From Planctomyces sp. (lineage in GTDB: Bacteria > Planctomycetota > Planctomycetia > Planctomycetales > Planctomycetaceae): a DNA stretch of 37,503 nucleotides. The notes under the pieces were generated by a model, which made no database searches, was not told the DNA's origin, and saw only the letters and a program-made list of their open reading frames with translations. The translations under genes and the position numbers were made by a program. The stretch is from contig SXXK01000157.1 in NCBI GenBank assembly GCA_005791255.1, forward strand, positions 1 through 37,503, in the 5' to 3' direction. Numbering within the stretch: position 1 is the first letter of the stretch; every line of letters begins with the position of its first letter. This document shows positions 1-37,503 of the stretch, piece by piece.

Positions 1-9
1 AGACCGTCG

Positions 10-116
10 CTCTCCCCTGCCAGGGGCGAGGGGGGCCATGCGCGATTTCCACTGCTGCTCAAAAACAAAGCAACCAGCGGGCGCGACAGAACACTGCTCA
101 TCCGTGGCGAAAGAAC
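10..116. repeat. Mosaic of two dispersed intergenic repeats
   Basis: Positions 1-132 contain no convincing gene. Positions 10-30 form a hairpin (CTCTCCCCT / AGGGGCGAG) of the same type as those at 3541-3567 and 3609-3635. Positions 99-116 are the reverse complement of a motif found again at 3398-3416 (GTTCTTT[T]CGCCACGGATG, differing by one T). The same two repeat types therefore sit on both sides of the acpS-to-TIM-barrel cluster. No protein function is implied. Confidence 0.6.
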
Positions 117-132
117 ACACCACTTCCGCTGT

Positions 133-519
133 TCACAAACCGCTTCGGATACCTATGGCCGTCGCCACCGCGTATTCGCGAGCATGCGAGATTGACAGCA
201 GGATACTCACAATCCCCTGCTCCGCTGCGATCTCCGCCGCACGCCCACTCAACTGCACCGTCGGCTGGCCTGTGTGCAGTGACACCACTTCCACATCATG
301 AAATGTGATGCCCTGCACAAATCCGGTCCCCAGCACCTTCACGACCGCTTCCTTCGCAGCCCACCGCCCCGCATAACGCAGCGTCGGATCACGATGCTTC
401 GTTGCATACTCGATTTCACCTCGAGTAAAACAGCGGTCAACAAAGTGCGAACCATGCCGCTCCAGCATCTCACGGATGCGGCTGATCTCCACAATGTCGG
501 TGCCCAGCCCGCCAATCAT
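133..519 (-). CDS. acpS: Holo-[acyl-carrier-protein] synthase AcpS
   Basis: This enzyme transfers the 4'-phosphopantetheine arm of coenzyme A to the serine of apo-ACP, activating it for fatty-acid synthesis in the cytoplasm. The 128-residue length is typical of the family. The N-terminal GLGTDIVEI motif carries the metal-binding Asp8, and RWAAKEAVVK carries the second metal ligand Glu57; the C-terminal LLSISHAREYAVATAI strand also fits. The ATG at 519 is preceded by GGGAG with a 6-base spacer, and this site overlaps the stop of the upstream mutase gene, so the two are probably translationally coupled. It is the last gene of a minus-strand cluster. Confidence 0.95.
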   Translation of the reverse strand: MIGGLGTDIVEISRIREMLERHGSHFVDRCFTRGEIEYATKHRDPTLRYAGRWAAKEAVVKVLGTGFVQGITFHDVEVVSLHTGQPTVQLSGRAAEIAAEQGIVSILLSISHAREYAVATAIGIRSGL

Positions 520-528
520 GGCCGCTCC

Positions 529-1737
529 CTACGCACCGTACTTCTCCAATCGGCCGGCATGCGCCAGAGCCTGCAGCATCAGATACTTCGCCTCAAACAT
601 CCCCAGCTCACCCACCCGACAGGCCGATTCACCAAACTGACGCGACCCGTCAAAACGCGCGTTGTCAGCCACCAGCATCGTCGGCACCGGATGACCACTG
701 TGAGATTTCATTTTGGACGGAGTACTGTGGTCGCCGGTCACAATCAGCACGTCCGGCTGCAAACCCATAATCCGCGGAATTCCCGAGTCAAACTCCTCCG
801 TCCGCTTCACCTTCGCTTCGAAATTGCCGTCCTCACCCGTACTGTCCGTGTACTTGAAGTGAATAAAGAAGAAGTCGTACTTCGACCAGTTCGCTTCCAG
901 ACAGGCCATCTGATCCGCCAGCGAATGGCCGGCGTCCAGAATGTCCATGTCCACCAGCCGCGCCAGGCCGCGGTACATCGGATACACGGCAATCGCCGCC
1001 GCCCTCGTACCATACACTTCCTGAAACTTCGGGATCGGCGGCATCTTCGCAATCCCGCGCATTGTCAGCAGATTCGCCGGCTGATCATCCTTCAGCACCT
1101 CGGCCGCCTGTCGCATGAACTCGGCCAGCACTGCAGCCGTCTTCTGAGATGCCGGGTCGGCCCCCTGAGGCTTCAGCGGAGGAACACCGGTACGCTGAGG
1201 ATCCGTGTCGTTCACGTTGCCCCCCAGACCGTCACCACGAATCACAATGACCAGCCGATACTCCTTCACATGCCGCACAAACACTTCCACACCCGGAATC
1301 ACAATCTGATCCAGCTTCTCACACAGCTTCGCCGCAATCTCCGACGACACGCGACCGGCACGACGGTCCGAAATGTTGCCCGCAGCATCCACCGTCACAA
1401 AATTGCCCCGCACCGCCACGTCACGGTCCGTCAGCGCAAAATCAATCCCCAATGCCTCCAGCACACCACGCCCAATGTCATACTTCAGCGGGTCATAACC
1501 AAACAAACCCAGATGACCTGGACCACTGCCCGGTGCGATCCCCGGCAGCACCGGAATGCTCATCCCCAGCACACCACGCTGTGCCAGCGCGTCGAGATTC
1601 GGAGTATTGGCGGTTTCCAGCTCCGTCCGGCCACCCGGCTGCAACGGCAGTCCGCCCAGACCATCAGCCACATACAGCACAATCTTCGAATCCGCCGGCT
1701 TCTGCAGACGACGAGTCAGGTCATGAATATCAGTCAT
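529..1737 (-). CDS. apgM: 2,3-bisphosphoglycerate-independent phosphoglycerate mutase, archaeal (ApgM) type
   Basis: This cytoplasmic glycolysis/gluconeogenesis enzyme interconverts 3- and 2-phosphoglycerate without a bisphosphoglycerate cofactor. The 402-residue protein belongs to the alkaline-phosphatase superfamily. LYVADGLGGLP (Asp25) supplies a metal ligand, the PGSGPGHLGLFGYDP segment holds the candidate nucleophile Ser71, and VTGDHSTPS followed by HSGHPVP gives further metal-binding Asp/His residues. It is clearly shorter than bacterial GpmI (about 510 residues) and resembles the archaeal ApgM form. The gene is followed by acpS after 9 bases and preceded by the Trm112-like gene. The exact position of the serine nucleophile is inferred from family pattern. 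Confidence 0.9.
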   Translation of the reverse strand: MTDIHDLTRRLQKPADSKIVLYVADGLGGLPLQPGGRTELETANTPNLDALAQRGVLGMSIPVLPGIAPGSGPGHLGLFGYDPLKYDIGRGVLEALGIDFALTDRDVAVRGNFVTVDAAGNISDRRAGRVSSEIAAKLCEKLDQIVIPGVEVFVRHVKEYRLVIVIRGDGLGGNVNDTDPQRTGVPPLKPQGADPASQKTAAVLAEFMRQAAEVLKDDQPANLLTMRGIAKMPPIPKFQEVYGTRAAAIAVYPMYRGLARLVDMDILDAGHSLADQMACLEANWSKYDFFFIHFKYTDSTGEDGNFEAKVKRTEEFDSGIPRIMGLQPDVLIVTGDHSTPSKMKSHSGHPVPTMLVADNARFDGSRQFGESACRVGELGMFEAKYLMLQALAHAGRLEKYGA

Positions 1738-1823
1738 TGCAACACTGTCCTGAAATCAAAAATATCAACCACATGTTGAATTAAACGCTGTCAGCATTTC
1801 AGCTGCAGCCACACATCCCGTTT

Positions 1824-2033
1824 TCACTTCCGGTACTTCGCCAGCACAGCCTGCCACGCTTCCTGTGTCAGCTCTTCCGCTTCGTCCACAATCAGCCGCG
1901 GAATGCCACCCACCACCGGATACTTCAGACGACACTGCGGGTCAGAACTGACCAGCCCGTCACCGCAGTATACCAGCGCCGCCTGAGTTTTCGGGCATAC
2001 CAGCAGTCGCCAGGCCTGATCTGTCTCCGCCAT
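1824..2033 (-). CDS. Trm112-like / UPF0434 small zinc-ribbon-type protein
   Basis: This is a 69-residue protein of the Trm112/UPF0434 family, whose members are small folds that partner with methyltransferases or have unknown bacterial roles. The family pattern LLVCPxxxxxL....C.L.YPV..GIP is visible. The usual first CxxC is reduced to CPKT, so only isolated cysteines remain and zinc binding is doubtful. The ATG at 2033 is chosen because GGAG lies 9 bases upstream; extending to 2057 would require a TTG start without support. It lies between the TIM-barrel gene and apgM in the same orientation. Confidence 0.75.
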   Translation of the reverse strand: MAETDQAWRLLVCPKTQAALVYCGDGLVSSDPQCRLKYPVVGGIPRLIVDEAEELTQEAWQAVLAKYRK

Positions 2034-2065
2034 CACTCTGTTCTCCGCTGCACCCAACCAGCTGC

Positions 2066-3082
2066 TCAGAAGCCCCGCAGTTCACGAATGTCGCGGAACG
2101 TTCGCAGCCCATAGCCGATACCGGCATAGTCCAGCGACGCACACAACGCTCTGACCGCGACACCCATGCCATCCGGACCACTGAATCCGCCAAACTGTCC
2201 GCCACCCTTCAGATGCGGCTCAGTCTCGAGGAAAAAGCCCGGCAAACCCAGAGCCTGCAGCCGCGGCAGCAGCCCCGGAATCTGCTCCCGCAGATCCCGG
2301 AAAATCAGCTCGTGGCCGGAATCCCCTTCGTTGCACGGCACAAAGTTCTTCAAACGCTCCTCATCCACAGCTCCCTCCCAGACCAGACTCGGATCGATCC
2401 GATAGTCCTTGACATGCATCCAGCCCAGCCAGGGCAGAGTCGCCTGATATTCGGCAAACACCTGCAAAGCGTGTTTGTTCTGAGCCGCAACGTTGCCGGC
2501 ATCGAAGATCAGCACCATCGAAGGATGATCCACCCGGCGAGCCAGTTCCGCCATCAGCGGGCCGGTCTCACCCACGAGATTGGGCTCAATCTCCATTCCA
2601 TACACCAGCCCCTCCGCCGCACACACCTCAGTCAGACGGCGGACCTGAGCGGCAGCCAGCTCCAGATGCTGCTCGGGCCTGGTCCCGCGAGGATGGTAGA
2701 AGGAGAAACCGCGGATCAGCTTTGTTCCCAGAGCCTTTGCAGCGCGGATGGTTCGAGCCACATCGCCCTGCAAATACTGTTCGAACGGCACAAACTTGTT
2801 GTGCGAACCGTCGTCCACATCCAGCAGCTTCACCTTGCCCAGTCGGGAACCGATACTGGTCACACTGACGCCATATTCGGCATGCAGTTTCCGCAGCAGC
2901 TCCAGATTGTCATCGCTGAGCTCCGTGACGTGCTCCACCCGGCCCTCGCCCGTGACATCAATGAACCGCGGGCTGTACCAGCGAATGCCGATCGCCGCCA
3001 GCGCCGTCATCTGCTCCAGTGCCGTGCGACGGTTGGCCGCTTCATCCGCAAATGCACTGATTATCACACTCGGCTTGCTCAT
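2066..3082 (-). CDS. Sugar phosphate isomerase/epimerase (xylose isomerase-like TIM barrel)
   Basis: This 338-residue protein belongs to the xylose-isomerase-like TIM-barrel (AP endonuclease 2) superfamily, which uses a divalent metal to isomerise or epimerise sugars and related polyols; the substrate cannot be read from sequence. All four expected metal-ligand strands are present: GMEIEPN (Glu), MVLIFDAGN (Asp), WMHVKDYR (His) and FFLETEPH (Glu). The start is set at ATG 3082 (MSKPSVIISAFADE); upstream in-frame codons to 3214 lack family-like sequence. No signal peptide is present, so it is probably cytoplasmic. It is the first gene of the cluster that continues with the Trm112-like gene, apgM and acpS. 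Confidence 0.85.
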   Translation of the reverse strand: MSKPSVIISAFADEAANRRTALEQMTALAAIGIRWYSPRFIDVTGEGRVEHVTELSDDNLELLRKLHAEYGVSVTSIGSRLGKVKLLDVDDGSHNKFVPFEQYLQGDVARTIRAAKALGTKLIRGFSFYHPRGTRPEQHLELAAAQVRRLTEVCAAEGLVYGMEIEPNLVGETGPLMAELARRVDHPSMVLIFDAGNVAAQNKHALQVFAEYQATLPWLGWMHVKDYRIDPSLVWEGAVDEERLKNFVPCNEGDSGHELIFRDLREQIPGLLPRLQALGLPGFFLETEPHLKGGGQFGGFSGPDGMGVAVRALCASLDYAGIGYGLRTFRDIRELRGF

Positions 3083-3370
3083 CAGATTACTCGCCCCTGC
3101 AATCACCACGGAAATCCCGCTACCGATGCTGCATTCTTCAGACAACTGCCGCAGGGTACAAGCGAACGCCAGCCGGACCCGGAATCTCGCAGTTTCGAAA
3201 AACTGCCGCCACACCGGAATTCATGGTCCCGCAGCGTCAGCGAACGAGCTTTTCAGCCGTTCAAGCCGCCAAATCACAGCGATCTCGCGAGCGGTCGCGA
3301 CGTTTTTTGACCGCAGAGCCACCGAGAGCGCCGAAGTGACATGGCAGTGCGGTCGAGGGTGGTGTCGCTG

Positions 3371-3440
3371 CGCCACGGATGGACACGGATCAGGGACGTT
3401 CTTTTCGCCACGGATGAACACCGATTTTCACGGATGAAAC
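3371..3440. repeat. ACGGATGNACACGGAT-type interspersed repeat
   Basis: Three imperfect copies of a motif built on CCACGGATGRACACSGAT occur here: GCCACGGATGGACACGGATC, then GCCACGGATGAACACCGAT, then CACGGATGAAAC. Part of it (3398-3416) recurs inverted at 99-116. It is close to the reverse complement of the 21-base tandem unit at 5694-5735 (AACCACGAATGAACACGAATG). Such short direct repeats are common in intergenic DNA of large bacterial genomes. Confidence 0.55.
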
Positions 3441-3524
3441 GCTGCGGGCGCCAGCTCTTTGCTGCGAGCACCAGGGATCGGGTGCGCTTTGGAATCGTTT
3501 GGGGGCAGCGTTCCAGGGTGCCTT

Positions 3525-3652
3525 GCCCCCTCACCCCCGACCCCTCTCCCCCGTTGGGGGCGAGGGGAGGATTTTGTGTTTATTGTTACTGTTCAGGCCG
3601 AAGCAGCACCCCTCGACCCTGAAAGGGGCGAGGGGCAGGGGGTGAGGGGTAA
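3525..3652. repeat. Large C-rich/G-rich inverted repeat with nested hairpins
   Basis: The outer arms are 3525-3552 (C-rich, CCCCTCACCCCCGACCCCTC) and 3624-3652 (G-rich, the near reverse complement). Within them lie two smaller hairpins: 3541-3552 with 3556-3567 (CCCCTCTCCCCC / GGGGGCGAGGGG, loop GTT) and 3609-3615 with 3629-3635. The sequence GAGGATTTTGTGTTT occurs twice, just inside and just after the structure (about 3567 and 3674). The hairpin type recurs at 10-30. Confidence 0.6.
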
Positions 3653-3729
3653 GCAACACTCCGCCTGGCACTCGAGGATTTTGTGTTTTGAGTGAATTTG
3701 AAAACGCGAGTGACACCCCGCGTTGCTCA

Positions 3730-4575
3730 TCAGTCACCGGACTGCGGACCACTCACCCGACCACCAAGGCTCATGCCAAACCGCCGACGCAGCACCGTTT
3801 CACCCAGCACCGTAATCAAACCAAACACCACAGTGCCCAGTACCGTCGCCACACCCACCGTCGCATACAGCTCCGACAGAACCAGCGTTGCCGACTTGCG
3901 CTGGATCAATGAGCCGAGGCCCGGAGTACCGTCACCGACAAAAAATTCCCCCACAATCGCTCCCACTATCGAACTGCCACTGGCAATCCGAATACCCGAA
4001 ATCAAATAGGGCAGCGCCGCCGGTACCCGCAAACGCAGCAGAGTCTGCCAGCGACTGGCGCGGTACAGCCGAAACAGATCCAGCAGCGTGGTATCCACCT
4101 GCAGCAAACCCGTCGTTGTGCTGGTAATGATCGGAAACAGACTCAAAATCGCCGATACCACAGCGACACTGACAAAACCTCGCCCCAGAGACACAATCAC
4201 GATCGGAGCAATCGCGATGATCGGTACGGTCTGCAGCAGCACGGCATAAGGATAAAAAGCCCGTCGCACCAGCGCCGACTGCGAAAAGGCAAACGCTGTC
4301 AATGTCCCCAGCACGATGCTGATGCTCAGACCCGTCATCGCGGCCAACGCGGTACGCACCGCAGATTCCAGCAGCACCGCTCGGATCTTCCAGGACGCCG
4401 ACAGCACGGCGCCCGGGCCTGGCAGCAGCACCGGACTGATCCGCCACCACCACACAGCACCCTGCCAAACACCCAGCACCAGCGCCAGGACCAGCAATGG
4501 CACCAGCACATCAGACACCGATCGCACGACCGATGTCCTGTTCACAGCAGAAAACTGTCCGGTTCGCTCACTCAT
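3730..4575 (-). CDS. ABC transporter permease, SsuC/TauC-like
   Basis: This 281-residue inner-membrane subunit of a binding-protein-dependent importer is of the type used for nitrate, sulfonates, taurine or pyrimidine precursors. Several hydrophobic segments are visible, starting with VSDVLVPLLVLALVLGVWQG. The cytoplasmic coupling loop reads RASRWQTLLRLRVPAALPYLISGIRIA, matching the EAA motif. Its ATG (4573-4575) overlaps the TGA stop of the ATPase gene (4572-4574) in an ATGA arrangement, so the two are translationally coupled. No substrate-binding protein gene is adjacent, so the substrate is unknown. Confidence 0.88.
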   Translation of the reverse strand: MSERTGQFSAVNRTSVVRSVSDVLVPLLVLALVLGVWQGAVWWWRISPVLLPGPGAVLSASWKIRAVLLESAVRTALAAMTGLSISIVLGTLTAFAFSQSALVRRAFYPYAVLLQTVPIIAIAPIVIVSLGRGFVSVAVVSAILSLFPIITSTTTGLLQVDTTLLDLFRLYRASRWQTLLRLRVPAALPYLISGIRIASGSSIVGAIVGEFFVGDGTPGLGSLIQRKSATLVLSELYATVGVATVLGTVVFGLITVLGETVLRRRFGMSLGGRVSGPQSGD

Positions 4576-5375
4576 GACGGAAACAGTGCTGCTGACAGCT
4601 GCTGAAGGAATTCAAACTGCTCCGGAGCCCGCCGACGCTCGGCCGGCGACAGCCGCGAACGCCTGACCGACAGATCCGCCGAAAGCCCCCGCGGCGACGG
4701 CTGCAGCACAACCACCCGATCACTCAGATACGCAGCCTCCTGCAGGTTGTGAGTCACGAGGATGGTTGTCAGGCCCCGAGCATCATGCAGGGCTCGCAGG
4801 CTGTCCTGCAGCTTCATTCGCAGAAAGTCATCCACCACCGCAAACGGCTCGTCCAGCAACAGCACCTGCGGATCACGCACCAGAGCCCTGGCGAGCGACA
4901 GCCGCATCTGCATGCCCCCGGACAACTGCCCCGGTCGCTTGCCTGCATCCGCCCTGCTTAAACCCACCTGCTCCAGCAGACCCAGCAACCGCTCCTCACC
5001 AGCCTCTGCCGCCTGACCCTCACCCGCAGCCCCGGAACCCAGTTCCAGCGGCAGTCGCAGATTCTGCATTGCCGTGCGCCACGGCAGCAGAGCCGGCTGC
5101 TGAAACACAAAACCCGCCCGCAGCTCCGCACCGGACGCCCCGCGAGTCGGCATCGCAGACTCGCCGGACGATCGCTCCAGTTGCCCGCCGGACAGCGACT
5201 GCAGCCCCGCAAGCACTCGCAGCAGAGTCGACTTGCCGCAACCCGACGGACCAACCACCGTCAGGAACTGACCCCTGGGAATCTCGAGCGATATCCGCTG
5301 CAGGACCGGCCGCTGCGGATCGCCAAAATGCACGACCGCCTCCCGCAGAGCATAAATGGCGGGATTTTCCGTCAT
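4572..5375 (-). CDS. ABC transporter ATP-binding protein, SsuB/TauB-like
   Basis: This 267-residue nucleotide-binding subunit should power the adjacent permease. All ABC motifs are present: Walker A GPSGCGKST, Q-loop FVFQQPALLPW, signature LSGGMQMRLSLARAL, Walker B VLLLDEPFAVVDD and the switch region LVTHNLQEAAYLSDR. The start is placed at ATG 5375 (MTENPAIYALREAV), which has AGAAGG upstream; the frame stays open to 5501 but that extension is not family-like. The C-terminal tail mentions no extra domain. The gene overlaps the permease by 4 bases. Substrate cannot be inferred because the binding protein is not in the window. Confidence 0.9.
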   Translation of the reverse strand: MTENPAIYALREAVVHFGDPQRPVLQRISLEIPRGQFLTVVGPSGCGKSTLLRVLAGLQSLSGGQLERSSGESAMPTRGASGAELRAGFVFQQPALLPWRTAMQNLRLPLELGSGAAGEGQAAEAGEERLLGLLEQVGLSRADAGKRPGQLSGGMQMRLSLARALVRDPQVLLLDEPFAVVDDFLRMKLQDSLRALHDARGLTTILVTHNLQEAAYLSDRVVVLQPSPRGLSADLSVRRSRLSPAERRRAPEQFEFLQQLSAALFPS

Positions 5376-5668
5376 CAGGACGCCTTCTGGCGGAAGTACA
5401 CGATACTGGGAATTCAGACGCTGCATCTTAGTCACCATACAGCCCGTGGCAACCTCCTGGCAGGCCGCAGCCACCGGTCGCAGACAACAATTAACAACCA
5501 AACACCAGCAAAATCCGCCTCAGACCGTCAAAAGATCCTCACAGCCGGCTGCTGGCAACCGTCCGCTCCCAGCAGGACTCACACTTCGTCAGAGACACAC
5601 CGGAAACATCCTCGAACCGGCGCCACACCGAGGGACAAACTTCGTTGCTGACGTAAGAAGGGACAGAT

Positions 5669-5686
5669 CTCGGGCTAAAGCCCGAG
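5669..5686. repeat. Dispersed palindrome, CTCGGGCT...AGCCCGAG, copy 1
   Basis: Perfect 8-bp stem CTCGGGCT / AGCCCGAG around a two-base AA loop, preceded by GGGACAGAT. It matches the core of the palindromes at 6972-6999 and 10806-10827. The position between divergent promoters argues that this copy is not simply a terminator. Confidence 0.65.
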
Positions 5687-5693
5687 CTCCCCT

Positions 5694-5735
5694 CATTCGT
5701 GTTCATTCGTGGTTCATTCGTGTTCATTCGTGGTT
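5694..5735. repeat. Two perfect tandem 21-bp repeats
   Basis: The unit CATTCGTGTTCATTCGTGGT plus T occurs twice in perfect tandem (5694-5714 and 5715-5735). Each unit itself contains two CATTCGTG motifs. The reverse complement (AACCACGAATGAACACGAATG) resembles the interspersed motif at 3371-3440. Confidence 0.8.
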
Positions 5736-5880
5736 CAAAACACCCCCCGGCACTCGTGTACCGCTTCCCCAGCGTCGCATCACAAGCCCGGCCTTCTGCG
5801 ACGTCCCGCGGTCGATTACACTGCTGCAGTCATATACTGTGGCTGCGACTGTGGTTTTGCCAAAAGGACCGACCGTCTCC

Positions 5881-6930
5881 GTGAATCAGGCCAGGTTTCT
5901 CAGACTGATCAGCGGGGAAGACCGCGGATTATGGCCTGCAGCCCTGCGCGGGATGCTGACAGTGGCCTCCTGCGGCTACGGCTGCGCGACATCCATCCGC
6001 AACACCCTGTACGATTACCGCCTGCTGCCGATTCACACGGCCACCGTCCCCGTCATCAGCGTCGGCAACCTCACCACCGGCGGCACCGGAAAAACTCCGG
6101 TCGTCGCCCTGCTCTGTCAGCTGCTGCTGCTGCAGGGTCGACAGCCGGGAATCATCAGCCGCGGCTATCGCGCCGCGGCAGATGGCAGCAATGACGAAAA
6201 GAAGGTGCTGGAGCTGCTGGTACCACGAGTTCCACATGCCCAGCACCCGGATCGCCGCAGCGGTGCACAGCAACTGCTCAGCAGCAGCAATCCACCGGAT
6301 GTCCTCGTGATGGATGACGGTCTGCAGCACCGTCGACTGCACCGACAGCTGGACATTGTGCTGCTGGATGCCACCTGCCCCTTCGGCCACGATCGTTTAC
6401 TGCCTCGCGGACTGCTGCGTGAATCGCTGCGCGGTCTGCGACGAGCTCAGGCAGTGCTGATTACCCGCAGCAGCCTTGTTTCACCCACAGCACTGCTGCA
6501 AATTCAGGAACGGATTCTGCAGATTGCCCCGCAGCTCAGCAATCGGATCCTGCAGCTGGATTTTCAGCCGTGTTCACTGCGGCGAGCTGACGGAGCCACT
6601 GTTCCCCTGCAAACCGCCCGCCAGCGGCCTGTGTACCTGATGAGCGGAATCGGTAACCCGGCAGCATTTCGCAGCACGTGTGAATCGCTGGGATTGGAGA
6701 TTCGCGGCAGCTCGTGGTTCCCTGATCATCATCACTTCAGCAGTCAGGATCTGCAGACCACTCGGCAGGCCGCAGATGCCGCAGGGGCCGAACTGATACT
6801 GACGACACTGAAGGATCTGGTGAAAATTCCTCCCGACGAGACTCGTTTCCTGGCACTCGATATCGCCGCCACATTCCCCGATCCGGCAGACGAAGAATTC
6901 CTGCTGCAGCTGCTGCGAACAGTGACGTGA
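5881..6930 (+). CDS. lpxK: Tetraacyldisaccharide 4'-kinase LpxK
   Basis: This inner-membrane-associated enzyme phosphorylates the 4' position of the tetraacyldisaccharide-1-phosphate precursor of lipid A, using ATP. The 349-residue length fits the family. An N-terminal amphipathic/hydrophobic stretch leads to SVGNLTTGGTGKTPVV (P-loop, residues about 60-74). VLVMDDGLQHRRLHRQLDIVLLD and LLPRGLLRESLRGLRRA are family signatures, and FPDHHHFSSQDL and LTTLKDLVKI follow in the C-terminal half. The start is set at GTG 5881 (VNQARFLRLISGEDRGLWPAAL) because this matches the normal kinase N terminus; the open frame extends much further upstream through repeats. It implies a diderm envelope with lipid A. 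Confidence 0.92.
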   Translation: MNQARFLRLISGEDRGLWPAALRGMLTVASCGYGCATSIRNTLYDYRLLPIHTATVPVISVGNLTTGGTGKTPVVALLCQLLLLQGRQPGIISRGYRAAADGSNDEKKVLELLVPRVPHAQHPDRRSGAQQLLSSSNPPDVLVMDDGLQHRRLHRQLDIVLLDATCPFGHDRLLPRGLLRESLRGLRRAQAVLITRSSLVSPTALLQIQERILQIAPQLSNRILQLDFQPCSLRRADGATVPLQTARQRPVYLMSGIGNPAAFRSTCESLGLEIRGSSWFPDHHHFSSQDLQTTRQAADAAGAELILTTLKDLVKIPPDETRFLALDIAATFPDPADEEFLLQLLRTVT

Positions 6931-7317
6931 AACGAGCAGTGAGCGGGCTGGAAAGACGCGAGGGACAATCTGTAGCTCGGGCTTTCCAGCCCGAGCTACG
7001 GAAACGCACAGGGGCGCAATCTCGCGCGGGCCACGATGCAGGCTCATTCCGATCCATTCCTCGTTCAGTACAGCGAACCGCGGCGGATTTAACGAGTTGT
7101 TGACAAAAAGCCACGCGAATCCAGCCGAATTTTGCTCAGGCGGGGCCGAACGGCAACGCGTCACTACCATCGGCAACATCCACAAACCAGCCTTTCTTAG
7201 GTGTTTTTAAATACCGCTTATCGGGGTATTATTACACACCCCCTGTGCACACCGGTATGCTGCTGCTCGCCTGTTTCATTCTGCCAAACCCTGATCCTCC
7301 AGCCGGATCTGCAACGC
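6931..7317. other. 387-base spacer between lpxK and the helicase gene
   Basis: No gene is supported. The spacer contains the perfect palindrome at 6972-6999 shortly after lpxK. Near the helicase it has a small inverted repeat AATACC / GGTATT at 7210-7215 and 7225-7230. A TTGACA hexamer lies near 7100, but no matching -10 box was found at normal spacing, so I do not call a promoter. Confidence 0.5.
6972..6999. repeat. Dispersed palindrome, GTAGCTCGGGCT...AGCCCGAGCTAC, copy 2
   Basis: A perfect 12-bp stem (GTAGCTCGGGCT / AGCCCGAGCTAC) encloses a TTCC loop. It lies 42 bases after the lpxK stop. It lacks a following T-run, so it is not a canonical intrinsic terminator, although it could still stabilise the 3' end of the lpxK transcript. 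Confidence 0.75.
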
Positions 7318-9642
7318 ATGCATCTCCCGCACTTCCAGCAATTGCTCGCTCAGGCCGCCGGCCGCAGACCCAATCCCGATCAGCTGCAGGCCATCCAGGC
7401 TCCACCCAAAACTCCGCTGTTCATCGTCGCCGGACCGGGTACCGGAAAAACCGCCACTCTTGTTCTGCGCATGCTCAGACTGGTGTTCTTCGACCACGTT
7501 CCCCCACAGAACATCCTCGCCGTCACCTTTACTCGCAAAGCCGCAGACGAACTCCGGTCACGGCTGCAGCTCTGGGGACAACGCCTCGCTCAGCTGATGC
7601 CTGCCCCAGCCACCACTTCGCTGCTCTCAGGCCAGCCTCAGGCCGCGGCAGATCCGTACAACCTGCAGCAGCTGTTCGCCGGCACCATCGACAGCCTCTG
7701 TCAGCAACTGCTGATTCGCTATCCGGGTTCATCAGCCCTCGTCCCCAATATCGCCGACGCCACTCTGTCCGATGCCCTGCTCCGCCAGGCTCTGCTGAAG
7801 GACCGCCGCGATACGGACCCTCAGCTCAACTCGCTCCTGCTCGGCCTTCGCGGCAGCGGGGAAGGGCCGTGGAATCTGCCTGCACAGGTCCGACTGCTTC
7901 GCACGTTGCTGGACCGCCGCAGCCATGACCTGCTGGACTGGCAGGCCTTTCTGCAGTCCGGCGATGCCCCGGAACAGCTGGTCGCACGACAGCTGCTGGA
8001 TCAGATCTTTCAGGATTACGAACAGACGATGCAGCGACGACAACTGCTGGACTTTCCCCAGCTGGAACAGGCCGTTCTGGGTCGACTGCAGCAGGATTCG
8101 CTGACACACTTCACCAGTCGACTGCAGGCCATCTTTGTTGACGAGTATCAGGACACCAATCCGCTGCAGGAGCAGCTGTACTTTCAGATGGCGCGTCGCA
8201 GCGGCGCTGCCCTGACCGTTGTTGGCGATGATGATCAAAGTCTGTACAGATTCCGCGGCGCGACCGTCGATCTGTTCCGCGATTTTCCGGATCGCTGCAC
8301 GTCCCAGCTGGGCTGCTCACCGCACACCGTATTTCTGCGGCAAAACTACCGCTCCTCCGCACCCATCATTCGCTTTGTCAGCGCTTTCGCGGCGATGGAT
8401 CCGCTGTATCAGCAGGCGCGAGTTCCGCAGAAGCCGGCACTGCTGGCCGCCTCAGCCAGCGACAACTCCACACCGGTTCTGGGACTCTTCCGCAATTCCG
8501 TCGAAGAGCTTGCCACCGACCTCGCCCGCTTTCTGCTGGCTGTCGTCCGCGGTCCGGGCTGCATGGTCGCCGGTCGCCGCATTCGCATCTCGCGGGAACA
8601 CGGCGGCTCACTCAGTGACTGCGCCCTGCTCTGCAGCTCGCCAAAAGAATTCACCAGCAGCAAACCACCTCGCAAGCGACTGCCGCGACTGCTGAAGGAA
8701 GCGCTGGCTGCCAACCCGTTGCCACTGCAGGTTTTCAACCCACGCGGACAGTCGCTGCCTCGTCTGGCATTGATTGCCCGACTGGGCGGGCTGCTGCTGC
8801 TGTGCCTGGACCACGATCGCTCGGTACAAAATTCCAGCCGACGCCTCGACCTGCAGACTCGCGATACCTTCGACCGCTGGCGCAGCATCGCTGCAGACTG
8901 GCTGCGAGACGACGAACGGCAGGAAGTCGCACAGTTTGTACGCGCGTGGGGCGGACGATCAGACCCCAAACAGCAGCCGCCATGGACTCGCTGCACCCCC
9001 AGCCACGAGCTGCTGTACGCTCTGGTGCACTGGCTGCCCGAAATGCAGGATCTGCCCGATGGACACTCTCTGCTGCAGGTGTTCACAGGTGCTCTGCAGA
9101 CAGCCGGACAACTCAGCCGCTTCAATGGGCGAATCCTCTGTTTTCCCGATCGGCCTGAACTTTCACAGCAGTCGGTGCAGCATCTGCTGCAATTCTGTCT
9201 GGCACCCATCGCTGCTGAGCAGGCCACCGTGGACGAAACGCTGTTCGACACTCAGCCGGCGGACAGTCTCAGCATCCTGTCGATTCATCAGAGCAAGGGG
9301 CTTGAGTTTCCGCTGGTGATTGTGGACATCGGTTCGGACCTGTCCAACGCACATTCCTCCAATGCCTTCCGGCGTTTTCCCGACGCCCCGGGCACTCCCC
9401 ATCTGCTGGAAGATCTGCTGCGGCCCTTCAGTCCGATCCGGCAACCCAGCCGATCCGGTCGTGACCGAGCCTTCGATGACCTGTACCGGCAGTATTTCGT
9501 GGCATTCAGCCGACCACAGGATGTTCTGGTGCTGACCGGTCTGCGGAGTGCCGCTCCGGGCGGCGATGTGCTGAACATCGCTGCCGGACGCACTCGCAGC
9601 GGTCTGGACACGTGGAACAAACAGACTCTGGTGGAGATCTGA
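7318..9642 (+). CDS. UvrD/Rep-like superfamily 1 DNA helicase
   Basis: This 774-residue ATP-dependent 3'-5' DNA helicase of the UvrD/PcrA/Rep class has all the main motifs: Q motif NPDQLQAIQ, motif I AGPGTGKT (residues 38-45), Ia TFTRKAADEL, II VDEYQDTN (about 274-281), III VVGDDDQSLYRFRGA, IV FLRQNYRSS, V SILSIHQSKGLEFPLVIVD and VI QYFVAFSRPQDVLVLTG. The start is placed at ATG 7318 (MHLPHFQQLL), just before the Q motif; the frame opens at 7201 but the intervening residues are not helicase-like. The gene ends two bases before a Cys4 nuclease-like gene, so the two products probably act together, as in AddAB or RecBCD, but without a nuclease domain fused to the helicase. Confidence 0.9.
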   Translation: MHLPHFQQLLAQAAGRRPNPDQLQAIQAPPKTPLFIVAGPGTGKTATLVLRMLRLVFFDHVPPQNILAVTFTRKAADELRSRLQLWGQRLAQLMPAPATTSLLSGQPQAAADPYNLQQLFAGTIDSLCQQLLIRYPGSSALVPNIADATLSDALLRQALLKDRRDTDPQLNSLLLGLRGSGEGPWNLPAQVRLLRTLLDRRSHDLLDWQAFLQSGDAPEQLVARQLLDQIFQDYEQTMQRRQLLDFPQLEQAVLGRLQQDSLTHFTSRLQAIFVDEYQDTNPLQEQLYFQMARRSGAALTVVGDDDQSLYRFRGATVDLFRDFPDRCTSQLGCSPHTVFLRQNYRSSAPIIRFVSAFAAMDPLYQQARVPQKPALLAASASDNSTPVLGLFRNSVEELATDLARFLLAVVRGPGCMVAGRRIRISREHGGSLSDCALLCSSPKEFTSSKPPRKRLPRLLKEALAANPLPLQVFNPRGQSLPRLALIARLGGLLLLCLDHDRSVQNSSRRLDLQTRDTFDRWRSIAADWLRDDERQEVAQFVRAWGGRSDPKQQPPWTRCTPSHELLYALVHWLPEMQDLPDGHSLLQVFTGALQTAGQLSRFNGRILCFPDRPELSQQSVQHLLQFCLAPIAAEQATVDETLFDTQPADSLSILSIHQSKGLEFPLVIVDIGSDLSNAHSSNAFRRFPDAPGTPHLLEDLLRPFSPIRQPSRSGRDRAFDDLYRQYFVAFSRPQDVLVLTGLRSAAPGGDVLNIAAGRTRSGLDTWNKQTLVEI

Positions 9643-9644
9643 CG

Positions 9645-10769
9645 ATGTCGATTTCCGTACGCCGGCTGCACCCGACACAACCGGCATACAGCCTGACGGC
9701 TGATGTGCAGAACTTTTTGCAGTGCGGACTGCAGTACCGCTACGCTCGCACCAGCCGTCTGCCGTGGTCTGATTCTCCGCAGTTATGGTTTGGGCGTTTT
9801 GTCTGTGACTGTCTGCAGGTGGCCGAACAGCAGGTGCGGCACGGCCTGCAACCACAGCCACCCTGGGATCCGGATCGCATCAGTCAGCTCTGCAGCATGG
9901 TCACCACACGGTTGCAGGCCGAGCAGATCGTGTGTCGCAGTCGCTCACGGCAGCAGGCGGGCCTGCAGTGCGTCACCGTGGCCATCAACGAACTTGGGCC
10001 ACTGCTGTTTCCCCTGATTGATGCCGCACAGGTTCCGGTCAGCGGCAGTCGCTGGTTTCCGACAATCGCCAGTACTGCTGCTACTGAGGATCATCAACCC
10101 TCACACTTTGTCCTCACGGGAACTGTGCCGGCGCTGCTGCGAGTGACTGCCATGGATCGTACCGCTGCGGCCTGTCCGCTGCGGCAGGAGCTGCTGTCAC
10201 ACAGGATTGAGCTGGCTGAAGGGCAGACAATTCTGGTGGATTTCAAATCGGCCCATCGACCGGACCTGCACCGCGGCAGTCGGCGTGCTGCCACTGCTGG
10301 CTCGGATGCCGACCAGTGGCGAGCTTTGGTGCTGTCGTGGCTGCTGGCGCAACAAACAGCCCTGCCGGCTGCTGCGGTGGTCGTGTATCTGCACGAACTG
10401 TCGCCATCAGCTGCCGCACTCCGGCGTCTGCGACAGGCACAGCAGGTGCGAACCGCACATGTGCTGCTGCCACACCCTGACAGCCCGGATGCTGCGCTGC
10501 TGCACGAATTCCGTGATGGTCACAAGCCGCCGCAGTTGTCGCGGAACTTTCGCCTGCAGCGAGCCTTCCGGGTCATTCCCGTAACACCGGCCGCTCTGCA
10601 GACAGCATTGCAGACAGCGGATCATGCGGCGCAGAGAATCCAGACCTGCCGGAACCAGGAAGCGCACAGCGGCCGCATCCTCAGTGCGTGGGAACGTAAC
10701 AGCCACAGCCCCGCCGCCTGCAACGCCTGCCGCGCCCGAACATGGTGTCCGGATTTTCGAGGGCGATAA
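9645..10769 (+). CDS. PD-(D/E)XK nuclease-like protein with probable 4Fe-4S cysteines (AddB/Cas4/RecB-nuclease type)
   Basis: This 374-residue protein is probably the nuclease-family partner of the preceding helicase. Four cysteines have the spacing of iron-sulfur RecB-family nucleases: Cys27 in FLQCGLQYRY, then Cys359-x2-Cys362-x5-Cys368 in CNACRARTWC near the C terminus. The nuclease core motif ILVDFKS (Asp199, Lys201) is present, followed by a QWRALVLSWLL helix. The strand before it, normally containing G-x-I-D, reads LTGTVPALLRV and lacks the expected Asp, so catalysis may be lost or altered. The start ATG 9645 lies two bases after the helicase stop. Assignment rests on motifs, not on a database match. 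Confidence 0.75.
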   Translation: MSISVRRLHPTQPAYSLTADVQNFLQCGLQYRYARTSRLPWSDSPQLWFGRFVCDCLQVAEQQVRHGLQPQPPWDPDRISQLCSMVTTRLQAEQIVCRSRSRQQAGLQCVTVAINELGPLLFPLIDAAQVPVSGSRWFPTIASTAATEDHQPSHFVLTGTVPALLRVTAMDRTAAACPLRQELLSHRIELAEGQTILVDFKSAHRPDLHRGSRRAATAGSDADQWRALVLSWLLAQQTALPAAAVVVYLHELSPSAAALRRLRQAQQVRTAHVLLPHPDSPDAALLHEFRDGHKPPQLSRNFRLQRAFRVIPVTPAALQTALQTADHAAQRIQTCRNQEAHSGRILSAWERNSHSPAACNACRARTWCPDFRGR

Positions 10770-10805
10770 TGTTCAGCCACATCAGCGATAAAAAACCAGA
10801 ACAGT

Positions 10806-10827
10806 GCTCGGGCTTTCCAGCCCGAGC
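10806..10827. repeat. Dispersed palindrome, copy 3, between convergent genes
   Basis: GCTCGGGCT / AGCCCGAGC with the TTCC loop is identical in its core to the 6972-6999 copy. It lies in the 77-base gap between the nuclease gene (plus) and the hydrolase gene (minus), where a hairpin could act on both converging transcripts. Confidence 0.7.
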
Positions 10828-10846
10828 TGCAGTTTGTGAGTCCGCA

Positions 10847-13174
10847 TCACTTCCGTTCCGGCCAGTTCAGATGCCGGTGCAGAAACTGATACGTGCCGAC
10901 ACCGTTGATCGTGTGCGGACCAACAAACCACTCGATCTCCGTACGCTCGCCAATCTTCAGCTTCGCCGCATACAGATGCCGCACCTTGCCGTATTCATAA
11001 CCCACCCAGTCGTCTGTTCCAACTCCGTCAAAGTGCCCCCGCTCCACCATAAATGGACGCGGACAAATCAAGGCCGCCATCTCCGCGTAGTTGAACGTAC
11101 TGCCCAGATCCCATTCGAAAATCTCGTATTCCCCGGTCCACATGTACGTGAAATTGTGCCGCGTCGATGCGTTCTTCAGCACCCATTCGTTGAAGTCGGC
11201 CGAACAGATCGACAAACAGTAGTCCGTCACCAGGGCCGGAATTCGCATCGCCGACTTCCCGCCATAACTCAGACCGTAAAACGCAATCCGGCTGTCGTCG
11301 ACGAAGGGCTGAGTCTTCAGCCAGTTCACAATCTGCTGATGCTGAGGCACGATCATCGAGAACAGTGTTTTTCCCAGCGGCTGAGCTTTGCGCTGCAAAG
11401 TCCTGAAGCGATCGGTGAAGATGTACGGATTCTGTGGTGAAAACGTTATGAAGCCCCGCTCGCACAGCTTCGCCGCAAAATCATGATACGCCGGATTGTC
11501 GTTCAAAAACACATCCGTCGGACGACCTTCCAGACCATGCTGACAAACCACCACCGGCCGACGTTCACCCGGCTTCAGATCCTTCGGCAGCAGCAGCACG
11601 CCATACGCCATCACATCAGGAAACACATCCAGCACCACCTCATGACCAGTCCACAAATCCGTTTCCCAGCTCTTCCTGGACTTCGCATTGAACGGCAGCA
11701 GCGGCAGCTCAAACTCACCAATCACGTCCTTCCGGAACACTTCACGATACGCTTCCGTCGACTTCTGATACGCCTCCACACTGCTGTAGTCCAGACGGCT
11801 CATGAACGCATCTCGCACGAAGGGGCTTTCCCGCAGCAGCAGCTGAGTATGCCGGTCGATCTGCTGAATCAGCCGACGCTCGCGACCTTCCGTGCGAGTC
11901 GCCAGCGCAGCTTCCGCCCGCAGCGGTGACACAGCAGTCACTGCCGATGCCCCCGCCAGCTGCTGCAGAAATGTGCCAGTCCAGCCGGCAACTTCCGAAC
12001 GGTTCGCTGCTGCCAGCAACTGCAGCCCGCCAGCATGACTGCCCAGCATCGCTTTTGCTCGCTGCAGCTCAGCCGCCGCTGCGACAGCGTCCGGGGAACG
12101 CAGCTCGGCCGGTGCACCCCCATTGCCCTCCAGTACCACCACCGGGCCTGCTTCCGGAATCACCAGCAAATGTCGGGGTGCCGTCAGAGCAGCCAGCTCG
12201 GCCGCACCAAAATGCCGCAACAGACCAAAGAAATTCCGCTCAATCGGTTCACGCCACGACTGCTCACGTGGTCCGAAAAAACCACTCACGCCACAGACCT
12301 GAATCCGCGTGTCCAGCGCGGCCGCAAACAAGGCCTCCATCCCGCCTTCACCGTGCCCGTAAACGCCAATCGGCAGCCTGGCCGGATCCCGACTGTACCA
12401 GTCCACAAGACTCAGTACCGTCTGCACTTCGTAGCCCGCCAGGGTCCTGCCCAGCTCGAAAGCCGCTCGGTGCAGATACTCCCGCTGCGTCAGATCGGCG
12501 CGATTCAGTCGTTTTTCACGCTGCCGACTGACCACGGCCGGCACCATCACCCGACAACCGGATTCGGCCAGCAGACGGGCCGTCTGCTGCGCAGGTTCCA
12601 GACCCGGCTGCAGCCCCGCCAGCTGTTCCGGAGTCTGTCCGGCATCCGGGATCACCACAACGGCAGCCTTCGCTGTGCCGGCAGGTTCCAGCAGCAGGCC
12701 TTCTGCAACAATGGACGCCAGACCCTGACCCTGCGGAGACGGATCGCCCAGCACCGGCCAGCGGACGGCAAACACCGAAAACGTCACGCCGGCTGCCACT
12801 GCAGACCCCTCCCCCGCCGGTGCTATGATCTCTGGGGCGGTGAAAGGCAGACGAGCATCCGTGGTGCCCAAAATCTTCGCCAGCCGCTGCCGCTGCGGTT
12901 CCAGAGATTTCTGCAAAGCCTCAGCCGATGTCAGATCCAGCGCCAGCCGCTCAGGCCGACTGGCCGCTTCAGCTGCAATCTGCCCCAGCAGGAACCGGTC
13001 CAGCCCATCCACCATCTGCGATGCCAGATCTCCTTCCAGAGTCAGCGGGGCAGTATCCGCCGGACCGGACACAGACTGGCCCCGCACAACGGCCGGAAAG
13101 ACCAGCCACAGCAGCGACAGAGCCAGCAGCGATATGCGGGAAGTGGAAAACGGTGGGGCGGCGAGCATTCTCAT
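10847..13174 (-). CDS. Secreted tandem alpha/beta-hydrolase protein (dienelactone hydrolase/acetyl-xylan-esterase-like)
   Basis: This is a 775-residue exported protein with a signal peptide (RISLLALSLLWLVFPAVVRG). It seems to contain two alpha/beta-hydrolase units. In the first (about residues 150-390) the nucleophile elbow reads GVYGHGEGGMEAL, with Glu276 where Ser is expected. In the second (about 500-775) the elbow is AFYGLSYGGKSA, with Ser636, and a late His in VGPHTINGVGTY (His754) could complete a triad; GHFDGVGTDD offers the acid. The C-terminal unit is therefore likely the active esterase or peptidase. The ATG at 13174 is preferred; an in-frame GTG at 13186 is an alternative, and neither has a clear ribosome site. 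It is a single gene, convergent with the nuclease gene. Confidence 0.75.
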   Translation of the reverse strand: MRMLAAPPFSTSRISLLALSLLWLVFPAVVRGQSVSGPADTAPLTLEGDLASQMVDGLDRFLLGQIAAEAASRPERLALDLTSAEALQKSLEPQRQRLAKILGTTDARLPFTAPEIIAPAGEGSAVAAGVTFSVFAVRWPVLGDPSPQGQGLASIVAEGLLLEPAGTAKAAVVVIPDAGQTPEQLAGLQPGLEPAQQTARLLAESGCRVMVPAVVSRQREKRLNRADLTQREYLHRAAFELGRTLAGYEVQTVLSLVDWYSRDPARLPIGVYGHGEGGMEALFAAALDTRIQVCGVSGFFGPREQSWREPIERNFFGLLRHFGAAELAALTAPRHLLVIPEAGPVVVLEGNGGAPAELRSPDAVAAAAELQRAKAMLGSHAGGLQLLAAANRSEVAGWTGTFLQQLAGASAVTAVSPLRAEAALATRTEGRERRLIQQIDRHTQLLLRESPFVRDAFMSRLDYSSVEAYQKSTEAYREVFRKDVIGEFELPLLPFNAKSRKSWETDLWTGHEVVLDVFPDVMAYGVLLLPKDLKPGERRPVVVCQHGLEGRPTDVFLNDNPAYHDFAAKLCERGFITFSPQNPYIFTDRFRTLQRKAQPLGKTLFSMIVPQHQQIVNWLKTQPFVDDSRIAFYGLSYGGKSAMRIPALVTDYCLSICSADFNEWVLKNASTRHNFTYMWTGEYEIFEWDLGSTFNYAEMAALICPRPFMVERGHFDGVGTDDWVGYEYGKVRHLYAAKLKIGERTEIEWFVGPHTINGVGTYQFLHRHLNWPERK

Positions 13175-13396
13175 GGCGGGGCTCACAGGAAACAGGCGGG
13201 AGGCACAGGAAGTGAGACTGTAGGGAAAACGGCGGTGCGAGTCGAATCAGCGGGATGCCGCATTTCTTCGCACCAGCGGCAAATCCGGCCCGCTTGACGC
13301 AGGATCCGCCCCAAAAATCGGTCCACCTCAATCCCCGGCTACCCCTGACAACCTCGCGGCGATATCATCCGGGCTCAGGCAGTCATTGCCTGCCAT

Positions 13397-13483
13397 GGCC
13401 AGGTGGCGAAATTGGCAGACGCACGGGACTTAAAATCCCGGGTCCCGTAATGGGACGTACGGGTTCGACCCCCGTCCTGGCTA
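13397..13483 (+). tRNA. tRNA-Leu (anticodon UAA)
   Basis: A complete 87-base cloverleaf can be folded. The acceptor stem GGCCAGG / CCTGGCT has a G1-U72 wobble pair and discriminator A73. The anticodon stem CGGGA / TCCCG encloses CTTAAAA, with anticodon TAA at 13431-13433. A long variable arm (GGTCCCGTAATGGGACGT) marks a class II tRNA, and the T arm is ACGGGTTCGACCCCCGT. The 3' CCA is not encoded. It reads UUA (and by wobble UUG), the kind of codon whose wobble uridine is modified by the Mnm pathway. Confidence 0.95.
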
Positions 13484-13548
13484 GTAAAAAACCTGTTACG
13501 ACAAACCGCGAACTCTTTGGCCGGACAGATCACAGTCTGAAGCCCCAG

Positions 13549-14511
13549 CTACAATTTGTCGCTCGCTGCGGGCTTCCGGTCGGCCCATTTCCAAACCGCT
13601 TTGGAATTGCCCGCAAAGAACTCCTGCTGCACGTCCGGGCCACGCTCAGTCGCATAGTCCGCAACCAGCTTCTGCAGCACCCGATAGTCGGCTGCGTGCT
13701 CACAAACCGGCCAGTTGCTGCCGTAAATGACTCGCCGATCACTAAAGGCATCCCACACCACGTCCAGATACGGCCGGTAAAAATCCAGCTGCTCCGGAGC
13801 CCTGCCACCATCCCGCGCCGCACCCTCAACCAGCGCGGACACCTTACAGAACACATTACCGCCCGCAGCTGCCGCTCGGATGCCACTGGCCCACGCGGCA
13901 GGTGGCAGATCGCGAGTAATCGCGGGATTGCCCAGATGGTTCAGTACCACCCGCAGCTGCGGCTGCAATTTCGCCAGCCGTGACAACAGCTCCGGAGTCT
14001 CCGGGCCACCATTCACATCCAGTGCCAGATCATGGTCTGACAACACTCCCAGCACACCACTCCGCCCCTGCTCCAGCAACACACCCACCTGCTGTGCCGA
14101 AATCCGAATGCCCCGAAACAACGGGTTCGCCGACAGCCGCCGCACCTGCAGGCCAAAATCCGTTGACTCAGGGTTCAGATTGCCCACCACACCCACAATG
14201 AACGGATCACGCTGCGCCAGTTCCAGCAGCCAGTCGTTGTCTTCCAGCCACGAACTGGCCTCCACCACAATCGTGCCGGTCACCGGCAAATGCTGAGGCA
14301 GCCTGCGCAGATCCGCCGGCAACACCGTGCGATACAGACTGGAATCCCGGCCCGGCCACGGCACACCCTGCGGACGACCAGGATCATAAAAATGCGTGTG
14401 ACAATCAATCACCGGAAATGCCGCCGAAACACCAGCCTGCAGCTCAGTCTGCACTGCTGCTGCTGCCGTCGCTGCCGACATCTGCAGAAAATTCCGACGA
14501 TTCATGCTCAT
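13549..14511 (-). CDS. Tat-exported amidohydrolase 2 family protein
   Basis: This 320-residue metal-dependent hydrolase of the amidohydrolase-2 (TIM-barrel) family includes lactonases and decarboxylases; substrate is unknown. NRRNFLQMSAATAAAAV at the N terminus is a twin-arginine signal, suggesting periplasmic action. VIDCHTHFYDP carries the first metal-binding His-x-His, RVVLNHLGNP gives another His, and VIYGSNWPVCE supplies the late conserved region (Asp usually present here is replaced by Asn). The start at 14511 lies five bases after the stop of the DUF1553 gene; ATG 14505 is possible too. It ends an apparent operon with the DUF1553 and PQQ-like genes. Confidence 0.82.
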   Translation of the reverse strand: MSMNRRNFLQMSAATAAAAVQTELQAGVSAAFPVIDCHTHFYDPGRPQGVPWPGRDSSLYRTVLPADLRRLPQHLPVTGTIVVEASSWLEDNDWLLELAQRDPFIVGVVGNLNPESTDFGLQVRRLSANPLFRGIRISAQQVGVLLEQGRSGVLGVLSDHDLALDVNGGPETPELLSRLAKLQPQLRVVLNHLGNPAITRDLPPAAWASGIRAAAAGGNVFCKVSALVEGAARDGGRAPEQLDFYRPYLDVVWDAFSDRRVIYGSNWPVCEHAADYRVLQKLVADYATERGPDVQQEFFAGNSKAVWKWADRKPAASDKL

Positions 14512-14516
14512 CCGCG

Positions 14517-17500
14517 TCAGTCCACAAACAGGAACTCGTTCGAACACACCAGCACCTGCGCCAACTGCTCAAGCGGAGTCAAAGCGGGGTTCGGCGGAAT
14601 CGGAAAATCAAGTTCCGAATGCCACGCCGTCGCCGACTCACCAGCACCCTCCTCCAGCAATTCCACTCGCCACAAATACTGGTCGCTGTTCAGCTGTTCG
14701 CCGATGTCCACAACGAAGTCCAGAGTTTCTCCAGCCTCCACGACAACTCCCTGCAACTCACCACTGGCCCGCTGATGATGCAATTTCTGAGCCTGCAGCA
14801 GGCCCTGACGCGAACTGACAACAAAGGCCCTGATCCCGTCGCCCACCTCCGGCTCATGCACCAGCTGCAGCTTCAATGTCAGCCGCAGTTTTCGCGGAGC
14901 CGTCCAGCGTCGCACCGCCGCATGCTGCCGATCGTTCCCCGGATGGCCGCCCTGAGCCGTCAGCTGCACCCAGCCCAGCTGTCCGTCCGGATGCACTGCT
15001 CCACCCTGCCACGCCGTCCCCGTAAAATGCGGCAGCGGCTGAAAACCCATCACTCGACCAGCCGACTCATCCACCGCCCCATAACCATAACTCCAGTCGC
15101 CAGCCGTCGGTCGCTGTTCCGGCTGCTCCGGCACTTCCGCACCCAGCAGCCCGACCGCCTCCGACAATTCCGCAGCCGTCGGCTCACGCTGCAACACCTC
15201 GCGAAACAGCAGCCTGACCTGCTGCTCCAGCTCACCAGACTCCCCTGCCCTGCGAGCCAGCAGCCGCACCTGCTCAAGTACCAGCGGATGATTCATCAGA
15301 AACAAAGCCTGCTGCGGTACCGTGGTCTCACTGCGCTGCGGAATGTGCAGGTCGGGATTGGCAAAATCGAACATCCGCAGAGTGCCCGGCAGAAACTGAC
15401 GGTCCACCAGCCCATACAGCGTTCTTCGTCGCGGATAGGGCGGCTGAAACAAATCCTGCGGACGACCGCCAACAGCACGCTCCAGACCGCCGGACACCGA
15501 CAGCAGCGAATCCCGCAACTCTTCAAACGACAGCCGATGCAGGTTCATCCGCCACAACAGCACGTTCCCCGGATCCACCGCCATCGCTCGCTGCTGCTGC
15601 TCAGCTGACAGCTCGGCCGAACTCTGACGAAATGTCGCCGACAGCAAAATCATTCGATGCAGACTGCGCAGACTCCAGCCACTCTCAATAAACCGAGTGG
15701 TCAGCCAGTCCAGCAGCTCCGGATGCGAAGGACGCTCAGCCCGCAGACCAAAATCACCTACCGACGACGCCAGCCCGCGACCAAAGTGCCACGCCCAGAC
15801 TCGATTCACCATCACTCGAGCTGTCAGCGGATTCGTACGATCAATAATTCGCTCCGCCAGTTCCAGCCGACCACTGCCTTTGGTAAACGGACGACGTTCA
15901 GCACCACTCAGCAGGCCGGGGAACTGCCTCGGTACATCCGCTCCCTGCTGAGCCGGATTGCCACGCGCAAAAATTCGCGGTTCCACCGGCTGCGCCCGAT
16001 CCCGCAGCACCACGGCAAACCGCGGCTGCGATGGCGCATTCAGAATCAAACGGTCCAGTTCAACCTGCGCCTTCCACAGTTCATTGCACACACCCGAATC
16101 AAAATCATACTCGGTGCTGCTTATCGGTTCGTCCGGCACAAAACACGGCTGACCGGGTCCGTACAGCACCAGCCGCAGAGCCTCAGCATCCGCGTCGGGC
16201 AGTCCCTGCGGAGCTGCCGTGCCGGCCTGCGCTGCCCGCTGCAGCACCGACTGCCACTCGGTATCCACCGCCCGAAACAGCCGAGCATAGCCGGTGATCA
16301 CGTCGTCAAAATTCGCCGGTGGCTCCGTGAATGCTGCTGCCAGCCGCGCATTCGTCAGACGACCACCATCCCGCAGCTCACGCAACACGGCCGCCGATCG
16401 CTCGGCATACTGCTGCGGCGGCAGATTCCGATACGCATGCCAGACCACAAACAGCGCGTCACCCCGCTGCTCCGCCAGTCGCAAATAATCCCGCCAGCGA
16501 TGCACAAACGACGGCAGCAGATCCGTCGCTGCAATAATCTGATCAAATCCGGCTTCCGGATAACGACCCGGATCCAGCTGAGCCCGCAGGTAGTCCTCCA
16601 CACGGTCACGCACTCGAGCTGCAGTGGTGGCCCGCCGCTCCTGCCGCAGCTTTTCACCCGCCGCCGCTCGTTCCTGATACGCTCGCTGAAACTCGGCCCC
16701 CGCACCGTCCGCAGACGCGCCGCCCATCGGCAGCTCTGCCAGAAACTCACGCGAACTGTCAAATACTCCGTACAGCGAATAATAATCGGCTGTCGGAATC
16801 GGATCATACTTGTGATCGTGGCAACGAGCACACCCCACCGTCAGCGCCATCGTACCCCGACACACCACGTCAATCTGGTCGTCAATAATGTCCCGCCGCA
16901 CACCCAGAAACCTTCGCCCCAGCGTCAGGAAGCCCATGGCCGCCAAATCTTCGTCCGTTCGATCAGGCACCTGATCGGCAGCAATCTGCAGCAGCAGAAA
17001 CCGGTCGTAAGGCATGTCTGCGTTCAGTGCAGAAACCACCCAGTCACGGTAATTCCAGGCATGCACCCAAAATCGCTCCTCCCGACCATACACATACCCC
17101 TTGGTGTCGGAATAACGAGCGATATCCAGCCAGTGACGAGCCCAGTGCTGGCCGTATTCCGGCGCATGCAGCAGTCGTTCCACCAGCTGCTCATACGCCT
17201 GCGGATGCGGATCAGCAACAAAGGCTTCCACCTCGGCGGCCGCAGGCGGCAGTCCGGTCATCGTGAAATATGCGCGACGAATCAGCGTACGACGATCTGC
17301 CTCCGGCGACATCTGCAGACCCCGACGCTGCAGGCCCTGCATAATAAATGCGTCCACAGGAGTCCGTATCAGGGTGGTATCCGTCTGAGGAACCGGAGGA
17401 TCCGCCACCGGCTGAAAGGCCCAGTGAGCCGCTGCGGCATCCGGCCCCACCGACTGCAGCATCCCGGTCCGCGCCGGCCACGGCAAACCCAGCCGGACCC

Positions 17501-17843
17501 ACTGCGTCAGAGCCTCACGCTGCGGCACACCAAGAGGCTGCTCAGGAGGCATCTGCAGGTCACCAGCATAACTCACTGCCTGCACCAGCAGACTGCCGGC
17601 CGCATCACCCGACACGGCAGCCGGACCTGAATCACCACCCCGCAAAATCGCTTCCCGCGAATCCAGCCGCAATCCACCCGACTGTTTCTTTGCCCCGTGA
17701 CACCCCACACACTTCTCGGCCAGCAGCGGACGTATCTCACGCTCAAAAAACTGCTCCGACTCGTCCGCTTCAGACAGCGGATGAAACAACAGCACACTGC
17801 AGCAGACCGCCAGCAACTGCAAGACGACAGCGGACGAAAACAT
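14517..17843 (-). CDS. Secreted planctomycete cytochrome / DUF1549 / DUF1553 protein (copy 1)
   Basis: This very large exported protein (1108 residues) belongs to a family that is highly expanded in Planctomycetota and has unknown function. After a signal peptide (AVVLQLLAVCCSVLLF) comes a planctomycete-type cytochrome C domain with CVGCH (Cys45, Cys48, His49). The DUF1549 region follows, with HWARHWLDIARYSDTKGYVY and a second CARCHDHKYDP motif. The C-terminal DUF1553 region contains NRVWAWHFGRGLASS and HPELLDWL and ends in CSNEFLFVD. ATG 17843 is chosen because AAAGGA sits about eight bases upstream; ATG 17852 overlaps that site. It follows the PQQ-like gene closely and precedes the amidohydrolase. 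Confidence 0.9.
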   Translation of the reverse strand: MFSSAVVLQLLAVCCSVLLFHPLSEADESEQFFEREIRPLLAEKCVGCHGAKKQSGGLRLDSREAILRGGDSGPAAVSGDAAGSLLVQAVSYAGDLQMPPEQPLGVPQREALTQWVRLGLPWPARTGMLQSVGPDAAAAHWAFQPVADPPVPQTDTTLIRTPVDAFIMQGLQRRGLQMSPEADRRTLIRRAYFTMTGLPPAAAEVEAFVADPHPQAYEQLVERLLHAPEYGQHWARHWLDIARYSDTKGYVYGREERFWVHAWNYRDWVVSALNADMPYDRFLLLQIAADQVPDRTDEDLAAMGFLTLGRRFLGVRRDIIDDQIDVVCRGTMALTVGCARCHDHKYDPIPTADYYSLYGVFDSSREFLAELPMGGASADGAGAEFQRAYQERAAAGEKLRQERRATTAARVRDRVEDYLRAQLDPGRYPEAGFDQIIAATDLLPSFVHRWRDYLRLAEQRGDALFVVWHAYRNLPPQQYAERSAAVLRELRDGGRLTNARLAAAFTEPPANFDDVITGYARLFRAVDTEWQSVLQRAAQAGTAAPQGLPDADAEALRLVLYGPGQPCFVPDEPISSTEYDFDSGVCNELWKAQVELDRLILNAPSQPRFAVVLRDRAQPVEPRIFARGNPAQQGADVPRQFPGLLSGAERRPFTKGSGRLELAERIIDRTNPLTARVMVNRVWAWHFGRGLASSVGDFGLRAERPSHPELLDWLTTRFIESGWSLRSLHRMILLSATFRQSSAELSAEQQQRAMAVDPGNVLLWRMNLHRLSFEELRDSLLSVSGGLERAVGGRPQDLFQPPYPRRRTLYGLVDRQFLPGTLRMFDFANPDLHIPQRSETTVPQQALFLMNHPLVLEQVRLLARRAGESGELEQQVRLLFREVLQREPTAAELSEAVGLLGAEVPEQPEQRPTAGDWSYGYGAVDESAGRVMGFQPLPHFTGTAWQGGAVHPDGQLGWVQLTAQGGHPGNDRQHAAVRRWTAPRKLRLTLKLQLVHEPEVGDGIRAFVVSSRQGLLQAQKLHHQRASGELQGVVVEAGETLDFVVDIGEQLNSDQYLWRVELLEEGAGESATAWHSELDFPIPPNPALTPLEQLAQVLVCSNEFLFVD

Positions 17844-17884
17844 CACGGTCATCCTTTGAAAAATCTGCCGACTGTTTCCCGGGA

Positions 17885-19186
17885 TCAACCCCCCGCCGAC
17901 TGCTGCGCATCGCCTATCAGATACAGGTGCGATTCCGTCCGCAGCAGAATCCTGCCATCGATAAACACCGGAGTCGCTGTGGTGTGCTCGTCCGCAATAC
18001 TGTTCTCGGACAGCAGCTGAAATTTGTCGCCACCTGCATTCACCACAAAGACTGTGCCGTCCTGGCGAGTCAGATAGACGCGGCCATCAGCCACCACCGG
18101 CGATGCTCGGAACGTATGCCGATTCTTCGGCAGCTGACCCGACCAGATCGTTCGACCTGTCTGCAGATCCAGACAATCCACCACACCCCGGGCATCACCG
18201 TTGTCACGGCAGATGTAAACGCGACCGGCGGCGATCGCCGGAGTCGGTACGTCGGCCGCTGTGCCTGTGTTCGCCCACAGCTGATGCGTTTTCGTCACAT
18301 CACCGCTGCCACCCATGCGCACCGCCGTCAGGGAATCACCGCGAGCATAGGGGGCCACCACAATGCCCTCCGCAACAGCCGCCGATGCAATCGAACGGAA
18401 ATACTTGTGACCCGTGGGATTCAAACCACCCAGACGCCACAGCTCGGCACCGTCGGCAGCCGCATGAGCCGTCACATGGTCGGCCCCCAGCACCACGATC
18501 TGCTGCTGATCACCCTCACCCACAACCACCGGTGTTGCGTAGCTTTGGGCTGCTTCTTCAGGAGCACCCAGTTCGCGATCCTGCTTCCACAGCAGCTTGC
18601 CCGAACCTTTTTCAAATGCCGCCAGATACGACGGACCGGAATGCATGCAGGCCACCACCACCGCATTGTCCGTCAGCACCGGGGATGTCCCCAGATCCCA
18701 CCACAACGTGTCCTGCCCGTACATCTTCTGCAGATTGTGCTGCCACTGCAGCTGACCTTCGACAGTGAAACAGGCCAGATCACCGCTTTTGAAATACACA
18801 AACACATACCGACCATCCGTAGTCGGCGACGGATTGGCTCCCGTGCCGTCCTTGCCAGGTTTGCCCTCCACGGATGTCCCCAGCACACGCTCCCACCGCA
18901 GACTGCCAGCGCGGCTGGAACACTGCACCACGTTGGAACTGTCGCGAGTCCCCGTGAGGAAGATGCGGTCGTCGATGACGGCCGGAGTCGACGCGCCGCG
19001 GATCGTGAGCGGCGTCTTCCAAAGCACTCCGCTGTCTGCCGACCACTGCTGCAAATAACCCGAGCCCTCAGCCTGACCACTGCCACCGGGACCACGCCAC
19101 GACGGCCAGTCCCCCGCAGTCACAGCATCACATGCTGACAACCCAAAACTGAACAGCACAGCAGAGACAACGGATGACATTCGCAT
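17885..19186 (-). CDS. PQQ-like beta-propeller protein, exported
   Basis: This 433-residue protein is built from repeated blades of the quinoprotein/BamB type, for example TPAVIDDRIFLTG, SPTTDGRYVFVYF, TPAIAAGRVYICRDNGD and SPVVADGRVYLTRQDG. The opening GDWPSWRGPGGSG is the usual N-terminal signature of secreted planctomycete propellers. The N terminus is a signal peptide that could be processed as a lipoprotein (FGLSAC) or cut after AVTA. It probably works as a scaffold or binding protein outside the cytoplasm; no catalytic cofactor site can be confirmed. Its stop is 41 bases before the DUF1553 start, consistent with cotranscription. Confidence 0.85.
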   Translation of the reverse strand: MRMSSVVSAVLFSFGLSACDAVTAGDWPSWRGPGGSGQAEGSGYLQQWSADSGVLWKTPLTIRGASTPAVIDDRIFLTGTRDSSNVVQCSSRAGSLRWERVLGTSVEGKPGKDGTGANPSPTTDGRYVFVYFKSGDLACFTVEGQLQWQHNLQKMYGQDTLWWDLGTSPVLTDNAVVVACMHSGPSYLAAFEKGSGKLLWKQDRELGAPEEAAQSYATPVVVGEGDQQQIVVLGADHVTAHAAADGAELWRLGGLNPTGHKYFRSIASAAVAEGIVVAPYARGDSLTAVRMGGSGDVTKTHQLWANTGTAADVPTPAIAAGRVYICRDNGDARGVVDCLDLQTGRTIWSGQLPKNRHTFRASPVVADGRVYLTRQDGTVFVVNAGGDKFQLLSENSIADEHTTATPVFIDGRILLRTESHLYLIGDAQQSAGG

Positions 19187-19245
19187 GACATGATTCCATA
19201 ACGCAGGCGGCTGAGACTGACGGAATGGCTGGCAGCTGCTGTCAA

Positions 19246-19818
19246 TCAGTGAGCATGAACAGCATGGCCGTGGTCACCATGGCCGTGGTCACCATGGCCG
19301 TGGCTGTCGTGGCCGTCGTGACCGTGACCGTCATGGCCGTGATGGTCGTCTTCCGCAGGTGCTTCCGGGAAGACCGCCAAAGAACCAAAGGCACCGGACA
19401 ACTGAGCAGACCCGCACATCAGAGCCATACAGGTCAGCATGGTCACGTAGATGAACTTACCCGTGAAATTGCTGACCGCCATCCCCAGCAGATAGTGCTT
19501 GCCACCTTCCGGCGGAGCCACACTGCCCCAGACCAGCACCGCCACCACCATCAGCAACAACACTCCCAGAATGCCGCCCCGACGCAAAATCGGATAAGCC
19601 TTCGCCCAGTTCACTGCGAGGCTGAAAAACGCCAGCCACGCCAGCAGCGGCAGCCATGGTATCAGGACCAGAACCACACTGACCACCAGATTCAGCAGGG
19701 CCTGAAAGACATCCACCAGACTGGTGAAAAGGTTGAACAAGGCTTCCATGATGACACCAGCAGCTAACAGGACTGAGATGAAAAAAACGGGATTCCGACG
19801 GATCGCCGGAGCAGCCAT
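19246..19818 (-). CDS. Small membrane protein with His/Asp/Gly-rich C-terminal tail
   Basis: This 190-residue protein is not a recognised family. It has about four hydrophobic segments: PVFFISVLLAAGVIMEALF, LLNLVVSVVLVLIPWLPLLAW, GGILGVLLLMVVAVLVWGSV and FIYVTMLTCMALMCGSA. It then ends in a 34-residue tail with 14 histidines, mostly GHDGH and GHGDH units, that could bind Ni, Zn, Co or Cu. The tail is encoded by near-tandem repeats around 19263-19340. Starts at 19818 (preceded by GGGG) and at Met24 (19749) are both possible. The topology of the tail (cytoplasmic or periplasmic) cannot be decided. It may be the first gene of the operon leading into the PQQ gene. Confidence 0.65.
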   Translation of the reverse strand: MAAPAIRRNPVFFISVLLAAGVIMEALFNLFTSLVDVFQALLNLVVSVVLVLIPWLPLLAWLAFFSLAVNWAKAYPILRRGGILGVLLLMVVAVLVWGSVAPPEGGKHYLLGMAVSNFTGKFIYVTMLTCMALMCGSAQLSGAFGSLAVFPEAPAEDDHHGHDGHGHDGHDSHGHGDHGHGDHGHAVHAH

Positions 19819-19903
19819 CTTACCCCGGCTGCCCCCGCAGGATCTACTGAGACTGTCGGACAGCAGGCGAATTCGCAGAAGCTGACAGACGTCGACCGAT
19901 ACC

Positions 19904-21013
19904 TCAACCCAGCGGATTTACCGGACCACAACCACTGTTCGCCGAACGCAGTGCCGCATCCAGCACCTGCTGAGTCTGCAATGCTGCCTGACCCCAGAAC
20001 GGATCCCGACGACCGCTGTTCACAAGTTCAGAGAAGTTACGGAAAAGTGCTGTTTCCTGAGCATTTTTGTGGTTGTTGCTGTACTCGGACACAGACCGGA
20101 CACTCAGGTGTCGCTCCATGTTGAAGTAGCAGCCATCGGCTGCAAAGTTGTGGTTCCCCACATCAAATGACGCCTCGTTTCCGAAGTACGGCAGTACAAA
20201 ATCGTTCACCGCCAGATAGCCCTTCGTGCCGCTGATGTGTGCCCACTGCTGATGATTGGCTCGGAAGGAATTGAAAAACGTGGCCGACACTCCGCTGGCG
20301 AAATGCAGCTCACCCTGAAATTCCATCGGCACTACATCACTGCTGTCCGGACGCTGCACACCATGCAAAATTCTGCCACGCACCTCAACCGGCATCTCGT
20401 AGCGCATGGCCCACAGGATGATGCGGATGGTGTACCAGCCGAGATCACCAAGGCACCCGGCGGGTTCCAGCTGAGCACTTGCGCGGATGTTGCTTTGCAC
20501 CCACGACTCGTCAGCACAGAAGCTGAACTGACTGGCGATCCGCCGAATTGTGCCGACACTGATACCGTCGTCCAGCACCTGCCGCATGGCGTCCAGTCGC
20601 GCGTTGTGCATGAACATCACACCGTCCATAAACTGCACACCCGCAGCGTCGCAGGCGGCCAGCATTCGCTGCACATCCGCGCTGGTCACACCGCACGGTT
20701 TTTCCACCATCACGTGCTTGCCAGCCTGAGCAGCTCTGATGACCCACTCCGTGCGAATGCCCGTCGGCAGCGGGATGTAGACGGCATCCACATCCGTACG
20801 AGACAGCAGCTCTTCATAGCTGCTGAGCGCCTCGACCGGGTAAGGAGCCGGTACGGAGGCGGAACACTCGTCGATGAACTGCTGAGCCTTTGCTGTGGAG
20901 CGGCTGGCGACAGCCCGGATCACGCCGTTCCCCGAATTCAGAATCGAATGCCAGTTTTTCTTCGCGATACCGGCCGTGCTGAGAATTCCCCAGCGACACT
21001 GCTGCTGACTCAT
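19904..21013 (-). CDS. Gfo/Idh/MocA family oxidoreductase
   Basis: This 369-residue NAD(P)-dependent oxidoreductase belongs to the glucose-fructose oxidoreductase / inositol dehydrogenase superfamily. The N-terminal Rossmann fold starts with RWGILSTAGIAKKNW. DVDAVYIPLPTGIRTEWVIRAAQAGKHVMVEKP contains the characteristic EKP active-site lysine motif. The C-terminal alpha/beta domain (DLGWYTIRIILWAM, GYLAVNDFVLPYF) resembles the dihydrodiol dehydrogenase/xylose dehydrogenase branch. There is no signal peptide, so it should be cytoplasmic. It stands alone, downstream of the QueD-like gene by about 36 bases. Substrate is unknown. Confidence 0.88.
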   Translation of the reverse strand: MSQQQCRWGILSTAGIAKKNWHSILNSGNGVIRAVASRSTAKAQQFIDECSASVPAPYPVEALSSYEELLSRTDVDAVYIPLPTGIRTEWVIRAAQAGKHVMVEKPCGVTSADVQRMLAACDAAGVQFMDGVMFMHNARLDAMRQVLDDGISVGTIRRIASQFSFCADESWVQSNIRASAQLEPAGCLGDLGWYTIRIILWAMRYEMPVEVRGRILHGVQRPDSSDVVPMEFQGELHFASGVSATFFNSFRANHQQWAHISGTKGYLAVNDFVLPYFGNEASFDVGNHNFAADGCYFNMERHLSVRSVSEYSNNHKNAQETALFRNFSELVNSGRRDPFWGQAALQTQQVLDAALRSANSGCGPVNPLG

Positions 21014-21049
21014 AGCGAACCTTCAACAAATTCTGCAGAACTCTGAACT

Positions 21050-21523
21050 TTACGGTGTTGCTGCACCCGGGCTGCGCAATGATGCAAACAGACGATTATC
21101 CCGGATCCAGTCTTCACGAGTATACGAAATGACCGAAGTGTCGGTTTCGCGAATCTCCAGCTGAGCCAGCCGAAAACCCATGTCCGTGACCTCTGTGAAC
21201 AGCATCCACGCCAGGTTTTCCACACTGGTCGGTCCGTTGAACAGCTTCATCTTCAACTGCTCACCTGTACGCCGACAGTGTTCCTGCAGGGATTCGTACA
21301 GCGGGTCATTCACGTTAATCAGCATGCCGTGGTCGTAATATTCCTTGATCCACGGTTCCATGCGACTGTCGAATTCACCGAACAGCGTGCTGATTTCGCC
21401 GTCCCGCTCCACTTCAAAAAAACACCGCACTCCGTACCGATGACCGTGCAGATTGCTGCACTTGTCCTTCAGGGTCTCGTTACGGTGTGCCGCGTAAAAC
21501 TTGTACTCTTTCTGGATGATCAT
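21050..21523 (-). CDS. 6-pyruvoyltetrahydropterin synthase / QueD family protein
   Basis: This 157-residue enzyme of the PTPS fold is likely to convert dihydroneopterin triphosphate to 6-carboxy-tetrahydropterin (queuosine pathway) or a related pterin. Zinc ligands His13 (FYAAH), His26 and His28 (LHGH) and the catalytic Cys22 (CSNLHGHRYG, the Cys-x3-His-Gly-His pattern of QueD) are all visible. GPTSVENLAWMLF and LEIRETDTSVISY match the later conserved region, including the substrate-anchoring Glu. No other queuosine gene is seen nearby, so the exact reaction remains inferred. Confidence 0.88.
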   Translation of the reverse strand: MIIQKEYKFYAAHRNETLKDKCSNLHGHRYGVRCFFEVERDGEISTLFGEFDSRMEPWIKEYYDHGMLINVNDPLYESLQEHCRRTGEQLKMKLFNGPTSVENLAWMLFTEVTDMGFRLAQLEIRETDTSVISYTREDWIRDNRLFASLRSPGAATP

Positions 21524-21617
21524 CAGCTGCGTCCGAAAAAGTTGGAGTTGCCAGCCCGGCAGCCCGGATCGCGAATGATACCATGTCAGAGTCGCCGGAA
21601 TCCCTTCAGGCCTCGGT

Positions 21618-22835
21618 TCAAAGGGAGTGTTTTTCAGAAATCCGACCGCCGCCGGCTGCTGCCGCAGCTGTCAGAATCTGCTCCAGTCGCCCCACCGAAG
21701 CCTGAATCGTCCATTTTTCTGCGACAATCTGCTCCGCCAGAGCCGTTCGCCGGGCTGTCGCCGGCCGATCCGACAGCACCCGCCGCAGCGCCGCTGCCAA
21801 AGCACTCGCATCACCCGCCGCACACAATTCACCCAAACGCCCGCCCTCCAGAATCTCGGCCGGACCCGCCGGACAGTCGCTCGACACCACCGCGGTTCCG
21901 CAGGCCATCGCCTCCAGCAGCACGTTCGGCATACCCTCCACCAGCGACGGCAGCACAAAGACATCCGCCGTCCGATACCACGCTGACGCATCCACCCGAA
22001 AACCGGGCATCCGCACCTGATCCTCCAGACCCGCCTCCTGCACCTGACGCTGCAGACGCTGCCGATGATCACCCTCCCCCAGCAACGCCACGCGGTACTC
22101 CGCACCGCCACCCTCCTGAACCAGACGACGCACCGCTTCAATCAGCAGGTGAAAACCCTTTTCATGATTCAGCCGACCAGCAGATACCAGCCGCACCACC
22201 CTGGCACCCGGAATCCGACTGCCGCGCGACCACCACTCATCCCCCGGATCCCCGGCACCCGCCTGCCGCACAGCCTGCAAATCAATTCCGTTGTACTGAG
22301 TCCTGATGCGGGCGGGGTCAATGCCGTAAAATCGAATCGCCGACTGCCGCGCGCCTTCCGAGACCGCCAGCACCTGAGTCGATCGGTTGTACAAACGATG
22401 CAGCATCCGCCGCTTCAGCCACTGAAAACGCCCGGCCACCGGAGCAAATCCGGTTTCCGGATTGGTCACAATCGTTGACACGTTCGGTACCCCGACTCGC
22501 TGAGCACCCGCAGCGGTGATCAGAGTCATCAGGAAGGTGCGGTCATAACTGACCTCCGTTCCCGTCTCCCGCAGACAGTTCGCATAGTCCGAGACTCGCA
22601 GACGATGCAGCCGCCCCGGAAAATAACCCCGCACACGCCCCATCCGCTCCTCACACACATGCACCGGCACATCCGCCGGAATCTCCGCCAGCAGAGGCCC
22701 CGTCCGATACACCAGATACAGCTGCGGCAGAAAGCGGTCACGATCCAGATGCCGCAGGATCTGCACCAGCTGACGCTCTGTGCCGCCACCGTGCATCCCA
22801 CCCACCGCCAGCATCACCTTCAGTCGCCTATTCAC
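21618..22835 (-). CDS. Glycosyltransferase family 4 protein
   Basis: This 405-residue GT-B glycosyltransferase probably transfers a sugar from a nucleotide-sugar donor to an envelope glycan or lipid. KVMLAVGGMHGGGTERQL is the usual N-terminal acceptor-side loop. AVSEGARQSAIRFYGIDPARIRTQYNGID, LVSAGRLNHEKGFHLLIEA and VLPSLVEGMPNVLLEAMACGTAVVSSD carry the C-terminal donor-binding E-x7-E motif. The GTG at 22835 is chosen because it overlaps the stop of the HD gene and keeps the beta strand intact; ATG 22814 is the alternative. It is the last gene of the 26072-21618 operon. Confidence 0.88.
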   Translation of the reverse strand: MNRRLKVMLAVGGMHGGGTERQLVQILRHLDRDRFLPQLYLVYRTGPLLAEIPADVPVHVCEERMGRVRGYFPGRLHRLRVSDYANCLRETGTEVSYDRTFLMTLITAAGAQRVGVPNVSTIVTNPETGFAPVAGRFQWLKRRMLHRLYNRSTQVLAVSEGARQSAIRFYGIDPARIRTQYNGIDLQAVRQAGAGDPGDEWWSRGSRIPGARVVRLVSAGRLNHEKGFHLLIEAVRRLVQEGGGAEYRVALLGEGDHRQRLQRQVQEAGLEDQVRMPGFRVDASAWYRTADVFVLPSLVEGMPNVLLEAMACGTAVVSSDCPAGPAEILEGGRLGELCAAGDASALAAALRRVLSDRPATARRTALAEQIVAEKWTIQASVGRLEQILTAAAAAGGGRISEKHSL

Positions 22836-23409
22836 CACCTGACGCACCCGCTTCAGGCACCAGATCCAGCTCAGGCGCAATTGCCGCCAGTGCCCCAATC
22901 AAAAACGTAATGTGCTCGTCCAGATCCACTCCCAGATCCGCCGCTCCACGCACAATATCATCCCGACTGACTGCTGCCGCAAAGGACGCCTGTTTCATCT
23001 TTTTCCGCACGGATTTGGCCGTCATGCCGTCCAGACGAGCAGGACGCATCAGCGCACAGGCCACCAGAAATCCACACAGCTCGTCACACGCATATAACGC
23101 TTTGTCCAGACGAGACACCCGCGGACAGTCCGGCAGGTAATCTGCATGCGACTTAATGGCGTAAATAATCTCGTCGCTGTAACCACGCTGCTTAAGTATC
23201 ACAGAACCCTGCAGGGGGTGATCCGGCGGATTCGGCCAGCGTTCATAATCAAAGTCATGCAGCAGCCCCACTGTCGCCCACTTCTCAGCATCCTCGCCGT
23301 ACTTCACCGCATACGCCCGCAAACCAGCCTCCACGGCAAACATGTGCCGCTGCAAAGCCGGATTCTGCACGTACTCGTTCAAAAGTGCCAGATTTGTCGC
23401 CCGGTCCAT
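22828..23409 (-). CDS. HD-domain hydrolase-like protein
   Basis: This 193-residue protein has an HD metal-dependent phosphohydrolase fold: RHMFAVEAGLRAYA (first His), VGLLHDFDYERWPNPPDHP (His-Asp pair) and AIKSHADYLPD (later His). It resembles the HDIG family of small bacterial hydrolases. The substrate, perhaps a nucleotide, is unknown. ATG 23409 overlaps the stop of the rhomboid gene by one base (TGATG), suggesting coupled translation; eight further codons upstream are less likely to be used. Its 3' end overlaps the GT4 start by a few bases. Confidence 0.8.
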   Translation of the reverse strand: MDRATNLALLNEYVQNPALQRHMFAVEAGLRAYAVKYGEDAEKWATVGLLHDFDYERWPNPPDHPLQGSVILKQRGYSDEIIYAIKSHADYLPDCPRVSRLDKALYACDELCGFLVACALMRPARLDGMTAKSVRKKMKQASFAAAVSRDDIVRGAADLGVDLDEHITFLIGALAAIAPELDLVPEAGASGGE

Positions 23410-24386
23410 CAGCCGCCTCGCACCTGTCGCCACAGTTTTTTACGAAGTCCCAGAACAATCCCGGTCAGAAAACCACCCAGATGAGCCGCGTTGGCTATCG
23501 GCCCCAGTGCGCCCGACATGCAGATCAGCAGAAAAAATATGGAATACACGACCTGATCCTGAGGCAGCCCGATGCCGTCCTCCGGAGCTGTCCTGCCCTT
23601 CATCCACGCATACCCGATCAGCCCGAAAACTACTCCCGACATGCCACCGAAACCCGGTCCGGACCAGTACAGCTGAGCCAAATTGGAAATCACTGCCGTT
23701 ATAAGTACCAGCAAAACATATCTTGAAGTACCGCGAGTAAACTCAATCCAGCGACCCAATCCCCACATCCACTGCATATTAAATAAAATGTGCAGCACGC
23801 CGAAGTGCAGAAAAATCGGAGTTACAAAGCGCCAGATCTCGCCACGCCGCAGGACCCCCAAAGGGTTAGGACGAAAAGGATCCACCAGCAGCAGCTCGAT
23901 CGCTGTGTATTCTTCCGGCGGAGTCTGAATGAACAGTTTCGACAGCAGACGGGACTGTGGGTCGTTGCAGGTGGGCATGAACAGTCCGCCCTCCTGAAAA
24001 CTGGATCGCCAGTCCGTCGTCACAGCCACCACCAGAATCGAAAGCCCAATGAGTATTGCTGTCGCCGGAAAAGTGTAATACCAGACACCCGACCAGCGCT
24101 GCTTCAGACGCCGCGATGCTGCTGTGTTCAGACGTGCCTCAGGAGCATCCTGCTGCTTCAAAAGCTTCCGCCCCTCCAGCTCCGCTGCCGTGATCTGAGC
24201 TGCCTGCGGATCACTAAGAAACTGCTGCAGCAGACCAGTCGCCGTTTCCTTCTGCGCATCATCAACCAGCCAGATCACCCAGCGACCATCCTCCTGCTCG
24301 ACACGCACGCGGATCGAGTTTCGGGAAAGCCAGCCGGCCAGTCGTACGGCGTCGTGCTGCTGTTCCAACTGATGCAGTTCTCGCAT
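23409..24386 (-). CDS. glpG: GlpG-like rhomboid intramembrane serine protease
   Basis: This 325-residue integral-membrane protease cleaves transmembrane substrates. The N-terminal segment VIWLVDDAQKETATGLLQQF resembles the cytoplasmic domain of E. coli GlpG. The catalytic core then follows: LHFGVLHILFNMQWMWGLGRW (His194, His199 and Asn203 of the oxyanion region), GGMSGVVFGLIGYAW with nucleophile Ser250, and NAAHLGGFLTG with catalytic His302. Several hydrophobic helices are evident from residue 105 onward. It lies 12 bases after the oxidase-methyltransferase gene and is coupled to the HD gene. The GlpG name is assigned by motif layout. Confidence 0.9.
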   Translation of the reverse strand: MRELHQLEQQHDAVRLAGWLSRNSIRVRVEQEDGRWVIWLVDDAQKETATGLLQQFLSDPQAAQITAAELEGRKLLKQQDAPEARLNTAASRRLKQRWSGVWYYTFPATAILIGLSILVVAVTTDWRSSFQEGGLFMPTCNDPQSRLLSKLFIQTPPEEYTAIELLLVDPFRPNPLGVLRRGEIWRFVTPIFLHFGVLHILFNMQWMWGLGRWIEFTRGTSRYVLLVLITAVISNLAQLYWSGPGFGGMSGVVFGLIGYAWMKGRTAPEDGIGLPQDQVVYSIFFLLICMSGALGPIANAAHLGGFLTGIVLGLRKKLWRQVRGG

Positions 24387-24398
24387 GGTTTCTGAATT

Positions 24399-26072
24399 CT
24401 ACCCTCCGACTGTCGAACGCTTCCGATAAACAAACAACACCGGTGCGGTCGCATTGCCGGTACCCGTTTCGATCACATCCACCTGACACTGCTGCTGCTG
24501 CTGAGAATCCAGCAGCACTGCCGCATACTCCTCCATGCCGCCGGCATGACCCCGATAACACAACACCGTCATGACCCCGCCTTCACGCAACAACAGCCTG
24601 GCAGAGGAAATTGCCCGCACCGTGGTGTCAGCCCGAGTCACCAGCGAATGGTTTCCACCCGGCAAATACCCCAGATTAAACATCACCGCACCAAACTGAC
24701 CAGCCCGGCCCAAACCTTCCGGTCGCACCAGTCGCTCCAGCTCAGTGGCATGGTCAGCACGCACCAATCCTACACCTGTGATCCCGTGTTGTGCCAGCAA
24801 AGCAGCCGTCTTCTCAATGGCCGCCGGCTGAACATCCACCGCCAAAACCCGCTCCGCCGCAAAGGTTTTGGCCAAAAACAGAGTGTCCTGACCGTTTCCC
24901 GCCGTGGCATCCAGCAGCCAGTCACCCGCTTTGACAGCACGCCGCACAATCGTCTGAGCCTTCTCAGTCAGATCACTGCGACGACGCCCCGACTGTTCCG
25001 TCGACATGCCCGTTACCCGATCTGCAGCAAACCGCTGCAACAAATCCACCGCTGCAGCCGGAGCCGCCAGTGTCCCATGCGACCCCAAACCATTCAAAAT
25101 ACCAATTCTTTTGTAGATTCTGTGATGTTCAGCGAGCACCTGGCGACGGCGAGTCCCGGCACGCACGCCCGCTCGATGACTCGCCACCGCCTGCACACCA
25201 CCCGCCCAGCCCCCCATCAACAGCAACCGCTCCGCACTCGCCCGCAGCTCCCGCAAGCCAGCCTCGGTCGTGCCGTCCCAGCCTTCATACCCCAAATTCA
25301 CCCGCTCCCGATCATAGGTCGCACCCACCAGAAAACGATCCCCCGTCCCCTCCACCGGGACCAGCCAATGCTGATCCACAACACCGGCCCACCCCGACAC
25401 ACACGCACTCGAATCCCGCAAATCATTCACAACCACTTCCAGCACCTCACCACGCAGCGGATGATCAGGTACGCCCGAATACCAGGGATTGGCCTGCACA
25501 CAACCCGAGGCTCCCAGACACAAGTACAAGCGATCCCCCGACAACCCAAAACGCGGTACGCTGACGCCGTCAGGTCCGGGAACAACGTCTGCAGCGATTT
25601 CCAGGTCAGCAGCCAAAAATTGGCCCCGATTTTGAAAAAACTGACGCGTTTGTTCCAGATACGCGGCCACATTCAATTTCCAGGCCGACATCACAAAACC
25701 CGTTTCCCGCCCATCCGGTTCATACTGCAGCTGCACCGCATCCCGCACCGATTCGTATCGCTGATGCAAAAACCACCGCCGCTCCGCATCCCCCTGAAAA
25801 CGTCGCAGAATTTTAATTTCACTAAACAAACGATCAGTTTTTAGTTCCTGCGCAGCTCGCTCATAAAATCGCTGGGCCTGTGTCAGTCGTTCCTGCCAGC
25901 GGTCAGGAGTCGTGAATTTTTGTCCGGAGACTGGCATGACCAGTCCGGCTGCGACCTGAGACGCTGCGGGGCGACCTGGCGAACCGATGAGGCAGACCTG
26001 ATCACCCTGCCAGTGACAGGCCCATGCCAGTGCGGACCCGGCCAATCCCTGGCCCACAATGAGCGTTCGCAT
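24399..26072 (-). CDS. Fused FAD-dependent oxidase (MnmC-oxidase-like) and MnmM/YtqB-type tRNA methyltransferase
   Basis: This 557-residue protein has two parts. Residues 1-350 are a DAO-type FAD oxidoreductase: dinucleotide motif IVGQGLAGSALAW, then ASQVAAGLVMPVSGQKF, FLVGATYDRE, SHRAGVRAGTRRR and LNGLGSHGTLAAPAAA. The last blocks run parallel to the oxidase half of E. coli MnmC. Residues 365-557 are an MnmM (YtqB) methyltransferase: LLDATAGNGQDTLFLAK, VLAVDVQPAAIEKT, MFNLGYLPGG and CYRGHAGGMEE. MnmM is known to methylate nm5s2U34 in tRNA, and MnmC's oxidase half converts cmnm5 to nm5. I infer a single enzyme making mnm5(s2)U34. The N-terminal specificity is less certain than the methyltransferase family. 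First gene of a four-gene operon. Confidence 0.8.
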   Translation of the reverse strand: MRTLIVGQGLAGSALAWACHWQGDQVCLIGSPGRPAASQVAAGLVMPVSGQKFTTPDRWQERLTQAQRFYERAAQELKTDRLFSEIKILRRFQGDAERRWFLHQRYESVRDAVQLQYEPDGRETGFVMSAWKLNVAAYLEQTRQFFQNRGQFLAADLEIAADVVPGPDGVSVPRFGLSGDRLYLCLGASGCVQANPWYSGVPDHPLRGEVLEVVVNDLRDSSACVSGWAGVVDQHWLVPVEGTGDRFLVGATYDRERVNLGYEGWDGTTEAGLRELRASAERLLLMGGWAGGVQAVASHRAGVRAGTRRRQVLAEHHRIYKRIGILNGLGSHGTLAAPAAAVDLLQRFAADRVTGMSTEQSGRRRSDLTEKAQTIVRRAVKAGDWLLDATAGNGQDTLFLAKTFAAERVLAVDVQPAAIEKTAALLAQHGITGVGLVRADHATELERLVRPEGLGRAGQFGAVMFNLGYLPGGNHSLVTRADTTVRAISSARLLLREGGVMTVLCYRGHAGGMEEYAAVLLDSQQQQQCQVDVIETGTGNATAPVLFVYRKRSTVGG

Positions 26073-26202
26073 GATTTACTGTTTTCCCCTGAATTGCCGA
26101 TACTTTCCATATATTGTCAATTTGCTTCAGTTTCCGGAACGTTTATCCTCTGAAATCTGCGTCAGTTTCTTCGATTGCTTTTTCACTCCAAAGGATCCCG
26201 CC
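26073..26202. promoter_or_regulatory. Divergent promoter region with AT-rich core
   Basis: This 130-base gap separates the divergent oxidase-methyltransferase gene (minus) and the Tat oxidoreductase gene (plus), so it must hold both promoters. An AT-rich stretch CCATATATTGTCAATTTG lies in its first third, and on the minus strand it includes a TTGACA hexamer. No convincing matching -10 box was found at standard spacing. AAAGGA at 26189-26194 is the ribosome site of the plus-strand gene. Confidence 0.4.
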
Positions 26203-27525
26203 ATGACGTTGCGTCAATCAACCGCACGCCGTTCATTCCTGCAGACTGCAGGTTCCACAGCTCTGCTGATTCCCGGTCTTTACGCATCAGCCAGTCCTGC
26301 TCGCCCGTCCCGCAGTGCTCTGGAAAACCTGAACATAGCCTGCATCGGCACGGCCAATCGAGCAGCCGAAGACGTCAGCGGAGTGATGAGCGAGAACATC
26401 GTCGCGATTGTCGACATCGACTCGAACTACCTCGACCGCTGCAAGGCGATGCTGACGGAAAAGAAAAAACTGACACCTCGCACCTATGCTGACTACCGCG
26501 AGATGCTGACAGCGGAAAATGACCGGATTGACGCTGTTGTGATCGGCACGGCCGACCATCATCATGCTCCGGCTGCCATCCGGGCGATTCGGGCCGGCAA
26601 GCACGTCTACTGTGAAAAGCCGCTGACTCACACCGTCTTCGAATCCCGCCTGCTGGCGAAAGCCGCTGCCGAAAAAGGCGTGGCAACTCAGCTGGGAACT
26701 CAGATCCACGCGGAAAACAACTACCGCCGCGTCGTCGAAGTCATCCGCTCGGGAGCCATCGGCAATGTGACGGAAGTGCACGTTTGGGTCGGCAAGGGCT
26801 GGGGTGGCGGCGAACGACCTGCCAAGGGCGACCCGGTGCCCGCAACCCTGAACTGGGATCTGTGGCTGGGACCGGCTCCTGAACGTCCTTACGCCAATGG
26901 AGCCTACCATCCGGCCAACTGGCGACGCTGGTGGGACTTCGGCGGTGGCACAATTGCCGACATGGCCTGCCACTACATGGACCTGCCATTCTGGGCACTT
27001 GACCTGCGACATCCCACGAAGATCTCCGCAGAAGGTCCAAAAGTGCATCCGGAAACCTGCCCGCTGGGTCTGATCGTCCGCTACGACTTCCCGGCTCGCG
27101 GCACCATGCCGGCACTGAAGCTGACCTGGTACGACGGCGACATGATCCCCAAAAAGATCGCCGATCAGCCGGTCCCGGCCAACGGTGTCATGTTCGTAGG
27201 TACCGACGGGATGATGTTCGCCGACTACAGTCGCTATCGACTGTTCCCGACCGACAAGTTCGCCGGCTTCAAACCACCGGCTGAAAGCATCCCGAACTCC
27301 ATCGGACACCATGCCGAGTGGATCAAGGCCTGCAAGGATGGTTCACCCACAACCTGCAACTTCAACTACTCTGGCGCACTGACCGAAACCGTGCTGCTGG
27401 GAACAGTGGCCTACCGTCTTGGTAAGTCACTGGACTGGGATGCGGCCAACCTGACCGCTACCAATGCTCCGGAAGCTGCCGGGCTGATCAACAAGGAATA
27501 TCGCAAAGGCTGGGAAGTTGTCTGA
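26203..27525 (+). CDS. Tat-exported Gfo/Idh/MocA family oxidoreductase
   Basis: This 440-residue NAD(P)-dependent oxidoreductase family protein is probably periplasmic. The N terminus RQSTARRSFLQTAGSTALLI is a twin-arginine signal. The Rossmann fold LNIACIGTANRAAEDVSG follows, then AVVIGTADHHHAPAAIRAIRAG and KHVYCEKPLTHT (active-site Lys). The C-terminal domain has GWGGGERP, WDLWLGPAPERPY and YHPANWRRWWDFGGGTIADMACHYMD, typical of the group very abundant in planctomycetes. ATG 26203 is chosen because AAAGGA lies eight bases upstream; the open frame begins earlier but encodes no family sequence. A strong terminator follows. The substrate is unknown. Confidence 0.92.
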   Translation: MTLRQSTARRSFLQTAGSTALLIPGLYASASPARPSRSALENLNIACIGTANRAAEDVSGVMSENIVAIVDIDSNYLDRCKAMLTEKKKLTPRTYADYREMLTAENDRIDAVVIGTADHHHAPAAIRAIRAGKHVYCEKPLTHTVFESRLLAKAAAEKGVATQLGTQIHAENNYRRVVEVIRSGAIGNVTEVHVWVGKGWGGGERPAKGDPVPATLNWDLWLGPAPERPYANGAYHPANWRRWWDFGGGTIADMACHYMDLPFWALDLRHPTKISAEGPKVHPETCPLGLIVRYDFPARGTMPALKLTWYDGDMIPKKIADQPVPANGVMFVGTDGMMFADYSRYRLFPTDKFAGFKPPAESIPNSIGHHAEWIKACKDGSPTTCNFNYSGALTETVLLGTVAYRLGKSLDWDAANLTATNAPEAAGLINKEYRKGWEVV

Positions 27526-27555
27526 TTGACATTCCGACCCTCTGTGATCAGAAAC

Positions 27556-27596
27556 AAAAACCTCCAGCGACCGAATTTGGTTGCTGGAGGTTTTTT
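27556..27596 (+). terminator. Strong rho-independent terminator
   Basis: AACCTCCAGC(G)ACC pairs with GGT(T)GCTGGAGGTT around a GAATTT loop and is followed by a T-run. An A-run precedes the stem, so the hairpin could also stop transcription from the opposite side. It lies 30 bases after the Tat oxidoreductase stop and shields the spacer to its right from read-through. Confidence 0.9.
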
Positions 27597-27600
27597 GTTG

Positions 27601-27905
27601 TTCCGGCCTTCGCTGTTCAAATTTAAAAATCAAATGTTTTGCAGCAGTCTGTAGTAATATGGGCCGGTCAAAACTGTTGATAACTGCCCTCGAAAAAGTG
27701 GTAAGTCATTGAAATGAAACACTTTGTGGAAACAGAACTTGTGTTGAAAACTCGTTGTGAAGTGTGGTGAATCCGGTGCTGTCTGCGGTGACAAATCAGC
27801 CCGGTTGTGCACCGCCGTCGCGACCTCAGGGCAGTCCTGTGGACAAACCACAAAAGTTCACAGAACATTCTCCGGAAGTTCTCAACACCTTTTCCACCAT
27901 GACTT
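27601..27905. other. Putative chromosomal replication origin (oriC)
   Basis: This gene-free spacer marks the point where + strand composition changes from mostly C-rich (left) to mostly G-rich (right), the direction expected at an origin. Candidate DnaA boxes, compared with TTATCCACA, are: 27675-27683 (TTATCAACA on the minus strand, one mismatch), 27838-27846 (TTGTCCACA on minus, one mismatch), and weaker two-mismatch sites at 27725-27733, 27742-27750, 27879-27887 and 27890-27898. An AT-rich stretch at 27617-27640 (AATTTAAAAATCAAATG core) could be the unwinding element. dnaA is not in the window, which does not exclude an origin. The call is inferred from composition and motif clustering, not from a database. 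Confidence 0.65.
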
Positions 27906-27909
27906 CCCA

Positions 27910-28992
27910 CTACTGCCCTTCGTACTCGGTCTGAATCGCTGTGGTGGGCAGATTTTTCTTCAGTTCTGCCAGGGCAGGTTCAGAGGCAGCCAGTGCTGTT
28001 CTGGTGATTTTCAGGTCTTTCAGCGACTTCAGGTGAAACAACGCCGGGGCTCCGGCGTCGGTGATCTGAGTGGATCCCAGGTGCAGAAAAGTCAGCTGAG
28101 TCATGGCTTTCAGCGTGGGCAGCCCGGCATCGGACAGTTTGGTGTTGTCCAGATTCAGCCACTGCAGACCGGTCAGCGGAGCCAGTGCCAGGGCCCCGGT
28201 GTCGGAAATCTGTACACGCCACAGATTCAGTTTTTTCAGCGATGTGATTGCCGCCAGTGATTCCATGCCGGTATCGGTGATGACTGAGTTTTCGCTGAGA
28301 TCCAGTTCTTCAAGGGTGCGACAGTCTTTCAGGGCCGCCAGTGCGGCGTCACCGACGGACGTGCGGGACAGTCGCAGTTTTTTGAGCTGGGGAAATTTCG
28401 CGATCAGAGCCACTGTGTCGTCATCAACAAGGGTTTCAGCAAGGTACAGCTCTTCCAGCCCGGCCAGTCCGGTGAGCTGTTCAATGCCCGGTTTGCCAAT
28501 CCACAGGTTATCCACTGCGAGCACTTTCAGGGATTTCAGAGCCGTCAGCGGCTTCATGCCGTCATCGGCAACCGTGGTTTTGCCGTTTTTGCCTGAAAGT
28601 CGCAGTACCTTCAGACCAGTCAGTCGTCCCACCTCGTTCATGGACGCATCAGACAGGGCACAGCCGCGGAGATCGAGACTGGTGATCTGCGGTGCGGCCT
28701 TGATCAGTTCTGCCAGCATGGCGTCATCCAGCGCGGTATCAGCGAGGTTGACGGACTGCAGTGTTTTGCAGGCTGCCAGCTTTGTCAGCGAGTCGGCACT
28801 GAGCTGTGCTTTGCGCAGATCGACGCTGGCAGCCCGGCCTCCTGCGTCCGATACGATCACGGATCCAGCATCAGTCAGTGATTTGATGGCGGCTGTTTCC
28901 TCAGGAGTGGCCCTGGGAATTTCCGGAACGGCATTTCCAGTGCAGCCATAGAGGGGACACAGCAGGAACAGCAGCAGACAAACGCGTTTCAC
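27910..28992 (-). CDS. Leucine-rich-repeat lipoprotein
   Basis: This 360-residue exported lipoprotein has the signal KRVCLLLFLLCPLYGC, with the lipid-attached Cys17. The rest is a run of about ten leucine-rich repeats of roughly 24 residues (for example LKKLRLSRTSVGDAAL, LEELDLSENSVITDTGM, LQWLNLDNTKLSDAGL, LTFLHLGSTQITDAGA), which form a curved protein-binding surface. GTG 28992 is chosen because GGGAG lies eight bases upstream; ATG 29022, which overlaps the stop of the DUF1553 gene, would add ten residues. The tight link to that gene suggests the two exported proteins work together. The binding partner is unknown. Confidence 0.85.
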   Translation of the reverse strand: MKRVCLLLFLLCPLYGCTGNAVPEIPRATPEETAAIKSLTDAGSVIVSDAGGRAASVDLRKAQLSADSLTKLAACKTLQSVNLADTALDDAMLAELIKAAPQITSLDLRGCALSDASMNEVGRLTGLKVLRLSGKNGKTTVADDGMKPLTALKSLKVLAVDNLWIGKPGIEQLTGLAGLEELYLAETLVDDDTVALIAKFPQLKKLRLSRTSVGDAALAALKDCRTLEELDLSENSVITDTGMESLAAITSLKKLNLWRVQISDTGALALAPLTGLQWLNLDNTKLSDAGLPTLKAMTQLTFLHLGSTQITDAGAPALFHLKSLKDLKITRTALAASEPALAELKKNLPTTAIQTEYEGQ

Positions 28993-29018
28993 CAGTTCAG
29001 CTCCCGGGAGTAAAAACA

Positions 29019-32009
29019 TCATTCCACAAACACGAATTCATTCAGATTCAGCAGCAGTCGGCACAGCGCCGGCCAGCCGTGTGCAGCGGCATACTGCAGC
29101 ATATCAGCGGCTTCTTCAGGCTCCGGATCCCGCCCGGTGACAAGCTGAAAAGCCAGCTCTATTCGCTGCTGATCTGCAGCGAATTCCCGCTGGATGCGTT
29201 CCGCAAATCGCTGTGACATCACCAGATTGAATTTGTTGTTCAGCAGCGACAGAGCCTGCAGCGGAGTCAGTGTTTCATGGCGTCGGGGTGTGCTTTGCGA
29301 CGAATCCGCGCAGTCCAGTGTGGTCATGAACGGATCGGGTTGTGATCGCACGATGAAGCGATACACGCTGCGGCGATGTGACTGCGGATCCGCGGGGTCA
29401 AATTTGTGGTATTCGTAGTGCGGAGAATGGTCGGTTTTTTCCAGAGCAAACAGGTAGAATCCCGGCCCGCCCATCTTCATATCCAGGGCTCCGCTGACCA
29501 TCAGCACGGCGTCGCGTAATTCTTCAGCAGTCAGGCGACGACGGTTCATTCGCCACAGCAGATGATTCTCTGCGTCCACGGTCAGAGCATCCTCGCGCTG
29601 TTCAGCGGACTGCTGCCAGGTACTGCTGAGCAGCAGCAGGCGGTGCATCGATTTGAGTGACTGACCGTCCTGCAAAAAGCGACCGGCCAGCCAGTCCAGC
29701 AGTTCGGGATGAGTGGGCGTCTGTCCCATACGACCGAAGTCATTTGGTGAATCCACCAGGCCTCTGCCGAAGTGATACTGCCAGACACGATTGACCAGAG
29801 ATCGCCAGGTCAGTGGATTTTCTGCACGCACAATCCACCGTGCCAAAGCGGCTCGCCGCTCACCTTCAGTGTGATTCGGCGGCAGTTGAAAGCGAAATTC
29901 GTCACCGGCGGACAATGGTATGGTACCCGGTTCCGCAGGTTCCCGTGGCTGAGTTTCGTTGCCGCGATGAAGCACTCGAATTTCCCGGGGTTTTCCCTGA
30001 GTCGCAATGAAGTTTCCCTGAGTGCTGAAGTGGGTGGCAGCGGCATACACCATGCGGCCGGCCGGCAGCGCGGCCAGCTGACTGTCTGCACTGGTGATTG
30101 CGGCGGTCAGTTCGTCCAGTTTCTGCTGCCGTTCAGTGGTCATTACCGAGGACATCAGTTGTGTGAGTTCCCGGGAAGCGGCGGCCAGCTGCTGTTCAGC
30201 GGCCGGATCAGCAGCAGTCGGCCAGTGACCGTCAACGAGATTGGCCTGGCCCCAGCGGACGGGAGCTTCGATGGAATCCAGGGCCGCAACAGCAGCTCCG
30301 CCGGCAGCATTGCTGCCATCTGCCAGCAGAGCTTCCAGTTCCGCCAGTGCGAAAATGTAATCGGACGAGCGTTTCACCAGTCGAGTGGCAGTCACGCGAA
30401 TCAGCTGCACGGGCTGATTCACGGCAACGCTTACCGGCAGCAGACCGGGATTTGGAAAATCGGTCCGAGTCTGATCGAGTACAGTATTCCAGTTCACAGC
30501 GGTGTTCGGCGGGGGCGACTGCGCCACTTCGACGCGGAACCGGACAGGAAATCCAAAACCAGACCCGATCCCGGCAAATTCATCATGGCAGGGATGCAGA
30601 ACAATCTGCTGTACGGGACGTGGGCTGCCCAGATCAACCTCGACCCATTTGGCGGCGTTTTCGGTGGCTTCAACGGCGCTGTGGTAGCCGAATTCGGGTT
30701 TCTTCGGAGCCACCATGGCTTTGGGCTTCAGTTCAGCCACCCGCTGTTCCAGTTCGACCAGTCGTGATCCGCCGGCCGAGCGAATTTCTGTCTGCAGCTG
30801 ATCACGGTCCTGCTGAGCTTTGGTGCGAGCCATCTGCAGTTGTGTCCGCTGCTGTTCCACCTGCGGGTCAGTGTCCCACGGGCGTTCGGCCCGATCCACT
30901 GCGGCAAACACGGCCTGCAAACCGTAATAATGCTGCTGTGTGAACGGATCAAATTTGTGATTGTGGCAGCGAGCACACTGCACAGTCAGACTGCAGAAGG
31001 CATTCATGGTCCCCACAACCATGTCGTCGCGATCGATATTGCGAGCGACTTTGCCGTCGATCTTCGATTCCGGCACTTCCACGTGACCGATGAAGTCCCA
31101 TGGTCCGGCGGCGATGAAACCGAGACCCAGAATGCCATCCGGAGTACCGGGGAACAGCACATCACCCGCGATTTGTTCCTGCACAAAACGATCCCACGGC
31201 TTATCGGCATTCAGCGAGCTGATGACATAGTCGCGATAGGGCCACGCATTCGGTCGCAGTTTGTCCTTGTCATAGCCGCAGGTGTCGGCATATCGCACGA
31301 CATCCAGCCAGTGTCGCGCCCAGTGCTCTCCGTACTGCGGAGCAGCCAGATATCGATCGACCAGCTTTTCCCAGGCCAGAGGGTCGGGATCACTGACGAA
31401 AGCCTCGACCTCGGCCGGATGTGGCGGCAGTCCCAGCAGGTCGAACGACAGGCGACGAATCAGAGTTCTGCGACTGGCGGGGGGTGCAGGTTCCAGTCCG
31501 GCCTGTCGGAGCCTGTGCAGCACAAACGCATCCACGGGATTGCGAATCCATGCCGTTGCAGCAGCGTCGGAAAACTGCGGCACATGCGGTCTGGCCAGTG
31601 GCTGAAATGACCACCAGTTGAAGTCTGAAACGACAGGTTCCTGCAGCTGTCGATCTGCCGGCCAGACTGCCCCCTGCTGAATCCACTGTCGCAGCAGCTG
31701 TACTTCGGCTTCGGTGAGCGGCGGACCGGAGCCGGGCATTTCCGGTGCCGTGCCGTTCTGTGCTGTGACAACCGTCAGGAGCTGGCTGTCTTCAGGCTGT
31801 CCGGGTACCACATGACCGGACTGCAGCAGAGTCTCAGCGGACTGCAGTGAGAAATCACCGCGACGGTCGACGGAGTTGTGGCAGGACAAGCAGCGTCGCT
31901 CCAGCAGCGGAGCAACCTGCTGTTCAAAGAACTGGTCACCGGCCAGTGCAGCGTCAGAGCTGAGCAGAAGCGGCAAAGCCAGTACCAGCAGCAGTCGTTG
32001 ACAGACCAT
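29019..32009 (-). CDS. Secreted planctomycete cytochrome / DUF1549 / DUF1553 protein with discoidin-like insert (copy 2)
   Basis: This 996-residue exported protein is from the same family as the 14517-17843 product. It has a signal peptide (LLLVLALPLLLSSDAALAG), then a cytochrome-type CLSCH (Cys40, Cys43, His44). DUF1549 follows, with HWARHWLDVVRYADTCGY and a second CARCHNHKFDP. A coiled-coil-like stretch (about 390-440) leads to an insert around residues 460-590 with AAKWVEVDLGSPRPVQQIVLHP, which looks like an F5/8 type C (discoidin) carbohydrate-binding domain. DUF1553 (NRVWQYHFGRGLVDSPNDFG, HPELLDWLAGRF) ends in LNLNEFVFVE. It is likely envelope-located. The LRR lipoprotein gene follows directly. 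Confidence 0.9.
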   Translation of the reverse strand: MVCQRLLLVLALPLLLSSDAALAGDQFFEQQVAPLLERRCLSCHNSVDRRGDFSLQSAETLLQSGHVVPGQPEDSQLLTVVTAQNGTAPEMPGSGPPLTEAEVQLLRQWIQQGAVWPADRQLQEPVVSDFNWWSFQPLARPHVPQFSDAAATAWIRNPVDAFVLHRLRQAGLEPAPPASRRTLIRRLSFDLLGLPPHPAEVEAFVSDPDPLAWEKLVDRYLAAPQYGEHWARHWLDVVRYADTCGYDKDKLRPNAWPYRDYVISSLNADKPWDRFVQEQIAGDVLFPGTPDGILGLGFIAAGPWDFIGHVEVPESKIDGKVARNIDRDDMVVGTMNAFCSLTVQCARCHNHKFDPFTQQHYYGLQAVFAAVDRAERPWDTDPQVEQQRTQLQMARTKAQQDRDQLQTEIRSAGGSRLVELEQRVAELKPKAMVAPKKPEFGYHSAVEATENAAKWVEVDLGSPRPVQQIVLHPCHDEFAGIGSGFGFPVRFRVEVAQSPPPNTAVNWNTVLDQTRTDFPNPGLLPVSVAVNQPVQLIRVTATRLVKRSSDYIFALAELEALLADGSNAAGGAAVAALDSIEAPVRWGQANLVDGHWPTAADPAAEQQLAAASRELTQLMSSVMTTERQQKLDELTAAITSADSQLAALPAGRMVYAAATHFSTQGNFIATQGKPREIRVLHRGNETQPREPAEPGTIPLSAGDEFRFQLPPNHTEGERRAALARWIVRAENPLTWRSLVNRVWQYHFGRGLVDSPNDFGRMGQTPTHPELLDWLAGRFLQDGQSLKSMHRLLLLSSTWQQSAEQREDALTVDAENHLLWRMNRRRLTAEELRDAVLMVSGALDMKMGGPGFYLFALEKTDHSPHYEYHKFDPADPQSHRRSVYRFIVRSQPDPFMTTLDCADSSQSTPRRHETLTPLQALSLLNNKFNLVMSQRFAERIQREFAADQQRIELAFQLVTGRDPEPEEAADMLQYAAAHGWPALCRLLLNLNEFVFVE

Positions 32010-32397
32010 GTTCAGATTTCCGGACCGGCGGGGAATGATGCGGGCAGCAGCGAGTCAGAAACGCTGCAGGACATCATCATCGCACAGTGGGCCGGTCAAC
32101 AGCAACAGGCACCTGTGCCAATCCACAGGGTGTGCGAAAAATGTCAAGCCGGAAACGGGAAGAAAATGTTGCCAAAAAAAACACGGCGATGAAGTCGGGA
32201 AACCAGGCGGAACCGCGTTTACAGGAGCAGAGGAATTCTGCAGAGTACGGCTGTGACGAGCATTTCCTGTCTTCCTTTCTGTTACTGCTGCATTGGACAG
32301 TTCAGTCTGCCAAAGCGGTAAACACTTCAGGCCTGCGGCATTCCCTATGGATGTCTTTCTGGAATCTTGTGCTGAACAGTCCGCTGGTCGGAGTGGG
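32010..32397. other. 388-base divergent spacer
   Basis: The spacer lies between the DUF1553 gene (minus) and the TIM-barrel-like gene (plus) and should hold both promoters. It has an A-rich patch near 32155-32185. A TTGACA hexamer on the minus strand (32142-32147) lies about 130 bases before the DUF1553 start, but its -10 partner is weak. Short open frames here show no recognisable protein. Confidence 0.45.
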
Positions 32398-33126
32398 ATG
32401 CGCGTGGCAACATCCAGTCCATTAAAATCCAGGTCGATGAATGCACTGGCGGCGGAAGTCCGGCATCTGCAGAGCCGTTCCGTGCGCTATGTCAGCGTAA
32501 GACGGCAGCAGGTTCGCCTGCTGGGTTCACAAAGGCTGCTGGCAGTGCTCAACGATGCCGGCATTCGCGTCAGCAGTCTGGGCTATGCCGGTGGTTTTAC
32601 CGGCAGTCTGCGGCTGTCATTCGAAGACGCGGTGGACGATGCCGCAAGAGCCGTTGATCAGGCTATCGAACTGTCAGCACGCTCCCTGATTATGCTGCCG
32701 GGCAGTCAGGCTCTGCATATTCGCAAGCATGCGGAACAATCGATCCGGATGGGGCTGCAGATGGCGCTCAGTCATGCCGGTCAGCGGTCACTGAAGCTGC
32801 TGGTGCCCAACGAGTCTCTGTTCTGCAGCGGTCTGGGTCTGGCCGACGATTTTTATCGGCCTTCGGGCGAATTTTTGGAATGGCTGCACTCATCCACAGG
32901 CACTCAGGTGCAGCCTCTGATCGTGGTGCGAGGGCACCAGCGGATCAGCAGTCTGCCAGCAGGCTGGAAACAAAGTGTGCAGAACGGCGGTGTGCTGCGG
33001 CTCTGTCCGCAGTGCGGTCAGTACGAACGCAATGCCCGCAGAGCTCGCAGGCTGGCCCGCATCCTGTCACAGCGTCAGCTCAGCCACGATTCCGGTGACC
33101 GCGAGCTGCAGGTGACCGGCAATTAA
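32398..33126 (+). CDS. Degenerate xylose isomerase-like TIM-barrel protein
   Basis: This 242-residue protein resembles small sugar-phosphate-isomerase-type TIM barrels in its first 140 residues: RVATSSPLKSRS start, VRYVSVRRQQVRLLGS, IRVSSLGYAGGFTGSL, DDAARAVDQAIELSARSLIML and KHAEQSIRMGLQMAL. The strand that normally ends in the metal-binding Glu reads LKLLVPNES, and later ligand motifs are not obvious, so activity is doubtful. The C-terminal part carries CPQCG, followed by a basic segment RNARRARRLARI. The start ATG 32398 follows GGAG by four bases. The gene overlaps the convergent AsmA-like gene by four bases at TTAA. Could be a non-enzymatic relative. Confidence 0.6.
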   Translation: MRVATSSPLKSRSMNALAAEVRHLQSRSVRYVSVRRQQVRLLGSQRLLAVLNDAGIRVSSLGYAGGFTGSLRLSFEDAVDDAARAVDQAIELSARSLIMLPGSQALHIRKHAEQSIRMGLQMALSHAGQRSLKLLVPNESLFCSGLGLADDFYRPSGEFLEWLHSSTGTQVQPLIVVRGHQRISSLPAGWKQSVQNGGVLRLCPQCGQYERNARRARRLARILSQRQLSHDSGDRELQVTGN

Positions 33127-34283
33127 TTGTCGTTTTCAGGCCTGTCTGTCGGAACAGCCCTGCCCGGCTGCAGTTTGGGCGAGTTGACAGTGCCCACCGC
33201 CTGCAGCGTGAATCTCTGCAAAACCCAGCGGACCGGCAGGTCCCACGGTGATTTCAGCAGTCGCAACAAGCCCGTTCGCAGTTGCAGCTGCAGCAGGATG
33301 GTTTCATCCAGCCGCAGTACGCCACTGGTGACAATCTGCAGAACGGGACTGAATCCGCGAAAGCCGAAGGCCATATCCGTGTGCTGAATTCCGGCCTCAG
33401 TGACCTCAAACGCGACTCGGGAGTTGCGCGGGGCCGTGATTCGCTCAGGCAGTGTCAGTGGCAGGCGGCCGACAGCCGCGGTGACCTGCTGCAGTATCTG
33501 TGGTGTCAGTCGTGCTGTAAGTTCGTGCATGACCACAGTGCCTCGCAGCGGAAACGGCGAGAATTCCTCCACTCCGTCCAGCGGTATCCGCAGCGCTTCC
33601 AGGGTCAGTGAAGCTGAGCCGCGGATGTCGGTGGTCTGCGACAGCACCGGTGCCACCAGCGCCAGATTCTGCACAGCATGACTGTCATCCAGCGGCGTTT
33701 GGTCAAGCAGTCGGCAGGCGTCGATTTCCAGACAGCGATGGCCATGCTGATCCGGTTCAATGCGCCCGTTGACGTTCAGATCCTGCAGACGGATCAGCGG
33801 CTGCGGTCGCCACGGGACAGTCAGTACCAGAGTTCCGCGGCTGACCGCCCAGCGAGCCCGCTCAACGGAGGTGCCTTCGGAATCCAGTGTGGGCCAGCGT
33901 CCCTGCTCGTCAATGTGGACCGTGAGACTGACATCGTCGCAGGCAATGGCGGCTGAACTGGGCGGACTGAACAGGTACTGCAGGAGACTCAGGTTTGTCT
34001 GCAGCCGGCCAATGGTGCAGTCCAGCGAGCCCCGGCGATGGTGCAGCGACACGCGTGTGAAGGAGAGTGGTTCCAGCCAGCCCCCGGATGCTCCGTCAGC
34101 CCGCACCAGCAGATCCCGTTTACCGACCAGCGCGGACAGGAATACGGTTCGCAGCGGTGTGTGAGTCATCAGGCGGGGTGCCAGCAGAACGACCACCAGC
34201 AGCATGCCGAGCAGCCAGGCGACGCGGCGACTGGGACGGGAGGGCAGGACATGGGCGGGTTTGAGCTGACTGCTGGACGACAT
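33123..34283 (-). CDS. AsmA-like membrane-anchored envelope protein
   Basis: This 386-residue protein has an N-terminal membrane anchor (RRVAWLLGMLLVVVLLAPRLM) and a beta-rich extracytoplasmic remainder. LRIPLDGVEEFSPFPLRGTVVMHELTARL and FEVTEAGIQHTDMAFGFRGFSPVLQIVTSGVLRLDETILLQLQ resemble C-terminal segments of large AsmA/TamB-like planctomycete proteins, but this one is much shorter. Function in lipid transport or envelope assembly is only an inference. ATG 34283 is chosen because AGAAGG lies nine bases upstream; the frame is open to 34754 but that part overlaps the DUF1501 gene antisense. Its stop overlaps the stop of the convergent TIM-barrel gene. Confidence 0.6.
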   Translation of the reverse strand: MSSSSQLKPAHVLPSRPSRRVAWLLGMLLVVVLLAPRLMTHTPLRTVFLSALVGKRDLLVRADGASGGWLEPLSFTRVSLHHRRGSLDCTIGRLQTNLSLLQYLFSPPSSAAIACDDVSLTVHIDEQGRWPTLDSEGTSVERARWAVSRGTLVLTVPWRPQPLIRLQDLNVNGRIEPDQHGHRCLEIDACRLLDQTPLDDSHAVQNLALVAPVLSQTTDIRGSASLTLEALRIPLDGVEEFSPFPLRGTVVMHELTARLTPQILQQVTAAVGRLPLTLPERITAPRNSRVAFEVTEAGIQHTDMAFGFRGFSPVLQIVTSGVLRLDETILLQLQLRTGLLRLLKSPWDLPVRWVLQRFTLQAVGTVNSPKLQPGRAVPTDRPENDN

Positions 34284-34536
34284 GCACGGGTACCTTCTGA
34301 AGCGGCACGGATTCTTGGACACCAGGGCATGGCTGGCAAGCAGCAGATGGCCTGCTGACACCCAAAAAATCCATAAAACACGCCCCTGCCGGCCGGCTGA
34401 CGAGCCGTCACCCCGAAAAGTGATTGCGACAGGCTGATCGGCCCGATAGACTGAAGATCCACGCGACGGCATATTCACATGCCAAAACTCCTGCCACGTT
34501 CCTTCCTGACAGCCAGCTTCGAAAGTCCCCCCGCAG

Positions 34537-35943
34537 ATGCTCAGCCTGCTGCAGCCACCCGTGCGTTTGTGTGACGGCCTGGCTCGTCGACGGCTGCTGC
34601 AGATTGGCGGACTGTCGTCGCTGGGACTGCACCTGCCGGAATTCTGGCGGTTATCCTCGGCGCAGGCAGCCAGCCCTGCCCCGTCCCGCCCGCCGGCAAA
34701 GGCCAAAGCCTGCATCATTCTGTTTCTGATGGGTGGTCCGCCACAGCATTCCACCTTTGACCCGAAACCGCAGGCACCCCGGGAAATCCGTGGCGCCTAC
34801 GGACCCATCGCCACAGCCGTGCCGGGTCTGCAGCTGTGCGAACTGTGGCCTCGTACCGCCCTCGTCGCTGACCGACTGGCGGTGCTGCGTGCAATGTCCA
34901 CAGGCGACAACGCGCATTCATCCAGCGGCTACTACATGATGACCGGTGTCCCGCATGCTCCGATGAATGCGGAAAATGCCAACCCCGGATTCCCCAACGA
35001 TTCCCCGCACATGGGGGCAATCGCCCGCAGTCTGCTGACGTCCCGCGGACAACTGCCCGCGGCAGTTCGCCTGCCGCACCGGATTTTTAATACCGATGGC
35101 AGTGTGTGGCCCGGCCAGGATGCCGGGTATCTGGGCCGCGCGGTGGAACCCTGGCTGCTGAATTGCCAGCCGGCCAGTGCCGCCGCAAAAATCGACGAAT
35201 TTCTGCTCAGCCACGATGTCGACGATCGTCGTCTCAGAGATCGGCGGCAACTGCTGAAACAGCTCGCTCCGGACATTCCCGGACAGCTGGTCATGGAAAA
35301 CTCCGGCTGGGATCAACTGGCTGATCGGGCTTTCGATGTGCTGGGATCTTCTCCGGCGCGGCAGGCCTTCGAGCTGGATCGCGAATCCGCAGAGACTCGC
35401 GATCGTTACGGCCGCAGTCAGTTCGGACAAAGTGTGCTGATGGGCCGGCGGCTGGTGGAAGCCGGTGTTTCACTTGTACAGGTAAACTGGTACCGCGGTG
35501 CCGATGAACCCAGTGATGCACCCTGCTGGGACAGTCACGCCCGCGAAACCCAGCGACTGAAGGATGTTCTCTGCCCGTCCGCCGATCAGGCTCTCGCCGC
35601 TCTGCTGGAAGACCTCAGTGAACGTGGCCTGCTGGATGAGACGCTGGTGGTGGTGATGTCGGAATTCGGTCGAACACCGCGGATGAATGGCGGTGGAGGT
35701 CGGGATCACTGGGGACATGTGTTTTCGGCCGCGCTGGCTGGCGGCGGAATTCAGGGTGGTGCCGTGTACGGCGCCTCCGATGAAATCGGCGGTTTCGCCA
35801 AGGAATACAAAACCAGCCCGCAGGATCTGACGGCGACGATTTTCCACTGTCTGGGTCTGGATCCGCACACAGTCATTCAGGACACTGTTGGCAGGCCGAT
35901 ACCCATCAGCCGCGGCGAAGTGATTCAGGGCATCCTGGCATAA
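34537..35943 (+). CDS. DUF1501 family protein, Tat-exported
   Basis: This 468-residue protein belongs to the DUF1501 family, an alkaline-phosphatase/sulfatase-like fold that is very abundant in Planctomycetota and commonly paired with DUF1549/DUF1553 proteins. ARRRLLQIGGLSSLGLHL is a twin-arginine signal. CIILFLMGGPPQHSTFDPKP (early metal-site region), DNAHSSSGYYMMTG, VSLVQVNWYR, CWDSHARETQRLKD and VVVMSEFGRTPRMNGGGGRDHWG are typical of the family. No DUF1553 gene is next to it; the nearest is 29019-32009 on the other strand. It ends nine bases before the convergent mfd gene. The substrate is unknown. Confidence 0.9.
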   Translation: MLSLLQPPVRLCDGLARRRLLQIGGLSSLGLHLPEFWRLSSAQAASPAPSRPPAKAKACIILFLMGGPPQHSTFDPKPQAPREIRGAYGPIATAVPGLQLCELWPRTALVADRLAVLRAMSTGDNAHSSSGYYMMTGVPHAPMNAENANPGFPNDSPHMGAIARSLLTSRGQLPAAVRLPHRIFNTDGSVWPGQDAGYLGRAVEPWLLNCQPASAAAKIDEFLLSHDVDDRRLRDRRQLLKQLAPDIPGQLVMENSGWDQLADRAFDVLGSSPARQAFELDRESAETRDRYGRSQFGQSVLMGRRLVEAGVSLVQVNWYRGADEPSDAPCWDSHARETQRLKDVLCPSADQALAALLEDLSERGLLDETLVVVMSEFGRTPRMNGGGGRDHWGHVFSAALAGGGIQGGAVYGASDEIGGFAKEYKTSPQDLTATIFHCLGLDPHTVIQDTVGRPIPISRGEVIQGILA

Positions 35944-35952
35944 CGGAGTGAC

Positions 35953-37503
35953 CTACACTTTGCCCGCTGAAGTCGGGTCAGCCACTCCAAACACCTGCAG
36001 CAGCTCGTCCAGTACCGCCGGTCCGTCAGTTTCATCGGCTTCCAAAGGCCACCAGGCTTCATGGTGATCCACGATTCGCAGATGATCCCTGTGCAGCAGC
36101 GACAGCATTCGCATCAGTTTGCCATTTTTGTAACGCAGCACGGCAAAGCCATTTTGCAGGTGCACGTTCTCGACGAACCAGGACAGCGATCGCAGATTCA
36201 GCTCGCGCAGCTGCAGCATTCGCCGCGCCGGCGTCGGGATCGGGCCGAAACGGTCCCGCAGTTCGGTTTCCAGTTCGGTCAGCTGGTCCAGTGTGTTGGC
36301 CTGCGACATGCGGCGGTAAATCTCGATCTTCTGCTTCTGATCATCCACATATTTGTCCGGCAGAAAGGATGAAATGGGCAGGTCGATGCGACAGTGCCGC
36401 TGGTAACGCAGAGGCTCCTTCTTCAGTGAACGCACCGCGTTTTCCAGCAGCTGGCAGTACAGCTCATACCCCACCGCCGCAATATTCCCGCTCTGTTCCG
36501 TTCCCAGAATGTTTCCGGCTCCGCGAATTTCCAGATCGCGCATCGCGATTTTGAAGCCCGCACCCAGCTCACTGTATTCCTCAATCGCTTTCAGTCGTCT
36601 GGTCGCTTTGGTGGTGACCATGCGCCCGTCTTCCAGCAGCAGATAACAGTATGCCCGGTGCCGATCACGCCCCACGCGGCCCCGCAACTGATGCAGATCC
36701 GCCAGTCCGTAGATGTCCGCCTGATGAATGAACATGGTATTGGCGTTGGGAATGTCCAGACCGCTTTCGATGATGGTGGTGGCCAGCAGAATGTCGGCTT
36801 TGCCATTCACAAAGGCCACCATCGCCTGTTCCAGCTCGTCTTCCGGCATCTGCCCGTGAGCGATGGCGATGGACGCTTCCGGAACGATTCGATTCAGTCG
36901 GGCTTCCACCTCGTGAATGTCGTGCACACGATTGTGTACGAAATACACCTGACCACCCCGGTTCAGTTCGCGAATGATTGCACTGCGAACCAGAGATTCA
37001 TCGAATCGTCCCACACGGGTTTCGATCGGCACACGGTCGCGTGGCGGAGTCGTCAGGCTGCTGATGTCACGAATGCCCAGCAGCGACATGTGCAGCGTTC
37101 TGGGGATAGGGGTGGCGGTCAACGTCAGCACGTCCACTTCCGCGCGCAGCTGTTTTAATCGCTCCTTCACCTTCACACCGAACTTCTGCTCCTCATCGAT
37201 CACCAGCAGACCCAGCGCGGGAAACTGCACATCCTTCGAGACCAGCCGGTGAGTGCCGATCAGCACATCAATCTTTCCCTCCTTCAGCGTGCGCAGAATC
37301 TCACGCTGCTCTGCGTCCGACCGAAAGCGGGACAGCATTTCAACAGTCACCGGAAACTCGGCCATTCGCTGACTGAACGTCCGGTAATGCTGTTCTGCCA
37401 AAACTGTGGTTGGCACAAGCACTGCCACCTGACGTCCATTGTCCACCGCCTTGAAGACAGCTCGCAGTGCCACTTCCGTCTTGCCGAAACCGACGTCACC
37501 GCA
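35953..37503 (-). CDS. mfd: Transcription-repair coupling factor Mfd, C-terminal part (cut by window edge)
   Basis: Mfd is a DNA translocase that removes RNA polymerase stalled at lesions and recruits UvrA. The 517 codons visible start inside the translocase module: CGDVGFGKTEVALRAV (Walker A) at the edge, then VLVPTTVLAEQH, IGTHRLVSKDV, VIDEEQKFGV, LTATPIPRTLHMS, LLATTIIESGLDIPNANT and HQLRGRVGRDRHRAYCYLL. RRLKAIEEYSELGAGFKIAMRDLEIRGAGNILG and the C-terminal TRCF region follow and end normally. The N-terminal UvrB-like and RNA-polymerase-binding regions lie outside the window. No sign of damage is seen. Confidence 0.95.
   Translation of the reverse strand, partial: CGDVGFGKTEVALRAVFKAVDNGRQVAVLVPTTVLAEQHYRTFSQRMAEFPVTVEMLSRFRSDAEQREILRTLKEGKIDVLIGTHRLVSKDVQFPALGLLVIDEEQKFGVKVKERLKQLRAEVDVLTLTATPIPRTLHMSLLGIRDISSLTTPPRDRVPIETRVGRFDESLVRSAIIRELNRGGQVYFVHNRVHDIHEVEARLNRIVPEASIAIAHGQMPEDELEQAMVAFVNGKADILLATTIIESGLDIPNANTMFIHQADIYGLADLHQLRGRVGRDRHRAYCYLLLEDGRMVTTKATRRLKAIEEYSELGAGFKIAMRDLEIRGAGNILGTEQSGNIAAVGYELYCQLLENAVRSLKKEPLRYQRHCRIDLPISSFLPDKYVDDQKQKIEIYRRMSQANTLDQLTELETELRDRFGPIPTPARRMLQLRELNLRSLSWFVENVHLQNGFAVLRYKNGKLMRMLSLLHRDHLRIVDHHEAWWPLEADETDGPAVLDELLQVFGVADPTSAGKV

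Follow-up and report, generated by a model that had tools for sequence, protein, structure and literature searches.

A probable DnaA-type chromosomal replication origin in a spacer far from dnaA in a planctomycete

A gene-free spacer between two convergent genes is, judging by its sequence, in all probability the chromosomal replication origin (oriC) of the planctomycete that carries it. The spacer very probably represents a DnaA-type oriC at an unusual address and no new kind of system. The window, by which we mean the whole stretch of DNA analysed (37,503 nucleotides of Planctomyces sp., contig SXXK01000157.1), is the entire contig C99 of a 542-contig assembly of 5.58 Mb that is 88% complete. 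We read the spacer as an origin because we observe an enrichment of DnaA boxes, a conserved spacing between them, synteny with relatives, a module that is unique in the assembly and a change in GC skew. Sequence conservation carries, in our reading, most of the weight; the skew evidence is supportive but coarse, and is mixed on longer contigs. The initial annotation had already proposed a replication origin here, and the proposal gains support from the layout conserved at the syntenic spacer, from the single match of a sequence model and from the position of the module in the relative G042.

Architecture of the spacer

The spacer has the highest density of DnaA-box-like 9-mers of any 385 bp in the window (Table 1). 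A scan for DnaA boxes, suggested in the initial annotation, finds seven nine-mers within two mismatches of TTATCCACA; two have one mismatch and five have two, precisely as the annotation's two one-mismatch and several two-mismatch 9-mers had it. Among 2000 dinucleotide shuffles of the spacer the mean is 1.36, and none reaches seven. If the consensus TTATCAACA is used instead, three boxes lie within one mismatch (p 0.0005) and four within two (p 0.10, not significant). Most boxes of the window are degenerate, and only one is an exact match to TTWTCAACA on the expected A position. The spacer thus holds a cluster of boxes in non-coding DNA, as is characteristic of a DnaA-dependent oriC.

Table 1. 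Features of the proposed origin spacer and its surroundings (window coordinates)
Feature	Position	Strand	Remarks
Proposed oriC spacer	27526..27909	.	gene-free, flanked by two convergent genes
Gfo/Idh/MocA-family oxidoreductase neighbour	26059..27525	+	adjoins module in 20/29 pattern loci
Terminator-like intrinsic hairpin	27556..27595	+	3' of oxidoreductase gene, bounds spacer; 18-pair stem
A+T-rich stretch beside trio-like tract	27596..27651	.	putative unwinding region
DnaA-trio-like triplets TAG TAA TAT (three)	27652..27660	+	weak alone; up to 7 in orthologs
Gap between trios and box 1	27661..27674	+	14 bp; 13 bp in 17/27 loci (strict triplet rule)
DnaA box 1, TTATCAACA	27675..27683	-	clade consensus; 1 mismatch to TTATCCACA
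Inverted repeat CGTAA-N19-TTACG, decayed copy	27700..27728	.	7/10 positions; 25 bp from box 1 start
DnaA box 2, TTTTCAACA	27742..27750	-	67 bp from box 1
DnaA-box-like TTGTCCACA	27838..27846	-	9-mer scan
Inverted DnaA-box-like TTCTCAACA	27879..27887	+	204 bp from box 1; 202-216 in orthologs
DnaA-box-like TTTTCCACC	27890..27898	+	11 bp past TTCTCAACA; tandem TTATCAACA here in some orthologs
Leucine-rich-repeat (LRR) protein neighbour	27910..29022	-	adjoins module in 21/29 pattern loci

The AT-rich patch described in the spacer by the initial annotation is confirmed by computed 60-bp minima of 32% GC (from 27693, the second lowest value in the window) and 35% GC (from 27581), and the segment 27596-27665 has 40% GC. 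The same annotation had a terminator bounding the spacer, and a hairpin with 18 pairs does lie there, but the number of such hairpins in the spacer (one) is no better than in shuffles (mean 0.9) and is not significant alone. Rfam returns sub-threshold matches only, all of them at this hairpin. The gene content near the spacer includes LpxK, a UvrD-like helicase, a TRCF-domain (mfd-like) helicase and a tRNA-Leu; the tRNA-Leu (taa) gene is located at 13396-13484 on the + strand.

An excerpt of PMC8287927 gives, for a basal unwinding system (BUS), a DnaA box with at most two mismatches, a gap of at most 16 bp and at least three NAN triplets. The window has one mismatch, a 14 bp gap and three triplets, which is weak by itself, with 51% of shuffled flanks reaching three NAN triplets; TAG TAA TAT with the 14-bp gap is likewise not significant alone. 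Across the related loci, trio-like runs exceed the lengths seen in shuffles, and in an alignment anchored on box 1 triplets such as AGTAGTAGTAATA precede the box in many of them. When triplets are scored strictly, the distance from the end of the best run to the box is 13 bp in 17 of 27 loci and 14 bp in three (the window, G121 and G143). At least three strict triplets are present in 13/27 loci versus 12-18% of shuffled flanks, and at least five in 6/27 versus about 1% of shuffles. The loose NAN rule gives at least three triplets in 19/27 loci, a level reached by 51% of shuffles, and fewer in the other eight.

The motif CGTAA-N19-TTACG is a conserved inverted repeat in many relatives and a putative element of the module. 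At least eight of its ten positions match in 15 of 26 loci versus 3.2% of shuffles, in a test that is not independent, since the motif was derived from the tested loci and 12 starts and loops of 17-22 were allowed. Of those 15 loci, 13 have a loop of N19 and a repeat beginning exactly 25 bp away from where box 1 starts. The two g30 loci match at 6/10 positions.

Conservation of the layout in relatives

The spacer is kept within the genus. Its counterpart in G121 is 68% identical at the DNA level and is flanked by the same two genes (96% identity over 287 residues and 82% over 365); in the nearest relative, G143, contig C368 ends (5213) inside the origin spacer. We aligned 13 loci, the window included, of which 12 have both genes and the remaining one is that of G143; two come from G155. 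Box 1, on the minus strand, is present in 13/13, a second box at 66-67 bp from it in 5/12 full loci, and the inverted box at 202-216 bp in 12/12 full loci. The layout shared between related genera usually runs from a trio-like tract over a gap of 13-14 bp to the box TTWTCAACA, with inverted boxes following after about 204 or 215 bp. The comparison of synteny proposed in the initial annotation therefore finds the box layout kept at one syntenic spacer in several genera.

The pattern TGTTGAWAA-N181-211-TTWTCAACA, which uses the boxes only and takes no gene information into account, was searched in 170 family genomes. It occurs in 29 of them, and a reversed-pattern control in 1/170; the pattern, like the sequence model described below, was designed after orthologs had been seen, and it under-counts, given that the window, G121 and G143 fail its strict form. 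Both neighbour genes lie within 1.5 kb in 18 of the 29 pattern loci, the oxidoreductase only in two and the LRR gene only in three. The pattern locus of G080 has neither neighbour within 1.5 kb, and a trio-like tract and the inverted repeat are recognisable in it by eye. We regard the matches in G038, G076, G014, G148 and G130 as chance: they show no trio-like tract by eye and no adjoining window gene (tblastn E <= 1e-8). Weak DNA matches in G136 (at an LRR-like gene) and in G000 C434 were also rejected as orthologous spacers. In several relatives a back-to-back pair of boxes (TTATCAACA and its reverse, 13 bp apart) is seen at the far end of the origin, as in locus L042 (1716-1737), with similar pairs in L183, L189, L190, L192 and L208; the window has no such pair.

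Among the best 80 of 220 oxidoreductase loci, an inverted TTWTCAACA pair lies downstream in 19, and likewise in G121 with one box changed. In 23 others of these 80 the LRR gene follows at a distance of 11-267 bp, and the gap is devoid of boxes. The gene pair therefore also occurs where there is no origin, and the boxes do not belong to the genes as such.

We derived a sequence model of 105 positions from 24 loci. The genus of the window contributed 12 of these, and the window, G143 and G121 were excluded. In the window's own assembly, 88% complete, the model has one match at E <= 10, namely 27633-27732 (E 3.6e-8). In the family, 42 of 170 genomes match at E <= 0.01, 28 of these at 1e-6 or better and the other 14 weakly. 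The module is thus found as one per chromosome, as expected of a DnaA-dependent oriC: 40/42 genomes have a single match, and G155 and G020 have two. Genomes outside the model also match (G077, G132 and G147, at 5e-10 to 2e-7); in G147 the module is on C98 and the nearest oxidoreductase homolog on C21. The filtered family-wide search missed G121 and G143, which were found at E 2e-4 and 8e-4 in a targeted search of 85 kb. At the class level the model matches 24 of 397 genomes (E <= 1e-4), and a single one of these does not belong to the family (G342:C104:38842-38930, E 4.5e-5). G155 holds two origin modules (C169:4019-4242 and C209:57985-58209), each accompanied by an oxidoreductase and an LRR gene of its own; a duplication, or a mixture of two strains in the bin, may account for the pair.

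Position relative to dnaA and dnaN

Classical dnaA-linked origins adjoin dnaA or dnaN; the spacer adjoins neither. Contigs C441 and C484 of the window's assembly carry dnaA and dnaN, respectively, and the spacer is on C99, apart from both; the initial annotation had placed it far from dnaA. In G042 the module is 110 kb from dnaN and 2.4 Mb from dnaA, and in G071 dnaN lies on the same contig at 220 kb. An origin at dnaA itself was considered for the clade and rejected. C441 has three scattered boxes in its first 20 kb and one in the rest, its skew is of one sign (+0.16 and +0.10), and in G042 the skew difference with dnaA taken as the origin is -0.004 (-0.009 at third positions). A better cluster of boxes elsewhere, which the initial annotation had named as a refutation, was found neither on the dnaA contig nor on 18 other sampled contigs (217 kb of 5.58 Mb).

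The chromosome is rotated to begin with dnaA in at least two species descriptions of planctomycetes (excerpts of PMC10923784 and PMC5177795); the 8.9 Mb genome of Fuerstiella marisgermanici NH11 was adjusted to have dnaA as its first gene (excerpt of PMC5177795).

In genus g39 of the same family, weak matches to the model occur at about 1.3 kb of single-contig records in G126, G157 and G136 (per-genome E from 5e-4 to 0.009), and also in G076 and G038 by targeted search. The match in G136 (L104 1272-1373) falls in the gap between a gene for a 342-aa DnaA-like protein (1-1029) and an ORF with a dnaN domain. Such a short DnaA-like gene of about 342 aa stands at the start of the g39 records L104, L095 and L096, and is 25% identical to the long DnaA of G136. 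A second, longer dnaA is located elsewhere in G136, G038 and G076; G042, G053, G071 and G047 have a single dnaA. The candidate g39 module resembles that of the clade in that AGTAGTAGTAT, a run of trios, stands in G136 together with a box and CGTAAA at the positions expected from the model, but its match is weak in score, its box-like element is TGTGGATTA and its address is the classical one. It is reasonable to infer a relocation within the family, either of the module or of its surrounding genes; the move may have gone in either direction, and the g39 match is weak.

GC skew

In the window the cumulative G-C minimum falls at 27390, and the mean skew of 500-bp segments is -0.163 to the left and +0.006 to the right of 27.7 kb. 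A single breakpoint fits best at 26.5 kb and second best at 27.5 kb; the best fit is reached by 0/1000 block permutations. The change from C-rich to G-rich along the + strand reported in the initial annotation is therefore real as a change, but its right side is neutral, not G-rich, even though all eight hand counts of 60-base lines behind it are exact on recount. The two DUF1553 genes that served it as a control are indeed both minus-strand DUF1549/DUF1553 proteins, but their skews of -0.208 (14517-17888) and +0.015 (29019-32009) are strongly negative versus neutral and not opposite. At fourfold sites, in an analysis whose picked genes conflict with Pfam-supported genes at 24399-26072 and 34537-35943, 12 picked minus-strand genes left of the spacer range from -0.25 to -0.70, and the four genes to its right agreed by picker and ORF list have -0.06, -0.09, -0.09 and -0.41. 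The helicase gene at the right end of the window has a negative skew again (-0.409 at fourfold sites).

Across the spacer the skew rises in 12/12 relatives taken, by only 0.006 in G042. The best breakpoint coincides with the module on four of eight longer contigs of relatives (G081, G101, G080 and G121) and lies away from it on the other four (G071, G047, G092 and G053); its sign is wrong on the last two of these. The genome of G042 is a single contig of 8,920,478 bases with dnaA at its start and the module at 6.481 Mb. Its skew was taken from forty 20-kb samples (800 kb of 8.92 Mb) and locates an origin with a resolution of about 0.2 Mb. In a free two-breakpoint fit the origin falls at 6.52 Mb and the solutions for the terminus at about 1.5-1.7 Mb; at third positions the terminus of the free fit is at about 0.3-0.5 Mb. 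If the terminus is constrained to lie opposite, the best origin moves to 6.32-6.40 Mb (6.24-6.30 Mb at third positions). When the arms are cut at the module, the 20 right samples average +0.0157 and the 20 left samples -0.0075, a difference matched by 0/20000 permutations; the third positions give +0.032 versus -0.009 (p 0.0053).

Discussion

The module has a close parallel in the BUS-type oriC of Bacillus subtilis as described in an excerpt of PMC8287927, with which it shares a box, a gap of 13-14 bp, trios on the expected side, A+T-rich DNA beyond them and further boxes. It differs in that the box of the clade is TTATCAACA and not TTATCCACA, that a second, inverted group of boxes lies about 204 or 215 bp away, that CGTAA-N19-TTACG is present in many relatives and that the module is not beside dnaA. 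In this last respect it is like the oriC of Synechococcus lividus PCC 6715 in DoriC 10.0 (excerpt of PMC6323995), a cluster of boxes away from dnaA and dnaN, though in another phylum and with another box.

If the spacer acts as such an origin, DnaA encoded elsewhere would bind the inverted boxes that delimit a core of about 225 bp (27675-27898) and oligomerise from box 1 onto the trio-like tract to its left. Unwinding would then begin in the A+T-rich stretch at about 27596-27660 and allow loading of the helicase, and initiation would send forks in both directions.

The same boxes might instead titrate or regulate DnaA, or control a neighbouring gene, in the manner of datA or DARS, with the true origin elsewhere. 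Clusters of boxes are known at non-origin sites too, most boxes of the window are degenerate and its skew change is one-sided, all of which would suit such a site. We nevertheless consider this improbable, given that the module is single in 40 of the 42 family genomes that have it, that the window's own assembly contains no other match to the model, that the module of G042 lies near the coarse skew origin and that a trio-like tract at a fixed distance from the box is, in the excerpt of PMC8287927, an unwinding element. It is very improbable that the change in skew marks an inversion or a boundary in gene content and that the boxes lie beside it by coincidence: the skew rises across the orthologous spacer in every one of the 12 relatives taken and the layout is kept between genera, even if the right side is neutral rather than positive and the best breakpoint is off the module on half of the eight longer contigs. 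That an integrated plasmid, or some other extrachromosomal replicon, supplied this origin is barely conceivable next to LpxK, the UvrD-like and TRCF-domain (mfd-like) helicases and tRNA-Leu; in G042 the module sits on a single 8.92 Mb contig, and nothing in the sequences examined speaks for such a replicon. A chromosomal origin is therefore the reading that we retain.

A more tentative proposal concerns the inverted repeat and the history of the locus. CGTAA-N19-TTACG, as found at a fixed 25 bp from the trio-side box in loci of genera g1, g43, g48 and g6, might be the site of a novel planctomycete origin-binding regulator. The ancestor might have had a dnaA-oriC-dnaN cluster from which the origin of the clade split off, dnaN remaining at a distance of about 110-220 kb (in two genomes) and dnaA gone entirely; we regard this combination as possible but doubtful.

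In the literature, by title or abstract start, we found no account of a planctomycete origin away from dnaA; a prior DoriC or Ori-Finder prediction may exist. Estimates of replication rates from metagenomes (peak-to-trough) and studies of strand bias depend on the true origin, and an origin recognisable by its sequence in the Fuerstiella-like clade would provide a locus for both kinds of work. The roles of the boxes, trios and inverted repeat would become directly testable, and the clade could serve as an example of the separation of an origin from dnaA.
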